From the NCBI RefSeq assembly GCF_018881815.1, contig NZ_JACVPP010000001.1, positions 493,352-557,351 of the forward strand: a stretch of 64,000 nt of DNA, read 5' to 3'. The stretch comes from Polynucleobacter sp. MWH-HuK1. Its GTDB lineage: Bacteria > Pseudomonadota > Gammaproteobacteria > Burkholderiales > Burkholderiaceae. This document shows positions 1 through 64,000 of this stretch, in pieces (within the stretch, counting starts at the first letter, position 1; each line of letters begins with the position of its first letter). The translations under genes and the position numbers were made by a program. The notes below the pieces were generated by a model, which was given only the letters and a program-made list of their open reading frames with translations, made no database searches and was not told the DNA's origin.

Positions 1-1182
1 CCAGAGACGAATAAAGGCTTCGTCAAAGCCTAGCTGGCGTATTTCCTGAAGTTTGTGATTAAAACTATCTCTCCATAAGCAAAGTGTTTTTGCATAGTCA
101 GAGCCAAAAGCAAATTCTTGCTCGATTCGTAAACCGGCTTTTGCGGCGCTCGCCTTAAAGCTCTCCCGAGATGGCAACATTCCACCTGGAAAGACATATT
201 GCTGAATGAAGTCAGTATTGCGTCGATAGCGCTCGAAAAGATCTTCAGCAATAACAATAGTCTGAACGCAAGCTTTGCCACCAGCTTTTAAGCATTGGGC
301 AATCGTTTTAAAGTATTCTGGCCAATGCTTTTCACCAACCGCTTCAAACATTTCTACTGAGGCGATACCATCAAATTTTTCTTGGCAGTCCCGATAGTCT
401 TGGAGCCGCACCTCAAATGACGGCGCACTTACCATTGCATTTTGTATCGCCAGAAGACGTTTCTCAGCAAAAGCTTTTTGTTCTGTAGATAAAGTGAGGC
501 CAGTTATTGCTCTGTTGGTGCGCAGTGACTCTTCCATTACCCCACCCCAACCACAGCCAATCTCTAAGATATGATCTCCAGGTTTTGTTTCAAGAGATTC
601 CAGAATGCGTCTAATTTTTGCGCGTTGAGCATCGGCCAATCCTTGCTTATCTCCCTCTGAGAACCAGGCGCTGGAGTAGCTCATGGTTGGGTCGAGCCAC
701 AGGGTGTAGAAGGCGTTGCCTAGGTCGTAGTGAGCGTGAATGTTTTTGCGACTACCTGTTTTACTGTTATCCCTTAACCAATGTTTAAGACGATAAAAAG
801 TAGATCCATACCAATTGCCATAGATGGCTTTTTCTAAGATAGTTCGATTGCGAATGGCTAACTCAAGCAATGCCTTGAGATCTGGAGTATTCCATTTGCC
901 TTGAATGTAGCTCTCTGCAAAACCAATGTCTCCATGAGACATGATTTCTTTAAATACCGACCATTCCTGAATATGAATTTCAGCATGCAATTGATCGCTG
1001 CGGTTACCGAATTCTTTTTTATCCCCATCCGGCAGAGTCATCTTCAAGTAGCCGCTGCTAAGCTGGGTCAAGAGCGTTAAAAGTGCCTTTGCGCTAATTT
1101 GGTGCTTATGTGAAGAGCTAGCTTGCTCTTGGGGGCGAGAAAAATTTAGTCTCGAGAGAAGGGATTGTCCTGGGCGATTCAT
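1..1182 (-). CDS. cfa: Cyclopropane-fatty-acyl-phospholipid synthase-like SAM methyltransferase (3' end outside window)
   Basis: This frame is open from an ATG at 1182 to the window edge (394 codons seen), so the ORF track misses it. It contains the SAM-binding motif LEIGCGWGG and the family stretch YDLGNAFYTLWLDP. The family transfers a methyl group from SAM to the double bond of acyl chains in membrane phospholipids. It is the last visible gene of a minus-strand operon; its ATG overlaps the DUF1365 stop by 4 nt (ATGA), implying translational coupling. CFA synthases and the methylases of furan-fatty-acid pathways share this fold, so the exact product lipid is uncertain. At most a few dozen C-terminal residues should be missing. 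Confidence 0.88.
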   Translation of the reverse strand, partial: MNRPGQSLLSRLNFSRPQEQASSSHKHQISAKALLTLLTQLSSGYLKMTLPDGDKKEFGNRSDQLHAEIHIQEWSVFKEIMSHGDIGFAESYIQGKWNTPDLKALLELAIRNRTILEKAIYGNWYGSTFYRLKHWLRDNSKTGSRKNIHAHYDLGNAFYTLWLDPTMSYSSAWFSEGDKQGLADAQRAKIRRILESLETKPGDHILEIGCGWGGVMEESLRTNRAITGLTLSTEQKAFAEKRLLAIQNAMVSAPSFEVRLQDYRDCQEKFDGIASVEMFEAVGEKHWPEYFKTIAQCLKAGGKACVQTIVIAEDLFERYRRNTDFIQQYVFPGGMLPSRESFKASAAKAGLRIEQEFAFGSDYAKTLCLWRDSFNHKLQEIRQLGFDEAFIRLW

Positions 1183-1964
1183 CTGCTAACTTCAAGTTCT
1201 GGTGGTTTGGGCTTTGAATGAAAGGGTACACCTTTTATCCATAATTTCAATGCTTGCCAATGAATGCGGAAAATTACGCCCAAACTCATCAAAGGGTAGC
1301 GGAGCATTGCCACAATGATATTAGTTCGACTTAGTGAGCGGCTAGTGCCGCTAATGCTCGTATTGATGAGGGGTAGACCGTCTTCATGGAGTTCAATGCG
1401 ATAAACACTGTTTTTCCCGCTACTACTGTCTTGGGGAAACAAGAAGCGGAAATGGTATTCGCCCCTTACTTCGCAAAATGGAGAAACATGAAATACTTTC
1501 TTGCTAGTAAGCGTTTCGCCGGAGTGCAACTCTTCGCCTGAATCTTTGTGGAGTAAGTAGCAATGACGTTCGCCAAAAGTATTATTTACTTCGGCAAGCA
1601 CCGCTTGCACTTTGCCATCGGCTCGAGAGCATATCCAGAAACTCACTGGATTGAAGACATACCCCAGGACCCTTGGAAAGGTTTGTAACCAGATTTCACC
1701 GTTTATATGGGAGACTTGGTTATCAGCAAGAATTTTTTCGATCCAGGCAAGGCTATTCGCATCTCCTAGGCCATGATCCTTATCAAAAAATGTACATAAC
1801 CCCCAGCGGTTATCACTTAGGCCGCAATCCTTAAGTAGATTTGGATTGGCCTTACGAGCACGCATTGGAATCGATACAGTGAACACCCCATAGCCAAAAG
1901 CATTCCTAGCAGGCCGAATGCGCTGGTGCTTTACTACCCCAAAGTTGATCTTTGCTTGCGCCAT
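1179..1964 (-). CDS. DUF1365 family protein
   Basis: A 261-residue protein of the DUF1365 family, recognised from sequence such as RYRGLS-free but typical HxRxxPxxxxFxYxxF-like N-terminal region (HQRIRPARNAFGYGVF) and FNPVSFWIC. Family members are found almost always between an FAD-dependent oxidoreductase and a cfa-like methyltransferase, as here. The biochemical role is not established; context suggests modification of unsaturated membrane fatty acids. It starts one base inside the stop codon of the upstream oxidoreductase (TAATG type junction) and ends in an ATGA overlap with cfa, so the three genes should be translated together. No signal peptide is evident. Confidence 0.85.
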   Translation of the reverse strand: MAQAKINFGVVKHQRIRPARNAFGYGVFTVSIPMRARKANPNLLKDCGLSDNRWGLCTFFDKDHGLGDANSLAWIEKILADNQVSHINGEIWLQTFPRVLGYVFNPVSFWICSRADGKVQAVLAEVNNTFGERHCYLLHKDSGEELHSGETLTSKKVFHVSPFCEVRGEYHFRFLFPQDSSSGKNSVYRIELHEDGLPLINTSISGTSRSLSRTNIIVAMLRYPLMSLGVIFRIHWQALKLWIKGVPFHSKPKPPELEVSR

Positions 1965-3340
1965 TAACTATCTTGTTTGACCTTAATAGGCTGACGAATG
2001 CTTTCAATTAAGGCTTCTGCGACTAGTTCACCGGAGCGCAAGCCGTCCTCATGAAAACCAAAGCCCGTCCAAGCGCCGCAATACCAAATGGATGATGAGC
2101 CTTGAATCAATGGGAGCTCTCTCTGGGCTTGGATTGCGTTCATATCAAAGACAGGGTGCGAATAGTGAATCTCTTGATGGACTAGTTTCGGATCTGGCTC
2201 TTCGGAAGGATTTAGGCTAACAATAATTTGTATATCTTTGAGTTGGTCTGGAAGTGGTTGTAGGCGATTAATGAAATAATTTACGCTGACGTGTTGCCTT
2301 GCATTTGGCTGATCACCAGATTTAGCGGTGTAGTTCCAGGCGGCCCAACAACGTTTTGCCTCAGGCAAGAAGTGGGTATCTGTGTGCAAGATGGCACGAT
2401 TCTTTTGATAGGGAATAGCAGCCAAAATATTTCTGGCTTGCTGATCAATGCCGTGAACCAGGTCTAATGTTTGATCGCTGTGGCAAGCCATGATGACTTC
2501 ATCAAAGTAGGTCGAGCCAGCCTGAGTGACCACCTCCACTTGACCGTTATCATGACCTGCATTAACTCGCAGAACGCATTCGCGCTTGATGGTTGCGCCA
2601 TGTTTTTCTATCGCAGCAACAATTCTTTTTACGTACTCGCGCGAACCGCCTTTGATGGTTAGCCATTGTGGGCGATTTTGAATTTGCAAAAGTCCATGGT
2701 TATGACAAAAATGCACCATAGTTTGAATGGGAAATTCAAGCATCTGCTCGACAGAGCATGACCAGATTGCGCCAATCATCGGCAGGAAATAATTTTCTTT
2801 AAAACTTTGACTGAAACGATGACGTTTTAAAAAATCAGCAATTTTTTCATCTGGCTCTTTGTACTGATGGCCTGCATCAATCTGGTCATGCGCTAACTGG
2901 GTGGCTAAACGGTTAAAGCGCAAGATGTCATAAGCCATGCGCCAAAAAGAGGGGGACAGAAGGTTGGAGCGCTGACCGAAAAAAGAATTGATATCGTTAC
3001 CTGCCCACTCAATCTTTTTATTTGAGCCCGACTTCATAGAGGCATCAATAGAAACAGAAAAAGACATCTCTGAGGGGGCTACAGGAGCTTTAATTTCCTC
3101 GAACAGTCGAACTAGGCGGGGATATGTTTTGCGATTGAAAACTAGAAAGCCAGTATCCACACCATAGGTCACTTTGTCTCCATTGATGTTGTAAGTGAAA
3201 TCTACCGTATTACTATGCCCGCCAATGTGATCACCAGATTCATATAGGGTAATTTCAAATTCAGGGTGTTGTCTTAAGGCGTATGCGCAACCTAGTCCAG
3301 AGATACCTGCGCCAATGATGGCAATTCGTTTTTGACTCAC
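1964..3340 (-). CDS. FAD-dependent amine-oxidase-type oxidoreductase
   Basis: A 458-residue flavoprotein. The N-terminus has a Rossmann dinucleotide-binding motif (IAIIGAGISGLGCAYAL) followed by an acidic residue after the second strand (LYESG), and the C-terminus has the matching GxxxxGFHEDGLRSG FAD loop. It belongs to the NAD(P)/FAD oxidoreductases that accompany DUF1365 and cfa genes. The start is GTG, not ATG, and overlaps the upstream peroxidase stop codon (GTGA). A role in desaturating or oxidising acyl chains is inferred from neighbours only. It could instead act on a carotenoid-like or steroid-like lipid, since those desaturases share the fold. Confidence 0.85.
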   Translation of the reverse strand: MSQKRIAIIGAGISGLGCAYALRQHPEFEITLYESGDHIGGHSNTVDFTYNINGDKVTYGVDTGFLVFNRKTYPRLVRLFEEIKAPVAPSEMSFSVSIDASMKSGSNKKIEWAGNDINSFFGQRSNLLSPSFWRMAYDILRFNRLATQLAHDQIDAGHQYKEPDEKIADFLKRHRFSQSFKENYFLPMIGAIWSCSVEQMLEFPIQTMVHFCHNHGLLQIQNRPQWLTIKGGSREYVKRIVAAIEKHGATIKRECVLRVNAGHDNGQVEVVTQAGSTYFDEVIMACHSDQTLDLVHGIDQQARNILAAIPYQKNRAILHTDTHFLPEAKRCWAAWNYTAKSGDQPNARQHVSVNYFINRLQPLPDQLKDIQIIVSLNPSEEPDPKLVHQEIHYSHPVFDMNAIQAQRELPLIQGSSSIWYCGAWTGFGFHEDGLRSGELVAEALIESIRQPIKVKQDS

Positions 3341-3906
3341 TGGACCTTTTCTCCTAAAAGCTTTTCAATTTGATTGGTGATACTACTGCTAGTTGGTTTG
3401 GTCATACTTCCGTAAGAGTCAATCACATTACCATTGCGATCTATCAAGTACTTATAAAAGTTCCATTTAGGTGTTGTACCTGTTTTGGCAATCAACATCT
3501 TAAATAAAGGATTTGGGTTGCTACCCGAGACTGCGCTTTTTGAAAACATTGGGAACTTCACGTCATAGGTATTTTTACAAAAATCAGCAATGTCTTTATT
3601 GCTACCTGGCTCTTGCTGCCCAAAATCATTGGAAGGAAAACCCAGCACTACAAAACCTTGGTCTTTATATTTGGCATAAATCTTCTCAAGACCCTCGTAT
3701 TGACTTGTAAAACCGCAGAAGCTAGCTGTATTTACAACCAGAATGACTTTACCTTGGTATTGGCAAAGGTTTTGTGGCGCCTCATCCTGTAAACGAGGGA
3801 GGGTATGAGAAAGGAGTGGGCTACAGCTGCTTGCGGCATTGGCAATTTGCAGTCCGGATAGGAGGGCACATAAGCCAAAGAGCCAATTCATTAGGTTGCG
3901 GTGCAT
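3337..3906 (-). CDS. Exported glutathione peroxidase (Cys type)
   Basis: A 189-residue thiol peroxidase of the glutathione peroxidase family. Residues 1-24 form a signal peptide ending in ANA, so the enzyme is predicted to be periplasmic. The catalytic tetrad is visible: Cys64 in NTASFCGFTS, Gln in FPSNDFGQQEPG, Trp148 and Asn149 in PKWNF. There is no in-frame TGA, so it is a cysteine and not a selenocysteine enzyme. Most bacterial homologues are cytoplasmic; export and its place as first gene of a lipid-modifying operon suggest repair or removal of lipid hydroperoxides. In the periplasm thioredoxin-like donors may be more likely than glutathione. No Shine-Dalgarno sequence is visible. Confidence 0.9.
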   Translation of the reverse strand: MHRNLMNWLFGLCALLSGLQIANAASSCSPLLSHTLPRLQDEAPQNLCQYQGKVILVVNTASFCGFTSQYEGLEKIYAKYKDQGFVVLGFPSNDFGQQEPGSNKDIADFCKNTYDVKFPMFSKSAVSGSNPNPLFKMLIAKTGTTPKWNFYKYLIDRNGNVIDSYGSMTKPTSSSITNQIEKLLGEKVQ

Positions 3907-3998
3907 ATTGCGCCTTTAAATTTCACTAGGTAGAGACCAAGTCTAAGACATTCTGGCTAATATCGCTGGCATTACAAAATTGCCATTAATATTGAGTT

Positions 3999-4487
3999 AT
4001 GAACCAGTTACTACCACCCTCTTTCGAAGCCAAAGTTTGTCCACCCGACGAGCTTGCGGTTCGCTTAGCAAGTCTTCCAAGGCCACTAGTGTTTACTAAT
4101 GGAGTCTTTGATATTCTGCATCGCGGACATGCCAGTTATTTAGCTCAGGCACGAGCTTTGGGCGCTAGTTTGGTAGTGGGTGTAAATTCAGATGCTTCGG
4201 TCAAGATGCTGGGTAAAGGCGACGACAGACCTATAAATACAGAGGCTGATCGTCAGGCCTTGTTGGCTGCGCTGGAGAGTGTTGATATGGCTGTGTTGTT
4301 TACCGAACAAACTCCAGTCAACTTAATTGAAAAAATTCGTCCTGATATATATGTAAAGGGTGGAGACTATGAAATCGACGCCTTAGCTGAGACTCATCTT
4401 GTAAAAAGCTGGGGCGGTAAGGCAATTGCCATACCATTTTTGTATGAGCGCTCCACCACAAGTCTATTAGGCAAGATTCGCGCTTAA
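3999..4487 (+). CDS. rfaE2: D-glycero-beta-D-manno-heptose 1-phosphate adenylyltransferase
   Basis: A 162-residue nucleotidyltransferase of the RfaE/HldE C-terminal domain type. The signature TNGVFDILHRGH places the HxGH catalytic motif at residues 41-44. It activates heptose-1-phosphate with ATP to ADP-heptose for lipopolysaccharide inner core. In E. coli this domain is fused to the HldE kinase; here it stands alone, as is usual in betaproteobacteria. It converges on coaX, with stop codons overlapping by 4 bases. A weaker TAATAT hexamer ends 6 bases before the ATG, and there is no Shine-Dalgarno sequence, so it may belong to the leaderless group described in the findings. Confidence 0.93.
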   Translation: MNQLLPPSFEAKVCPPDELAVRLASLPRPLVFTNGVFDILHRGHASYLAQARALGASLVVGVNSDASVKMLGKGDDRPINTEADRQALLAALESVDMAVLFTEQTPVNLIEKIRPDIYVKGGDYEIDALAETHLVKSWGGKAIAIPFLYERSTTSLLGKIRA

Positions 4488-5293
4488 AGATTTTGTAGTA
4501 GCCACGCCCAAATGCCGCGGAGTACTAAGCCCTCAGTTTGTTCAATCGGCCAATTCTGCAGGTCAATTTTTTTTATTTGAGCAAGAAGAATTTTTGCATT
4601 ACCGCCATCAAACCAAATTCTTTCAATTGGATGATTTAATTTTTTAGCTTGTAGTAAAGCATAGTGAATGGCGCCAATCTGTGCTGCATCACATCCACTA
4701 ATAATGGCTTCATTAGTTGTAGTTCCAAATTCTTGCTGAGATTCTTCACGAACCGCTAAAGGGAGTTGCGCAGTTTTGCTCTGCAAGCTTTCTTGCATAA
4801 GCCCAAGACCAGGCAAGATCCACCCGCCATAATGCACTCCATTAGATCCTAGCAGGTCAATCGTGGTGGCGGTACCAGCATTCACAACTAGGGTGTTGCT
4901 GGTAGATAAAGTGCGGGCTCCAATGAGTGCGGCCCAGCGATCGGCGCCGAGCTTACTAGTATCTTGATAAAGGCTACGCATTCCTGAGAATGTGCTGTCG
5001 CCTTTTAATTGCTGCCAATTCAAATCACTCCATTGTGGAAATAATGACTTGAGATTGGTGATAGCTTCTTCCTCGGCTACGCTGCAAAAGCCAATGGCAT
5101 CTGGTTTTGGAAGTGTCTTTGCAATATAGTCGGCTAATTCCTTGCGATGATCGGCTGACTGCAAAGACTTGCTGCTAATAGAGCCCGAGTAAGCCCACAA
5201 CTTCTTTTGTTGGGTGCTTGGATTTTGATTGGATTCCACAGCCGCCCATTTAAGGCGTGTATTGCCAACATCAAAGAATAAATAAAGGCTCAT
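4484..5293 (-). CDS. coaX: Type III pantothenate kinase
   Basis: A 269-residue CoaX-type kinase that phosphorylates pantothenate in the first step of coenzyme A synthesis. The phosphate-binding motif DVGNTRLKWAA is at the N-terminus, GADRWAALIGAR lies in the middle, and NAGTATTIDLL and GGWILPGLGLM complete the ASKHA-fold signature. Its ATG overlaps the stop of birA by 4 bases, the classic birA-coaX pair of betaproteobacteria. It ends head to head with the heptose adenylyltransferase gene without a recognisable terminator between them. Confidence 0.95.
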   Translation of the reverse strand: MSLYLFFDVGNTRLKWAAVESNQNPSTQQKKLWAYSGSISSKSLQSADHRKELADYIAKTLPKPDAIGFCSVAEEEAITNLKSLFPQWSDLNWQQLKGDSTFSGMRSLYQDTSKLGADRWAALIGARTLSTSNTLVVNAGTATTIDLLGSNGVHYGGWILPGLGLMQESLQSKTAQLPLAVREESQQEFGTTTNEAIISGCDAAQIGAIHYALLQAKKLNHPIERIWFDGGNAKILLAQIKKIDLQNWPIEQTEGLVLRGIWAWLLQNL

Positions 5294-6075
5294 GATTGAA
5301 TCCGTAATGAAACATCACCCGCATGAATGGCGACCGTTTTGTTTTCCTGTTGCAATAGTAATGCTCCAGATTCATCAACACCTTTTGTGATGCCGTATAC
5401 AGCATCTTTACCGGCGCCTGAAATGCAAACAGCTTGATCTCGATATGCATCCCACTTCATCCACGACCTCATGCATGGCTTAAATCCATGTAGATCGAAT
5501 TCGGTGAGGTTGTGTTCCAAAGATGCGATCAATTTCAACCAAAGGTATTCAACATCCGGTAGCGAGTCTGTAATCTGGCTAAGAGAGCTTGCTCTGAATC
5601 CATTGTCTAGACTAACTTCAATTTTTTCTGCATTACGTAAGTTGATACCAACCCCAATAATCATCCAGGTTGATTCCCCTGCTTTTGCTTGACCACCTTC
5701 TATCAAAATGCCGGCGAGTTTAGCGTAATTTAGTAACAAATCATTTGGCCACTTTAAGCGAAGTCCTAATTCATAAAGTTTGGATTCGCTGAGTTCGCAT
5801 GCTTGTGCAATCCCGGATATGACAGCTAGGCCAACTAGCAAACTCAAGCCACTCAATTCTGCAGGCGTTCTTTTAAATGGAAAGGCTAAAGAAAAGCAAA
5901 GGGAGTCTTCGGGATTGGCTAGCCATGATCGCCCGGCTCTTCCTTTGCCTGCTGTTTGTTTGTGGGCAATGCGCGCCACTGGATCGATTAACTCTCCGGC
6001 GCGCCAACGCTCCAAAAGATCATCATTCGTCGATTTGGTCTCTATAACGCGCTCAAGTATGCAATTTGCAGTCAT
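5290..6075 (-). CDS. birA: Biotin--[acetyl-CoA-carboxylase] ligase, class I without DNA-binding domain
   Basis: A 261-residue biotin protein ligase. It activates biotin to biotinyl-AMP and transfers it to the biotin carboxyl carrier protein. The family motif QTAGKGRAGRSW and the catalytic KWPNDLLL with GILIEG are present. The protein starts directly with the catalytic domain and lacks the N-terminal winged helix of E. coli BirA, so it should not repress transcription. It is first in the birA-coaX unit. A TACAAT hexamer ends exactly 6 bases before the ATG on the minus strand, with no usable Shine-Dalgarno sequence. Confidence 0.94.
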   Translation of the reverse strand: MTANCILERVIETKSTNDDLLERWRAGELIDPVARIAHKQTAGKGRAGRSWLANPEDSLCFSLAFPFKRTPAELSGLSLLVGLAVISGIAQACELSESKLYELGLRLKWPNDLLLNYAKLAGILIEGGQAKAGESTWMIIGVGINLRNAEKIEVSLDNGFRASSLSQITDSLPDVEYLWLKLIASLEHNLTEFDLHGFKPCMRSWMKWDAYRDQAVCISGAGKDAVYGITKGVDESGALLLQQENKTVAIHAGDVSLRIQS

Positions 6076-6081
6076 TCCGCC

Positions 6082-6087
6082 ATTGTA
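6082..6087 (-). promoter_or_regulatory. -10 element 6 bases before the birA ATG
   Basis: TACAAT on the minus strand, then GGCGGA, then ATG. Transcription from the usual distance would begin on the start codon. No good -35. Confidence 0.6.
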
Positions 6088-6100
6088 GAAAGGTCTGACC

Positions 6101-6106
6101 TAGAAT
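6101..6106 (+). promoter_or_regulatory. -10 element 6 bases before the vanZ-like ATG
   Basis: TAGAAT, then TGTGGG, then ATG. It is divergent from the birA element within a 37-bp gap. Confidence 0.6.
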
Positions 6107-6112
6107 TGTGGG

Positions 6113-7207
6113 ATGGATCAAAAAGATCAACGACCGCGGAAGTTAGTATGGCCTTTACAGGCTATGCCGTTAGCTAGGGCTATGAGCTTAAGTTATGCGC
6201 TCTTGATTATCTATGTGAGCCTTAACCCCTTCGATTTTGATTTCCATAACGGAATATCTGCCTGGGCATGGTTGGATGCCCCCTTGCCTCGTTTTATTAC
6301 TTTGTTTGATGTGGCAGTCAATATCCTTGCTTATATCCCTTTTGGGTTTTTGGTGATGTTTGCTGCCTACCCACGTTGGCGTAACTTCGTAGCCCTTGGT
6401 GTCGCCCTTGGTTTGAGTGCCGCACTTGCCTTGGGTGTAGAGACCTTGCAATCTTGGCTGCCTACACGTATTCCCAGTCAGATGGATTGGTGGGCCAATA
6501 TATTGGGGGGGTTATTGGGAGGCTTATTGGCCATTCCACTGGGTCCGCAGTGGCTCTCCGGGAGCGCTATTCGCCGCCGTTTTGACCAATGGTTTGGCTT
6601 GAATTGGGCAGCGTGTGCATTATTTCTGTTGTTTCCATGGTCGCAAATTTATCCTCAAAGCTCTTGGCTTGGAACGGGCGTTTGGGGGCATGCAATATTT
6701 GGCTCAGTAGATTGGGGCACTTGGGTGATTAATCATGTTGCTCAGGAGGTAGTGATTACATCGTTATGTTGGCTCGGCGTTGCCTTATTGCTGTCGCTCG
6801 GATTACGAGCTAAGGCACCTCAGTGGCGCATCCTGAACGGGCTACTTGGTTTGACGGTACTCATCAAGATTTTGTTTACAGCACTTCAGTTTGGCGCCGA
6901 ATTTAGTTTGAATTGGTTAACTGCAGGGGCCCTCTGGGGAATGGTGCTGGGTAGCATCTTATTAAGGTCGGCACTAAAGTTGGAGCCCGAGCTTAAATTT
7001 TGGCTAGCTTTGACCTGTTTAGTGGGAACCACAATAGCGGTCAACATATTGCCTGACAATCCCTACTTCATTCTGACGCTAAGACATTGGTATCAGGGTC
7101 GCTTATTGCACTTTAATGAGCTCATGCAGTGGGTTTCAGTAGTATGGTTACCTTTAGCGCTTATTTGGATGCTTCGCAGTGCTAGGGAATTTAAATCGAA
7201 GCATTGA
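6113..7207 (+). CDS. VanZ-like family integral membrane protein
   Basis: A 364-residue, strongly hydrophobic protein with about nine or ten predicted membrane segments. The N-terminal half has the VanZ-like pattern (FDVAVNILAYIPFGFL, then an LQSWLPTR stretch and an NILGGLLGG stretch). VanZ in enterococci gives low-level teicoplanin resistance, but for most homologues, including this one, no function is proven. It lies alone between birA, divergent and only 37 bp away, and a ferredoxin gene. The ATG is preceded at exactly 6 bases by TAGAAT. A resistance role should not be assumed. Confidence 0.8.
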   Translation: MDQKDQRPRKLVWPLQAMPLARAMSLSYALLIIYVSLNPFDFDFHNGISAWAWLDAPLPRFITLFDVAVNILAYIPFGFLVMFAAYPRWRNFVALGVALGLSAALALGVETLQSWLPTRIPSQMDWWANILGGLLGGLLAIPLGPQWLSGSAIRRRFDQWFGLNWAACALFLLFPWSQIYPQSSWLGTGVWGHAIFGSVDWGTWVINHVAQEVVITSLCWLGVALLLSLGLRAKAPQWRILNGLLGLTVLIKILFTALQFGAEFSLNWLTAGALWGMVLGSILLRSALKLEPELKFWLALTCLVGTTIAVNILPDNPYFILTLRHWYQGRLLHFNELMQWVSVVWLPLALIWMLRSAREFKSKH

Positions 7208-7211
7208 TGAA

Positions 7212-7217
7212 TATAAT
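7212..7217 (+). promoter_or_regulatory. -10 element 6 bases before the ferredoxin ATG
   Basis: A perfect TATAAT, then TTTTCT, then ATG 7224. It supports this start over the upstream GTG. Confidence 0.65.
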
Positions 7218-7223
7218 TTTTCT

Positions 7224-7532
7224 ATGAGTTTTTCACACCACCTATTTTTTTGTTTAAATCAACGCAGTAATGGCGAAGAGTGCTGCGATCAGCACAATGC
7301 TTTTATGCTATTTGATTACGCCAAAAAAAGAGTAAAAGAACTTGGACTTGCAGGCCCAGGAAAGATTCGCGTTAATAAGGCTGGATGTTTAGACCGCTGC
7401 TCTGAAGGTCCTGTCATGGTCGTTTATCCACAAGGTGTTTGGTACACCATGGTTGATATAAATGATGTTGAGGAAATTATCCAATCACATTTAATTGCAG
7501 GTCGCCCGGTTGAGCGCTTGCAGTTGGCTTAG
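7224..7532 (+). CDS. Thioredoxin-like [2Fe-2S] ferredoxin
   Basis: A 102-residue ferredoxin of the thioredoxin-like (Shethna) type. Cluster cysteines are seen in FFCLNQ with EECC, and in NKAGCLDRCSEGP, followed by the typical VVYPQGVWY. The ORF track starts at a GTG at 7179 inside the VanZ-like gene; the ATG at 7224 is preferred because it lies at the normal N-terminus of the fold (MSFSHHLFFCLNQ) and because a perfect TATAAT ends 6 bases before it. It leads a run of same-strand genes towards lipB-lipA, which need electrons and iron-sulfur clusters, but a direct link to lipoate synthesis is only inference. Confidence 0.88.
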   Translation: MSFSHHLFFCLNQRSNGEECCDQHNAFMLFDYAKKRVKELGLAGPGKIRVNKAGCLDRCSEGPVMVVYPQGVWYTMVDINDVEEIIQSHLIAGRPVERLQLA

Positions 7533-7557
7533 CAATTTAAATGATTGAAAGTGATTT

Positions 7558-8271
7558 ATGAATAGCCGTACAAAATTAATTCATATTGAAGGTATTGTTG
7601 GATCAATTGAGATGTCGATTGATCTTCCCGATGAATTAAAAAATGATCCTAACTTTGCAGTTCGTGGTTTAGCGCTCGTTGCTCATCCGCACCCTCTAAT
7701 GGGTGGGACGATGGATAACAAAGTTGCGCAAACTATGGCACGTGCATTTAACCAATTGGGTTATGTTAGTGTGCGTCCAAACTTTCGTGGTGTCGGTGGA
7801 ACCGAGGGTGTTCATGATGATGGCGTTGGAGAGCTAGAAGATTTACTGCATGTGACTGACTGGATGCGTACTCCATCAAGCTGGAGCGAATTTGAGGCAA
7901 CTGCTAATCAGGCCTGGGCAGCGAACGCAAATAGTTTGCCATTAGTTGTTTCTGGTTTTTCTTTTGGAAGTTTTGTTGGCAGCCACTTGGTGCAAAGGCT
8001 TTCAGAGCTGGGGCGCCCAGCTGAGCGTCTTGTCATGGTGGGTAGTGCTGCTGGCAAGTGGACGCTGGCTCAAGTTCCTGCGGATACGATATTAATTCAT
8101 GGTGAATTAGATGAAACGATCCCATTAATTGATGTTTTGGATTGGGCGCGCCCACAAGAATTAGCGGTGCAGGTAGTTCCTGGCGCTGATCATTTTTTCC
8201 ACCGTCGCTTACATTGCATTCGCAACATCATTACTGGTGCTTGGTTGGGTATGCCAGATCACCGCAAATAA
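7558..8271 (+). CDS. Alpha/beta hydrolase
   Basis: A 237-residue alpha/beta-hydrolase-fold protein. The nucleophile elbow is GFSFGSF, and HPHPLMGGTMDNKV near the N-terminus forms the oxyanion region typical of the small hydrolases found next to lipB and ferredoxin genes in Burkholderiaceae. A late acidic residue (HGELDETIPL) and a histidine (GADHFFHRR) complete the triad. The substrate is unknown. It follows the ferredoxin gene after 25 bp and precedes a DUF493 gene by 33 bp on the same strand, so cotranscription is likely. Confidence 0.87.
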   Translation: MNSRTKLIHIEGIVGSIEMSIDLPDELKNDPNFAVRGLALVAHPHPLMGGTMDNKVAQTMARAFNQLGYVSVRPNFRGVGGTEGVHDDGVGELEDLLHVTDWMRTPSSWSEFEATANQAWAANANSLPLVVSGFSFGSFVGSHLVQRLSELGRPAERLVMVGSAAGKWTLAQVPADTILIHGELDETIPLIDVLDWARPQELAVQVVPGADHFFHRRLHCIRNIITGAWLGMPDHRK

Positions 8272-8304
8272 TTACAAATCAAATTAGATATAGAGAGTTA
8301 AAGC

Positions 8305-8571
8305 ATGGCTGAAGAAAAGTCCTTAATTGAGTACCCCTCATTATTTCCAATCAAGGTAATGGGCAAAGCAAACCCTGAATATCTCCCTGCGATCATTCAT
8401 ATTGCCAAGCAATTTGATCCTACATTTGATGAGAGCAAAGTAGAGCAGCGTCCTTCCAAGGACGGAAATTACTTGGGAATTACTTTGCCAATTACTGCGA
8501 CTAGTCGTGAGCAGTTGGATGAGCTCTATAGAACTTTGTCTACTCACCCATTAGTTAGCGTCGTTCTCTAA
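8305..8571 (+). CDS. DUF493 (YbeD-like) family protein
   Basis: An 88-residue protein of the YbeD/DUF493 family, recognised by length, by the pattern [12 protein letters not shown] and by the C-terminal [18 protein letters not shown]-like ending. In proteobacteria this gene is usually placed just before lipB, as here with a gap of only 7 bases to the lipB ATG. The fold resembles ACT-like regulatory domains and a regulatory role in lipoate metabolism has been suggested for the family from context, but no function is established. A GAGAG Shine-Dalgarno-like sequence precedes the ATG. Confidence 0.9.
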
Positions 8572-8578
8572 TTCATTG

Positions 8579-9223
8579 ATGCCGGCTTTGATAAAACAAC
8601 TTGGGTTGGCGGATTACGCATCGACGTATGAGGCAATGCAAGCATTTACAAAGGCGCGTAATAACGATACGCCTGATGAGATTTGGGTGTTAGAGCATCC
8701 CCCTGTGTTTACTTTGGGCTTAGCTGGTGATGCAAGAAATTTGCATTCACCGAGCAATCAAATTCCTCTAGTGCATGTTGATCGCGGTGGCGAAATCACT
8801 TATCACGGGCCAGGCCAGATTGTTGTTTATCTTCTGTTGGATCTCAGGCGCCTTGGAATTTTCGTCAAGGAGCTGGTTTCTCGAATAGAGCAAGCAGTGA
8901 TTGATACCCTAGCCGATTTCGGCATTCAGGCTGAAAGACATCCAGGCGCACCAGGAATTTATGTCTCTCAGCAGTTAGGGGTGCCTCCAGAATGGATTGG
9001 CGCTAAGATTGCAGCCCTGGGCCTTAAAGTATCTAAAGGCTGTTCCTATCATGGTCTTGCCTTGAATGTGGCGACTGATTTGGAGGCTTTCAAGCGTATC
9101 CACCCTTGTGGTTATGAGGGTTTAAAAACGGTTGATATGCAAACCCTTGGGATCAAGGACAATATAGACATTATTAGCCAAAGGCTTTTGCAGCACTTAC
9201 AAAAGCAACTGATGCCATCATGA
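8579..9223 (+). CDS. lipB: Octanoyltransferase
   Basis: About 214 residues. LipB moves octanoate from acyl carrier protein to the lipoyl domains of 2-oxoacid dehydrogenases and the glycine cleavage H protein. The signature [16 protein letters not shown] is present, the catalytic lysine is in GAKIAALG and the catalytic cysteine in [12 protein letters not shown]. The ORF track begins at a TTG (8576); the adjacent ATG at 8579 is the more likely start. The stop overlaps the lipA ATG by 4 bases, so the two steps of lipoate assembly are translationally coupled. Confidence 0.96.
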
Positions 9224-10230
9224 CAACAAACAAGCCTGATATAAACACACCTATTGAGGGTCGCCAAGATCTCAATTACGACGCATCACGTAAGCAAAAA
9301 TCAAGCGAGAAGACTGCGCGTATTCCAATCAAGATTGTTCCACTAGAACAAGTGCTTAAAAAGCCGGATTGGATTCGAGTAAAGGCAGCCTCCAATAATT
9401 CACGCTTTTCTGAAATCAAAAAGATTTTGCGCGAAAACGAGTTGGTAACTGTTTGCGAGGAAGCAAGCTGTCCCAATATCGGCGAGTGTTTTGGTAAGGG
9501 CACTGCAACCTTCATGATCATGGGTGACAAATGCACGCGCCGTTGCCCATTCTGCGATGTAGGTCATGGCAGGCCAGATCCTTTGGACACAAAAGAGCCG
9601 GCTAATTTAGCCCGCACAATTGCAGCGCTCAAATTAAACTATGTTGTTATTACCAGCGTGGATCGTGATGATCTGCGTGATGGCGGTGCAATGCATTATG
9701 TGGATTGCATTTCTCAATCACGCACCCTTTCGCCCAACACTCGCATCGAAGTGTTGGTGCCAGACTTTCGCGGTCGTCTCGATAAGGCTCTAGATATCTT
9801 TGCTGAGCATGCGCCAAATGGTTTGCCCGATGTGATGAATCACAATCTAGAAACAGTACCTCGTTTGTATAAACAAGCTAGACCTGGTGCTGATTACCTT
9901 CACTCATTAAAACTTCTAAAAGACTTCAAAGAGCGTTTTCCACACGTACCAACCAAGAGCGGTTTGATGGTGGGTCTGGGCGAAACGGATGATGAGATTT
10001 TGGAAGTCATGCGCGATATGCGTGAACATAATATCGACATGCTCACTATCGGTCAGTACCTTGCTCCTTCGGGACATCATTTGCCTGTTACTCGCTATGT
10101 TCATCCCGACGTCTTTAGGATGTTTGAGGAAAAGGCTTATGAAATGGGCTTTTCCCATGCGGCAGTAGGTGCTATGGTGCGTTCAAGCTATCACGCAGAT
10201 CAACAGGCGCATGGAGCTGGGGTTGTTTAG
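9220..10230 (+). CDS. lipA: Lipoyl synthase
   Basis: A 336-residue radical SAM enzyme that inserts two sulfur atoms into protein-bound octanoate. Both cluster motifs are visible: the auxiliary [12 protein letters not shown] set and the radical [11 protein letters not shown] (CxxxCxxC), plus the C-terminal RSSYHAD serine ligand motif. There is a basic, poorly structured N-terminal extension of roughly 50 residues, common in betaproteobacterial LipA. The start overlaps the lipB stop (ATGA). The 3' end overlaps the start of a small lipoprotein gene by 20 bases in another frame. Confidence 0.97.
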
Positions 10231-10807
10231 AGGAGTTACAAAAGCCGCTACCTTATTGGCGGCTTTAATTTTTCTTATTGCATGCAGTCCAAAGTTGGAT
10301 TGGCGAACAGTCCAGTCGCCGCAAGAGCGATACACCGCTTTATTTCCTGGTAAGCCAGATAAATTAGACCGACGCATTCCCTATCTTGATCAAGAGTTTT
10401 TGCAGGTTCTTGAGGCGGTAAAAATTGAAAACGATATTTATTCGGTTAGCACTATTCAGTTGCCGGCGAATCAAAGCGTGTCTCTTAGTAAGCTTCTTTC
10501 GCAATTGCAGGCGAATGTAATTGATAGGGCAAAAGCATCTGGCGGAGCTGTCGTTGTTGAAGATGGGTTTTATAAAACTGCGGATAAACAACGTTTATCA
10601 ACCAAAGATTATTTTATTGATTTGAAATCCAATGGAAAATCACAGCAACTCATGCGTGTTCGTTGGATTAATCGAGTTGCACCAAATGGAGATAGTTGGA
10701 TTTATCAGATCTCAGTGTTGCATACGAATTCTGCTACAGCAAATGCAAAAACTTTTTTTGCTAAAGAAGATTATGAAAACTTCTTTAATGACTTCGTGCC
10801 AGAATAA
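10211..10807 (+). CDS. Putative lipoprotein, unknown function
   Basis: A 198-residue predicted lipoprotein. The N-terminus has a hydrophobic segment ending in the lipobox LIACS, so Cys should be lipidated after cleavage. The ORF track starts at TTG 10169; the ATG at 10211 is preferred because it puts the signal peptide at a normal distance. The mature part has no domain recognised with certainty. It begins 20 bases inside lipA and ends at a small hairpin with a T run, so it looks like the last gene of the lipB-lipA unit. A function in lipoate metabolism is not implied. Confidence 0.75.
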
Positions 10808-10835
10808 TCCGAAGACTTAAAAATTGAATCTACTG

Positions 10836-10859
10836 CAGTAACTTGCTATTACTGTTTTT
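10836..10859 (+). terminator. Putative intrinsic terminator after the lipA-lipoprotein unit
   Basis: CAGTAA and TTACTG form a 6-bp stem around a 7-base loop, followed directly by TTTTT. The short stem makes it weak. It overlaps the last codon of the convergent ubiK gene. Confidence 0.45.
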
Positions 10860-11103
10860 CAAGTGCAGCTACTTTTGCTTCTAGCGCTTCTAATTTCTCA
10901 CGTGTCTTGGCAAGTACCTTGCCTTGTAGTTCAAACTCTTCGCGCGTGACCAAGTCCATTTTCTGAAATCCTTGATTCATCATGGCGCGTACATTCTTTT
11001 CAATCTCTTGAGCAGGTGAATTGCGGATCGCATCGCCAACTTTATTCTGCATATCACTAGCGATACGTTGGATTTGTTCGATGATTTCGCCGGGTTTTTG
11101 CAT
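10849..11103 (-). CDS. ubiK: Accessory factor UbiK (BMFP-type)
   Basis: An 84-residue protein counted from the ATG at 11103; the longer ORF in the track has no family support upstream. It opens with a conserved helix (EIIEQIQRIASDMQ) and ends with a heptad-rich coiled coil (LEALEAKVAALEKQ), the layout of the BMFP/UbiK family. UbiK supports aerobic ubiquinone synthesis by binding UbiJ and membranes in E. coli. It is convergent with the lipoprotein gene and divergent from the TorF-like porin. Confidence 0.88.
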   Translation of the reverse strand: MQKPGEIIEQIQRIASDMQNKVGDAIRNSPAQEIEKNVRAMMNQGFQKMDLVTREEFELQGKVLAKTREKLEALEAKVAALEKQ

Positions 11104-11237
11104 GATGGGGATTCGCAGTTCTATTGAGAGTTGCAGAAAAGATACATATTTATATTTTAAGTTGTAAGGAGTAAAACGCCCTAAAAGGGTTAAAAACATG
11201 AAAAATGACCTAAATTCACCTATAGGGTGCAATATAA

Positions 11238-11254
11238 AGCACTAAAAAGGTGCA
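11238..11254. promoter_or_regulatory. NtrC-type operator upstream of porin-glnK-amtB
   Basis: The site AGCACTAAAAAGGTGCA differs from the enterobacterial NtrC consensus TGCACTAAAATGGTGCA at two positions and keeps the exact GCAC-N7-GTGC spacing. It overlaps a second inverted pair (GTGC-N8-GCAC, starting at 11227), giving two GGTGCA copies 23 bp apart. It lies about 110 bp before the porin ATG. Binding is inferred; no clear -24/-12 sigma54 promoter was found between the site and the gene. Confidence 0.6.
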
Positions 11255-11362
11255 TAAGCATTAAATAGGGGAATTAGGCCAAGGCCAGAAAAAGCCCTCC
11301 CGTCATGATCACTCCATGCAATAAGCATTTATCCCTTTTTCATGACCACTTAGGAGTTTTAA

Positions 11363-12253
11363 ATGAAAACAATTCAAAAGACAGCCATCGCTCTAGCAGC
11401 CTCTGGTTTATTTGCAACTGCAGCATTTGCTCAATCAGCTCCAGCGGCGGCTCCTGAAGCGCCTGAAGCTAGCCCTATTACAGCTAACGTTACTGTGGTG
11501 AATGATTACCGTTATCGCGGCCTCAGCCAGTCAAACTTTAAGCCAGCAATTCAAGGTGGCTTCGACTATGCCCATGAGAGCGGTTTCTACATTGGTAACT
11601 GGAACAGCTCAATCAGCTGGATTGCTGATGGCTATAACACTCCTGGTGCAATTGCGTTTACTAATAAAACAGTCTCAGCTCCTATTGAGATGGACTTTTA
11701 TGCTGGTATCAAGAAAGAGTTGATTGGCGCAGGCTTTGCTTCTGACTTTGGTGTCTTGCAATATTACTATCCAACAAGCGGCATTCCAAACTCTAACAAC
11801 GCTTTAGCGAATCCAAATACAACAGAGCTATACGTTGCTCAAAACTTCACATTTGGTCCGGTAACTGGTTTTGTAAAATTCTCATATGCAGTAACTCCAA
11901 TTTTTGGCACTGTTAACTCATCCGGTTCTTACTATCCTGACTTAACGCTGAACTACGATACTGGCATTTGGGGCTTATCTTTGAATGGACACGTAGGTTA
12001 TCAATATATTGCTGGTAACCAAAATGGAGTCTCTTCTTCTGCCACATATCCAAATTTGAGCAATAGCACTCTCTACTCATATACAGATTGGAAACTGGGA
12101 GTAACTAAAGACTTTGGAGGTGGCTTATCTGCTGCCGTGGCTTATGTTGGTACCAATGCGGCTACCTACAACGGTAGTTATGCATATGTAAGTCCCTCTG
12201 GTAAGAATTTGGGTCAAGCAGGTGGCTTAATTTCCCTAACAAAAACTTTCTAA
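11363..12253 (+). CDS. TorF family putative porin
   Basis: A 296-residue outer-membrane beta-barrel protein. The signal peptide ends near ATAAFAQS; an Ala/Pro-rich linker follows, and then the family start VVNDYRYRGLSQSNFKPA, typical of the Gcw_chp/TorF group. The C-terminus ends in a phenylalanine (SLTKTF), as expected for Bam-inserted barrels. It lies just before glnK and amtB on the same strand, with a 24-bp gap and good Shine-Dalgarno sequences. An uptake role for a nitrogen compound under nitrogen limitation is a reasonable inference from context and from the NtrC-type site upstream. Confidence 0.88.
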   Translation: MKTIQKTAIALAASGLFATAAFAQSAPAAAPEAPEASPITANVTVVNDYRYRGLSQSNFKPAIQGGFDYAHESGFYIGNWNSSISWIADGYNTPGAIAFTNKTVSAPIEMDFYAGIKKELIGAGFASDFGVLQYYYPTSGIPNSNNALANPNTTELYVAQNFTFGPVTGFVKFSYAVTPIFGTVNSSGSYYPDLTLNYDTGIWGLSLNGHVGYQYIAGNQNGVSSSATYPNLSNSTLYSYTDWKLGVTKDFGGGLSAAVAYVGTNAATYNGSYAYVSPSGKNLGQAGGLISLTKTF

Positions 12254-12265
12254 TTTCCACTCTGA

Positions 12266-12616
<351 letters not shown>

Positions 12617-12629
12617 AGAGAGGTTCAAA

Positions 12630-14114
12630 ATGTTAACTTGGATGAAACGACTCGTTGCTGGTGGTGCTGTGGCCTTGGCCATTGGCGCTACCGGTGTAAT
12701 GGTTACTTCACCAGCCCATGCTGATGAAGTTAAGAAGCCGGCTGTTACAGCGCCTGCTGCGACTCCTGCTGCTGCAGAGCCTGCTCCAGTTCTTTGCTCT
12801 GAAAAGTGCAATAAGGCTGATACCGCTTGGTTACTAGTATGTACCGCATTAGTAATTCTGATGACTTTGCCTGGTTTGGCTTTGTTCTACGGTGGCTTAA
12901 CAAGAAGTAAAAACATTCTTTCTGTACTCGTACAGTGCATGTTTATCTTTTCATTGATAGCGGTCTTGTGGTCGCTTTATGGCTATAGCTTTGCATTTAG
13001 CGAAGGCGGGGCATTTATTGGTGGATTGGATCGCTTGTTCTTACAAGGTATGAATCCAGATTCAGTAGCGGCTACTTTTAGTAAAGGCGTTGTTATTCCT
13101 GAGTTTGTATTTATGACTTTCCAAGCTGCCTTTGCAACGATTACTTGCTGCTTGATTGTTGGTGCGTTTGCTGAACGTGCAAAGTTCTCCGCAATCATTT
13201 TGTTTGTGATTCTTTGGTTCACTTTCAGCTATCTGCCAATTGCTCATATGGTTTGGTTCTGGCCTGGTCCTGACGACATCAAAGATGCTGCATCACTTGA
13301 AGCAATTACAGCGCGTGCTGGTTGGTTGTGGCAAAAGGGTGTTCTCGACTTTGCTGGTGGTACCGTTGTTCATATCAATGCTGCGATCGCAGGCTTGGTT
13401 GGCTCATATGTAGTTGGTAAGCGTTTGGGTTACGGCAAAGAAGCTATGAAGCCACACAACTTGGTATTCGTCATGATTGGCGCCTCACTCTTATGGTTTG
13501 GTTGGTTTGGCTTCAATGCTGGTTCAGCCCTCGAGGCAAACGGTAGTGCAGTATTGGCTTTTGTAAATACATTGTTGGCAACAGCTGCTGCAGTATTGAG
13601 CTGGTCATTTGCTGAGTGGATTACAAAAGGCAAGCCATCCATGTTGGGTGCTGCTTCTGGATGCGTAGCCGGTTTGGTTGCTGTTACTCCTGCTGCTGGC
13701 TTTGTAGGTCCAATGGGTGCGCTCGCCATCGGTGCTGCTGCTGGTGTAGTTTGCTTGTGGGGTGTTTCTGGTCTCAAGAAGATGTTGGGTTCAGATGACA
13801 GCTTAGACGTATTCGGCGTGCATGGCGTTGGCGGTATCTTGGGCGCATTGCTAACAGGCGTATTTGCTGATCCAGCTCTCGGCGGAACAGGTATTTGGGA
13901 CTATGTGGCAAATGCTGTTGCCCCCGATTACTCAATCGCTAGTCAGCTCTGGATCCAAAGCCAAGGCGTGATTGTGACTTTAATTTGGTCAGGCGTAGTT
14001 TCTTTCATTGCCTTCAAATTGGTCGATATCGTGATTGGTTTGCGTGTCAAGGAAGATCAAGAGCGTGAAGGCCTCGATATCACCTCACACGGTGAGTCTG
14101 CCTACGAGTCTTAA
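12630..14114 (+). CDS. amtB: Ammonium transporter
   Basis: A 494-residue Amt/MEP/Rh channel counted from ATG 12630; the ORF track extends the frame back into glnK without support. The start is set by GAGAGG upstream and by a signal-peptide-like N-terminus ending in SPAHADE. An Ala/Pro-rich segment precedes the eleven-helix core, which begins DTAWLLVCTALVILM. Family motifs include ALFYGGLTRSKN, DFAGGTVVHINA with the first pore histidine and FGVHGVGG with the second. It follows glnK, its partner regulator. Confidence 0.96.
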   Translation: MLTWMKRLVAGGAVALAIGATGVMVTSPAHADEVKKPAVTAPAATPAAAEPAPVLCSEKCNKADTAWLLVCTALVILMTLPGLALFYGGLTRSKNILSVLVQCMFIFSLIAVLWSLYGYSFAFSEGGAFIGGLDRLFLQGMNPDSVAATFSKGVVIPEFVFMTFQAAFATITCCLIVGAFAERAKFSAIILFVILWFTFSYLPIAHMVWFWPGPDDIKDAASLEAITARAGWLWQKGVLDFAGGTVVHINAAIAGLVGSYVVGKRLGYGKEAMKPHNLVFVMIGASLLWFGWFGFNAGSALEANGSAVLAFVNTLLATAAAVLSWSFAEWITKGKPSMLGAASGCVAGLVAVTPAAGFVGPMGALAIGAAAGVVCLWGVSGLKKMLGSDDSLDVFGVHGVGGILGALLTGVFADPALGGTGIWDYVANAVAPDYSIASQLWIQSQGVIVTLIWSGVVSFIAFKLVDIVIGLRVKEDQEREGLDITSHGESAYES

Positions 14115-14166
14115 TCTGTAGATTTACCCCTCACTGGGTGGCTAATGGTTAGCTGCCCAGTTTTAA

Positions 14167-14199
14167 GCGCGGGATCCATGGATCCCGCGTCTTTCTTTT
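14167..14199 (+). terminator. Intrinsic terminator after amtB
   Basis: A perfect 22-base palindrome, CGCGGGATCCATGGATCCCGCG, forms a GC-rich hairpin followed by a T-rich run (TCTTTCTTTT). It closes the porin-glnK-amtB unit just before the gshA start region. Confidence 0.85.
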
Positions 14200-14207
14200 A
14201 ATAATCT

Positions 14208-14213
14208 TACAAT
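14208..14213 (+). promoter_or_regulatory. -10 element 6 bases before the gshA ATG
   Basis: TACAAT, then GGTGGA, then ATG. It sits just downstream of the amtB terminator hairpin. Confidence 0.6.
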
Positions 14214-14219
14214 GGTGGA

Positions 14220-15518
14220 ATGGTTCCACATCTCATTACTGCACTAAGCGGCCCTTTGCTCGAATTAGAGTCAAAGGTTCTAGAAGCGACCCCAACCATT
14301 GAGCGTTGGTTCAGGCTGGAATGGCAAGAGCACACGCCACCTTTTTACTGTTCAGTTGATCTACGTAATTCCGGGTTTAAGTTGGCGCCGGTAGACACCA
14401 ATCTTTTCCCAGGTGGGTTTAATAATCTATCTCCGCAGATGTTGCCTTTAGCTGTGCAAGCTGCAATGGCTGCTATTGAGAAGATTTGTCCGGAAGCGAA
14501 AAACTTATTGTTAATCCCGGAGCGTCATACTCGCAATACTTTCTATTTGCAAAATATTGCACGTTTGTCTTCAATATTGCGTCAAGCAGGTTTGAATGTT
14601 CGCCTCGGCACTTTCTCCGAAGAAATAAAGAAGCCAACTTGGATTGAGTTGCCTGACGGTAACCGCTTGTTGATGGAGCCTCTTTCTAGGCTGGGGTTGA
14701 AGAAGCAGCGTTTAGGTTTAAAAGACTTTGACCCTTGCTCTATCTTATTGAACAACGATCTATCAGCTGGCATCCCGCCGATTCTGGAAAATATTTATGA
14801 GCAGTACTTATTGCCTGGCTTGCACGCCGGTTGGCATGTGCGCCGTAAATCAAATCACTTTGCTGCTTACGAAGAGGTCGCGAAGAAGTTTGCTAAAGTC
14901 GTCGATATTGATCCGTGGATGATTAATCCCTATTTTTCAAGTTGCTCAAATATTAATTTCCACGAGCGCAAGGGCGAAGACGAATTACAAACTGCAGTCG
15001 AACAGGTATTAAAAAAGACAGCGAAAAAATATCGTGAATACGGCATTAAAGAGAAGCCATACGTTGTTGTGAAAGCAGATGCAGGAACCTATGGCATGGG
15101 CATCATGGTTGTAAACGATCCCGCACAGCTGAAGGGTTTGAATCGCAAAGATCGCAATAAGATGAGCGTGGTTAAGGAAGGTCTTGAGGTCAGTGACGTG
15201 TTGATTCAGGAGGGCGTCTATACCTTCGAAAAGGTTAATGAGGCAGTTGCTGAACCAGTGGTGTACATGATTGACCGCTACGTTATTGGCGGGTTCTATC
15301 GCGTTCATACCGATCGTGGTCCAGATGAAAATCTCAACGCGCCTGGCATGCACTTTGTGCCGCTGGCATTTGAGCAAAACTCTATGCCTGATTTGGGCGC
15401 TAAGCCAGGCAGCGCAGCACCTAATCGTTTCTATTTGTATGGCGTGGTTGCCCGTCTAGCTCTTCTTGCTGCATCATTGGAGCTTGAGCGTACCGATCCA
15501 AATGCCGAAGCTGCATAA
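14220..15518 (+). CDS. gshA: Glutamate--cysteine ligase, proteobacterial GshA type
   Basis: A 432-residue enzyme of the ferrooxidans-type GshA family, which makes gamma-glutamylcysteine, the first step in glutathione synthesis. It has no relation in sequence to E. coli GshA. Family stretches include RNSGFKLAPVDTNLFPGGFNNL and VKADAGTYGMGIMVV-like ATP-grasp sequence. gshB follows after 27 bases. A TACAAT hexamer ends 6 bases before the ATG, directly downstream of the amtB terminator, so the gene appears to have its own leaderless promoter. Confidence 0.94.
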   Translation: MVPHLITALSGPLLELESKVLEATPTIERWFRLEWQEHTPPFYCSVDLRNSGFKLAPVDTNLFPGGFNNLSPQMLPLAVQAAMAAIEKICPEAKNLLLIPERHTRNTFYLQNIARLSSILRQAGLNVRLGTFSEEIKKPTWIELPDGNRLLMEPLSRLGLKKQRLGLKDFDPCSILLNNDLSAGIPPILENIYEQYLLPGLHAGWHVRRKSNHFAAYEEVAKKFAKVVDIDPWMINPYFSSCSNINFHERKGEDELQTAVEQVLKKTAKKYREYGIKEKPYVVVKADAGTYGMGIMVVNDPAQLKGLNRKDRNKMSVVKEGLEVSDVLIQEGVYTFEKVNEAVAEPVVYMIDRYVIGGFYRVHTDRGPDENLNAPGMHFVPLAFEQNSMPDLGAKPGSAAPNRFYLYGVVARLALLAASLELERTDPNAEAA

Positions 15519-15545
15519 ATGAAACACTAATCTCTCAATAGAAAA

Positions 15546-16487
15546 ATGGACTTTCTTTTTATTGCAGACCCCCTGGAGTCTTTCAAGATTCAAAAAGATT
15601 CCACGCTGACAATGATGCGCGCTGCTCAAGAGGCTGGACATCGTTTATGGTTTTGCCAAAGTAGAAATGTTTTATGGCGAGATGATTTCGTAGTGGCTGA
15701 TTGTCAGTTGTTAGTAATCAAGCCAAGCTCTACGAATTGGTATGAGTTGGGCGACATTGAGTCTCGGGTACTCAAATCTTTTTCTGCAGTTCTCATGCGC
15801 ACAGATCCACCATTTGATATTGAATACCTTAATACAACTTGGTTGTTATCGGCTGCAGTTCGTCAGGGTGCAAAAGTATTTAATGAGCCTAGTGCGGTGC
15901 GTGATCACTCAGAAAAACTGTCTATTACCGAGTTTCCTGAGCTTATTCCTCCTACTCTGGTAACCCGTGAACTGGATGCGGTAGAGCGCTTTCATCAAAT
16001 TCACCAAGACATTGTGATCAAACCCTTGGATGGCATGGGGGGCATGGGCGTATTTAGGGTTGGTGCCGACGGCCTAAATCTCGCGAGCATTGTCGAAACA
16101 CTTGGGGAAAATGGCGCAAGGACGCTAATGATTCAACGCTTCCTTCCAGAGATTGTCCATGGCGATAAGCGCGTGCTATTAATTGGCGGTCAAGTCGTGC
16201 CATTTGCCTTGGCTCGTATTCCACAGGGCAATGAAATTCGCGGCAATTTAGCCGCTGGCGGTAAAGGGGTTGCCATGCCCTTAACTGAGGATGAAAAAAG
16301 GGTTGCAGAAAAATTGGCGTCAATACTCAATCAGCGTGGATTATTCTTAGTTGGACTAGACTTAATCGGAGGCTATCTCACTGAAATTAATGTGACTAGC
16401 CCCACTTGTTTTGTTGAAATTACCGACCAAAGTGATTTTAATGTTCCGCAATTTTGGTTGGCAACACTAGAGAAAGCATTGGCATAA
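15546..16487 (+). CDS. gshB: Glutathione synthetase
   Basis: A 313-residue ATP-grasp ligase that joins glycine to gamma-glutamylcysteine. The N-terminal FIADPLESFKIQKDST, the ATP-binding VIKPLDGMGGMGVF and the C-terminal INVTSPTCFVEI are characteristic. It follows gshA and precedes the EIIA-Man gene by 2 bases, the usual betaproteobacterial order joining glutathione synthesis to the PTS genes. Confidence 0.96.
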   Translation: MDFLFIADPLESFKIQKDSTLTMMRAAQEAGHRLWFCQSRNVLWRDDFVVADCQLLVIKPSSTNWYELGDIESRVLKSFSAVLMRTDPPFDIEYLNTTWLLSAAVRQGAKVFNEPSAVRDHSEKLSITEFPELIPPTLVTRELDAVERFHQIHQDIVIKPLDGMGGMGVFRVGADGLNLASIVETLGENGARTLMIQRFLPEIVHGDKRVLLIGGQVVPFALARIPQGNEIRGNLAAGGKGVAMPLTEDEKRVAEKLASILNQRGLFLVGLDLIGGYLTEINVTSPTCFVEITDQSDFNVPQFWLATLEKALA

Positions 16488-16489
16488 AT

Positions 16490-16912
16490 ATGGCTGGAAT
16501 TGTCATCGTTGCTCATACACCGGTTGCGAGCGCAATGTTGGGTTTTGCAGAACATACCTTTGGAGTGCTGCCAGAACGTGTGCGGGCGGTTGATATTCCC
16601 CCCCATGAAGATACTAAGGTGAGCTTTGATCGCGTGCTGAAAGCGGCTTATGGCGTAAATACGGGTAATGGTGTTCTTATTCTGACCGATGTCATGGGTG
16701 CCACCCCTGCGAATGTAGCATCCAAATTGGAAGCATTGGGCCCCTTATCGGGATTAAATGCGCCTGTGGTTGTTTTGGCTGGACTTAACCTCCCTATGTT
16801 GATGCGTTGCATCTCTCATCGCGGTGAGGGTTTAGAGGAGCTCGCGCAAAAGGCGCTTGTTGGTGGGCAGCATGGAATTTTGCGCCTCGGTTCAAAAGTA
16901 AATCAAGAGTAA
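16490..16912 (+). CDS. PTS fructose/mannose-type EIIA domain protein
   Basis: A 140-residue EIIA-Man domain from ATG 16490; the upstream start in the track lies inside gshB. The phosphorylated histidine is His9 in IVIVAHTPVASAM, and VLILTDVMGATPANVA is the dimer-contact signature. There is no EIIB, EIIC or EIID partner nearby, so it probably does not import sugar. With HPr, EI, HprK and PtsN elsewhere in this window it fits a regulatory PTS. Confidence 0.93.
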   Translation: MAGIVIVAHTPVASAMLGFAEHTFGVLPERVRAVDIPPHEDTKVSFDRVLKAAYGVNTGNGVLILTDVMGATPANVASKLEALGPLSGLNAPVVVLAGLNLPMLMRCISHRGEGLEELAQKALVGGQHGILRLGSKVNQE

Positions 16913-16928
16913 AGAGGACTCATCCACA

Positions 16929-17198
16929 ATGCCTACTGCAGAAATTGAAATCATTAATAAGTTGGGTTTGCACGCACGCGCTTCTGCAAAGCTTTCTCAA
17001 TTAGCCGCACAGTTTCCCTGTGAAATATTCCTGTCACGTAATGGACGTCAAATTAATGCCAAGAGCATCATGGGTGTCATGATGTTAGCGGCTGGAATTG
17101 GCAGCACTGTCATTCTTGAGACTATAGGCGAGAAAGAGGATGAAGCTCTGCAGGCTCTGACAGCTTTGATTAATGATCGCTTTGGTGAAGGTGAGTAA
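16929..17198 (+). CDS. ptsH: HPr phosphocarrier protein
   Basis: An 89-residue HPr. Both phosphorylation sites are present: His15 in KLGLHARASAK for phosphate from EI, and Ser46 in AKSIMGVMML for HPr kinase. Retention of the Ser46 context fits the hprK gene at 49.3-50.3 kb. It sits between the EIIA-Man and EI genes with gaps of 16 and 5 bases and has a clear AAGAGG Shine-Dalgarno sequence. Confidence 0.95.
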   Translation: MPTAEIEIINKLGLHARASAKLSQLAAQFPCEIFLSRNGRQINAKSIMGVMMLAAGIGSTVILETIGEKEDEALQALTALINDRFGEGE

Positions 17199-17203
17199 TT
17201 GGT

Positions 17204-18955
17204 ATGACATTTGCTTTGCACGGAATTCCGGTATCAAAAGGCATTGCCATTGGCAAAGCCGTACTGATATCTCGTGCAGCATTAGAAGTGAGTCATCATC
17301 TGGTTGAGGTCGGTAAAGAAGAGGCTGAAGCTCAAAAGTTGTTGGATGCGTTTGATCAGGTGCGTTTAGAGCTCGAGCAATTGCGTCAAGGCTTGCCTAA
17401 AGATGCGCCACAAGAGATGGCGGCATTCTTAGATGTGCACGGCATGATATTGGCTGACCCTGCGTTAGCTGAGAAGCCGATTAAGTTAATTCGCACTCAA
17501 AGATTAAATGCAGCTTGGGCTTTAACAACTGAGCTCAATGATCTATTGGAACAATTTGCAGATATTGAAGATGCGTATCTAAAAGAGCGTGCTAATGATA
17601 TTCGGCAGGTTGCTGAGCGTGTCATTAAGGCATTAAATGCCCAGAAGAAAGATTCCTTAAATGATTCAGATTTCTTACCCGGAAGTGAAGTTGGGGTCGA
17701 GTCGATCATTGTTGCCCATGATATTGCCCCGCACGACATGTTGCGTTTTAAAGAGCATGCCTTTACAGGTTTTGTAACAGACCTTGGTGGCAAGACCTCG
17801 CATACCGCTATTGTGGCTCGTAGTATGGAGATTCCTGCGGTAGTTGGTGTGCGTCATGCGAGTGAAATGATTCGTCATGGCGACTGGCTTGTATTGGATG
17901 GCGAGCGAGGTGTTGTGGTAGTTGCTCCAGATGAGCATCTGCTAGCTGAGTATCGAAAATTACAAACGCAAGTATTAAAAGAGGCTCGCAAGCTCCAGCA
18001 GTTAAAACATGCCAAAACTGAAACAGCAGATCGTGTTGAGATTGAGTTGTTCGCCAATATTGAGTTGCCAGAAGATGCTATTCAAGCGGTGAAGTTGGGT
18101 GCAGTGGGTGTTGGTTTGTTCCGCTCCGAATTTTTATTCATGGATCGCAAACAAGCTTTACCAGATGAAGAGCAGCAATATCAGGAATATCGCCGTGTAG
18201 TGGATTTGATGCATGGCTTGCCTGTCAACATCAGAACGATCGATGTTGGTGCCGATAAGGCTTTAGGCGGCGGCGGTGACATTTCGCAAACAGGCACGTC
18301 ACCACTAGGGTTGCGAGCGATCCGCTGGTCTTTAACGGAGCCTGAAATTTTCTTAACGCAGTTAAGGGCTATCTTGCGTGCTTCAGCACATGGCCAGGCG
18401 CGCATCATGATTCCAATGTTGGCACATGCAAAAGAAATTGACGAAACATTTAGATTAATTGAAAAAGCGAAGCAGCAATTGCATCAGCGTGGAAAAGCAT
18501 TTAACCCGAATATTCAAGTCGGCGCCATGATTGAGATTCCTGCTGCAGCTTTGGTGCTACCTTTGTTTATTAATCGCTTTGATTTCCTATCAATTGGAAC
18601 TAACGATTTAATTCAGTACACCTTGGCGATTGATCGTGCGGATCATGCTGTCGCGCATTTATACGATCCCCTGCATCCGGCCATATTGAACTTATTGGCA
18701 AATATTATTGAGCAAGCTAAACGCGCAAATGTGCCTGTGGCCGTTTGTGGTGAGATGGCTGGTGATCCTGCATTAACAAGGTTATTGCTGGCGCTGGGCT
18801 TGACCGATTTTTCAATGCACTTTAGTCAGTTGCTATTGGTAAAGCGAGAGATTTTGCAGGCTAATGTAGGTTTATTAAAGGCTCGTGTAGCTAGAGTTTT
18901 GAGGGCTTATGAGCCCGAAGAGCAAGCAAAAGCTTTAGAACGCTTACTTTCTTAG
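17204..18955 (+). CDS. ptsI: Phosphoenolpyruvate--protein phosphotransferase (enzyme I)
   Basis: A 583-residue enzyme I that takes phosphate from phosphoenolpyruvate and gives it to HPr. The active histidine lies in GGKTSHTAIVARSMEIPAV, and the PEP-binding domain shows GLFRSEFLFMDR and FLSIGTNDLIQYTLAIDRAD. Length is normal. It follows ptsH and its stop overlaps the stop of the convergent moeB gene by 4 bases. Confidence 0.96.
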   Translation: MTFALHGIPVSKGIAIGKAVLISRAALEVSHHLVEVGKEEAEAQKLLDAFDQVRLELEQLRQGLPKDAPQEMAAFLDVHGMILADPALAEKPIKLIRTQRLNAAWALTTELNDLLEQFADIEDAYLKERANDIRQVAERVIKALNAQKKDSLNDSDFLPGSEVGVESIIVAHDIAPHDMLRFKEHAFTGFVTDLGGKTSHTAIVARSMEIPAVVGVRHASEMIRHGDWLVLDGERGVVVVAPDEHLLAEYRKLQTQVLKEARKLQQLKHAKTETADRVEIELFANIELPEDAIQAVKLGAVGVGLFRSEFLFMDRKQALPDEEQQYQEYRRVVDLMHGLPVNIRTIDVGADKALGGGGDISQTGTSPLGLRAIRWSLTEPEIFLTQLRAILRASAHGQARIMIPMLAHAKEIDETFRLIEKAKQQLHQRGKAFNPNIQVGAMIEIPAAALVLPLFINRFDFLSIGTNDLIQYTLAIDRADHAVAHLYDPLHPAILNLLANIIEQAKRANVPVAVCGEMAGDPALTRLLLALGLTDFSMHFSQLLLVKREILQANVGLLKARVARVLRAYEPEEQAKALERLLS

Positions 18956-19713
18956 TAGTCTTGGTGCGCTGAGCTGCACACTGAACACTCACCATTGCGG
19001 CTAATGCGGATTTCATCAATCTGGGTTGTCCGCCCATTCCAAAGTAGCATACGTCCCACTAAGGTTTCACCAAAGCCAATTAAAACTTGCAGGGCTTGAG
19101 CTGCCTGCATGGCACCAATAATTCCCACCAAGGGCGAGAAGATACCCATGCTAGAGCAGCTGACCTCTTCAAATTGCTCATCTGGAGAAAAGATGCAGGC
19201 ATAGCATGGTGACTTTGAGTTACGCGGATCAAAAACACTAACTTGACCATCAAATTTGAGGGCCGATCCAGAAACCAGTGCAGTTTTACTTTTAACGCAG
19301 GCAGCATTAATTAGATGCCTAGTTGAAAAATTATCCGTGCAATCTAAAACTACATCTACGCTCGGCAATAACTCGTCAAGCAGTGAGTTGGTTGCTTTGG
19401 CTTGAATGGTTTCGATTTGAATCGTGGAATTCAGTCGCTCTAGAAATTCTTTTCCGGAGGCAACTTTGCTTTTGCCAACACTGCTCTCGGCATGCATGAT
19501 TTGGCGCTGCAAATTCGTAAGTTCTACGGCATCATGATCCATCAGGGTGATGTGACCTACTCCTGCTGCGGCCAAGTAAGGTGCGGCCGCACTACCCAGG
19601 CCGCCAGCGCCAACTACCAATACGTGTGCTTTAAGCAATTTTTCTTGGCCAACAACATCAATTTCTTCCAGTAATAAATGCCTGGAGTAGCGAAGTAACT
19701 GCTTGTCATTCAT
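18952..19713 (-). CDS. moeB: HesA/MoeB/ThiF family adenylyltransferase
   Basis: A 253-residue E1-like enzyme that adenylates the C-terminal glycine of a ubiquitin-like sulfur carrier (MoaD or ThiS). The nucleotide motif GAGGLGSAAAPYLAAAGVG, the DNFSTR loop and two zinc CxxC pairs (CYAC and CSVC) are visible. MoeB and ThiF cannot be told apart from sequence alone; no molybdopterin or thiamine gene is adjacent. It follows ctpA on the same strand after 21 bases. Confidence 0.9.
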   Translation of the reverse strand: MNDKQLLRYSRHLLLEEIDVVGQEKLLKAHVLVVGAGGLGSAAAPYLAAAGVGHITLMDHDAVELTNLQRQIMHAESSVGKSKVASGKEFLERLNSTIQIETIQAKATNSLLDELLPSVDVVLDCTDNFSTRHLINAACVKSKTALVSGSALKFDGQVSVFDPRNSKSPCYACIFSPDEQFEEVSCSSMGIFSPLVGIIGAMQAAQALQVLIGFGETLVGRMLLWNGRTTQIDEIRISRNGECSVCSSAHQDY

Positions 19714-19734
19714 ATGCTAGCCGTAAGCTAAAAA

Positions 19735-21168
19735 TTATTCAAGCTTAGAGGATGAGCGTTTCACAGGCTGGCCATTAATAAAGGCAACTGCTTGAGAAAG
19801 CATGAAATCATCAGCGCTACCAAGTTCTGGTGGCTTCTTATTTTTATCTTTCTCTTTTTCCTCAGGAGTTTTCTTCGCATTTTTTTCTTCAATGCGTTGT
19901 AGCTCTTCGAGACGACGTTGCTCACGATCTTTAATGAGCTTGTCTTCAGCAGATTGTTTATTGCGCAGATGCTTCTCGCTGTCAATTTCGCGAGTGATCA
20001 AAACATCATCTGGATCACCATCTTTATTTTGATCTACCGGAATATCTGGTTTAACGCCAAAAGCCTGAATCGATTTACCGCTAGGGGTGTAGTAGTAAGC
20101 GGTAGTAATTTTGAGCGCTGAATCATTGGTTAGAGGGCGAACAGTTTGTACCGAGCCCTTACCAAAAGTTGTTTTCCCGATGATGGTCGCACGCTTGTAG
20201 TCTTGTAGTGCGCCAGCAACGATTTCTGAAGCAGATGCAGAGTAGGCATTTACTAAAACCACCATAGGCAACTTCTTAAAGATGGCTGGTACACCCGCTA
20301 GTGGATCACCAGGCTCGTTCAAGCGGTACATTGCTGGAGTGGCATTGAATACTTGCTTTGAGTCGGGTGATTGGCCTTTGGTGGAGACAATGATTGCATC
20401 TGCTGGCAAGAACGCAGCAGCCACACCAACGGCGCCCTGTAATAAACCGCCGCCATTGTTACGAAGGTCAAGAATGATGCCTTTAAGTTTTGGGTCTTGG
20501 TTGGCGATATCAGTTAATTTTCTAGCAAGATCGGGAACTGTGCGCTCCTGAAAGCTAGTAATACGAACCCAAGCAATGTCGTTGTCGAGAATTTTAGTTT
20601 TGACTGATTGAACTTTAATTTCTGCACGAGTAATTGTTACTGGAAAGCTACGCTCTTCACTCTTGCGGAATACTGTCAAAGTAATTTTGGTTCCCGGTGT
20701 GCCACGCATTGTGCGGACAGCTTTGTCAAGGGACATGCCGCGTACTGGCTTGTCGTCTAGACGTGTAATTAAATCTCCTGCCTGTAGACCTGCACGAGCT
20801 GCTGGGCTATCTTCAATTGGATTTAACACCTTCACCACGCCATCCTCAGATGTAATTTCAATACCGAGACCAGCAAATTTTCCAGATGTTTGTTCCTGCA
20901 TTTCTGAAAAGTCTTTTTTGTCTAAGAAGGTGGAATGCGGATCAAGGCTACTCACCATTCCTTTGACAGCATCTGTCAATAATTGCTTGTCTTCAATCGG
21001 CTCTACATACTCACGTTTAATCTGTGCAAATACATTGGACAGCGTGCGTAGTTCATCCAGCGGGAGCTGGGCGCCTTGCTGGGCGGTCGCGGAGAGCTGG
21101 ATCGTAGCTGCAACTCCAGCAATAAGACCAACTGCGATCAGTGCAAAATTCTTTAGAAATTGGCGCAT
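19735..21168 (-). CDS. ctpA: S41 family C-terminal processing peptidase
   Basis: A 477-residue periplasmic serine protease. A signal or anchor helix at residues 9-25 is followed by a PDZ domain (GLGIEITSEDGVVKV) and the S41 core with the catalytic serine in NAYSASASEIVAGAL and the lysine in GKTTFGKGSVQ. The C-terminal tail is highly charged and lysine/glutamate rich. Such proteases trim or degrade envelope proteins. It lies between gpmA and moeB, with 12 bases from the gpmA stop. Confidence 0.95.
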   Translation of the reverse strand: MRQFLKNFALIAVGLIAGVAATIQLSATAQQGAQLPLDELRTLSNVFAQIKREYVEPIEDKQLLTDAVKGMVSSLDPHSTFLDKKDFSEMQEQTSGKFAGLGIEITSEDGVVKVLNPIEDSPAARAGLQAGDLITRLDDKPVRGMSLDKAVRTMRGTPGTKITLTVFRKSEERSFPVTITRAEIKVQSVKTKILDNDIAWVRITSFQERTVPDLARKLTDIANQDPKLKGIILDLRNNGGGLLQGAVGVAAAFLPADAIIVSTKGQSPDSKQVFNATPAMYRLNEPGDPLAGVPAIFKKLPMVVLVNAYSASASEIVAGALQDYKRATIIGKTTFGKGSVQTVRPLTNDSALKITTAYYYTPSGKSIQAFGVKPDIPVDQNKDGDPDDVLITREIDSEKHLRNKQSAEDKLIKDREQRRLEELQRIEEKNAKKTPEEKEKDKNKKPPELGSADDFMLSQAVAFINGQPVKRSSSKLE

Positions 21169-21180
21169 AGCTCTTTTGTT

Positions 21181-21870
21181 TTAATCCAAATAAAAGTGTT
21201 GAATGGGTTTGAGGTCATCATCTAATTCGTAAACCAGCGGGATGCCATTTGGAACATTGACTTCCATAATGGCTTCATCAGACATTTGATCTAAATACTT
21301 AATGAGAGAGCGAATGCTATTACCGTGAGCAACTAATAAAACGCGCTTGCCAGCTTTGAGGGCTGGAGCAATCGATTCATTCCACAATGGCAATACACGC
21401 TCAACGTTATCTTTCAGACACTCGCCCAAAGGAATATCAGAAGTATTGAGTTTGGAGTAACGAGGATCATTCTTGGGATTGCGCTCATCTTCATGCTCTA
21501 GCAAAGGTGGGCGCACATCGTAAGAGCGACGCCAAATATGAACTTGTGCATCCCCGTATTTTTCAGCGGTTTCTGCTTTATTGAGTCCGGTAAGGGCTCC
21601 ATAGTGTCGTTCATTCAGGCGCCAGCTGTGCACAACTGGAAGCCACATGAGATCCATAGTGTCTTGTACATTCCAGAGAGTGCGAATAGCGCGCCTTAAA
21701 ACAGAGGTATAGGCAATATCGAATTCATAGCCTGCTTTTTTGAGGTTTGCACCTGCTGCTAGGGCCTGTTCTGAGCCTTTTGGGGTTAAGTCAACGTCCG
21801 CCCAGCCAGTGAAGCGGTTTTCAAGGTTCCAGGCGGATTCGCCATGACGAATAAGGACAAGTTGTTTCAT
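21181..21870 (-). CDS. gpmA: 2,3-bisphosphoglycerate-dependent phosphoglycerate mutase
   Basis: A 229-residue dPGM interconverting 3- and 2-phosphoglycerate in glycolysis and gluconeogenesis. The phosphohistidine motif [18 protein letters not shown] is at the N-terminus, and RRSYDVRPP and [11 protein letters not shown] follow. It is first in a gpmA-ctpA-moeB unit. Its ATG is only 22 bp from the ATG of the divergent rhodanese gene; TAGAAT ends exactly 6 bases before it. Confidence 0.96.
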
Positions 21871-21876
21871 AGAGCC

Positions 21877-21886
21877 ATTCTATAAT
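21877..21886. promoter_or_regulatory. Overlapping divergent -10 elements of gpmA and the rhodanese gene
   Basis: Minus-strand TAGAAT (21877-21882) lies 6 bases before the gpmA ATG; plus-strand TATAAT (21881-21886) lies 6 bases before the rhodanese ATG. The two hexamers share 2 bp. Confidence 0.65.
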
Positions 21887-21892
21887 CCGGTG

Positions 21893-22306
21893 ATGAACTT
21901 TCTCACGCAAATTGATAATTTAGCGCTTATTGCCCTCCTGCTGGTTTCGGGCGCAGCGCTTTTCCTACCCACATTATCTACGCTTATTGGCGGAAAAGGC
22001 TTGTCGCCTTCAGAGACAACGATTTGGATTAATCGTCGTAAAGCGTATGTGCTTGATCTCCGCTCCGAGGAGGAGTACAAAGCTGGGCACCTCCCAGGTG
22101 CTAAATTTGCCAATTCTTCTGCCTTGACTGCCGCAATTGAAAAGCTTAAGTTAGACCGTAAGCTCCCTGTTGTCTTGGTTTGTGACACTGGCGCCCAATC
22201 CCGCAAGCTCCTTGCTGAAACTCAAAAGTTAGGTTTTGTAGAGGTTGGGGTATTGGATGGTGGCGTACAGGCCTGGAAAGCAGCAGCTCTTCCTTTGGTG
22301 AAGTAA
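21893..22306 (+). CDS. Membrane-anchored rhodanese-like protein
   Basis: A 137-residue protein from the ATG at 21893. An N-terminal membrane segment (LIALLLVSGAALFLPTL) is followed by a rhodanese domain with the cysteine loop VCDTGAQSRK. Rhodanese domains carry sulfur as a persulfide; the substrate here is unknown. It heads a rhodanese-grxC-secB-gpsA run that is conserved in Burkholderiaceae. A perfect TATAAT ends 6 bases before the ATG. Confidence 0.88.
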   Translation: MNFLTQIDNLALIALLLVSGAALFLPTLSTLIGGKGLSPSETTIWINRRKAYVLDLRSEEEYKAGHLPGAKFANSSALTAAIEKLKLDRKLPVVLVCDTGAQSRKLLAETQKLGFVEVGVLDGGVQAWKAAALPLVK

Positions 22307-22315
22307 GGAGAAATA

Positions 22316-22570
22316 ATGCCTCCAGTAACAATGTACAGTACCCAGGTTTGCCCATATTGCGTAATGGCTGAAAAGCTATTGAGCAAAAAAGGTGTAAATA
22401 ACCTAGAGAAGATTTTGATTGATCGTGATCCATCGCAGCGAGAAATCATGATGACCCGCACTGGTCGCCGCACAGTTCCACAAATTTATATTGGCGACAC
22501 TCACGTTGGTGGCTATGACGACTTAGTTGCATTGGATCGCGCCGGTAAGCTTGATCCTTTATTGGCTTGA
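22316..22570 (+). CDS. grxC: Glutaredoxin 3
   Basis: An 84-residue dithiol glutaredoxin with active site CPYC in YSTQVCPYCVMAEKLL and the GSH-binding TVPQIYIGDTHVGGYDD. It reduces disulfides with glutathione, whose synthesis genes lie 7 kb away. It is located 9 bases after the rhodanese stop, with an AAGGAG Shine-Dalgarno sequence. Confidence 0.95.
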   Translation: MPPVTMYSTQVCPYCVMAEKLLSKKGVNNLEKILIDRDPSQREIMMTRTGRRTVPQIYIGDTHVGGYDDLVALDRAGKLDPLLA

Positions 22571-22599
22571 TAGATTAAACATACAAAAGAAAGTTAGTA

Positions 22600-23112
22600 A
22601 TGACTGAACAATCCTCCGCACCCCAAGAGAGTAACGAACAATCTAAAGAGCCTGGGTTTCGTATTCAGCGTATTTACCTAAAAGATTTGTCGCTTGAGCA
22701 ACCAAATGCACCACAGATTTTGTTGGTTGCATCTGAGCCACAAGTGCAAGTAGAGATTGATATTTCTGTTGCTCCTTTAAGTGAAGGAATCTTCGAGGTA
22801 GCTTTGAGCGCCACTGTGACTGCCAAGGTAGATACAAAAGTATTGTTCCTGGTTGAAGCTAAACAAGCAGGTATTTTTGAGTTCAGTAATATCCCTGTTG
22901 AACAAATTGATCCAATGCTCGGCATAGCTTGCCCAACTATTTTGTACCCATACTTGCGCTCAAACATCGCTGACATCATTAGTCGTGCAGGCTTCCAGCC
23001 AATTCATTTGAATGAAATTAACTTCCATGGCATGTATGAGCATCGTTTGATGCAGGCTCAGCAAGAAGCCGCCGCAAAAGAAGGCGCAGCAACCGAAAGC
23101 AAGCCTCACTAA
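22600..23112 (+). CDS. secB: Protein-export chaperone SecB
   Basis: A 170-residue SecB that holds unfolded precursors for SecA and the Sec translocon. Family sequence includes [19 protein letters not shown] and [10 protein letters not shown]. The N- and C-terminal tails are acidic or Ala-rich and variable. It lies between grxC and gpsA, as in many proteobacteria. Confidence 0.96.
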
Positions 23113-23135
23113 GTTTTTAATAGAGCCCACAGATC

Positions 23136-24158
23136 ATGAAAGTGACACTGCTTGGTGCTGGCGCTTGGGGAACGGCGATGGCCGCACAGGCTGCTCGCCA
23201 CCTCAATGAAGGCGATGTCTGTTTGTGGTCTCGCAGCCAAGAGCAATTACAAGATATTCAAAAGAGCGGTCAAAACCGAACTCATCTTTCAGGTATTCAA
23301 TTACCCGCAGGGTTAAAACTCGAGAGTGATTTTGCTGCTGCGATTAAAAGACTTTCGAGTGACGATCTTTTAGTCATAGCTACGCCAATGTCTGGGCTCT
23401 CTGAAACGATTGATCAAGTCTTAAAAGTTGCCAAGCACCCTCTCAATGTTATTTGGCTTTGCAAAGGTTTAGAGCCTGATACTGCTTTGTTACCGCATCA
23501 AGTGGTAGAGCGTGAAAGTAAAATTTACTCAAATGGTATAGCGCATTCGTATGGCGCACTATCTGGCCCAAGTTTTGCTCGTGAGGTTGGTGCGGGGATG
23601 CCATGCGCTTTAACTGTTGCCAGTAAATCTGCAAAACTTTGCGAGCTTGTTCAAGCTGCCTTCCATCACGGCAATATGCGCATCTACTCAAGCGATGATT
23701 TGATTGGTGTTGAGTTGGGTGGCGCCATTAAGAATGTCTTGGCTATCGCCGCAGGTATTGGTGATGGCTTGGATTTGGGTCTGAATGCTCGCGCCGCAGT
23801 GTTGACACGCGGCTTGGCTGAAATGATGCGTCTAGTTAAAGCTGCAGGTGGTAAGTCTGAAACTTGTATGGGCTTAACTGGAGTCGGTGATTTAATTTTG
23901 ACCGCAACAGGAGATCTATCTCGCAATCGTCGCGTTGGTCTTGAGCTTGCCGCTGGAAAATCGTTACCAGAGATACTTGCTAGTCTTGGGCACGTTGCTG
24001 AGGGCGTGCTGTGCGCTCAAGCAGTTGGAGACTTAGCTAAACGTCTTGGTGTAGAAATGCCTATTACCGCCATGATGGGCGAAGTATTGTCTGGAAAATT
24101 AAACCCACATGATGCCGTTAAGAGGCTCATGGGGCGGAATCCTAAAATCGAATCCTAA
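23136..24158 (+). CDS. gpsA: Glycerol-3-phosphate dehydrogenase [NAD(P)+]
   Basis: A 340-residue enzyme that makes sn-glycerol-3-phosphate for phospholipid synthesis from dihydroxyacetone phosphate. It has the Rossmann motif LLGAGAWGTAMA, the conserved LSGPSFAREV and GLTGVGDLILT with the catalytic lysine region GGAIKNVLAIAAG. It is the last gene of the rhodanese-grxC-secB-gpsA unit and converges on trmL. Confidence 0.96.
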   Translation: MKVTLLGAGAWGTAMAAQAARHLNEGDVCLWSRSQEQLQDIQKSGQNRTHLSGIQLPAGLKLESDFAAAIKRLSSDDLLVIATPMSGLSETIDQVLKVAKHPLNVIWLCKGLEPDTALLPHQVVERESKIYSNGIAHSYGALSGPSFAREVGAGMPCALTVASKSAKLCELVQAAFHHGNMRIYSSDDLIGVELGGAIKNVLAIAAGIGDGLDLGLNARAAVLTRGLAEMMRLVKAAGGKSETCMGLTGVGDLILTATGDLSRNRRVGLELAAGKSLPEILASLGHVAEGVLCAQAVGDLAKRLGVEMPITAMMGEVLSGKLNPHDAVKRLMGRNPKIES

Positions 24159-24179
24159 GCGCGGCTCCTAGATATCTTG

Positions 24180-24650
24180 TTATTGACCGTCAGCAAGGCC
24201 ATTTTGGCGCCATGCTTCATACACAACGATTGCTACTGTATTAGAGAGATTTAAGCTACGACTGTTATCTTGCATTGCAAGACGCATGCGATTGTTTGCT
24301 GGTATGGAATCTCTCACTTCATCCGAAATACCTTTAGTTTCAGAGCCAAATACAAAGTAATCATTAGGTGAATACTTGCCCTCATGAAATTTTCCCGACC
24401 CCTTCGTAGTCAACGCAAAAAGATGTCTAGGATCGGGTTTCTCATTTTGTAAAAACTGAGTCCAATTTTGATGAACTTTTACTCTTGCAAATTCATGATA
24501 GTCCAAGCCAGCTCTGCGTAATTTTGCATCCTCCATCGGAAACCCAAGAGGCTCTATGAGATGTAGTTTCGCACCAGTGTTTGCGCAGAGACGAATGATG
24601 TTTCCGGTATTGGGAGGAATTTCTGGTTCGAATAAAACGATATTAAACAT
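24180..24650 (-). CDS. trmL: tRNA (cytidine/uridine-2'-O-)-methyltransferase TrmL
   Basis: A 156-residue SPOUT methyltransferase that modifies the wobble position of certain leucine tRNAs. Motifs: EPEIPPNTGNIIRLCANTG, LHLIEPLGF, and the knot region VFGSETKGI and LNLSNTVAIVVYEAWRQ. Length is typical. The start overlaps the comF stop by 8 bases. Confidence 0.93.
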   Translation of the reverse strand: MFNIVLFEPEIPPNTGNIIRLCANTGAKLHLIEPLGFPMEDAKLRRAGLDYHEFARVKVHQNWTQFLQNEKPDPRHLFALTTKGSGKFHEGKYSPNDYFVFGSETKGISDEVRDSIPANNRMRLAMQDNSRSLNLSNTVAIVVYEAWRQNGLADGQ

Positions 24651-25404
24651 GTTGTACTCTTTCGATTGGTCGCGTAGCCCTGAGAAGTACCCAATTGATT
24701 ACGCGAGATGCGCCATTGTCCTTCAGAACGCGGGCAATTTCATTAAGGGTTGCTCCGCTAGTCATGACATCATCAAAGATGATGACCGTTTTATTTTGAA
24801 TTTGCTCGATGTATTTTGCTTCAATATAGAACATTCCTTGAATATATAAATGTCGTTCCTCAAGATTCCTTCCAGCTTGGTGTGCCGAGTAATGATGGCG
24901 TCGAAGGATGTAAGGGGATTTTTGAACGTGTTTCCCACAATGAATTCGCTTGGCAATTTCCCAGCTTTGATTAAAGCCGCGTTGAGCCAACTTTTGAACA
25001 CTTAATGGAACAGGCAGTAAATAACTTGAATCAGTGTGTTCAAGTTGCGAAGAGATAAGCATGTTCCAGGCGCTACTTAGTGCATGACCATAAGCAATGC
25101 GTTTTTGGTACTTAAACTCATGCAATGGCGATTGAAGAATGCCTGTGTAGCGATCCAAGCAATAAGTTTCATCAAAGTAGGATTTAGATATTTGGCAGAG
25201 TGCGCAATGTTGCTGGACAATTTCTTCGGGTTGAAGTGTGATGCCGCATTGATAGCAGCACTGATAGTTAAACAAGCCTTCATGTCGCAAAGCGTCTAAG
25301 CAGTTATTGCAAATCGAGTGATGCTGAAACTGGTGACAAACAATGCAAGCCGTTGGTAAAAGACGGTCACAAATCGCTTGAAGAATGTTCTCTGGAAATC
25401 GCAT
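24643..25404 (-). CDS. comF: ComF family phosphoribosyltransferase-like protein
   Basis: A 253-residue ComF-family protein. The N-terminus has a zinc-type cysteine cluster (CIVC, CNNC, CCYQCG, CALC) and the C-terminus a PRPP-loop motif VIIFDDVMTSGATL. ComF proteins support natural DNA uptake in some bacteria, but many homologues lie in non-competent organisms. It is divergent from the BioC-like gene, with 23 bp between the ATGs. A palindromic AGTATACT between them could supply -10 elements in both directions; for comF the hexamer lies 9 bases upstream. Confidence 0.9.
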   Translation of the reverse strand: MRFPENILQAICDRLLPTACIVCHQFQHHSICNNCLDALRHEGLFNYQCCYQCGITLQPEEIVQQHCALCQISKSYFDETYCLDRYTGILQSPLHEFKYQKRIAYGHALSSAWNMLISSQLEHTDSSYLLPVPLSVQKLAQRGFNQSWEIAKRIHCGKHVQKSPYILRRHHYSAHQAGRNLEERHLYIQGMFYIEAKYIEQIQNKTVIIFDDVMTSGATLNEIARVLKDNGASRVINWVLLRATRPIERVQHV

Positions 25405-25415
25405 GGGGCGCTGAG

Positions 25416-25421
25416 TATACT
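25416..25421 (+). promoter_or_regulatory. -10 element 6 bases before the BioC-like ATG
   Basis: TATACT, then GAGCAA, then ATG 25428; a TGGAAA lies 17 bases upstream as possible -35 (4 of 6 matches). Confidence 0.6.
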
Positions 25422-25427
25422 GAGCAA

Positions 25428-26225
25428 ATGACCCAGCCCATCAGATGGTTACAAGACGAAATTGCAGATCGCATGCTGCAAAAGTTGGACATCGTTAAGC
25501 TCGATGTAAAAGATATTTTGATAGTGCCGGACTTTCCTGGAAAGCATTTGGATGTATTTGCTAAACGCTACCCAAGGGCGCGCCTAATAAGCCTCTTGGA
25601 TGAGGGTGTTTCAGGTTTTGCAATGTGGCGCGTTAAATCAATCGCACATTGGCGTTCACTATTTGGGGGGCGTACTGATTCTTTGGCCAGTTACACATCC
25701 TCGGGAAGATTTGACGTTCCTGATAATTCTGTCGATTTGATTTTTAGTGATCTCCTATTGCAGGATTTGGCAGACCCAAAACAATTTCTGCACGAGTGTT
25801 GGCGCGTACTGCGTGAGGGTGGTTTGATTGCATTTAGCTATCTTGGCCCAGACACTGGAAAAGAGTTGCGTTCAGTTGTGATTCCGGGATTGCAACTGAA
25901 AAATCTATTAAGCCCTTGGGATATGCATGACATGGGTGATGCTTTACTTGCTGAGCGATTTTCGGACCCGGTAATGGACATGGAGTACCTAACCTTAGAC
26001 TATGAAAACAGCACTCTATTGTTGGTAGATATCAAGGCTCTTAAATTGATCCATTCCACCTCAATAGAAGATTCAGAATTGGGTGTTTTGCCGCAAAAAC
26101 TCACATTAGAAGTGGTCTATGGACATGCTTGGGCGATTGGAAAGCATCTTGCGAAGGCTAAAGACAGCGTAGCCTATATTGATCTAAATCAAATTGGACG
26201 CAAGACTAGACCAGATTCTGCTTAA
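25428..26225 (+). CDS. BioC-like class I methyltransferase-fold protein
   Basis: A 265-residue protein from the ATG at 25428; the track's earlier start overlaps comF. The C-terminal part of a SAM methyltransferase is clear (LIFSDLLLQDLADP, then ECWRVLREGGLIAFSYLG), as in malonyl-ACP O-methyltransferase BioC, which starts biotin synthesis. However the usual glycine-rich SAM loop (consensus DxGxGxG) is replaced by ILIVPDFPGKHLDVF, so SAM binding may be changed or lost. TATACT ends 6 bases before the ATG. Its true substrate is uncertain. Confidence 0.75.
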   Translation: MTQPIRWLQDEIADRMLQKLDIVKLDVKDILIVPDFPGKHLDVFAKRYPRARLISLLDEGVSGFAMWRVKSIAHWRSLFGGRTDSLASYTSSGRFDVPDNSVDLIFSDLLLQDLADPKQFLHECWRVLREGGLIAFSYLGPDTGKELRSVVIPGLQLKNLLSPWDMHDMGDALLAERFSDPVMDMEYLTLDYENSTLLLVDIKALKLIHSTSIEDSELGVLPQKLTLEVVYGHAWAIGKHLAKAKDSVAYIDLNQIGRKTRPDSA

Positions 26226-26287
26226 GTGTAAGTACTCACTATCATTTTAACCTTGGTCAAGATTGGGTCAGGCTGGGTTATCCCTGT

Positions 26288-26316
26288 TTGTTGTTACGCC
26301 TAATTAACCCTATAAT
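26288..26316 (+). promoter_or_regulatory. Putative sigma70 promoter of the cytochrome oxidase operon
   Basis: A perfect -10 TATAAT (26311-26316) lies 17 bases after a weak -35 TTGTTG (26288-26293). It would give a leader of about 80 bases before coxB, containing an imperfect hairpin (TGAGCAA/TTGCTCA). It is a contrast to the leaderless-type starts elsewhere. Confidence 0.6.
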
Positions 26317-26404
26317 CACGGCAGGATGTATTGGCTTGAGACCGTTTTTTGAGCAATTTGCGGCATTTTTGTTGCTTTGCTCACGACAATAAACAGAGAA
26401 TAAG

Positions 26405-27559
26405 ATGAATTTATTTGGAAAAGTCACTAGGGCTTCGCTCTATTTCGTAGTTGCTTTTGGCACTGCTTTTGCTCATGCAGCGGAGAATATGCCTGGTGGC
26501 CCAGCTGTAAATCAGCTGAATTTTGCGCCTGCTGCTACCAAAATCATGCAAGAGATTCATTGGTTGCATTGGATGATGTTGATCATTTGTGCGTTAATTT
26601 TCATTGGTGTTTTTGGAGTGATGTTCTATTCCATCTTGAAGCACCGTAAATCATTGGGCCACAAATCAGCGTCATTCCACGAGAGCACCACTGTTGAAAT
26701 TATTTGGACAGTCATTCCATTGCTGATTGTTATTGGCATGGCATTGCCAGCAACAAAAACGGTTGTTGCAATGAAAGACACCACTAACTCTGATATCACT
26801 ATTAAAACTACTGGTTATCAGTGGAAGTGGGGTTACGACTACATCAAAGGCGAAGGCGAAGGAATTAGCTTCCTATCAACTATGTCCACTTCACGCGAAG
26901 CAATTAATAACTTGGCACCTAAATCAAATACCTACTTGATGGAAGTAGACAATGAGATGGTTGTCCCTGTAGGGAAGAAAATTCGTTTGATTACTACTGC
27001 TAACGACGTTATCCACGCCTGGACTATCCCAGCGTTTGGCGTAAAGCAAGATGCGATTCCAGGCTTCGTTCGTGACACCTGGTTCAGAGCTGAAACTATT
27101 GGCACTTTCCGCGGTCAGTGTTCTGAGCTTTGCGGTGCTGAGCATGCATTCATGCCTATCGTTGTGCGTGTGGTTTCACAAGATGACTACACCGCTTGGG
27201 TTGCTCAGAAGAAAAAAGAAATGGGCGCTGCTGGTGATGATCCATCTAAGGTTTACACCTTGGATGAGCAGAAAGAGCGTGGTGCAAAAGTTTACGCAGC
27301 AAACTGCGCAGCTTGTCATCAGCCTAGCGGCAAAGGTGCGGGCGCTTTCCCGGCGTTGGATGGCAGCAAAGTTGTGCTGGGGCCTAAAGCCGCGCAATAC
27401 AACATCCTGATTAACGGTAAAGGCGCAATGCCGAAATGGGCTGGCGTAATCTCTGATGGCGATATTGCTGCGGTGATGACTTACACACGTAATGCATGGG
27501 GTAATAAGACTGGTGAAGTAATTCAAACCCAAGACATTGTTACTGCGCGCGGCAATTAA
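26405..27559 (+). CDS. coxB: Cytochrome c oxidase subunit II with fused cytochrome c domain
   Basis: A 384-residue subunit II. A signal peptide ends near AFAHAAE, and two membrane helices follow (about residues 50-75 and 95-115). The CuA site is in FRGQCSELCGAEHAFM. A C-terminal cytochrome c domain carries CAACH (heme c attachment) and the distal ligand region MPKWAG, so electrons can enter through bound heme c. It is the first gene of the oxidase operon and precedes ctaD by 43 bases. Confidence 0.96.
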   Translation: MNLFGKVTRASLYFVVAFGTAFAHAAENMPGGPAVNQLNFAPAATKIMQEIHWLHWMMLIICALIFIGVFGVMFYSILKHRKSLGHKSASFHESTTVEIIWTVIPLLIVIGMALPATKTVVAMKDTTNSDITIKTTGYQWKWGYDYIKGEGEGISFLSTMSTSREAINNLAPKSNTYLMEVDNEMVVPVGKKIRLITTANDVIHAWTIPAFGVKQDAIPGFVRDTWFRAETIGTFRGQCSELCGAEHAFMPIVVRVVSQDDYTAWVAQKKKEMGAAGDDPSKVYTLDEQKERGAKVYAANCAACHQPSGKGAGAFPALDGSKVVLGPKAAQYNILINGKGAMPKWAGVISDGDIAAVMTYTRNAWGNKTGEVIQTQDIVTARGN

Positions 27560-27602
27560 TTCAGATTAACAAATACAGATAAAAACGAAACCGGAGTAAT
27601 TC

Positions 27603-29222
27603 ATGAGCACAGTCTCTACTATCCACGATCACGCACACGATCACGCACACGACGATCACACACCACATGGTTGGCGTCGTTGGTTGTTCGCAACCAACCA
27701 CAAAGACATTGGTACGATGTATTTGATCTTCTCATTCGTTAGCTTGCTTGCTGGCGGTGTGATGGCGTTGGGAATTCGTTTGGAATTGTTCCAACCTGGT
27801 TTGCAGTTCCTGCGCCCAGAATTCTTTAATCAACTAACTACCATGCATGGTTTGGTGATGGTGTTCGGCGCGATTATGCCGGCCTTCGTTGGTTTCGCTA
27901 ACTGGATGGTGCCTTTGCAAATCGGCGCATCTGATATGGCATTTGCCCGTATGAACAACTTTAGCTTCTGGATTCTTCCTGTAGCAGCAACATTGTTGTT
28001 GAGCTCATTCTTGGTTCCTGGTGGCGCTCCATCAGGGGGTTGGACTATTTATGCTCCATTGACTTCGCAAATGGGTCCTGGCATGGACATGGCGATTTTT
28101 GCACTCCACTTATTGGGTGCGTCATCGATCATGGGTTCGATCAACATCATCGTAACTATTTTGAACATGCGCGCTCCTGGTATGACATTAATGAAGATGC
28201 CAATGTTCTGCTGGACATGGTTGATCACTGCTTACTTGTTAATTGCTGTGATGCCTGTATTGGCTGGCGCAATTACGATGGTTCTGACTGACCGTCATTT
28301 CGGTACTTCATTCTTCTCCGCAGTTGGCGGTGGCGACCCAATCATGTTCCAGCATATTTTCTGGTTCTTCGGTCACCCAGAGGTTTACATCATGATTCTT
28401 CCAGCATTCGGAATCATCAGTGAAATCGTTCCTGCTTTCTCTAGAAAAACATTGTTCGGTTACAGCTCAATGGTTTATGCAACCGCATCTATTGCGATCT
28501 TGTCATTCATCGTTTGGGCTCACCACATGTTTGCAACTGGTATGCCAGTAACAGGTCAATTGTTCTTTATGTACGCAACCATGTTGATCGCCGTCCCAAC
28601 TGGTGTGAAGATTTTTAACTGGGTAGCAACAATGTGGAAAGGCTCAATGACCTTTGAAACTCCAATGTTGTGGGCTATCGGCTTTATCTTCGTTTTCACT
28701 ATGGGTGGATTTACTGGTTTGATCTGTGCGATGGCGCCAATTGATATTGGTATTCAGGACACTTATTACATCGTTGCTCACTTCCACTATGTATTAGTGG
28801 CAGGTTCATTATTTGCGATGTTTGCCGGTTTTTACTACTGGTGTCCAAAGTGGACTGGCTACATGGCTAGTGAAACTCGCGGCAAGATCCATTTCTGGGC
28901 TTCCATGATTTTCTTCAACATTACTTTCTTCCCAATGCACTTCTTGGGCTTAGCAGGTATGCCACGTCGCTATGCTGACTACCCAACTCAGTTTGCTGAT
29001 TTCAATGCGATTGCATCGATTGGTGCATTGGGCTTCGGTTTAGCGCAGGTTTACTTCTTGCTCTTCGTTGTATTGCCAGCCTATAACGGTAAGGGTGAAA
29101 AAGCGCCAATGAAGCCTTGGGATGGAGCCAAAGGTCTTGAGTGGACAGTGCCTTCACCAGCGCCACATCACACTTTTGAAACTCCGCCTAGCGCAGAGCA
29201 GATGCGTGAAGCAGGAATTTAA
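27603..29222 (+). CDS. ctaD: Cytochrome c oxidase subunit I
   Basis: A 539-residue heme-copper oxidase core subunit with twelve membrane helices, holding heme a and the heme a3-CuB centre. Heme and copper ligands are seen in NQLTTMHGLVMVFG, WFFGHPEVYIMILP and YYIVAHFHYVLVAGS. The N-terminal 20 residues are a His/Asp-rich repeat (HDHAHDHAHDDH) encoded by a 12-bp tandem repeat. The 3' end overlaps a small assembly-protein gene. A GGAG Shine-Dalgarno sequence precedes the start. Confidence 0.97.
   Translation: MSTVSTIHDHAHDHAHDDHTPHGWRRWLFATNHKDIGTMYLIFSFVSLLAGGVMALGIRLELFQPGLQFLRPEFFNQLTTMHGLVMVFGAIMPAFVGFANWMVPLQIGASDMAFARMNNFSFWILPVAATLLLSSFLVPGGAPSGGWTIYAPLTSQMGPGMDMAIFALHLLGASSIMGSINIIVTILNMRAPGMTLMKMPMFCWTWLITAYLLIAVMPVLAGAITMVLTDRHFGTSFFSAVGGGDPIMFQHIFWFFGHPEVYIMILPAFGIISEIVPAFSRKTLFGYSSMVYATASIAILSFIVWAHHMFATGMPVTGQLFFMYATMLIAVPTGVKIFNWVATMWKGSMTFETPMLWAIGFIFVFTMGGFTGLICAMAPIDIGIQDTYYIVAHFHYVLVAGSLFAMFAGFYYWCPKWTGYMASETRGKIHFWASMIFFNITFFPMHFLGLAGMPRRYADYPTQFADFNAIASIGALGFGLAQVYFLLFVVLPAYNGKGEKAPMKPWDGAKGLEWTVPSPAPHHTFETPPSAEQMREAGI
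27624..27647 (+). repeat. 12-bp tandem repeat encoding His/Asp-rich N-terminus of CtaD
   Basis: Two exact copies of CACGATCACGCA lie in tandem, followed by a degenerate third (CACGACGATCAC). In frame they encode HDHAHDHAHDDH, before the first conserved residues of subunit I. Copy number could vary by slippage. Confidence 0.85.
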
Positions 29223-29337
29223 TTCATCAGGTAAGCAAGCCCTTGCTGCGAATAATCGCAGGATGGGCTTCATCCTGTTGAGCGTTGTAGCAACCTTTTT
29301 TATAGGCATTTTGATTAAACGAAGCTTGTTGGGTTAA
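29206..29337 (+). CDS. Cytochrome oxidase small assembly protein
   Basis: A 43-residue reading from GTG 29206, with a charged N-terminus (NNRR) followed by one membrane helix (MGFILLSVVATFFIGILI) and a basic end KRSLLG. Small single-helix proteins of this type lie between ctaD and cox11 in many betaproteobacteria and are annotated as oxidase assembly factors. The start overlaps the last codons of ctaD by 17 bases in another frame; the ORF in the track starts still earlier without support. The internal ATG at 29263 is an alternative start. Confidence 0.68.
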   Translation: MKQEFNSSGKQALAANNRRMGFILLSVVATFFIGILIKRSLLG

Positions 29338-29349
29338 TCCCTTGAAGAC

Positions 29350-29934
29350 ATGGTGATCGATCAAGCACTCAACCGCCAAATTTTGTTGAAGCTCTTAATT
29401 GCAGCTGTGATGATGTTTGGTTTTGGTTATGCCTTAGTTCCAATGTACAAGGCCTTGTGTGAGGTCACTGGAATTAACGTAGTAACAAGCAAGAATGATT
29501 ATGGTGTTAGAGCCTTCAGTCCTAATAAGGTAGGTAATACTCAGGTTAACTATGCTCGTACAGTAACTATTGAGTTTGATTCAAATAGCCGTGGCCCGTT
29601 TACATTTAAGCCAGTAAAGAATTTTTTAGAAGTGCATCCTGGTGAAATGACTGAGATTGTTTATGAGGTAACTAACAATCAAAATCGCCCAGTACGCGCT
29701 CAAGCGATACCAAGTTATGCGCCTAAAAGCGCAACGGAGTTTTTTACGAAATTAGAATGTTTTTGCTTTCAGGAGCAAACGCTAGCAGCAAAAGAAACAA
29801 AAAAGATGCCGGTAGTCTTTGTAATCGATGCAGGTTTGCCGGATGATGTAAAAACAATTACTTTGTCATATACCTTCTTTGAGTTAGGTTTAGGTGGTAC
29901 GCCACCAGCTCCAAAATCAAGGTTGGCTTCATGA
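29350..29934 (+). CDS. ctaG: Cytochrome c oxidase assembly protein CtaG/Cox11
   Basis: A 194-residue copper chaperone that delivers copper to the CuB site of subunit I. One N-terminal membrane helix (LLIAAVMMFGFGYALVPMY) is followed by a periplasmic immunoglobulin-like domain with the copper-binding CFCF motif in KLECFCFQEQ. The start follows the small assembly gene by 12 bases, and the stop overlaps the DUF2970 start by 4 bases. Confidence 0.95.
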   Translation: MVIDQALNRQILLKLLIAAVMMFGFGYALVPMYKALCEVTGINVVTSKNDYGVRAFSPNKVGNTQVNYARTVTIEFDSNSRGPFTFKPVKNFLEVHPGEMTEIVYEVTNNQNRPVRAQAIPSYAPKSATEFFTKLECFCFQEQTLAAKETKKMPVVFVIDAGLPDDVKTITLSYTFFELGLGGTPPAPKSRLAS

Positions 29935-30125
29935 AAAAGAAAAGTAGTTTTATGCAGTCTATGAAAGCCGTGATGTGGGGCTTTTTGGGGGTGCGTAAGA
30001 AGTCAGGTTTGCAGGAAGATGTTGCTTCATTGAGTTTTGTGCACATTATCATTGCAGGGGTTATTGGCGCCTTGATTTTTATGGGCGTACTTCTGTTGAT
30101 AGTGAAAGTAGTTGTGTCCCATTGA
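29931..30125 (+). CDS. DUF2970 domain protein
   Basis: A 64-residue small membrane protein of the DUF2970 family. The pattern SMKAVMWGFLGVRKKSGLQED is typical, and one C-terminal helix (HIIIAGVIGALIFMGVLLLI) would anchor it in the inner membrane. It is found between cox11 and coxC in betaproteobacteria, so a role in oxidase assembly is inferred. It starts inside the ctaG stop (ATGA). Confidence 0.88.
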   Translation: MKKKSSFMQSMKAVMWGFLGVRKKSGLQEDVASLSFVHIIIAGVIGALIFMGVLLLIVKVVVSH

Positions 30126-30154
30126 TTATTTTTTGATTGAATAGAGAGAATAAG

Positions 30155-31009
30155 ATGTCATCCAATTCAACCCCATACTATTTCGTCCCTGGACTATCTA
30201 GACATCCAGCAATGGCCGCTTTTGGCTTAATTGCTTTTGGCTTTGGTATTTCTGGATGGGTAAATCATGCCTCTTGGGGCGGACCTTTGACCCTCGCGGG
30301 CGTTGCGTTTGTTCTCTACGTTCTCTATAACTGGTTTGGCGATACGATTGCAGAATCCAATGCAGGCAAGAATGGTGTCAACGTAGACATCTCTTATCGT
30401 TGGTCGATGGCTTGGTTCATCTTTTCTGAAATCATGTTCTTTGGCGCATTCTTTGCAGCTTTGTTCTATGCGCGAAATATTGCGATGCCTTGGATGGGTG
30501 ATGTAGAAAGCAAGTTGCTTTGGCCTAATTTCCAAGCTGTTTGGCCAAATGACGGTCCTGCTGGTTTGGTTGAGAAATTCACCACTATGGGTCCTTGGCC
30601 AATTCCAACAATCAACACATTGTTGCTTTTGAGCTCTGGTGTAACGATTACTATCGCTCACCATGCTTTAGTAGAGAACCATATGAAGAAAGCCATCATT
30701 AGCTTGGCTGCAACTGTTGGTTTGGGCCTCATCTTCTTGGGCTTCCAAGTTTATGAGTACTACCATGCATATCATGAGTTGAACTTGAAGCTAACTTCAG
30801 GCATTTATGGTTCCACATTCTTCATGTTGACTGGCTTCCACGGCTTCCACGTTTTCCTTGGTGGCACGATGTTGGCGATTGTCTTGCGTCGTATGATTCG
30901 CGGTGATTTCACTTCTAAACACCACTTCGCGTTTGAAGGCGCTGCTTGGTATTGGCACTTCGTTGACGTAGTCTGGCTTGGCTTATACATCGCTGTTTAC
31001 TGGATGTAA
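30155..31009 (+). CDS. ctaE: Cytochrome c oxidase subunit III
   Basis: A 284-residue subunit III from ATG 30155; the track's start is a TTG 18 bases earlier. It has seven predicted helices and the family stretch FFMLTGFHGFHVFLG with AWYWHFVDVVWLGLY near the C-terminus. It stabilises the catalytic core and proton uptake in aa3 oxidases. It is closed by a strong hairpin terminator. Confidence 0.96.
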   Translation: MSSNSTPYYFVPGLSRHPAMAAFGLIAFGFGISGWVNHASWGGPLTLAGVAFVLYVLYNWFGDTIAESNAGKNGVNVDISYRWSMAWFIFSEIMFFGAFFAALFYARNIAMPWMGDVESKLLWPNFQAVWPNDGPAGLVEKFTTMGPWPIPTINTLLLLSSGVTITIAHHALVENHMKKAIISLAATVGLGLIFLGFQVYEYYHAYHELNLKLTSGIYGSTFFMLTGFHGFHVFLGGTMLAIVLRRMIRGDFTSKHHFAFEGAAWYWHFVDVVWLGLYIAVYWM

Positions 31010-31017
31010 TCCAATAA

Positions 31018-31048
31018 AAATCGGGGCCTAAAGCCCCGATTTGTTTTT
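31018..31048. terminator. Strong intrinsic terminator between ctaE and the convergent DUF2909 gene
   Basis: AAATCGGGGC and GCCCCGATTT form a perfect 10-bp stem with a 5-base loop, followed by a T run on the plus strand. The A run on the other side lets it work in both directions. Confidence 0.92.
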
Positions 31049-31071
31049 AAGCCCTCAAAGAGAAGCGCCGT

Positions 31072-31284
31072 TTAATTGGTGCCCACTTTAATTCCAGTAG
31101 CCTCAATGAATCCAAAGTAGTGGGCCAGTAGAATTCCGGCAAATAGTGCGATAGATAGTCCGATACGCAGCATGAGTGAGTGGACCATGCGTGAGCTATT
31201 GCCCCTATCTTTCATCATGTAATACAAAGCCGATCCTAAGCTAAAAACAATCATTAGTAGGACAATTGGAATAATCCACTTCAT
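31072..31284 (-). CDS. Twin transmembrane protein, DUF2909 family
   Basis: A 70-residue protein with two membrane helices (IIPIVLLMIVFSLGSALYYM and MLRIGLSIALFAGILLAHYF) separated by a short charged loop. This matches the DUF2909 family, found between coxC and surf1 in betaproteobacterial oxidase clusters and often read on the opposite strand. Function is unknown. An AAGGA Shine-Dalgarno sequence precedes the ATG at 31284. Confidence 0.85.
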   Translation of the reverse strand: MKWIIPIVLLMIVFSLGSALYYMMKDRGNSSRMVHSLMLRIGLSIALFAGILLAHYFGFIEATGIKVGTN

Positions 31285-31308
31285 CACAAATCCTTATTAT
31301 TAAATCTC

Positions 31309-32106
31309 TTGAATAGTCTTTTTACTGCTCTCATTACAAAGCGCATAGTTGCTACTGTATCAGCCTTGATCGTGATTGCGATTGGCTGTGGAGCGGGTAT
31401 TTGGCAGCTGAATAGAGCGGATACCAAAATTGCCTTGGCCGCCAATTTGTTGGCTCGCCAACAAATGCCCATCTTAAGTGCGAATGCTGGTCCTTGGGCT
31501 TTAGAGGAGGCTCGTGAGCGCCGCATGATTGCTAGAGGTCAATACATTCCCGAGGCAGCCATTTGGCTGGATAACCGGCCTAGACCCACCCCTCCTGCTG
31601 GCAGCACTACTTCGCAATCGGGTTTCTATCTGATGATGCCTTTAAGACTGGATGGCAAGGATGAGATTCTTTGGGTTAATAGGGGTTGGGCGCCACGCAA
31701 TAATGAAAATCGTGAGACCTTGCCACCTGTTCAGACGCCAAATAAGGTAGTCAATGTTGAGGGTATCGTTTTTGCTCAGCCCGGCAAGGTTTATGAACTA
31801 GGTGGCGGTAAGGGTGTTGTTGACCCTGGTAAGCCTAGAATTGAGCAAAATTTTGACTTAGTGTCTGAAGCTAAGTTGCATAGTTGGACGCAAGCCCCAT
31901 TTATTTTGCGTGAGGTTGAGGTTGGCTCGGATGACGGTTTGCTACGTGAGTGGCCGCCCCTGACAAGCGGAGTCGATCGCCATTATGCTTATGCATTCCA
32001 GTGGTTTGCTTTGGCTTTTGCTGGCTTCCTATTTTGGTTAGTTACAGGGTTGCGTCAATACAGACGTCAGGATTTTAGTCAAAGGCATCGAGGGGATCAA
32101 GGGTGA
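31309..32106 (+). CDS. SURF1 family protein
   Basis: A 265-residue SURF1-type protein for heme a insertion into oxidase subunit I. An N-terminal helix (VATVSALIVIAIGCGAGIWQLNRA) and a C-terminal helix (AYAFQWFALAFAGFLFWLV) flank a periplasmic domain. The start is unusual: no in-frame ATG exists before the first helix, so TTG 31309 is the best start. No Shine-Dalgarno sequence is seen; TATTAT lies 8 bases upstream. The stop overlaps the GTG of the next gene. Confidence 0.9.
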   Translation: MNSLFTALITKRIVATVSALIVIAIGCGAGIWQLNRADTKIALAANLLARQQMPILSANAGPWALEEARERRMIARGQYIPEAAIWLDNRPRPTPPAGSTTSQSGFYLMMPLRLDGKDEILWVNRGWAPRNNENRETLPPVQTPNKVVNVEGIVFAQPGKVYELGGGKGVVDPGKPRIEQNFDLVSEAKLHSWTQAPFILREVEVGSDDGLLREWPPLTSGVDRHYAYAFQWFALAFAGFLFWLVTGLRQYRRQDFSQRHRGDQG

Positions 32107-32759
32107 GTGATAAAGAGTTATTAATTCCGGCATCACAGGTAGATTCAGCTGCTATTAATGCGCGTACCCGTCGTGGTCGTATTCAGATGCTGTTGTTACT
32201 GTTGGCTTGCGCCTCTCCAGTAATCGCATCCTATTTTACGTATTACGTGATTAAGCCTGCTGGCGGTAAAACCAATTTGGGCACTCTTGTTTACCCAGCT
32301 CAAGAATTCAATACGGCATGGCTTGATACGCCCACAAAAGGTAAGTGGAGTCTTTTAATTGCTCGTCCTGCTGGCGAATGCAAAGTTAAGGATGAGAAAT
32401 GTATTGAAGCCTTATTTTTGATGCGTCAAGTTAAGGTTGCCATGGGGAGAGAGGGTGGTCGCCTCCAGCTCTTATGGGTGAACACAGATGGCCAGCCTGT
32501 TGATCCAGAAGTCATTAAAGCGTATGACGAAAAATCTGCAGGCTTCAAACTTGTTTCCCTTCCGTCGGATCCTAAACTTCGTTCTGACTTTGAGGCATGG
32601 CTCAATAAAGAGGGTGCGGGTCAGCAGATTCAGTTAGTAGACCCAAGTCCCGCAAAGATGATGTACTTCCCAGTGACAAACTCTCCTAAAGAGTTCGCTG
32701 GCATGAAGAAAGATCTAGAAAAACTCTTGAAGTTAAATCATAAGGGCGAGAATTTGTAA
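32103..32759 (+). CDS. Membrane-anchored thioredoxin-like protein of the oxidase cluster, unknown function
   Basis: A 218-residue protein with one membrane helix (about residues 28-48) and a periplasmic domain. The domain has a CX6C pair (Cys93 and Cys100 in AGECKVKDEKC) directly after a KWSLLIA strand, followed by a helix (FLMRQVKVAMG) and a LQLLWVNTDG strand, which recalls a SCO/thioredoxin fold with a stretched metal site. Homologues sit between surf1 and ctaA in betaproteobacteria, so copper or thiol handling in oxidase assembly is inferred. Start is GTG, overlapping the SURF1 stop (GTGA); the stop overlaps the ctaA ATG. Confidence 0.75.
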   Translation: MSDKELLIPASQVDSAAINARTRRGRIQMLLLLLACASPVIASYFTYYVIKPAGGKTNLGTLVYPAQEFNTAWLDTPTKGKWSLLIARPAGECKVKDEKCIEALFLMRQVKVAMGREGGRLQLLWVNTDGQPVDPEVIKAYDEKSAGFKLVSLPSDPKLRSDFEAWLNKEGAGQQIQLVDPSPAKMMYFPVTNSPKEFAGMKKDLEKLLKLNHKGENL

Positions 32760-33880
32760 TGCCGAGTTTGATTTTATTTTTAGAGTTAGCTGCCATCGCA
32801 ATTATTTTTGCAGGCCTGCCGCTGCTCTATCTTTGGAGAAAGCCAGGCTATAGCTTTTTCCAAAAACTCAATTGGGTATTGGTCTTTATGACTTTTGATC
32901 TAATCGTGTTTGGAGCATTTACACGTCTTACCGACTCAGGCTTAGGCTGTCCCGACTGGCCTGGATGTTATGGCACCTCCAATCCATTCCATGCGCTGAC
33001 CGAGATTCAGCGGGCTGAAAGCGCCATGCCTACTGGCCCTGTAACTGTGATTAAGGCTTGGATCGAAATGATTCATCGCTATTTGGCGATGACTGTAGGC
33101 GCACTCATTTTGGTGCAGGTGGGAATTGCCCTCAGTAAGCTCAAGTCTCTAGGAAAAAATCCTTTACTGGGTAGTCTCGGTTTACTTGTATTGGTTTGCG
33201 TGCAAGGTGCTTTTGGTGCTTGGACTGTGACCCTCAAGTTACAACCTATTATTGTCACGATTCATTTGATGTTGGCCTTAGTTTTGTTGTCCTTCCTCAC
33301 CCTGTATGCGCAACAATCTTGGGAAGAAAAACTTTCTGCAGTTCGCGTTCTTCGTATTCGACCTATTTCAGCGCAGTTTCTCACCCTTTCTTTCGTAGTT
33401 CTCTTTATCCAGATTTTCTTGGGTGCTTGGGTGAGCACTAATTACGCCGTTTTAGCATGTCCAGATTTTCCGACCTGTATGGGAAGCGTATGGCCAGAAA
33501 CCAATTGGAGCGAAGGCTTTACGCTTTGGCGTCAATTAGGTTTAAATGCACAAGGTGAATTTATCTCACCCGTAGCCCTGCAAACCATTCATTGGGCACA
33601 TCGGCTTTTTGCGGTCTTGGTGTTGATTGTCCTAGGCACTTTGGGCCTCAAAGCGTTAAAGCTGGCAACCCCAGCTCTATTTGGTCTTAGTTTGGTAGCT
33701 AAGCTGTTATTGGCTGTACTGCTGCTGCAGATCGTGACTGGTATTTCTAATGTGGTCTTCCAGTGGCCCTTATTAGCCGCTTTATTGCATACCGCTGGCT
33801 CTGCTGCTTTGGTATTCTGTTTAGTCAGAATGAGTAATTGGGCCTCCTGGAAGCCTTTCATTCAAAAGAAGATGGCATAA
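32759..33880 (+). CDS. ctaA: Heme A synthase (COX15/CtaA)
   Basis: A 373-residue membrane enzyme that oxidises the C8 methyl group of heme O to give heme A. Eight helices are predicted, with heme-ligand histidines in [10 protein letters not shown] and [11 protein letters not shown], and the conserved [19 protein letters not shown] and a second CPDFPTC. It starts on the stop of the upstream gene and is followed by ctaB after 2 bases. Confidence 0.95.
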
Positions 33881-33882
33881 AT

Positions 33883-34776
33883 ATGAGTGACTCTAAAACA
33901 AACGCGTCAGTGGCTCTGCCGCGTTGGCGTCAATATTGGGTTTTAACTAAACCTAGAGTGACTCAGCTCGCCGTATTTTGTGCTGTTATTGGCATGTTCT
34001 TGGCCACACCTGGCATGGTGCCTTACCCAGTTCTTATCGGCGGTATTGCTGGGATCTGGCTTTTAGCCGGTGCTGCGTTTGCGGTGAATTGTCTAATAGA
34101 GCAAGCTGTTGATGCCAAAATGAAGCGAACTTCTTGGCGTCCATCCGCTACTGGTGAAGTCACACCATTTCACATCATTATTTTTTCCATCATTTTGGGC
34201 TCGCTCGGAATGGTTATTTTGTGGAACTTCTGTAACCCGTTGACGATGTGGCTAACTCTAGCTACTTTCGTTGGTTATGCGGTGATTTATACCTGGTTAC
34301 TAAAGCCCGCAACACCACAAAATATTGTGATTGGTGGATTGTCTGGTGCTATGCCACCCGCACTGGGCTGGGCGGCAGTAACCAATACTCTCTCAGCAGA
34401 AGCATGGCTGTTAGTTCTGATCATTTTTGTATGGACGCCCCCACATTTCTGGGCTTTAGCTTTATACCGCCGTGATGACTATGTGCAGTCGGGTTTGCCA
34501 ATGTTGCCGGTAACTCATGGCGAGCGTTTCACGCTTCTCAATATCGTGCTTTACACCCTGATCTTGATTGCTGCCACGATGTTGCCTTATATCTACGGCA
34601 TGAGCGGTATAGTGTACTTAATATCAGCCATTATTCTAGGTTTAATGTTCTTGGCTTACGTCGTTGCGTTATTTGTTTCTTATAGTGATGCTTTGGCCAA
34701 GAAAACATTCCGCTTTTCTATCACCTATCTATCGCTACTTTTTGCAGCCCTTTTAGTAGATCACTATTTCCTCTGA
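33883..34776 (+). CDS. ctaB: Protoheme IX farnesyltransferase (heme O synthase)
   Basis: A 297-residue UbiA-family prenyltransferase that adds a farnesyl group to heme B. The diphosphate-binding motif is [12 protein letters not shown], and [16 protein letters not shown] is conserved. Start is ATG 33883; the longer frame in the track runs into ctaA. It works immediately before CtaA in heme A synthesis, and the genes are adjacent. Confidence 0.96.
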
Positions 34777-34783
34777 GATCCAT

Positions 34784-35368
34784 ATGAATTTTCTACGTGT
34801 TTGCTTTCTAGCAATTCTGTGTTTTGTACTAACTGCTTGTAGCCCAAAGCCGGAATTCAAAAACATTGATATCACCGGTAGCACAGCATTTGGTAAAGAC
34901 TTTAGTTTGCTGGATCCAGATGGAAAAGTCAGAACCTTGGCTGACTTTAAGGGCAAAGTAGTTGTAATGTTCTTTGGTTATACCCAGTGTCCTGATATCT
35001 GCCCAACAACCTTGACCGAGATGCAGCAAGTCATGACTCTCCTGGGGCCCCAGTCAGATAAGGTTCAAGTGCTTTTTGTGACGGTAGATCCGGAGCGGGA
35101 TACAGCGGAGATTTTGAAGCAGTACGTTCCTGCATTTGATCCACGCTTCTTAGGCCTACGTCCAGCGGATGAAGCTGCATTAGAGAAGGTCGCCAAGGAC
35201 TTCAAGATTTATTACAAGAAGGTACCAGGCGCTAAGCCGGGCTCGTACACGATGGATCACTCAGCAGGTAGCTATGCATTTGATCCAGAGGGTCGCCTAC
35301 GTTTATATATCAAACATGCACAAGGTCCAGAGACCTTGGCACATGATTTGAAAGAGCTTCTAAAGTAA
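34784..35368 (+). CDS. SCO1/SenC family copper chaperone lipoprotein
   Basis: A 194-residue SCO protein that metallates the CuA site of subunit II. The signal peptide ends in a lipobox (LTACS), so it is membrane-tethered. The copper-binding CxxxC is in YTQCPDICPTTL and the histidine in MDHSAGSYAFD. It is the last gene of the heme A and oxidase block. The 3' end overlaps the left arm of a probable terminator. Confidence 0.95.
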   Translation: MNFLRVCFLAILCFVLTACSPKPEFKNIDITGSTAFGKDFSLLDPDGKVRTLADFKGKVVVMFFGYTQCPDICPTTLTEMQQVMTLLGPQSDKVQVLFVTVDPERDTAEILKQYVPAFDPRFLGLRPADEAALEKVAKDFKIYYKKVPGAKPGSYTMDHSAGSYAFDPEGRLRLYIKHAQGPETLAHDLKELLK

Positions 35369-35399
35369 GGAAAAGGGTTCTGAATCGAGCTCTTTTTTT
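35351..35399 (+). terminator. Putative intrinsic terminator after the SCO gene
   Basis: AAAGAGCT, within the last SCO codons, pairs with AGCTCTTT just before a run of seven T. The loop is long (29 bases), so confidence is moderate. It ends 3 bases before the rpoH stop on the other strand. Confidence 0.45.
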
Positions 35400-35401
35400 G
35401 T

Positions 35402-36325
35402 TTAGGCTGCTTGCAGCAAGCTACGCATTTTTTTGAGTGCAGCCGTTTCAATTTGGCGAACACGTTCAGCTGAGATGCCGTACTCATCAGCAAGATCATG
35501 CAATGTCTTGGTGCCATTACCGTCAGCATCCATCGCCAACCAACGAGACCGCACAATATTGCGACTGCGCTCATCTAAAGCCATCAGTGCTTGATCTAAT
35601 TTAGGGCCTTGAAGTGCATCAGCTTCAGCGCTAGCAATACGCGCAGTAGGCTCTTGTGAGTTGTCTGCTAGCCACTGAATAGGGGCGTAGGCCGAGTCAT
35701 CATCGCCATCATCACCTTCCAGCGCAACATCTCCGCCAGCAAGACGCATTTCCATTTCTTTAACGTCAGAACCTTTGACATCAAGTGCTTTAGCTAAAGC
35801 ATCTACTTCACTCGGGGTTAGTGCGCTTAAGGTGGGTTTATTGCTGCGCAAGTTAAAGAACAATTTACGTTGTGCTTTTGTGGTCGCAGTTTTAACCAGA
35901 CGCCAGTTTTTGAGGATGTACTCATGAATTTCTGCTTTGATCCAATGAATCGCATAAGACACTAAGCGAGCACCATTGTTAGGGTCGTAGCGTTTTACTG
36001 CTTTCATCAAGCCGATATTGCCTTCTTGAATTAAGTCTGCGTGTGGAATGCCATAGCCAAGATATTGGCGAGCAACAGAAACTACTAAACGCAAATGTGA
36101 CAGTACTAAAGTTTTAGCAGCATCCACATTTTCTGTGCGACGAAATTCCTGCGCAAGGTGTAACTCTTCCGCAGCGCTGAGCATCGGTACACGATTAACG
36201 TACGCAATATATGAATCGAGAGTGCCAACCCCAAGAGTTGGCAGCATTGGAAATGCAGACGCCGCCGCAGTCTGCGCGACTGGCAGCGTTTGCAAATTCG
36301 GTTTGTCAGATTTCTTTTGAACCAT
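35402..36325 (-). CDS. rpoH: RNA polymerase heat-shock sigma factor sigma-32
   Basis: A 307-residue group 3 sigma factor. Region 2 shows LVVSVARQYLGYGIPHADLIQEGNIGLMKAVKRYDP; the RpoH box follows (KAQRKLFFNLR), and region 4 ends with the helix-turn-helix LADEYGISAERVRQIE. It directs RNA polymerase to chaperone and protease promoters. Unusually, a perfect CIRCE operator lies 39 bp upstream, pointing to HrcA control of rpoH. Confidence 0.97.
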   Translation of the reverse strand: MVQKKSDKPNLQTLPVAQTAAASAFPMLPTLGVGTLDSYIAYVNRVPMLSAAEELHLAQEFRRTENVDAAKTLVLSHLRLVVSVARQYLGYGIPHADLIQEGNIGLMKAVKRYDPNNGARLVSYAIHWIKAEIHEYILKNWRLVKTATTKAQRKLFFNLRSNKPTLSALTPSEVDALAKALDVKGSDVKEMEMRLAGGDVALEGDDGDDDSAYAPIQWLADNSQEPTARIASAEADALQGPKLDQALMALDERSRNIVRSRWLAMDADGNGTKTLHDLADEYGISAERVRQIETAALKKMRSLLQAA

Positions 36326-36363
36326 TTTTTCTTATAAATATGAGGTATTGATAGAGTTATATT

Positions 36364-36390
36364 TTAGCACTCTTGTCAAGAGAGTGCTAA
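36364..36390. promoter_or_regulatory. CIRCE operator (HrcA binding site) upstream of rpoH
   Basis: TTAGCACTC-N9-GAGTGCTAA matches the CIRCE consensus at all 18 arm positions with the exact 9-base spacer. The spacer on the minus strand contains TTGACA, a perfect -35 hexamer; the matching -10 is not clear. HrcA binding here would repress rpoH at normal temperature. Confidence 0.92.
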
Positions 36391-36418
36391 TTGTTTTTAA
36401 GCTTAATAAGCTATTGAT

Positions 36419-37309
36419 TTAATTGAATAATTCCGAAGAATATTGCCCTGCTGTGAAGGGGGCTAAATCATCAATTCCCTCGCCTTTACCTAGAGCTAGA
36501 ACAGCGGGTTTTGGGTCTTCTTGTAGGGTGTGGGCAAGGGCGCAGATAACACCGCCTTTAGCAGTGCCATCTAACTTAGTTACGATGATTCCAGTAAGGC
36601 CTAGGGCAGCATGAAATGCCTTTACCTGACTTAAGCCGTTCTGCCCGGTATTGCCGTCCAAAACGAGCAGTGTGTGGTGAGGCGCTCCAGGGAGCGCTTT
36701 GCCAATGACTCGTTTCACCTTCTTGAGTTCCTCCATCAGATTGTCCTGTGTTGCCAGACGACCTGCAGTATCAATAATAAGAATGTCATTCTTGCGAGAG
36801 ACGGCTGCATGAATCGCATCATGCGCAACAGCGGCAGCGTCACCACCTTCCTGGGTGATCACATCCACTTGATTGCGTCCACCCCACTCTTGAAGCTGGT
36901 TACGAGCGGCCGCTCTGAAGGTGTCGCCAGCAGCTAGGAGAACTGATTTGTCTTGAGACTGAAAGAGTCGGCAGAGTTTGCCAATAGTTGTAGTCTTTCC
37001 GGCACCGTTTACCCCTACAACTAACCATACCTCTGGAGTGTTACGCTTATCACTAGTGAAGAGTGGGTTAGGTAATGGCTCAATAGAAGTAAGCAGTGAG
37101 TTGACTTCTTGAATGAGGAGCGCTTGCAGCTCTTCGGGGTTGGAGGCTTTCTCCGATTTTGCTGCTTTACGTAGTTTGCCGATGAGTTGTTCGGTCGTAG
37201 GAAGGCCCACATCACTTTGTATTAGCGATTCTTCCAAAGTGTCAAACCAAGATTCATCAATCTTGCTTGATTTAAAAAGGGATCCGAGGGTTTTACGTAA
37301 GCCGAACAT
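36419..37309 (-). CDS. ftsY: Signal recognition particle receptor FtsY
   Basis: A 296-residue SRP GTPase. The N domain (ESWFDTLEESLIQSDVG) leads directly into the G domain with GVNGAGKTTTIGKL, DTFRAAARNQL, DTAGR and TKLDGTAKGG. The acidic A domain of E. coli FtsY is almost absent, so membrane targeting relies on the basic first helix. It is divergent from the M16 peptidase genes with 63 bp between them. Confidence 0.96.
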   Translation of the reverse strand: MFGLRKTLGSLFKSSKIDESWFDTLEESLIQSDVGLPTTEQLIGKLRKAAKSEKASNPEELQALLIQEVNSLLTSIEPLPNPLFTSDKRNTPEVWLVVGVNGAGKTTTIGKLCRLFQSQDKSVLLAAGDTFRAAARNQLQEWGGRNQVDVITQEGGDAAAVAHDAIHAAVSRKNDILIIDTAGRLATQDNLMEELKKVKRVIGKALPGAPHHTLLVLDGNTGQNGLSQVKAFHAALGLTGIIVTKLDGTAKGGVICALAHTLQEDPKPAVLALGKGEGIDDLAPFTAGQYSSELFN

Positions 37310-37372
37310 AATCGATACAATTTAAATCATGCATCTTATCAATTTAATTCTCAAAGTATGGTGATTTAGCAG

Positions 37373-38740
37373 ATGCTTTCTAATTTACTTCGAATTTCCT
37401 TTTTATTCATCCTATTTACTCAAATGAGTTGGGCTGCTGGTGCTCAACCTGCTGATACGCATGAATATAAGTTGAAGAATGGCCTGAAATTGATTGTCAG
37501 AGAAGATCATCGCGCACCAACAGTCGCTCATATGGTCTGGTATCGAGCCGGCTCTATGGATGAGGTCAATGGTAAGACTGGTGTTGCCCACGTGCTTGAA
37601 CACATGATGTTTAAGGGCACGCATAAGGTGAAGTCTGGTGAGTTTTCACGATTGGTAGCGGCTGTAGGCGGGCGCGAAAATGCATTTACATCCCGTGACT
37701 ACACAGCATACTTTCAGCAAGTTGAAAAATCAAAGCTAGAAAACGTGATCAAGCTTGAGGCTGATCGTATGTCTAATCTCAATTTTGACGACGCAGAGTT
37801 TTTTAAAGAAATTCAAGTTGTCATGGAAGAGCGTCGCTTACGTACCGAAGATAATCCAAGTAGTTTGCTCAATGAGTCACTGATGGCAACTGCTTACATG
37901 AGTTCACCGTATCGTCATCCCGTGATTGGATGGATGAATGATTTGCAAAATATGAAGCCAGTAGATGCACGGGATTGGTATCGCAGTTGGTATGCGCCAA
38001 ATAATGCAACAGTAGTAGTAGCTGGTGATGTGGACGTAAAACAAGTTTTGGCTATGGTGGAAAAATATTACGGCGCAGCTGCTACTCACGAATTGCCAGT
38101 TCGCAAACCTCAAATTGAGCCGCCTCAAAAAGGAATTAAGCAGGTTCGGGTAAAAGCACCCGCGGATAATGCTCAGCTAGCTATGGCCTGGAAGGTGCCC
38201 CGCCTGGAGTCTGGGAAGCTTGATGATGTTGAGCCATATGCATTAGAGCTGCTCACAGCCGTTCTAGATGGTTATGACAATGCCCGCCTCAATCGCATTC
38301 TCGTTAAGCAAGAAAAAGTGGTAAATGATGTTGGCGTGGGGTATGACATGGTCTCTCGCGGCCCAGAGTTATTTTTGATTGGCGCAACGATGGCCAAAGG
38401 TAAGACAGTTGACCAGGCTCAGACAAGTATTCGGAAGGCACTTGATGAGGTAAAGCAAAAAGGAATATTGGAATCCGAGCTTAAGAGAATTAAGGTGCGT
38501 ATATTGTCCGATCAAATTTATAAGCGTGACTCTATCTTTGGTCAGGCAATGGAAATCGGTTCTACCGAGATGGCAGGTTTTTCTTGGAAAGACATTAAAT
38601 ATATGTTGGAGAAAATGCAGACCATTACTCCAGAACAAGTCCAAGCAGTTGCAAAAAAATATTTGGTTGACGAGGGTTTGACGATTGCCGTTTTGGATCC
38701 GCAGGCTCGTATATCTGCTGACAAGGGGGGTAAACAATGA
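37373..38740 (+). CDS. M16 family zinc metallopeptidase (catalytic subunit)
   Basis: A 455-residue exported peptidase. The signal peptide ends near SWAAGAQ. The inverted zinc motif HxxEH is intact in AHVLEHMMFKGT with a downstream glutamate (EIQVVMEERR). M16 proteins of this bacterial type work as a pair of two related subunits, and the partner gene follows with a 4-base overlap. Substrates are unknown; periplasmic peptide breakdown is likely. Confidence 0.93.
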   Translation: MLSNLLRISFLFILFTQMSWAAGAQPADTHEYKLKNGLKLIVREDHRAPTVAHMVWYRAGSMDEVNGKTGVAHVLEHMMFKGTHKVKSGEFSRLVAAVGGRENAFTSRDYTAYFQQVEKSKLENVIKLEADRMSNLNFDDAEFFKEIQVVMEERRLRTEDNPSSLLNESLMATAYMSSPYRHPVIGWMNDLQNMKPVDARDWYRSWYAPNNATVVVAGDVDVKQVLAMVEKYYGAAATHELPVRKPQIEPPQKGIKQVRVKAPADNAQLAMAWKVPRLESGKLDDVEPYALELLTAVLDGYDNARLNRILVKQEKVVNDVGVGYDMVSRGPELFLIGATMAKGKTVDQAQTSIRKALDEVKQKGILESELKRIKVRILSDQIYKRDSIFGQAMEIGSTEMAGFSWKDIKYMLEKMQTITPEQVQAVAKKYLVDEGLTIAVLDPQARISADKGGKQ

Positions 38741-40071
38741 ATGCCTTCTTGAGAATCACTTCAGCTTGTCTACTAGGTTTTGGTTTGCTGAGTAATGCTT
38801 ACGCAATATTGCCGATTGAGAAATTGGACTCCTATAAGAGCGCTCAAGCCTATTTAGTCCAGACTGAAGCATTGCCCATGGTCGATATTGAGGTCAGTAT
38901 TGATGCGGGTGACCGCTATGATCCTTCTGGTAAAAGCGGCGTGGCTGATATGGTTGCAGGCCTGATGAATTATGGCGCTAGAGGCGATAAGGGCTTGTTA
39001 ACGGAGGCTCAAATAGCCGATGAAATTGCTGATTTGGGCGCCAATATTGGTTTATCGGTGGGTGGTGAGAGAGCAATTCTGCGTATTCGTAGCCTCAGTA
39101 GAAAAGACTTGCGTGATAGAGCGGTGCAGTTAGCTGCAGCCATGTTGAGCTCGCCCACCTATGATCCGAAAATCGTTGAGCGTGAGAAGCAAAGAACAAT
39201 CACGAGCTTGCGTGAAGCAGAAACAAAGCCAGAATTTGTATTGGAGCGACGTTTTAAAAAATCAGTTTATGGAAACTATCCTTTAGCTGACTCACCATCG
39301 GTGCAGTCAGTTGGTTCTATAAACACGAATGACCTCAAACAATTTCATAAGCAGTTTTATCGCGGTGATCGCATGATTGTGAGCATTGTGGGGGATGTAG
39401 ATCGTACCCAGGCCGCAGAAATCGTACAGAATTTGTTAAAGCAGATTCCTGAATCTGGCCAAGCTATTGCGAAGTTGCCCGATCTGCAGCGTTCCCCAAT
39501 AGAGGCTTTGGCTCAACGAGAAATTCAAATTCCGTTTGATGCCCAGCAGGCCCATATTGCAATGGGAATGACGGCCGTAGCCCGTAACAATCCTGATTAT
39601 TTCCCGTTACTCGTTGGCAATTACATTTTGGGCGGCGGCGGTTTTGTTTCTCGCCTAATGTCTGAAGTGCGCGAGAAGCGTGGCTTGGCATATAGCGTAT
39701 TTAGTTACTTTGCCCCAGGAAAAGAAAACGGTATTTTTCAAGCTGGTCTACAAACTAAGAGTGATCAAGCCACCCTTGCTTTAGATGTGATGAGCACCAC
39801 TATCGCTCAATTTATTGCTGATGGCCCCACTCCATCCGAACTCGAAGCCGCTAAATCAAACTTAATCAATGGCTATCCACTACGAATAGATAACAATCGT
39901 AAATTATTGGATAACGTTTCTTCCATTGCCTGGAATGATTTGCCTCTCGACACCATGGATGTTTGGACTAAGCAAGTTGAAGCAGTGACATTGGAGCAAG
40001 TTAAAGCTTCGTTCCAAAAATATCTGGCAATGGATCGCATGAAGATCGTTGTATTGGGAGCAAAAAAATAA
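38737..40071 (+). CDS. M16 family peptidase homologue (non-catalytic partner)
   Basis: A 444-residue M16 protein with signal peptide (to NAYA). The position of the zinc motif reads GVADMVAGLMNYG instead of HxxEH, so zinc ligands are missing and the subunit should be inactive by itself. It keeps the C-terminal substrate-binding RGLAYSVFSYF (R/Y pair), which the first subunit lacks, so the two should form one active site together. ATG overlaps the upstream stop (ATGA). Confidence 0.92.
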   Translation: MNAFLRITSACLLGFGLLSNAYAILPIEKLDSYKSAQAYLVQTEALPMVDIEVSIDAGDRYDPSGKSGVADMVAGLMNYGARGDKGLLTEAQIADEIADLGANIGLSVGGERAILRIRSLSRKDLRDRAVQLAAAMLSSPTYDPKIVEREKQRTITSLREAETKPEFVLERRFKKSVYGNYPLADSPSVQSVGSINTNDLKQFHKQFYRGDRMIVSIVGDVDRTQAAEIVQNLLKQIPESGQAIAKLPDLQRSPIEALAQREIQIPFDAQQAHIAMGMTAVARNNPDYFPLLVGNYILGGGGFVSRLMSEVREKRGLAYSVFSYFAPGKENGIFQAGLQTKSDQATLALDVMSTTIAQFIADGPTPSELEAAKSNLINGYPLRIDNNRKLLDNVSSIAWNDLPLDTMDVWTKQVEAVTLEQVKASFQKYLAMDRMKIVVLGAKK

Positions 40072-40097
40072 ATAAGTCCAATAAAGCGAATAAGCCT

Positions 40098-40694
40098 TTG
40101 AATACGGAACCACCCAAGAAAGTTCGGATTATTGGGGGCAACTGGAGGAGTCGTCTGCTAACTGTTTTAGATTTGCCGGGTCTGCGTCCCACAACTGACA
40201 GAATCCGAGAGACGCTATTTAATTGGTTGGGGCAGGATTTGTCAGGTTTGTGTTGCTTAGATCTTTTTGCTGGTACTGGCGCCTTAGGTTTTGAGGCTGC
40301 ATCAAGAGGGGCGCAATTAGTGATCTTGCTGGAGAAGGATAAGAAGGCTCACGCAAACTTAAAGACTAACTTTGCTTTACTGCAGTCATCACCCGCTGTT
40401 GGAGTTGTAGAAATATTGCAACGAGATAGCTTAGAGTTTTTGAAGCAACAAGCAGATCGCTCCAGCAACTTAATTTTTATTGATCCACCATTTCAGGAAT
40501 CGACCCTGTTAGATCGAGCCGTGATTGAGGCGGGAAGAGTGTGTGATGACGCCTCTGGAGGCGGTATTTATGTCGAATTTCCATCAAGTCGTCCGCGCGA
40601 GGAGATAGAAGCCCTGCTGCCAGATTGGCATTGTGGAAAATACTTAGAGGCTGGACAGGTAAAAGCTTGTCTATTTCGGGGTGGAAGAGGCTAA
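40098..40694 (+). CDS. rsmD: 16S rRNA (guanine(966)-N(2))-methyltransferase RsmD
   Basis: A 198-residue methyltransferase that modifies G966 of 16S rRNA during 30S assembly. Motifs: IIGGNWRSRLL, LDLFAGTGALGFEAASRGA for SAM and FIDPPF for the catalytic site. No in-frame ATG lies upstream of the conserved start, so TTG 40098 is the best start; it begins 27 bases after the M16 stop. coaD follows, the usual rsmD-coaD pairing. Confidence 0.93.
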   Translation: MNTEPPKKVRIIGGNWRSRLLTVLDLPGLRPTTDRIRETLFNWLGQDLSGLCCLDLFAGTGALGFEAASRGAQLVILLEKDKKAHANLKTNFALLQSSPAVGVVEILQRDSLEFLKQQADRSSNLIFIDPPFQESTLLDRAVIEAGRVCDDASGGGIYVEFPSSRPREEIEALLPDWHCGKYLEAGQVKACLFRGGRG

Positions 40695-40730
40695 ACTCTT
40701 GCCTGTAGCTGATAAAGCCTTAGGAATATT

Positions 40731-41228
40731 ATGACTGTAGCTGTATACCCTGGAACATTTGATCCATTTACTCGTGGTCACGAGGACTTGGTGCGTCGTG
40801 CATCTAGCATTTTCACAGAGCTGATTGTGGGTGTTGCTGATAGCCGCAGTAAGCGTCCATTCTTTACATTGCAAGAGCGCATTGATATTGCCAAAGAAGT
40901 GCTTGGTCACTATCCCAACGTCAAGGTTGTGGGCTTTACTGGCTTATTGAAAGATTTTGCGCGTGAGCACAATGCGCGCGTGATTGTGCGTGGATTGCGC
41001 GCCGTCTCTGACTTCGAGTACGAGTTCCAAATGGCGGGTATGAATCGCTATTTATTGCCTGATGTTGAAACTTTGTTTTTAACTCCATCTGATCAATATC
41101 AATTCATCTCCGGAACCTTTGTGCGTGAAATTGCATCGATGGGTGGTGATGTGAGCAAGTTTGTTTTCCCTTCAGTGGAAAAATGGCTTGTGAAAAAAAT
41201 TGCCTCTGGTGCTCAGAACAAAGAGTGA
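40731..41228 (+). CDS. coaD: Phosphopantetheine adenylyltransferase
   Basis: A 165-residue enzyme of the fourth step in coenzyme A synthesis. The nucleotidyltransferase motif [13 protein letters not shown] and the C-terminal [17 protein letters not shown] are diagnostic. It follows rsmD by 36 bases and precedes a ferredoxin gene, a common proteobacterial order. Confidence 0.96.
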
Positions 41229-41253
41229 CCAAATGAAATTTGGCGACTAAATC

Positions 41254-41520
41254 ATGGCTTTAATGATTACGGACGAATGCATCAACTGCGATGTGTGTGA
41301 GCCAGAATGTCCTAATGATGCAATTTATATGGGCCTAGAGATTTATGAAATCGATCCCAATAAATGCACGGAATGTGTGGGGCATTACGATGCGCCTCAG
41401 TGCCGCCAAGTTTGCCCCGTAGACTGTATTCCGTTCAATCACGAGTTTGTTGAATCTCAAGAGCAGTTGATGGTGAAGTTCAGGCTTTTAACTGCCAATA
41501 AGAAAGTCAACCCAGTCTAA
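41254..41520 (+). CDS. YfhL family 4Fe-4S dicluster ferredoxin
   Basis: An 88-residue ferredoxin with two cluster motifs: CINCDVCEPECPNDAI and CTECVGHYDAPQCRQVCPVDC. The longer spacing in the second motif is typical of the YfhL/Alvin-type ferredoxins. It probably serves as a low-potential electron carrier; the partner is unknown. It is the last gene of the M16-rsmD-coaD run and converges on pth. Confidence 0.94.
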   Translation: MALMITDECINCDVCEPECPNDAIYMGLEIYEIDPNKCTECVGHYDAPQCRQVCPVDCIPFNHEFVESQEQLMVKFRLLTANKKVNPV

Positions 41521-41539
41521 CTGACTGGCTTATGGGTGG

Positions 41540-42130
41540 TTAGCCCTTCGAGTGCAGCTCCATCATGGCGGTTTGGGTGTCGCCCTTCAAAAAGAGCGAC
41601 AAAATTTGTAAGCCATTTTCAATGCTGGCATCGATGAGTTTCTGTTCGGCTAATTGCGGTCTACGCAATACGTAATCTGCAACATCCATGGCGCGGCCAT
41701 CGCCTGCCACATCTCTAGGGTGACCAATGCCCAGGCGTAAACGCCAATAATTCGGAGTACTTAAATGCGCCTGAATATCTTTTAAGCCGTTGTGACCACC
41801 TGTGCCCCCGCCTAGTTTTAGGCGTGCAGTACCTGGTTTGAGATCCAACTCATCTTGCACCACCAAAATGTCTTCAGGGGTAATTTTGTGAAAGCGACAT
41901 AGCGCGCCAACGGATTGACCACTCAGATTCATGTAAGTGCTCGGCTTTAGTAGAAATAGGTCTTCACCTTCCCATTTTGCTCTTGCTACTTTTCCATGCA
42001 AGCGTTTCTCTGATTCAAAACGAACGCCCAATTGTTTTGCTAAGGCGTCGACAAACCAGAAGCCAGCGTTATGCCGATCTTCTTCATGCTCATCTCCAGG
42101 GTTGCCTAAGCCAACAATTAATTTAGTCAT
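41540..42130 (-). CDS. pth: Peptidyl-tRNA hydrolase
   Basis: A 196-residue enzyme that frees tRNA from stalled peptidyl-tRNA. It has the N-terminal motif LIVGLGNPGDEHEEDRHNAGFWFVD with the catalytic histidine, and KPSTYMNLSGQSV and GGGTGGHNGLKDI. It lies after rplY on the same strand, separated by an intrinsic terminator, so some readthrough or a separate promoter is needed. Confidence 0.96.
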   Translation of the reverse strand: MTKLIVGLGNPGDEHEEDRHNAGFWFVDALAKQLGVRFESEKRLHGKVARAKWEGEDLFLLKPSTYMNLSGQSVGALCRFHKITPEDILVVQDELDLKPGTARLKLGGGTGGHNGLKDIQAHLSTPNYWRLRLGIGHPRDVAGDGRAMDVADYVLRRPQLAEQKLIDASIENGLQILSLFLKGDTQTAMMELHSKG

Positions 42131-42186
42131 GTTGAGAGTTTAAAGATATAAAAGTATTTCGCCAAAAAAGAATGAAAACTTGGGGC

Positions 42187-42215
42187 AATAAAAAAGGCCC
42201 GCTTGCGCAGGCCTT
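42187..42215 (-). terminator. Intrinsic terminator after rplY
   Basis: On the minus strand AAGGCCTGC-GCAA-GCGGGCCTT forms a 9-bp stem capped by a GNRA-type tetraloop, followed by a T run (TTTTTTATT). Confidence 0.9.
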
Positions 42216-42241
42216 CTAGTGCAAGTGATCTAGCTAATGAA

Positions 42242-42886
42242 TTAAGCTTTATCCTTTGGTGCTTCAGTAGCAGGAGCTGCAGCGGCAGGTGCAGCAGGCG
42301 CATCGGTAGGCTCAGCGGCTTTAACTGCTGGGATACGTGCGTTAGCAAGCACTGGGTTCTCTTGCTCAACATGCAATACCAAGGTAACACCTTTTGGCAA
42401 TGCGATGTCTTTGGCATGAATGCCATGACCAACTTCAATCTTAGCCAAGTCCACCTCGATGAACTCTGGCAAGTCTGCTGGTAAGCAAGATACTTCTAAC
42501 TCAGTAGCAACGTGACTGATAACTGCCCCTTGCAATTTCACGGCAGCTGAAGTGTCAGCATTTGTGAAGTGCAATGGAACGCGCATATGAACTTTCTCAG
42601 TCGCGGATACGCGCTGGAAGTCAATGTGCAATACCAATGGCTTAAATGGATGCATTTGGTAATCGCGCAACAATACTTTCTGTGTCTTGCCACCAATTTC
42701 CAAATCCAAAATAGATGAGTGGAATGCTTCTTTACGGAGAGCATGGAACAACGCGTTGTGGTCCAACTCAATGACTAAGGCTGGATCTTTACTACCGTAA
42801 ACGATTCCCGGAGTTTTTCCGGAATTGCGCAGACGGCGGCTCGCACCCGTTCCCTGTACGCTTCTTTCAAAGGCTACAACTTTCAT
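42242..42886 (-). CDS. rplY: 50S ribosomal protein L25/general stress protein Ctc
   Basis: A 214-residue L25 of the long TL5/Ctc type, which binds 5S rRNA. The N-terminal domain ([20 protein letters not shown]) is the L25 core, and the C-terminal beta domain ([20 protein letters not shown]-like) is the Ctc part. It ends in an Ala/Pro-rich tail. It is located between prs and pth as in most betaproteobacteria. A TATAAT lies about 57 bases upstream. Confidence 0.96.
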
Positions 42887-42942
42887 ATTAAATTCCCTAG
42901 TTAAGGTTAATTTCCGTTCGCGACCAAACAGAAAAGCCTTCG

Positions 42943-42948
42943 ATTATA
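42943..42948 (-). promoter_or_regulatory. Putative -10 element of rplY
   Basis: A perfect TATAAT on the minus strand in the prs-rplY gap; no good -35 is visible at 16-18 bases. It implies a 5' leader of about 50 bases. Confidence 0.5.
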
Positions 42949-42989
42949 TCGTGGGAAAGGACGTTTTTGCCTACAAAAGGCTTAAAACT

Positions 42990-43022
42990 GCCAAAAACCG
43001 GGGTAAAACGGTGATTTTTGGC
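42990..43022 (-). terminator. Possible hairpin terminator after prs
   Basis: GCCAAAA pairs with TTTTGGC and ACCG with CGGT on the minus strand directly after the prs stop codon. The T run after it is weak. Confidence 0.4.
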
Positions 43023-43988
43023 TTATTCAACAAACATCGACATCACTGAATCACCCTTACTAATGCGGGAAAGGGTTTCAGCGAGGATTGGAGCGACGCT
43101 TAATTGGCGAATTTTTGCTACTTTCATAGCCTCTGGAGTCAGGGGAATGGTGTCAGTAACAACCAATTCATCTAGCTCAGAAGCTGCAATACGGGCCACA
43201 GCACCGCCTGAGAGCACGGCGTGAGTACAGTAGGCGGTTACGCCCTTAGCGCCGCGCTCTTTGAGGGCCTCAGCGGCTTTACAGAGGGTTCCGCCGGTAT
43301 CAATTATGTCGTCCATGATTACGCAGTGGCGACCTTCTACTTCGCCGATAAGGTGCATCACTTCGGATACGTTGGCTTTAGGGCGACGTTTATCAATAAT
43401 CGCCAAATCAGTGCCTAATTGCTTAGCCATCGCACGGGCACGAACTACGCCGCCAATGTCTGGAGACACAATGATGAGGTCTTTTTGGGTCTTTTGGGCC
43501 TGTAGGTCTGCCAATAGCACTGGAGAGGCGTAGATGTTATCTACTGGGATATCAAAAAAGCCTTGAATCTGGTCGGCATGCAAGTCCATTGTCAAAACGC
43601 GCTCAATGCCAGCAACAGACTGGAGCATGTTGGCTACGATACGTGCGGAGATCGCGACTCGGGCAGAGCGGGGGCGGCGGTCCTGACGGGCATAGCCGAA
43701 GTAAGGAATCACTGCGGTTATGCGGCTTGCGGAGGCTCGTTTCAGGGCATCAATCATGATCATGAGCTCCATCAAGCTGTCATTTGTAGGCGCACAGGTT
43801 GATTGGATCACTACGACATTTTTCCCGCGAACGTTTTCTTGAATTTCTACCTGAATCTCGCCATCTGAGAAGCGGCCAACAAAGGCTTTACCCATCGGGA
43901 GATTGAGTTCTTTTGCTACAGCCTCGGCCAAAACGGGATTTGCGTTGCCTGTGAAAAGAGTCAATAAATCTGCGCTTATGGAGGACAT
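43023..43988 (-). CDS. prs: Ribose-phosphate pyrophosphokinase
   Basis: A 321-residue PRPP synthase that feeds purine, pyrimidine, histidine, tryptophan and NAD synthesis. Motifs: [46 protein letters not shown] and the PRPP loop [14 protein letters not shown]. It follows the tRNA-Gln gene on the same strand. Confidence 0.97.
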
Positions 43989-44042
43989 AGTCTTAAGGGT
44001 TTTGTGGGGTCAAAAGGTTTTCTTTGTTGTTTCTACAGTCTT

Positions 44043-44119
44043 TGGCAGGGGAAGAAGGATTCGAACCTTCGCATGCTGGAATCAAAATCCAGTGCCTTAA
44101 CCAGCTTGGCGATTCCCCT
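44043..44119 (-). tRNA. tRNA-Gln (anticodon TTG)
   Basis: A complete cloverleaf of 77 bases on the minus strand. The acceptor AGGGGAA pairs with TTCCCCT, the anticodon arm is CTGGA-TTTTGAT-TCCAG with anticodon TTG, the T arm contains GGTTCGAATCC, and CCA is encoded at the 3' end. It sits between ispE and prs, as in related genomes. Confidence 0.96.
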
Positions 44120-44124
44120 ACAGG

Positions 44125-45003
44125 TCAATCTGAAGAAATCAAATTGTAAGCGGGATTTTTATTTAGCCCCCGAACAACCCGACCTACCCACCCTTTAGGA
44201 AGATTTTGAAGCAGATTTTCTAGTTTTGCGGTGTCAGTCTTAGGGTCTAAGACTGCAAAAACGCTACTTCCAGATCCAGACATACGGGGCTGAGAGCCCG
44301 GTACCGCCTGGTTAATCCAATCCAAAGCTTGCTTCACTTCTGGGCAAATCCGCATCGCTACAGCCTGACAATCATTTGATTGAAACAACAATGGCGATGC
44401 AAGAAAGCCATCAATTGTAATCTGAGCGTGATCTCGGGTCAATTCTGGGTCCTGAAAAATACTAGCGGTAGCAATTCCCTGGTTGGGGAAGATGACCAAA
44501 AAAAGAGGGGTTTCAAGGGAAATTTCCTGAATTTTCTCCCCAATACCTTCAACAAAGGCATTTTTGCCAAAAATAAAGAATGGGACATCAGCCCCTAGCT
44601 TTAAACCCAAATTACAAAGAGTTTCATTGGGTAGATTGAGATTCCAGAGCGCGTTGAGACCAATCAATGTGCTTGCTGCATCAGAGGATCCGCCACCCAT
44701 TCCTGCGCCCATCGGAATTTCTTTTTGTAGATCAATTTCAACCCCAGCCTCAAGCTTGCAAAAATCTTTCAACAAGTTTGCAGCGCGTACTACTAAATCT
44801 TGTTCAGGTGTAACTCCGGGGATGGGGTTTACTCGGCGCACTTCCTTTTCAGGAATGCGTTTTAAGTGGAGCGTGTCACACCAGTCAATAAGTTGAAAGA
44901 CAGATTGAAGTAGGTGATAGCCATCATCTCTGCGTCCAACAATGTGCAAAAAAAGATTGAGCTTAGCTGGCGAGCGAAGGGATAAAGAATCTAGGCTCAC
45001 CAT
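44125..45003 (-). CDS. ispE: 4-diphosphocytidyl-2-C-methyl-D-erythritol kinase
   Basis: A 292-residue GHMP kinase of the non-mevalonate isoprenoid pathway. Motifs: SPAKLNLFLHIVGRRDDGYH, the ATP loop PMGAGMGGGSSDAAST and the C-terminal MSGSGSSVFAV. It follows the TPR-LolB gene by 11 bases on the same strand, matching the lolB-ispE-prs order of proteobacteria. Confidence 0.96.
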   Translation of the reverse strand: MVSLDSLSLRSPAKLNLFLHIVGRRDDGYHLLQSVFQLIDWCDTLHLKRIPEKEVRRVNPIPGVTPEQDLVVRAANLLKDFCKLEAGVEIDLQKEIPMGAGMGGGSSDAASTLIGLNALWNLNLPNETLCNLGLKLGADVPFFIFGKNAFVEGIGEKIQEISLETPLFLVIFPNQGIATASIFQDPELTRDHAQITIDGFLASPLLFQSNDCQAVAMRICPEVKQALDWINQAVPGSQPRMSGSGSSVFAVLDPKTDTAKLENLLQNLPKGWVGRVVRGLNKNPAYNLISSD

Positions 45004-45014
45004 ATTCTTCTTAC

Positions 45015-46502
45015 TTAATCATTCGGTCTGTCAAATACAAGGCGAATATCAATGGAACCAATATTCGAGCTGCGTGTCATAGTGAGCTTCTCTAGGCGAC
45101 CGCTATTGCTCCACGTATAAAGTAGATCCCAGCCATCTTGACTAATTTTGTTTACCTGGCCCTTGGCATTTCTATCAACGCTTGCTTCACTACCAGCGCG
45201 AACTTCACCTCTTAACCAGTTAGATAGACCCCTTGCTGGCAGAGGGAGTCCTAAGGTGTTTTGTACTAGGGTGTCAGCGTCTACCGCTGCCACTACCTTG
45301 CCATCGCTCTCCAGAGTAGCTTCACCTGGTGTGATGGTAATTTTTGCAATTGACCCACCCATAGGATTGCGGATCTCTAGAACATCTTTTAACGAATCTT
45401 GCGTTAAGGTAAATCCGCCTGAGCCACCTTGGTTTTGTGTTTCAGTTAAGCCAATAACTTTGACTGCGAAACGACCATCCCAAGAACCTTTGGCTGTTTG
45501 ATCATCTCTAGTCCAGTCAGGTTTAAAGCGCTTGAGTGTTTCCTTGAGTGTTGGGTTGTTAGCATCCAATTTTTGACCTTGTCGCCAGATCTCTTCTGCT
45601 TCGCTCTGACGATTCATAACCCACAAAACCTCTCCAACATGGGCAGCGATATCTGCTTCTGGTTTCATAGCAAATGCTTGTTGCAGTTGCTCTAAGGCAA
45701 GAGCGTTTTTTCCTAAGCGAAAATTCACCCAACCCAAGCTATCCAAAATGAAACTGTCTTTTGGTGATAGTTGGTGTGCCTTGCTAATTAATGTTAACGC
45801 TTCTGGTAGTTGTACGTTGCGATCAGCCAGGGAGTAGCCGAGAGCATTTAAAGAATTCACATCATTTGGGTATTTGCGCAAAATATCGCGCAAGGTTTTT
45901 TCCATGACATCGATGCGACCGACTTTTTCCGCAGACATCGCATAGGTGTAGAGCAAGCCAGGATCTTTGGAAGCAATTTTGACTGTTGACGCGATTTCAT
46001 AAAACGCACGTAGTGCATCTGATTCATCTTTTGCTTTAGCAAGCAGTGCTTGTAATTGCAAAAGAGTGTTTTCTTGTTTCGCCGGAGTTTGTTGTCGTAG
46101 TAAGGCAATGGCTGGCTTAACTGCATCAGACCAACGATTGCTCAAAATCAGAAGAGTCACTAAGACTTCTTTCGGCTTTGAATCTGAGGCTGGAGATAGT
46201 TCATCCCAAGTCTTGGCGGCTTGCATAGCTAGGTCTGGCGAGCCACCCGCAATCGCTATTTCCATCGCTCTTTGGGCTAGCCTAGGATCTTTGTATTGGC
46301 GTGCCATCTCTAGGTAGGTGTTGTAGGCCAAGCCAGCCTCACCACGCTGGAGAGCGATTTCAGAGGCAAGCACCTCAAAGATGGCTTCACCAGTTTGTAA
46401 TCCATTTGCCCGTGGCTGCGCTTGGGCGTGTGAAATGACTACACCAGCTACGGTCGCCAGGAATAAAGCCTGTATTAGAGGTTTCAGTGCGAATTTACTC
46501 AT
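45015..46502 (-). CDS. lolB: Exported TPR protein fused to a LolB domain
   Basis: About 495 residues from ATG 46502 (the track uses GTG 46508). Residues 1-30 are a signal peptide ending in SHAQA; there is no lipobox cysteine. Residues about 40-330 are helical repeats with clear TPR units such as NSLNALGYSLADRNVQLPEA. Residues about 343-493 form a LolB domain: WDGRFAVKV, GGFTLTQ, LEIRNPMGG, LGLPLPARGLSNWLRG, GWDLLYTW and IDIRLVFD. LolB is normally a separate outer-membrane lipoprotein that receives lipoproteins from LolA. Position before ispE supports the LolB identity. TAGAAT ends exactly 6 bases before ATG 46502. Confidence 0.87.
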   Translation of the reverse strand: MSKFALKPLIQALFLATVAGVVISHAQAQPRANGLQTGEAIFEVLASEIALQRGEAGLAYNTYLEMARQYKDPRLAQRAMEIAIAGGSPDLAMQAAKTWDELSPASDSKPKEVLVTLLILSNRWSDAVKPAIALLRQQTPAKQENTLLQLQALLAKAKDESDALRAFYEIASTVKIASKDPGLLYTYAMSAEKVGRIDVMEKTLRDILRKYPNDVNSLNALGYSLADRNVQLPEALTLISKAHQLSPKDSFILDSLGWVNFRLGKNALALEQLQQAFAMKPEADIAAHVGEVLWVMNRQSEAEEIWRQGQKLDANNPTLKETLKRFKPDWTRDDQTAKGSWDGRFAVKVIGLTETQNQGGSGGFTLTQDSLKDVLEIRNPMGGSIAKITITPGEATLESDGKVVAAVDADTLVQNTLGLPLPARGLSNWLRGEVRAGSEASVDRNAKGQVNKISQDGWDLLYTWSNSGRLEKLTMTRSSNIGSIDIRLVFDRPND

Positions 46503-46508
46503 AAGCAC

Positions 46509-46514
46509 ATTCTA
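46509..46514 (-). promoter_or_regulatory. -10 element 6 bases before the TPR-lolB ATG
   Basis: TAGAAT, then GTGCTT, then ATG 46502 on the minus strand. It favours ATG 46502 over the GTG at 46508. Confidence 0.6.
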
Positions 46515-46525
46515 ATCCGCGAATC

Positions 46526-46531
46526 TACAAT
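46526..46531 (+). promoter_or_regulatory. -10 element 6 bases before the mutM ATG
   Basis: TACAAT, then CCATTT, then ATG 46538. Confidence 0.6.
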
Positions 46532-46537
46532 CCATTT

Positions 46538-47374
46538 ATGCCAGAACTTCCAGAAGTAGAGGTCACACGATTAGGAATTGCGCCCCACCTTGAGGGACGC
46601 AAAGTTACCGCCGTCAAAATCATTGATGGGCGCTTGCGTTGGCCCGTCCCCGCCAGTCTGAGTAAATCCTTGCCTGGACAAAAGGTAAGCACCATAAAGC
46701 GTCGCGGCAAGTATCTCCTGTTGGAAATGGATACGGGTTATTTACTCATTCATTTGGGGATGACGGGAACCTTGCGAGTGTTGCCAAGTTCAGATTCTTT
46801 GAAGACCCATGATCGAGTAACGCTGGAATTTGGTAAGTTAAGCTTGCGTTTGCATGACCCTAGAAAATTTGGCGCTGTTTTATGGCACCCCAAATCTAAG
46901 GGCCCTATTGAAAAATTTACGCTTTTGCAAAAGCTTGGGGTGGAGCCATTCTCTCCAGAGTTTTCGGGAGAATTGGGCGCGGAGATTTTGTATCAATGTT
47001 CGCGCAAGCGTAGTGTTGCAGTTAAACAATTTCTTTTGGCAGGCGAAGCAGTTGTCGGTGTCGGTAATATTTATTGTTCCGAAAGCTTATTTGAGGCGGG
47101 TATTCATCCGGCTAAAGCGGCTGGTAAATTAACTCGACCACAATGTTCGCGTCTTGCAAAGGCTGTCAGATTGATACTGAAAAAAGCGATTGATGCTGGC
47201 GGTAGCTCACTAAAAGATTTTGTGAATAGCGATGGCGACCCAGGACATTTCATGGTTCAAACCAAGGTCTATGATCGCAAGGGCTTGCCATGCAAGGTAT
47301 GCAAAACACCCATTAACCAGATAGTGCAGGGTCAGCGCTCCACCTACTTTTGTCCGCAATGTCAAAAGCGCTGA
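46538..47374 (+). CDS. mutM: Formamidopyrimidine-DNA glycosylase
   Basis: A 278-residue DNA repair glycosylase/AP lyase that removes 8-oxoguanine. The N-terminal catalytic PELPEVEVTR, the helix-two-turn-helix region and the C-terminal zinc finger CKVC-X16-CPQCQ are all present. It is divergent from the TPR-LolB gene (35 bp gap) and overlaps mutY by 16 bases, so both enzymes of the GO repair system are made together. TACAAT ends 6 bases before the ATG. Confidence 0.96.
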   Translation: MPELPEVEVTRLGIAPHLEGRKVTAVKIIDGRLRWPVPASLSKSLPGQKVSTIKRRGKYLLLEMDTGYLLIHLGMTGTLRVLPSSDSLKTHDRVTLEFGKLSLRLHDPRKFGAVLWHPKSKGPIEKFTLLQKLGVEPFSPEFSGELGAEILYQCSRKRSVAVKQFLLAGEAVVGVGNIYCSESLFEAGIHPAKAAGKLTRPQCSRLAKAVRLILKKAIDAGGSSLKDFVNSDGDPGHFMVQTKVYDRKGLPCKVCKTPINQIVQGQRSTYFCPQCQKR

Positions 47375-48504
47375 TTAACACCTTTGCGTCAAAGTTAATT
47401 GCTTGGCATGGCGTCAGCGGGCGCTCTGGCTTGCCGTGGCAAGGCAATCGGGATCCGTACGCGGTATGGGTATCAGAAATTATGCTGCAGCAAACTCAGG
47501 TTGCGACGGTCCTTGAGCGCTATCCACGCTTTATGAAACGATTTCCGACAGTAAAAAAATTAGCCGCTGCTGATATTGATGAAGTACTAGCCGAATGGGC
47601 TGGCTTGGGTTACTACTCTCGCGCTAGAAATTTGCACTTATGTGCAAAGCAAGTCATGACAGAGTTCGGGGGTAATTTTCCAAGTGACCCCGCCTTACTT
47701 GAGCAATTAAAAGGTATCGGTCGCTCCACTGCGGGCGCGGTCGCTGCCTTTGCATTTCATGAGCGTGCACCTATTTTGGATGCTAATGTTAAGCGCATCT
47801 TGGCGCGTTTATTCGCGGTTGAGGGCAGCATTCAGGACAAGGCAGTGAATGAACAACTTTGGAATATGGCAACAGATTTGCTGCCAAAAAAATCTGTTGA
47901 TATGCCGGTATATACACAAGCCTTGATGGACTTCGGTGCAACCTGGTGCACGGCACGTAAACCAGTTTGTTTGGGCTCTGAAAAAAAGTGTCCTTTCACA
48001 AAAGACTGCCAGGCTAACTTGAGTGATCAAGTGCTTCTGCTGCCGCAAAAAACCAAGAAAATGAAATCTCCTGAATTCGACTGCAATATATTGTTGATCC
48101 GTTCGGGTAATTCTGTCCTGCTGCAAAAGCGTCCTAGTAAAGCGATTTGGGGCGGCCTCTGGTCTTTGCCTGAATCAGTCTGGAAGCCTAGGGTGCCAGG
48201 CTCTAAAGATGCCGATTTAAGCTCGCAGGAATTATTTCAAGCTGCAATGCCTCAAGAAAAGACTTTAGTCCTTGCAAAGGCTTGTAAGCCCTTCCATAAG
48301 ACAAATGAAATTAAGCATGTATTTACTCATAGACGTCTTTGGATGCATATATGGCAAGCAAACTGCTCAAAAGAGTTGGCATTTTCAAATCCAGGTCTAA
48401 GGTGGGTTCCCCTAAATCAGTTGGGGCGCTATGGCTTACCCCAACCGATCAAGACTTTGCTACAGGGATTGAGTCTAGTTCGCGGTGACGCTCTAAAAAA
48501 TTAA
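47359..48504 (+). CDS. mutY: Adenine DNA glycosylase MutY
   Basis: A 381-residue enzyme from ATG 47359 that removes adenine opposite 8-oxoguanine. Catalytic Glu40 is in VSEIMLQQTQV and Asp141 in APILDANVKR. The 4Fe-4S cysteines are Cys197, 204, 211 and 217: spacing CX6CX6CX5C, not the usual CX6CX2CX5C. The C-terminal NUDIX-like domain (GGLWSLPES, HVFTHRRLWMHIW) recognises the oxidised base. The 3' end overlaps the convergent rapZ by 56 bases. Confidence 0.94.
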   Translation: MSKALINTFASKLIAWHGVSGRSGLPWQGNRDPYAVWVSEIMLQQTQVATVLERYPRFMKRFPTVKKLAAADIDEVLAEWAGLGYYSRARNLHLCAKQVMTEFGGNFPSDPALLEQLKGIGRSTAGAVAAFAFHERAPILDANVKRILARLFAVEGSIQDKAVNEQLWNMATDLLPKKSVDMPVYTQALMDFGATWCTARKPVCLGSEKKCPFTKDCQANLSDQVLLLPQKTKKMKSPEFDCNILLIRSGNSVLLQKRPSKAIWGGLWSLPESVWKPRVPGSKDADLSSQELFQAAMPQEKTLVLAKACKPFHKTNEIKHVFTHRRLWMHIWQANCSKELAFSNPGLRWVPLNQLGRYGLPQPIKTLLQGLSLVRGDALKN

Positions 48505-49339
48505 GCTGTAAGTTGCTGAAGTCTTTTTGGCTGCGAAAGTATTCACTTAAGCGATTGACCAAATAAACCGACCGGTGTTGACCACCAGTACAGCCAATAG
48601 CTACCGTTAGATAACTGCGCCCATCGGCAATGTAATGCGGTAGCCAGCGATGAATGAACTGCGTAATGTCCGCCTCCATGTTCACTACCTCTGAAATTTT
48701 TGCTAAAAACTCTTTAACGGGTTTGTCATTGCCAGTAAGCGGTCTTAGGACTTTGTCGTAGTGAGGGTTGGGTAGGCAGCGCACATCAAAAACGAGATCT
48801 GCCTCGCTAGGTACGCCCTTTTTAAAGCCAAACGATTCAAACACCACAGTTAAGCCAACAGGCTTGTCTTTGAGAAGATCTTGAATCCAAGATCGCAGCG
48901 CATGGGCGGGAATGTTACTGGTGTCAATGCTGTGTGCTTGAGCGCGTAAGGGCTCTAGTAGGCTACGTTCATTATCAATAGCCTCAATGAGCGTTGCTGA
49001 TTGAGATTGCTTAGCATTGGTAGATAAAGGGTGGCGACGACGTGTTTCTGAAAAGCGTTGCACCAAAGTATTGGTATCGGCATTTAAGAATACAACTCGG
49101 ACCTGATGATTTTTGCGTAAGTTCTCAAGAATAGATGGTAAGTCGGCAATAGATTGTCCTCGACGAGCATCTATGGCAACCGCAACTCGCTCGCACTGCT
49201 CATTTTCTAGAGTGGAGATGAGATTTTCTAAAAGAGAAACGGGAAGGTTATCAACGCAGTCATAGCCGGCATCTTCAAAAGCCCTCAGGGCTACTGATTT
49301 ACCTGAGCCTGAGATTCCGGTAATCAGATTAATTTGCAT
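48449..49339 (-). CDS. rapZ: RNase adapter protein RapZ
   Basis: A 296-residue P-loop protein. Walker A is GISGSGKSVALRAFEDAG and the C-terminal signature is GCTGGQHRSVYLVNRLSEYF. In E. coli RapZ guides RNase E to the GlmZ small RNA and tunes glucosamine-6-phosphate synthesis; in this lineage the RNA partner is not known. It follows hprK by 3 bases in the ptsN-hprK-rapZ unit. Confidence 0.94.
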   Translation of the reverse strand: MQINLITGISGSGKSVALRAFEDAGYDCVDNLPVSLLENLISTLENEQCERVAVAIDARRGQSIADLPSILENLRKNHQVRVVFLNADTNTLVQRFSETRRRHPLSTNAKQSQSATLIEAIDNERSLLEPLRAQAHSIDTSNIPAHALRSWIQDLLKDKPVGLTVVFESFGFKKGVPSEADLVFDVRCLPNPHYDKVLRPLTGNDKPVKEFLAKISEVVNMEADITQFIHRWLPHYIADGRSYLTVAIGCTGGQHRSVYLVNRLSEYFRSQKDFSNLQLNFLERHRELDSIPVAKS

Positions 49340-49342
49340 AAC

Positions 49343-50329
49343 TTAAAGTAAGCGACCCTGTGACTTAATGGAGTCAGCCTCTGCATTCATCTGCAGACGT
49401 TGGCGCTCAATGAATTCCTTGAGCGTATCAATGCCACGCAATTGCAAAATCGTATTACGGACCGCTGCCTCAACCAGAACGGCTAAGTTGCGACCTGCAG
49501 CAACCTGAATTTTGACCGTACGAATTGGAATACCCAAGACATCAACGTGCTGGGCTTCAAGCGGTAAACGCTCAAATGCACCATCAGTTCTACGTACAAG
49601 TTGCACGATCAAGCGAAGTTTTAATTTGCGACGAACAGCTGTTTCACCGAAGATTGTCCGGATATCCAATAAACCTAATCCACGAACCTCAAGTAAGTTA
49701 CGCAAGATAACAGGACAGCGACCCTCAATGTAGTCTGGTCCAAGACGCGCAAAATCAACCGCATCATCCGCAACCAGGCCATGACCCCTTGAGATCAACT
49801 CAAGACCTAATTCGCTCTTGCCAAGACCGGATTCACCGGTGAGTAGGACGCCCAGACCCAAGATATCCATAAAGACACCGTGCATTGTGATTTGAGGTGC
49901 ACCAATTTTGGTTAGGTAGATTCGTAAATGATCAATTACCTCTGCAGCAGAAATTGCAGTAGTGAATAAAGGCGTTGAAGAACGTTGGCAGAAAAGTTGT
50001 AAATCAGGGTCTGCGCTCTTGCCGTCGGCTACGATGACGCAAGGCGGCGTTTTAGAAATCAGGCTCGCAATTTGTTCTTGTTTTTGTTTTGGCTCTAGAG
50101 CGGCGTGATAGTCAACCTCTTGCTCGCCGAAAATTTGTATACGGCTTGGGTGGATAAGGTTTAAGTGCCCCACTAAGTCGGAGCTGGCGGCAGCTGCTTT
50201 TACAGCCTCAGGTGGAAAAGTGCGATCAGCACCCTCGAGACCACCAATCCAAGAAAGTTTTAACTCTGAAACATTGTCATCAAAAATCTGCTGAGCAGTT
50301 ACTCCATCCAGGAGTAATGGCTGAGTCAT
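49343..50329 (-). CDS. hprK: HPr kinase/phosphorylase
   Basis: A 328-residue bifunctional enzyme that phosphorylates HPr at Ser46 and reverses it. It has the P-loop [19 protein letters not shown] and the family signature ending [15 protein letters not shown]. In proteobacteria HprK acts with regulatory PTS proteins rather than in classical catabolite repression. Its ATG overlaps the ptsN stop by 4 bases. Confidence 0.96.
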
Positions 50330-50787
50330 TTTGCTTTACCCCAGCGTTGTAGGAGGTCGCAAACTTTTGAGGGGTCTGTAGAGGAAAGCAAAGTTTGGCG
50401 TGCATCTGCGTCTGATAGCAGTTGAGCAATTGAAGATAGGATTTCTAAATGCTGTTGCGTCGCCTTTTCAGGCACCAGTAAGAAAATCAGAATTGAGACT
50501 GGTTCGCCGTCGGGGGCCGCAAACTCAATAGGGTCTTGGAGTCTCATAAAGCCAGCGCTTGGCTGTTTCAAGCCTTTAACTCGGCCGTGTGGAATAGCCA
50601 CCCCAGCACCAAGAGCGGTAGAGCCTAAATCTTCGCGTGCATTAAGGAACTCAACTACAGAATTTTTATCAATCCCAGTTTGTTTGGCAAATAGCTCTCC
50701 AGCGGCTGCAAATGCATCGACCCTACTTTTGGCAGGTACGTCCAATGCAATGCAGTCGGGAGTGAAAAGATGGGTCAGGGCATTCAT
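50326..50787 (-). CDS. ptsN: PTS IIA-like nitrogen regulatory protein PtsN (EIIA-Ntr)
   Basis: A 153-residue EIIA domain with the phosphorylated His67 in [20 protein letters not shown]-Ntr receives phosphate through EI and HPr and regulates potassium transport, stress and nitrogen responses in other bacteria. It is normally part of the rpoN operon; here rpoN itself is absent from the neighbouring position. It follows hpf by about 33 bases. Confidence 0.95.
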
Positions 50788-50820
50788 GTGAATTGATTAT
50801 AGGTGTCCTGACAAAAGAGA

Positions 50821-51144
50821 TCACTCAAAATGCTTTTCGTGGTGATGATCTTGGACCTTTTCTTTGTGTTTAACGACTTGACGCTCCAGTTTATCTACCA
50901 CCGCATCCATCGCATGGTAGAGGTCGGCGTTATGTGCTTCAGCGAACAAGTCCTTCCCCTTAAGGTGAATAGTGATCTCAGCGCTTTGGCGAAGATCCTT
51001 TTCCTTGGCCTTATCTACTATCAGGAAGGCGGACGCATCAATCACATGGTCAAAGTGCTTACGAATTTTGGCTAGCCCTGCCTCAAGGTGTGAGCGCATT
51101 GCGGGTGTAACTTCTACATGACGGCTATTAATTTTTAAATTCAT
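50821..51144 (-). CDS. hpf: Ribosome hibernation-promoting factor
   Basis: A 107-residue HPF/RaiA protein from ATG 51144 with an AAGGAG Shine-Dalgarno sequence. Family motifs: MNLKINSRHVEVTPAMRSHLE and EAHNADLYHAMDAVVDKLERQV, with a His-rich tail. It binds the 30S subunit and dimerises or silences ribosomes in stationary phase. In relatives rpoN lies just upstream; here lptB does. Confidence 0.95.
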   Translation of the reverse strand: MNLKINSRHVEVTPAMRSHLEAGLAKIRKHFDHVIDASAFLIVDKAKEKDLRQSAEITIHLKGKDLFAEAHNADLYHAMDAVVDKLERQVVKHKEKVQDHHHEKHFE

Positions 51145-51338
51145 TAGCAACTCCTTGTATAGATACTATTGATGCGTGCGCATACTGATGCCTGGGGTGC
51201 GCAGCAGGCCCCTGAAATTTTTTGAGCTGTTTTTTTTGGAAAAATAAACCATGAACCTCCAGCGTATCAGCGAATTTGCTGAAAACCAAGAGGGTGAAGC
51301 GATTTTTATTGCTAAAAAGGTCGGAAGCCTTACTGGGC
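51145..51338. other. Intergenic region lptB-hpf, conserved site of rpoN, without rpoN
   Basis: This 194-base gap lies where betaproteobacterial relatives carry the roughly 1.4-kb rpoN gene. Neither strand contains a sequence recognisable as a sigma54 remnant. It holds the leader of hpf with TATACA/TAGTAT hexamers on the minus strand and a 41-codon plus-strand ORF (51251-51376) that runs into the end of lptB and is judged non-coding. Confidence 0.7.
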
Positions 51339-52106
51339 TTACATCCGGAAGTTTTCGCCTAGGTAGACTCTTCTAACAGCATCGTTTTGAATAATCTGAT
51401 CTGGTTTCCCTTCGGCTAGCACGCTACCTTCGCTGATGATGTAAGCGTGGTCGCAGATGCCTAGGGTTTCACGGACATTGTGATCGGTGATCAGAACCCC
51501 AATTTGACGGTCTCGCAAGAAGCGAACGATTCGCTGAATTTCCCCAACGGCAATAGGGTCAACACCGGCAAATGGTTCATCTAACAAAATAAATTTAGGC
51601 TGGGAAGCAAGAGCTCTTGCAATCTCAACGCGCCTACGCTCGCCGCCCGAAAGGGAAAGGGCTGGATTATTGCGTAGGTGGCTAATCTGAAGTTCGCCCA
51701 AGAGCTCATCTAGGCGATTGGCAATCTCACCTTTGCTGAGGGGTTTGCCTCCCTGAACTTGGAGCTCAAGTACAGCTTGGATGTTTTCAGCTACGTTGAG
51801 TTTTCGGAATACAGAGGCTTCTTGCGGTAAATAAGAAAGCCCCATGCGGGCTCTCTCGTGAATTGGTAGGTGTGTAATATCTGCACCATCAAGAACAATA
51901 TTCCCGCCATCTAGGGGAACGAGACCAACAATCATGTAGAAGGATGTTGTTTTACCTGCTCCATTAGGGCCCAACAAACCTACAACCTCTCCGCAACGCA
52001 CTTGAACGGATACGTCTCGAACCACAGTTCTTGAGCCATAACGTTTTTGTAGGTTATGGGCGCTGAGTGTGGGCGCATTATTGGCTTGAGTTAAATCCGC
52101 TGTCAT
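51339..52106 (-). CDS. lptB: LPS export ABC transporter ATP-binding protein
   Basis: A 255-residue ABC ATPase. Walker A is [10 protein letters not shown], the signature [15 protein letters not shown] and Walker B FILLDEP. With LptF and LptG it pulls lipopolysaccharide from the inner membrane onto the LptC-LptA bridge. It overlaps the lptA stop by 4 bases. Confidence 0.97.
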
Positions 52107-52672
52107 TTCTCTAATGTTGCTTTTCGTCTTGGTGAAAGGATGGCTCTTGCTAGTGGTAGGTCTTCTGGCTTTGCATCCTTTGGAGGGATGACACGATAGT
52201 ACTGCTTTACATCATCGTACTCAATTTTCCAGCCCTTCAATTGATCGAGCATTTGCATATTGAGCAAGCGTTTCAGGCTGGCGTCACCAGTGATTGTTAG
52301 AAACTCTGTTTTGGCATCATAGGTAACCTGGGCGCCACGCCCTTGCATAAATTCATCTGCAGGCCCTTCGCGACGTTGCCTGAAACTGGCTACCTCATTG
52401 GGATTGCCAATGACATCAACAAATTCATAGCCTTGAGGGTCAACTGTAATGTGCCCATCTTCACCGGTAACAATAATACTGCCTTTAATGAGGAGAACTT
52501 GGCCGTTGAGGTCATAAATTTGTTTAACGTCGTTTACGGAAACTTTTTCTGCTTCCAAAATGACAGGCTTGTCTTGATCTGCTTTTTCAGCGCGCGCTAG
52601 ACTCGCTACAGTGAGTCCTAATGCAAGGCAGCCAATAAGGATGCGAGTGTGCCGGCAATGAATCATGCGCAT
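52103..52672 (-). CDS. lptA: LPS transport periplasmic protein LptA
   Basis: A 189-residue OstA-type protein with a signal peptide (ending SLARA) and the beta-jellyroll repeat pattern ([21 protein letters not shown]). It bridges LptC and LptD across the periplasm. The start overlaps the lptC stop by one base. Confidence 0.94.
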
Positions 52673-53313
52673 TATGGATTTCTCCGTGGAGCGCGTTCAA
52701 TGCGCCCCTTAACTTGACCACTGAGTACCATACTTTGTTCAACATTATTGAATACTCCACCATCTGTGGAGTGCATGATCGACATTCCCTGCTCCAGGAT
52801 AATGGGTCGATTAGTTTCAATAATGTCATCATTAATTAAAACTTTGAAATAACTAGAGCTGGCTAACATTCTTAAGGTGGCTGGCTGCGTTGCAGTAGCA
52901 TCTTGAGCGGGTCGGAAAATACTAGCGTTATCGTATAAATCCAAAATGGTGAGATCACCATCGAGATGCCCGGTGTCGGATTTGACTGTTACCGGCGCCT
53001 TATCGGCTTGAAACAAACGCATGCGGGGCGTCAGAATATCGATGGATGCGTCATCATCATAGTGGGTTACCTTTACCCCCAGAATTCGATATTTAGTGTT
53101 TCCCAATTCATTTAGCGCAGATAGCGCGCCATCTTTAATGGTGTAATCAGGCTCATGCAGTCGTACTCGCTCTAGAGGAGATTTTTCCGGCGGAGTATTT
53201 TTTTGTACTAACCAAAAAGTGGCTAGCGTAAGGGCGCCCATCAAAATTAACGGCATTAGACGCAACAGCGTACGACCAATACCAAGCTTAATTTGTTGGG
53301 GATTCAACTGCAT
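52672..53313 (-). CDS. lptC: LPS export system protein LptC
   Basis: A 213-residue bitopic protein. One helix (LLRLMPLILMGALTLATFWLV) is followed by the periplasmic jellyroll domain. It receives LPS from the LptBFG transporter and passes it to LptA. It follows kdsC by 3 bases in the conserved kdsD-kdsC-lptC-lptA-lptB order. Confidence 0.93.
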   Translation of the reverse strand: MQLNPQQIKLGIGRTLLRLMPLILMGALTLATFWLVQKNTPPEKSPLERVRLHEPDYTIKDGALSALNELGNTKYRILGVKVTHYDDDASIDILTPRMRLFQADKAPVTVKSDTGHLDGDLTILDLYDNASIFRPAQDATATQPATLRMLASSSYFKVLINDDIIETNRPIILEQGMSIMHSTDGGVFNNVEQSMVLSGQVKGRIERAPRRNP

Positions 53314-53316
53314 TGC

Positions 53317-53889
53317 TTAGCTACGAGCCTTGGCTAGTAATTCTTCGTAGCGATTCTGCGCTTTGAGAATGAGATCACACACTTCACGCACGGCGCTATT
53401 GCCGCCGTTACGGGTAGTAACTAAGTGAGCAAATTCTTTTACGGCTTCATGGCCTTGCGCTGGACAAATTCGCAATGCTGCCCCCTTCATCATTTGCATG
53501 TCTGGCCAGTCGTCGCCCATAACAGCACAATCTGCTGAAGTGAGTCCTAAGGATTTGAGGACCTCTGCCAATGCAATAGCTTTGTTTTCAACGCCCATGT
53601 GGACATATTTAATTCCGAGCTCTTCACAGCGGGCCAAAACCATTTTGGAATTTCTGCCAGTGATGATTGCGGTAGGAATGCCACATTGCTCTAATAATTT
53701 GATGCCCAAGCCATCTTGAATATCAAAGGCTTTTAAAGATTCTTTACCATCGGCACCAATCCACACTTGACCATTCGTTAGGACGCCATCTACGTCTAGA
53801 ACTAAGAGTTTTACCTTGCCTGCACGCTCCCAGGCTTGGGGATATTGGGCTAACGGGTTGGTGTTATGAGTACTAAAGGCGCTGGGCAT
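53317..53889 (-). CDS. kdsC: 3-deoxy-D-manno-octulosonate 8-phosphate phosphatase
   Basis: A 190-residue HAD phosphatase making free Kdo for the LPS core. Motifs: LVLDVDGVLTNGQVWIG with the nucleophile Asp, ITGRNSKMV and the metal loop MGDDWPDM. It follows kdsD by 23 bases. Confidence 0.95.
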   Translation of the reverse strand: MPSAFSTHNTNPLAQYPQAWERAGKVKLLVLDVDGVLTNGQVWIGADGKESLKAFDIQDGLGIKLLEQCGIPTAIITGRNSKMVLARCEELGIKYVHMGVENKAIALAEVLKSLGLTSADCAVMGDDWPDMQMMKGAALRICPAQGHEAVKEFAHLVTTRNGGNSAVREVCDLILKAQNRYEELLAKARS

Positions 53890-53912
53890 GAATGGATCGA
53901 TTGCTAAGGAGG

Positions 53913-54905
53913 TTAAATAACTTTGGCTGCAAATAAATCATGTAGATTTAAGGCGCCTAATAAATGGCCTTTGTCATCAGTAACCACTAGATGATTGATG
54001 CGATGCTTCTCCATCATCTCAATCGCTTCTTCGGCCAGCAGTACTTCTGGGATGGTGCGAGGATCGGCGGTAGTTGCGCTCTCGAGTTTGATGCCATCTA
54101 GGTTGGTAGTTTTTTCTAGAAGGCGACGTAAGTCGCCATCGGTCAATATGCCAAACACTTTTTGGTTGGCATCTAGAATCACTACCATACCCATGCGTTT
54201 TGATGTCATCTCTAATAAGGCATCTTGCAGTGATGCATCGACCGAGATCTTTGGGGTATCTGCAAAACTGCGCATCACTTCACTGACGTGCATGAGTTGT
54301 TTGCGACCTAGTCTGCCACCAGGATGAGATCGAATAAAGTCTTCAGCTTTAAATCCTCTGGCATCAAGTAATGCAACAGCCAATGCGTCACCCATTGCTA
54401 ATGCTGCAGTAGTACTGGTGGTGGGCGCAAGATTTAATGGACAAGCTTCTTTTTCAACACTGGTATCCAGATGGGCATCCGCCAAATTGGCAAGAGAAGA
54501 ATTTGGTGCGCCAGTTAGTGCAATGAGTTTGGCGCCCGTGCGCTTCACAATAGGTACGATTGTCAGAAGTTCATCTGTTTCACCAGAATTCGATAGTGCA
54601 ACAAAAACATCGTCTCTAGTAACCATCCCGAGATCACCATGGCTGGCCTCAGCGGGGTGAACAAAAAAGGCAGGAGAGCCGGTAGATGCAAAGGTTGCGG
54701 CAATTTTGCGAGCAATATGGCCAGATTTTCCTATTCCGGACACCACGATTCGGCCTTTGCAGGCATGTAAGAGTTCAACCGCCAGCACAAGGGCGTCAGC
54801 ATTGACGCCTTCAAGGCGATCTCGCATTGTTTGCAGTGCAGCAGCCTCAATACTGAGGGTGTCGCGCGCAAGCTTTAGGGTACGTTCACGAGTCTTAGCT
54901 ATCAT
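53913..54905 (-). CDS. kdsD: Arabinose-5-phosphate isomerase
   Basis: A 330-residue enzyme converting ribulose-5-phosphate to arabinose-5-phosphate, the Kdo precursor. A SIS domain (VSGIGKSGHIARKIAATFASTG) is followed by two CBS domains (about residues 210-330). It leads the kdsD-kdsC-lptCAB unit. Its ATG is 11 bp from that of the divergent antiporter; TATACT ends 6 bases before it. Confidence 0.96.
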   Translation of the reverse strand: MIAKTRERTLKLARDTLSIEAAALQTMRDRLEGVNADALVLAVELLHACKGRIVVSGIGKSGHIARKIAATFASTGSPAFFVHPAEASHGDLGMVTRDDVFVALSNSGETDELLTIVPIVKRTGAKLIALTGAPNSSLANLADAHLDTSVEKEACPLNLAPTTSTTAALAMGDALAVALLDARGFKAEDFIRSHPGGRLGRKQLMHVSEVMRSFADTPKISVDASLQDALLEMTSKRMGMVVILDANQKVFGILTDGDLRRLLEKTTNLDGIKLESATTADPRTIPEVLLAEEAIEMMEKHRINHLVVTDDKGHLLGALNLHDLFAAKVI

Positions 54906-54911
54906 CGGGTA

Positions 54912-54917
54912 AGTATA
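54912..54917 (-). promoter_or_regulatory. -10 element 6 bases before the kdsD ATG
   Basis: TATACT, then TACCCG, then ATG on the minus strand. The element touches the start codon of the divergent antiporter gene. Confidence 0.6.
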
Positions 54918-56899
54918 TGCCGTCAGTCCTTCAATTAACCCTCATTCTCCTGGCCTCGGGTGTGGCCGGAGTAGTTATTTTCCGCTATTTTGGCTTGCCC
55001 CCTATTTTGGGCTATTTGGCCATTGGAGTGCTGATTGGTCCCCATGCCTTGGGTTTGGCTAATGACTCAGCCACCGTTAAGTATTTAGCGGAATTTGGCG
55101 TCGTTTTCTTGATGTTCTCGATCGGGCTGGAATTTAACCTCCACAAGCTGAGGGCAATGCGATCTATCGTATTTGGCCTGGGCGGCAGTCAAGTCATTCT
55201 GACAATGCTGCTAGCAATCCCCGCAAGCTTATTAATGAATTGGATTTACCCCATCTCATGGCATGCTGCTATTGCTTTAGGTGGCGCGTTGGCAATGTCA
55301 TCTACAGCAATTGTGACTAAATTGATTTCGGATCGTGCCGAATTAGAAACTGAACATGGTCGCAACGTTGTGGGTATTTTGCTATTCCAGGATTTGGCAG
55401 TTGTATTCCTTTTGATCTTATTGCCATCTCTCGGAAAAAATCCTTCGGACTTGTTTGTTGCGCTAACAACAGCTTCTATCAAAATTACGATTGCTTTGGT
55501 CTTGATTTTTTTCATAGGCCAAACACTGATGAGTCGCTGGTTTAGGTTGGTTGCGAAGTTGCGCTCACAAGAGTTGTTCATGCTGAACCTCTTATTGATT
55601 GTGCTCGGCATGGCGGGGTTAACAGAACATTTTGGTTTATCTCTAGCACTCGGAGCCTTCTTGGCGGGCATGTTGATTTCTGAAACACCTTATCGTCATC
55701 AGGTGGAAGAAGACGTCAAACCATTCCGCGATGTCTTGCTGGGACTCTTCTTTATTACGATTGGCATGTTGTTGGATTTCAATGTCATTCGTGAGCAGTG
55801 GATGCTTGTTCTAGTTTTGTTAATCGGGCCACTTGTCTTTAAGTTTGGCCTTATCGCTCTGTTGTCTAGAGTCTTTGGCTCAAGCCCGGGCATTTCCATT
55901 AGAACCGGTTTATGCCTGGCTCAGGCCGGTGAATTCGGCTTTGTGTTGCTCAATCAAATTGATGGTTTGGATTTGATTGATCCCACTTTGAGTCAAGCGG
56001 TATTAGCAGCTATGTTGATCTCGATGTTCTGCGCACCATTCCTAATTGAATATAGCGATCGCATTGCAATGCGCTTCTCTAGTAATGAATGGCTATTGCA
56101 ATCTCTTGCATTGACACGTGTTGCTGCTAAGAGTGTGCGTAATGAAAACCATGTCGTTATTTGTGGTTTTGGTCGTTCGGGTCAGAGTTTGGCACGCATG
56201 CTTGATCAAGAAAAAATTCCGTACATTGCCTTAGATTTAGATCCAGATCGCGTCAAAGAAGCTGCAGCTGCTGGTGACAATGTGGTTTATGGCGATGCAA
56301 GTCGTGAAAATTATTTAGTTGCTGCTGGCCTCTCCAGAGCCAAAGCGGTAGTGATTACCTATGCTGATACTGCCGCAAGTATGCGCGTTCTTCGTCAGGT
56401 TGAACACTTACGGCCAGGTATGACTGTGCTGGTACGTACTCGAGATGATGCGGATATTGCCAAGCTGCAAGCAGCTGGCGCCACAGAAGTAGTGCCTGAA
56501 CTGATTGAAGGTAGTTTGATGATCGCCTCCCATGTCTTATTGATTATGGGCGTGCCAATGCGCAAGGTAGTGCGACGTATCACCACAGCGCGTGAAGAGC
56601 GCTATAGCCTATTGAGGGGTTACTTCCGAGGTTCGGCAGATGATGATTTTGGTTCGAATGAATCTTGGCGCTTGCATGCGATAACGCTTTTACCGAATTC
56701 ACAAGCAATTGGTAAAACTTTGGGCGAGCTTGATCTAGAGGTAGATGGCGTGAATGTCCAGGCTGTCCGTCGTAAGGCTCGTAATGCCGATTACGTGAAG
56801 TTGGATCCCACCCCTGACCTTACGCTCGAGGCCAATGATATTTTGGTGATCTCAGGCAATTCAGAAGCAACGGATTTAGCTGAAGCTAAATTACTCTGA
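54917..56899 (+). CDS. CPA2-family monovalent cation:proton antiporter (KefB/YbaL-like)
   Basis: A 660-residue antiporter. Twelve or so helices form the Na+/H+ exchanger-type core (GYLAIGVLIGPHALGL, FLMFSIGLEFNL, FQDLAVVFLL). A TrkA-N domain with the Rossmann motif VVICGFGRSGQSLARML starts near residue 410, and a TrkA-C domain lies at the end. Potassium or sodium efflux is likely. The start ATG lies 11 bp from kdsD. Confidence 0.92.
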   Translation: MPSVLQLTLILLASGVAGVVIFRYFGLPPILGYLAIGVLIGPHALGLANDSATVKYLAEFGVVFLMFSIGLEFNLHKLRAMRSIVFGLGGSQVILTMLLAIPASLLMNWIYPISWHAAIALGGALAMSSTAIVTKLISDRAELETEHGRNVVGILLFQDLAVVFLLILLPSLGKNPSDLFVALTTASIKITIALVLIFFIGQTLMSRWFRLVAKLRSQELFMLNLLLIVLGMAGLTEHFGLSLALGAFLAGMLISETPYRHQVEEDVKPFRDVLLGLFFITIGMLLDFNVIREQWMLVLVLLIGPLVFKFGLIALLSRVFGSSPGISIRTGLCLAQAGEFGFVLLNQIDGLDLIDPTLSQAVLAAMLISMFCAPFLIEYSDRIAMRFSSNEWLLQSLALTRVAAKSVRNENHVVICGFGRSGQSLARMLDQEKIPYIALDLDPDRVKEAAAAGDNVVYGDASRENYLVAAGLSRAKAVVITYADTAASMRVLRQVEHLRPGMTVLVRTRDDADIAKLQAAGATEVVPELIEGSLMIASHVLLIMGVPMRKVVRRITTAREERYSLLRGYFRGSADDDFGSNESWRLHAITLLPNSQAIGKTLGELDLEVDGVNVQAVRRKARNADYVKLDPTPDLTLEANDILVISGNSEATDLAEAKLL

Positions 56900-56913
56900 G
56901 ATCGGATAGCACC

Positions 56914-59805
56914 TTATTTTTTCTTTTTGCTCGGCACTGGCGCTTTGCGAGTTAGCAAAGGGGCTAAGTAGTGGCCTGTAAAGCTCAATTCATTCTTAGC
57001 TACATCTTCTGGTGTCCCAGTAGCAATAATCTGCCCGCCACCAGCACCACCCATAGGGCCTAAATCGATAATCCAATCCGCCGTCTTAATGACATCGAGA
57101 TTGTGCTCAATGATGACAATTGTGTTGCCCTGTTTCTTGAGTGTTTGAATGACTGTCAATAACAACTGGATGTCATGGAAATGCAAGCCAGTAGTCGGTT
57201 CATCCAATATATATAAAGTTCTACCGGTATCGCGCTTGGAAAGCTCCAGAGAAAGTTTTACGCGTTGCGCTTCACCGCCGGATAAGGTGGTTGCGCTTTG
57301 TCCAAGCTGAACATAGCCTAAGCCAACATCTAATAGGGTCTTAAGTTTGCGTTTAACAACGGGTACGGCTTCGAAGAATTCATGTGCTTGTTCGATAGTC
57401 ATCGATAACACTTCATGAATATTCTTACCCTTGTAACGAATGTCTAAAGTTTCGCGGTTGTAGCGTTTACCGTGACACACATCGCAAGGAACATAGACAT
57501 CCGGCAAGAAATGCATTTCTACTTTGAGAACGCCATCGCCTTCACAAGAATCGCAGCGACCACCTTTAACGTTAAAGGAGAAACGGCCTGCCTCATAGCC
57601 ACGTTCACGTGAAGCGGGAACACCTGCAAAGAGTTCTCTGATTGGAGTAAAGAGCCCCGTATAAGTAGCTGGGTTGGAGCGTGGTGTTCTGCCAATCGGT
57701 GACTGGTCAACGCTAATGACTTTATCAAAATGCTCTAAACCTTTAATTGCATCGTGTGCTGCTGGCTCCGCATTGGAGCCATATAAGTGCTGGGCTACAG
57801 CATGATGCAGGGTGTCATTAATTAGGGTTGATTTACCGGAGCCCGATACGCCAGTAACGCAAGTCAATAAGCCAACTGGAATCTTGGCATGCACTGATTG
57901 CAAATTATTGCCGCGTGCACCAATGATTTCTAAAAAACGATCATTCACTGGGATGCGATTTTCTGGAACTGCGATAGCTTCGCGACCAGAGAGGTATGCG
58001 CCAGTTAAGGAATTTGTATTTGCTTCTACTTCTGCCGGAGTGCCTTGAGCAACAATTTCTCCACCATGAACGCCTGCTCCAGGACCAATATCAATCACCC
58101 AGTCAGATGCACGAATCATATCTTCATCATGTTCAACCACTAAGACGCTATTGCCTAAATCACGCAAGTGTTTGAGGGTACCAATTAGACGGTCATTATC
58201 ACGTTGATGCAGGCCAATCGATGGTTCATCTAAGACGTACATGACGCCCGTTAAGCCAGAGCCAATCTGGCTTGCTAGGCGGATACGCTGCGCTTCACCA
58301 CCTGAAAGAGTATCTGCACTACGCTCGAGAGAAAGGTAATCAAGGCCTACGTCATTTAAAAAGCGTAGACGTGCGCTAATTTCTTTAACGATCTTGTCGG
58401 CAATTTCTCGTTTAGCACCTTTGAGCTCAAGCGCTTCAAAATATTCTTTTGCCTCTTTAAGAGGTAGGGCACTGATTTCATAGATAGCGCGCGATTGTTT
58501 TTTCTCACCCACTTTGACAAAGCGAGCTTCCTTGCGTAAGCGGCTGCCATTGCATTCTGGGCATATTTGTACGTTTTGATAGCGTGATAATTCTTCACGC
58601 ACTGTCATTGAGTCAGTTTCGCGATAGCGTCTTTCAAAGTTGGCAACAATACCCTCGAAAGCATGCTCGCGAATACTATTTTTGCCACGCTCGTTGATGT
58701 ATTCAAAAGGAATAGTGACATCGCCAGAGCCTAATAGAATAAGGTCCTGCTGTTTCTTATTGAGTGTCTCAAATGGTTTTTCTACATCAAAGCCACCATG
58801 CTTAGCTAAGGTCTGTAGCAACTTGAAATAGAACTGATTACGACGATCCCAGCCTTTAATCGCTCCTGATGCCAGCGATAGATCTGGATGAGCAACGATT
58901 CGTTTTGGATCAAAGAAGGACTGGTGGCCAAGGCCGTCACACGATGGGCAGGCGCCCATTGGATTATTAAAAGAGAAGAGGCGAGGCTCTAATTCTTGTA
59001 AAGAGTATGAGCACACTGGGCAAGCAAACTTGCTAGAGAAAATCATCTCTTTGCCGGTATCCATATCAACAATCATGGCTTTACCATCAGCGAGGCGTAA
59101 AGCAGTTTCAAAAGATTCTGCTAAACGTTGCTGAATATCTGGTCGAACTTTAATGCGATCTACAACTACTTCAATCGAGTGCTTATCGTTTTTCTTTAGT
59201 GTTGGTAGTTGATCAACTTCAAAGATCTCCGCCTTAGCAGCATTGGCTGTACCGCCGCCAGAACGCACCCGAAAGCGAACAAAGCCTTGTGCCTGTAAGT
59301 CTTGGAAGAGGTCAACGAATTCGCCTTTACGTTCGCTTACAACGGGAGCCAGAATCATCAACTTTGTATCTTCTGGCATCGATAACACGGTATCGACCAT
59401 TTGCGAAACGCTTTGCGCTTCTAATGGAAGATCATGATCTGGGCAATGCGGCGTTCCTGCACGTGCAAATAATAAACGCAAGTAATCATGAATTTCAGTA
59501 ACGGTACCAACGGTAGAGCGCGGATTGTGGCTAGTTGCTTTTTGCTCAATCGAAATCGCTGGTGATAACCCTTCAATCGTGTCAACGTCTGGTTTTTCCA
59601 TGAGTTGTAAAAACTGACGTGCGTAAGCCGAGAGAGACTCAACGTATCGGCGCTGGCCTTCCGCATAGAGAGTGTCGAAAGCCAATGAGCTTTTGCCTGA
59701 GCCGGATAAACCAGTGAGGACGACTAATTTCTCTCTAGGGATGTCTAGATTGATGTTTTTGAGGTTATGGGTGCGGGCACCGCGGATCTTGATTTCGTTA
59801 TTCAT
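56914..59805 (-). CDS. uvrA: UvrABC system protein A
   Basis: A 963-residue DNA damage sensor of nucleotide excision repair. Two ABC modules are seen ([16 protein letters not shown] and [15 protein letters not shown]; signatures [16 protein letters not shown] and [12 protein letters not shown]) plus zinc-finger cysteines ([25 protein letters not shown]). Length is normal. No LexA-like box was recognised in the 37-bp gap to the divergent MFS gene. Confidence 0.98.
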
Positions 59806-59842
59806 GATTTTTTAGCGTAACTTGTTAATATAGCTCTTTCCC

Positions 59843-61027
59843 ATGAATCCTTCTGAACTTCGCTCCACTCTGGCCTTAGCAGGCATCTTTGGCCTCCGTA
59901 TGTTGGGCTTATTTCTGCTCTTGCCCATCTTCAGCATTCATGCGCGAGGCTTGCCTGGTGGCGAGCATGCCCTTTGGGTGGGTTTGGCACTCGGGATATT
60001 CAATATTGTTCAGGCCTGTTTTTATATCCCTTTGGGGCGTTTATCGGACCGAATTGGGCGTAAACCAGTCGTTTTATGGGGGCTCTCCTTATTTGTAGCT
60101 GGCGCCCTGATTTGTGCCGCTAAAGATGATTTGTTGTGGATTGCTATTGGCCGGGGAATTATGGGGGCAGGCGCAGTTTCAGCAGCTATTTCAGCCTGGG
60201 TGGCTGATTTAACCCGCGAACAAGTTCGAACTCGAGCCATGGCCTTGGTTGGCGGCAGTATTGCCCTCTCATTTGCTCTTTCTTTAGTGATCGCCGCCCC
60301 GATTTATCGCGCGATTAGTCTGAGCGGAATTTTTATTGTTCTGGCGGTTTTGGGTGTCATTGCGATGTTTGTTACTTACTTCATCTTGCCGACAAGTAAG
60401 CCAGAAGCAAAAGTTCAACAAGCGTCTTTAAAAGAAGTTTTCTTTCGTCCAGAGTTGATGCGTTTGAATCTCGGCGTATTTGTATTGCATGCAACTCAAG
60501 TGGCTATGTTCTTGGTGGTACCAAGACTTTTGGTGCAAGCTGGTTTACCGCTCTCTTCCCATTGGGAAATTTATCTTCCAGTTGTATTGTTGTCATTTGT
60601 CTTCATGGCCCCTGCAATTATTTATGGCGAGAAGAAGCAGAAATTAAGAACGGTATTGTTAGTGGCTATTGTTTTGTTGTTGATTGCTGAAACAGTATTC
60701 ACTCAAGCTAATTCAGTCATGTCTATAGCGATTGCGCTGTTGATTTATTTTGTCGGCTTTAATTTGCTGGAGGCTTTGCAGCCATCCTTAGTGTCACGTT
60801 TTGCAAAAGAATCTAAGGGCACTGCCCTAGGTGTTTACAACACTACGCAATCGATTGGCTTGTTCTCTGGGGCTGCAATTGGAGGTTATTTAATGGATAG
60901 CCATGGTGATTTATCGGTCTTTGCAATGGGTGCGGCGCTCTTGGTTTGCTGGCTTATAATTGCTTGGTCGATGGGTGAAATGCCAACGAGAGCAACAGAA
61001 TCAAAGGATGTAGCCACAAAGACATAA
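59843..61027 (+). CDS. MFS transporter
   Basis: A 394-residue major facilitator protein with about twelve helices. The loop 2-3 signature GRLSDRIGRKPVVLWG is intact and a second motif occurs in GRGIMGAGAVSAAISAWVADL. It resembles sugar/drug efflux members such as YajR-like transporters, but the substrate cannot be inferred. In relatives it also lies between uvrA and ssb. Confidence 0.92.
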   Translation: MNPSELRSTLALAGIFGLRMLGLFLLLPIFSIHARGLPGGEHALWVGLALGIFNIVQACFYIPLGRLSDRIGRKPVVLWGLSLFVAGALICAAKDDLLWIAIGRGIMGAGAVSAAISAWVADLTREQVRTRAMALVGGSIALSFALSLVIAAPIYRAISLSGIFIVLAVLGVIAMFVTYFILPTSKPEAKVQQASLKEVFFRPELMRLNLGVFVLHATQVAMFLVVPRLLVQAGLPLSSHWEIYLPVVLLSFVFMAPAIIYGEKKQKLRTVLLVAIVLLLIAETVFTQANSVMSIAIALLIYFVGFNLLEALQPSLVSRFAKESKGTALGVYNTTQSIGLFSGAAIGGYLMDSHGDLSVFAMGAALLVCWLIIAWSMGEMPTRATESKDVATKT

Positions 61028-61108
61028 CCGCAGCTTCATAGATTAAATTAAAGCGAGCAGTTTATTTTTTAGCAGCAATAACAGTAGTATTTTTCTTCGG
61101 GAGACAAC

Positions 61109-61564
61109 ATGGCTTCGGTAAATAAGGTCATCATCGTAGGTAACGTAGGACGCGATCCAGAAACGCGTTATATGCCAAGCGGCGACGCTGTTACAAACAT
61201 TTCAGTAGCAACATCTGACCGCTACAAAGACAAACAAACTGGCGAAATGAAAGAAACCACAGAATGGCACCGTGTTGCATTCTTCGGCAAGCTTGCAGAA
61301 ATAGCTGGTCAGTACCTCAAAAAGGGTTCACAGGTTTATGTTGAAGGTCGTTTGCGTACTCGCAAATGGACTGACGCTAGCGGCCAAGAAAAGTATTCCA
61401 CAGAGATCGTTGCAGAAACTATGCAAATGCTTGGTGGTAAGCCAGTTGGCGGCAGTGGTGATGGTGGCGAAAGCTACAGCCGCTCAAAGCCGGCTGAGCA
61501 GTCTGCTCCAGCAGCTTCAAATGCTGCCTCACTGGGCGCAATGGACGACGATATTCCGTTTTAA
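61109..61564 (+). CDS. ssb: Single-stranded DNA-binding protein
   Basis: A 151-residue SSB. The OB fold opens with [21 protein letters not shown], and the acidic tip DDDIPF recruits replication and repair proteins. The linker is Gly/Ser/Ala rich. A GGGAG Shine-Dalgarno sequence precedes the ATG. Confidence 0.98.
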
Positions 61565-61599
61565 GCAAAATCAACTAATGCGCTGAATGCCGTAATAGC

Positions 61600-61638
61600 A
61601 AAAACCCCTTTTAGGATTTCCTGCAAGGGGTTTTTATT
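61600..61638. terminator. Bidirectional terminator between ssb and queF
   Basis: AAAAACCCCTT pairs perfectly with AAGGGGTTTTT over 11 bp with a 14-base loop, with T runs in both directions, between two convergent genes. Confidence 0.88.
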
Positions 61639-61641
61639 TAA

Positions 61642-62469
61642 CTACTGTCTTGCGTGACGAATATTTTCAGGCCACGGAGAGTTGTAGTCGGTACGGAAAG
61701 GGTTGATATCCAAGCCACCACGTCGTGTGTAACGTGCATACACAGAAAGCTTCTCTGGTTTGCATTGACGCTTGATATCCGTAAAGATGGTTTCTACGCA
61801 ATGCTCATGAAACTCACCTAATTGTCTAAAGCCAATGAGATAGCGTAATAAACCTTCTTCCAGAATTGGCCTGCCTTGATAGCGGATTTGTACGCTTGCC
61901 CAATCTGGTTGACCTGTCACGGGACAATTAGATTTGAGCAAATGGGAAACAAGGCATTGCTCAATTGGCCCAAAGGATTCATTCACGCCCAGCAAGTATG
62001 GATCTGCGGGAAGGTTTGGGTCAACCTCAATATCTAGGCGATCTATCAAGATGCCGCCCATTTCTTGCATCCCTTTTTTGGAGATTGCGTCCGAAGAGTT
62101 GATGCGTGTAGTAATTTTGCTGCCAGCAACCTCTGATAGGTCGGCAATCAATCTTTCTTTAACTTCACTTTCATCTTCAAAGCGTGCGCTATTAAGACTG
62201 TTGAGATACAACTTGAAGGATTTGGACTCAATCATGTTGGGTGAGTCAGCCGGAATTTGAAATTCCGCCAATGCAATTTGTGGCTTTCCTTTTTTGTTGA
62301 GCCAGCTCAGTTCGAAGGCATTCCAAATATCAATACCAACAAACGGCAACGCTTGATTCTCTTTAATGCCAATTTTCTTGCGATTTTCTATTCTTGGAAT
62401 GGGAAATAGTAAGCTTGGATCATATTGATCTGGATATTGTGTAGATTGTCCGAGGGGAAGTGTTGCCAT
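61642..62469 (-). CDS. queF: NADPH-dependent 7-cyano-7-deazaguanine reductase
   Basis: A 275-residue bimodular QueF that reduces preQ0 to preQ1 in queuosine synthesis. The catalytic cysteine is in LKSNCPVTGQPDWAS, and the family EFHEHCVE motif is present in GEFHEHCVETI. It follows the 5'-nucleotidase gene by 23 bases on the same strand. No preQ1 riboswitch fits the gap. Confidence 0.95.
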   Translation of the reverse strand: MATLPLGQSTQYPDQYDPSLLFPIPRIENRKKIGIKENQALPFVGIDIWNAFELSWLNKKGKPQIALAEFQIPADSPNMIESKSFKLYLNSLNSARFEDESEVKERLIADLSEVAGSKITTRINSSDAISKKGMQEMGGILIDRLDIEVDPNLPADPYLLGVNESFGPIEQCLVSHLLKSNCPVTGQPDWASVQIRYQGRPILEEGLLRYLIGFRQLGEFHEHCVETIFTDIKRQCKPEKLSVYARYTRRGGLDINPFRTDYNSPWPENIRHARQ

Positions 62470-62492
62470 AAATAACGTCGTTTATTTTTCTA

Positions 62493-63404
62493 TTACTTGG
62501 CTTTGGGTTTATTTGATACGCCTGATACAACATGCCCTGTTGGGGCAACAGATGCAGCAGATTGGCAGTGACCAGTTTGATCGTCAAAGAAGAAGTCCGG
62601 CTCAAATTCTCTTAAGAACTCACTCTTCGAGAGGCCGCCTAAGAACATTGCTTCGTCAACATCAATACCCCATGCCATTAGGGTACGAATGGCGCGCTCG
62701 TGTGCAGGTGCTGAACGCGCTGTCACTAGTGCAGTACGAATACGCATGCCATTTTCGCTGGTGGAGCGCTGTAGTCTGTGGAGCGCTTCAAGCAAGGGTT
62801 TGAATGGGCCTGGAGGTAAGGGAATATCGACCTTTTTGCTCTCATGATCAACAAAGGCCTCAAGCCCTTTTTTCTGAAACACTTGTTCTGCTTCATCGGA
62901 AAAGAGTACCGCATCACCGTCAAAGGCAATGCGGATTTCATTCGGGTGAGACTCTGCTGTTTTGCTGGATTCCGGAAAGACGCGCGCCGCAGGAAATCCA
63001 GCATCAATCGTTGCGCGTACATCATCTTCATTTGCAGATAAAAAGAGATTGGCATGCAGTGAGCGAAGGTAGTGGTATGGTGGGCGACCTCTAGTAAAAA
63101 CGCCACGCTCAAGATGTAGGCCGTGATGCTCTGCAGAGCGGAAAACGCGTAGGCCACTTACCGGATCGTTCCGAGAAAGAATTACCACTTCAACTCGCTG
63201 CTCACCCTCTTCATTAAAGGCGAGTAGCTTCTTAACTAGCGGAAAGGCGACCCCCTTTTGAGCTGCTTCACCCAAACGCTCAAGCTGTAATTTCATATAC
63301 GCGCTGTCATCGGTTGACTCGAAGATGCGGTTTTCTTCTTCGAAATCGAATAGGGCGCGTGACGAGATCGCGACGACGAGTTTTCCGGTGAGTGTGTATG
63401 ACAT
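62493..63404 (-). CDS. 5'-nucleotidase, cytosolic NT5C1-like
   Basis: A 303-residue protein matching the 5'-nucleotidase family known from vertebrate cN-I and its bacterial relatives. Visible stretches are LVVAISSRALFDFEEENRIFE, FSRGRPPYHYL-like FTRGRPPYHYLRSL, IAFDGDAVLFSDEAE and FFDDQTGHC. It should hydrolyse nucleoside monophosphates. It lies between ilvA and queF. Confidence 0.85.
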   Translation of the reverse strand: MSYTLTGKLVVAISSRALFDFEEENRIFESTDDSAYMKLQLERLGEAAQKGVAFPLVKKLLAFNEEGEQRVEVVILSRNDPVSGLRVFRSAEHHGLHLERGVFTRGRPPYHYLRSLHANLFLSANEDDVRATIDAGFPAARVFPESSKTAESHPNEIRIAFDGDAVLFSDEAEQVFQKKGLEAFVDHESKKVDIPLPPGPFKPLLEALHRLQRSTSENGMRIRTALVTARSAPAHERAIRTLMAWGIDVDEAMFLGGLSKSEFLREFEPDFFFDDQTGHCQSAASVAPTGHVVSGVSNKPKAK

Positions 63405-63431
63405 TGCTGGTAGTCGTCTCGCGTGCTGCTC

Positions 63432-64000
63432 TTATTTAAGGAATAGGCGATATGCGGGGTTATTGCTCTCATCCCAATGTGGATAGCCTAGACCAGCCAA
63501 AAAGCTTTGGAATTTCTTCTGCTCATTCTTGGGGACCTGAAGGCCAACCAAAATGCGTCCATAGTCAGCGCCATGATTGCGATAATGGAACAAGCTGATA
63601 TTCCAGTTTGGTGCCATGCTGGTGAGGAACTTCATCAAAGCGCCTGGACGCTCCGGAAATTCAAAGCGATAGAGCAATTCATCTTTAGCAAGCGCAGAAT
63701 GTCCGCCCACCATGTGGCGTAAATGTGACTTTGCTAATTCATCATGAGTGAGGTCAATCGTTGCAAACTTTGCTTTGCGGAAATGCTTTGCAATTGCTTC
63801 GCTATCCCCTGATTTTTGTGTGCTGATGCCTACAAAAATATGCGCTTTACTTTGATCGCCAATACGATAGTTAAATTCAGTTACATTGCGTTTGCCAAGC
63901 AATTCGCAGAAGCGTTTGAAGGAGCCACGCTCCTCGGGAATGGTCACTGCAAATACGGCTTCGCGGAACTCGCCAACGTCTGCGCGTTCGGCTACAAAGC
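63432..64000 (-). CDS. ilvA: Threonine ammonia-lyase, biosynthetic (C-terminal part; 5' end outside window)
   Basis: The frame is open to the window edge, reading FVAERADVGEFREAVFAV before the GTG that the track takes as a start. The 189 residues seen are the two ACT-like regulatory domains of biosynthetic IlvA (AVTIPEERGSFKRFC, then FEFPERPGALMKFL), which bind isoleucine and valine. The PLP catalytic domain lies outside the window. Confidence 0.92.
   Translation of the reverse strand, partial: FVAERADVGEFREAVFAVTIPEERGSFKRFCELLGKRNVTEFNYRIGDQSKAHIFVGISTQKSGDSEAIAKHFRKAKFATIDLTHDELAKSHLRHMVGGHSALAKDELLYRFEFPERPGALMKFLTSMAPNWNISLFHYRNHGADYGRILVGLQVPKNEQKKFQSFLAGLGYPHWDESNNPAYRLFLK

Follow-up and report, generated by a model that had tools for sequence, protein, structure and literature searches.

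Polynucleobacter sp. MWH-HuK1 encodes a single polypeptide in which LbcA, the adaptor of the periplasmic protease CtpA, is joined to LolB, and this polypeptide is probably a soluble periplasmic protein serving both as the LolB of the cell and as its CtpA adaptor. The lbcA-lolB fusion gene is confirmed as real and natural, and it occurs genus-wide. No earlier description of an LbcA-LolB fusion was found in the open literature searched.

A single gene for LbcA and LolB

The fusion gene is a single open frame on the minus strand of the window (the whole stretch of 64,000 nucleotides that was analysed), running from an ATG at position 46502 to a stop at position 45015 and encoding 495 amino acids. 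From N to C terminus, the protein comprises a cleavable signal peptide, a TPR superhelix and a complete LolB domain. The features of the gene, its neighbours and the predicted partner gene in the window are as follows:

45015..46502, minus strand: LbcA-LolB fusion gene, 495 codons plus stop, based on sequence, Pfam, and PDB sequence and fold matches
46419..46502, minus strand: signal peptide, residues 1-28, cleavage between AQA and QP, no Cys, no lipobox
45525..46391, minus strand: LbcA part, residues 38-326, adaptor and shortened TPR superhelix, PA4667 match with E 5e-44, fold 7rqf
46347..46391, minus strand: equivalent of the H1 helix, residues 38-52, the CtpA-binding and -activating helix in LbcA, from the phmmer alignment to 8sxe and helical in the model
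45483..45524, minus strand: short linker, residues 327-340, where the split gene has a stop, the LolB signal peptide and the lipobox
45030..45479, minus strand: LolB domain, residues 342-491, PF03550 with E 3e-23, folds 1iwm/3wjv/8orn
45357..45368, minus strand: NPMG protruding loop, residues 379-382, equivalent of E. coli NPLG/Leu68
44125..45003, minus strand: ispE (ipk), conserved downstream neighbour, from its translation
46538..47374, plus strand: mutM, conserved divergent neighbour, from its translation
19735..21168, minus strand: CtpA protease (S41), predicted partner of the LbcA part, TIGR00225 with 321 bits

The uninterrupted frame, the signal peptide without a lipobox and the full LolB domain described in the initial annotation were all borne out. 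The N terminus, MSKFALKPLIQALFLATVAGVVISHAQA followed by QP, resembles the signal peptidase I type, and the 495-residue protein contains no cysteine at all, which makes a lipobox impossible. The Pfam LolB model PF03550 matches residues 342-491 with 82.9 bits (E 3e-23; cut-off 23.7), and the score against the NCBIfam equivalog TIGR00548 falls short of its cut-off (40.9 versus 59.6 bits). Pfam TPR models match at about residues 181-313, in agreement with the TPR-like repeats of the initial annotation; its generic label of a TPR protein gives way to a specific one, as this half is LbcA.

An AlphaFold2 model of the full-length fusion, built from an alignment of 50 genus members, has a mean pLDDT of 84 and consists of helices at residues 38-326 followed by a beta-barrel at 338-490. 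The LolB domain folded without an alignment reached a pLDDT of 46, and the fold readings are taken from the full-length model. A PDB fold search with this model returned LbcA 7rqf as the top match (E 6e-12) and also recovered the structural match of the C-terminal domain to LolB on which the initial annotation had made its reading depend, namely to E. coli LolB 1iwm (E 5e-8, TM 0.70 to target), 3wjv (TM 0.75 to target) and 8orn. The linker between the two halves spans about 10-15 residues and keeps its length in most genus members; its sequence is variable among them, and confidence in the model is locally lower there (pLDDT 65 at residues 331-340).

Distribution and origin of the fusion

A LolB domain was identified in 117 of 121 Polynucleobacter genomes, including all 96 good ones, nearly always within a frame of about 490-500 codons, and the fused state was found at each of the 80 loci that were translated. 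These 80 fused loci come from many assemblies, which rules out a sequencing error, a frameshift or chance as the source of the fusion. The survey of fused and split forms suggested in the initial annotation detected no fusion among 59 loci from 19 further genera of the family: lbcA and lolB either lie in different frames, which overlap or directly adjoin each other, or have a stop between them. The separate TPR protein and lolB genes before ispE described in the initial annotation for related Burkholderiaceae were thus confirmed, and two of the loci showed no LbcA upstream. Outside Polynucleobacter, no match spanning both domains was found among 399 genomes at the order level and 370 at the class level, which are drawn rather than exhaustive samples in which a very diverged fusion could escape detection, and the longest non-genus frames (20 and 11) proved to be split when re-read. 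The LolB domains of the fusions group together in a single clade (support 100/100) on a long stem, for which one origin followed by rapid change is the simplest reading.

In P. aeruginosa, lbcA shares an operon with lolB and ipk (= ispE) (PMC6050968). This order matches that of the window, where ispE starts 11 bases downstream of the fusion, with the difference that lbcA and lolB are joined in one gene here.

One Burkholderiales family (f18; loci L159-L164) has the split arrangement, with a short lbcA followed by a PF03550-negative lipoprotein gene in the lolB position. The loss of lolB initially considered for this family was dropped, as its place is occupied by this unrecognised lipoprotein gene, which probably encodes a very divergent LolB. 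Six Burkholderiaceae genomes, mostly reduced ones but also one of 2.0 Mb, yielded no LolB match.

The LbcA half and its predicted protease partner

The TPR half of the fusion is LbcA, a named family represented by P. aeruginosa PA4667, which is its closest solved relative by sequence (phmmer, E 5e-44). As a TPR adaptor, LbcA both recruits and activates CtpA, a periplasmic protease whose substrates are peptidoglycan hydrolases. No second LbcA-like protein was found in the host genome, which has a size of 2.17 Mb and is 100% complete by estimate.

The LbcA helix inserting into the CtpA dimer contributes Leu53, Tyr54, Leu56, Leu57, Val58, Leu61 and Ala62, which are complemented by Val87 (PMC11021448), and the CtpA-contact positions map to residues 41-50 and 75 of the fusion. 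Among 80 genus members, these eight residues correspond mostly to V/I, F, V/I, L, A, I, A and L, the equivalent of L57 is invariant, and at eight of ten contact positions the residues are still hydrophobic or small. G46 is partly kept. The hydrogen-bonding residue F48 is unconserved, which counts against our preferred reading. The same applies to the size of the superhelix, as region 38-326 of the model contains 17 helices compared to 29 in LbcA and falls short of 11 TPRs. A short TPR form is also present in another Burkholderiales family, and the shortening is therefore not tied to the fusion.

A CtpA orthologue is encoded in the same window, about 24 kb away from the fusion. It is nearest to P. 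aeruginosa CtpA 7rpq (E 3e-108) and is the one full CtpA-type protease of the host genome. Its helix facing LbcA reads LPLDELRTL, compared to LPLDELRTF in P. aeruginosa, and the LbcA-binding helix is thus conserved. Within the genus, CtpA scores over the cut-off in 59 of 61 genomes and has a match in all 51 good ones.

The fusion therefore shares with P. aeruginosa LbcA (PA4667; 7rqf, 8sxe) its sequence, fold, H1 helix, location upstream of lolB-ispE and the presence of a CtpA orthologue, but differs in the lack of a lipid anchor, the absence of about 240 residues of the TPR middle found in the split form, and the LolB domain at its C terminus. The NlpI-Prc system of E. coli likewise combines a TPR adaptor with a C-terminal processing protease controlling cell-wall hydrolases; however, NlpI is a lipoprotein with a sequence unlike that of LbcA and has no link to LolB.

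The LolB domain and the loss of its lipid anchor

The fusion is the only PF03550 match in the complete host genome. A separate canonical lolB, which the initial annotation had named beforehand as the observation that would speak against its reading, was therefore not found. The domain shares family (PF03550), fold, hydrophobic loop, status as the sole genomic LolB and location beside ispE with LolB of E. coli (1iwm) and Xanthomonas (8orn). In contrast to canonical LolB, it is not a lipoprotein, is located behind a TPR protein, scores below the cut-off of the NCBIfam equivalog and is strongly diverged, with a stem branch of 2.3 changes per column; both the score and the divergence count against our preferred reading. 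The tip of the LolB loop is Leu68 in E. coli, where polar replacements are harmful (PMC11885536). The NPMG segment of the fusion, pointed out in the initial annotation, is no warning sign and indicates no defect, as the main variants among the 80 genus members read NP(M/V/I)G and the tip remains hydrophobic. The conservation of the contact helix, the CtpA helix and the LolB loop suggests that both halves are under selection for their known roles.

A canonical lipobox (e.g. LAGC, LTGC) is present in all 19 LolB proteins of split relatives that were read by eye. Split LbcA proteins of Burkholderiaceae (loci L137-L156) possess a type I signal peptide (e.g. AHAQ) and no lipobox, and LbcA of P. aeruginosa is lipidated at Cys17 (PMC8764530). 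Within Polynucleobacter, a strict lipobox is missing in 79 of 80 members, and the sole exception has the pattern in the middle of its signal peptide. Since LolB is lipidated and LbcA is not in the split relatives, the fusion kept the signal peptide of LbcA and deleted the lipobox of LolB. Judged from these sequences, the joining removed the stop of LbcA together with the signal peptide and lipobox of LolB, and the LbcA export signal was retained.

LolB also functions without lipidation in E. coli, and in F. johnsoniae the non-lipidated form complements fully (PMC11885536), so the anchor is not strictly needed. These soluble variants (E. coli mLolB and F. johnsoniae LolB1 C17G) resemble the fused LolB in dispensing with the lipid anchor, but are laboratory constructs, whereas the unanchored LolB of Polynucleobacter is natural and genus-wide. 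The bifunctional LolA of Caulobacter also provides lipoprotein insertion without a lipid-anchored LolB; there, however, LolA does both jobs, whereas Polynucleobacter keeps a distinct LolB domain.

The host genome further encodes one LolA and one LolC/E-type gene (contig C1, 1969008-1970255), which is consistent with a LolF-type (homodimer) transporter. It also encodes a MepS-like NlpC/P60 lipoprotein, which both halves of the fusion could plausibly have as a client.

Proposed function and alternative explanations

In our preferred reading, the LbcA signal peptide would export the fusion, which would be released as a soluble periplasmic protein. The C-terminal LolB domain, although not part of a lipoprotein, would receive lipoproteins handed over by LolA and place them in the outer membrane, as suggested by homology and by the absence of any other LolB. 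The N-terminal part would use the conserved H1 helix to bind and activate CtpA and would offer it cell-wall hydrolases for degradation, and one polypeptide would then carry both lipoprotein insertion and CtpA-controlled hydrolase turnover. We infer that the two activities may be functionally coupled. In a specific form of such coupling, which is tentative and somewhat unlikely, the LolB domain would insert lipoprotein hydrolases delivered by LolA and the LbcA domain would triage them to the protease, and one soluble polypeptide would physically link outer membrane lipoprotein insertion to CtpA-driven hydrolase destruction.

Alternatively, the fusion might be a neutral by-product of genome streamlining, with a deletion joining two neighbours whose products continue to work separately and without coupling. 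This is a serious possibility, if not the favoured one, as Polynucleobacter has small genomes (mostly 1.2-2.9 Mb), lbcA and lolB already abut or overlap in relatives and the linker, besides being short, varies in sequence. However, the fusion is fixed in all members examined at near-constant length, no re-splitting was seen, and the strict lipobox pattern occurs in only one of 80 members and mid signal peptide.

The initial annotation proposed a substitute for the lipid anchor, with the TPR part docking to an outer membrane partner. Such docking to an outer membrane or cell-wall partner, by which LolB would be held at the outer membrane, is unlikely and received no positive support: no outer membrane partner was identified, the known partner of LbcA, CtpA, is a soluble periplasmic protein, and the membrane tether of P. 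aeruginosa LbcA is its lipid, which the fusion lacks. As LbcA of split Burkholderiaceae is already without a lipobox, the TPR half also brings no anchor of its own. In favour of docking, the anchorless mLolB of E. coli sends lipoproteins to the wrong place, the inner membrane (PMC10368991), an observation that counts against our preferred reading and leads to the expectation of some targeting. Furthermore, LbcA of P. aeruginosa is found in complexes with CtpA and with cell-wall hydrolases, and several of these hydrolases are outer membrane lipoproteins (PMC6050968).

Cleavage of the precursor in the periplasm into separate LbcA and soluble LolB is improbable. The lower model confidence and variable sequence of the linker would be compatible with processing, but no cleavage motif was recognised and the short linker is conserved in length in most members. 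Least probable is a LolB domain repurposed as a lipid or lipoprotein sensor of the protease adaptor, with LolA alone inserting lipoproteins as in Caulobacter, which would fit the long stem branch of the fused LolB and the bifunctional LolA known from LolB-less species (PMC11784454), but not the hydrophobic loop tip and the many LolB residues conserved genus-wide.

Implications for lipoprotein targeting

LolB is presented as an outer membrane lipoprotein whose anchor guarantees delivery to the correct membrane. The Lol pathway contains a paradox, as its delivery of lipoproteins itself requires a lipoprotein (PMC11784454). Polynucleobacter, a freshwater genus whose only recognisable LolB is non-lipidated, thus offers a natural system for testing the purpose of the anchor. 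The identity of the TPR half as LbcA shifts the question from anchoring to the link between lipoprotein insertion and cell-wall proteolysis, and, in view of the fusion, the conserved neighbourhood of lbcA and lolB may point to a functional connection of lipoprotein insertion with the control of cell-wall hydrolases. If the proposed coupling is true, LolB would no longer be dependent on the pathway it serves, and Rosetta-stone logic would predict an interaction of LbcA and LolB in species that encode them as separate genes.
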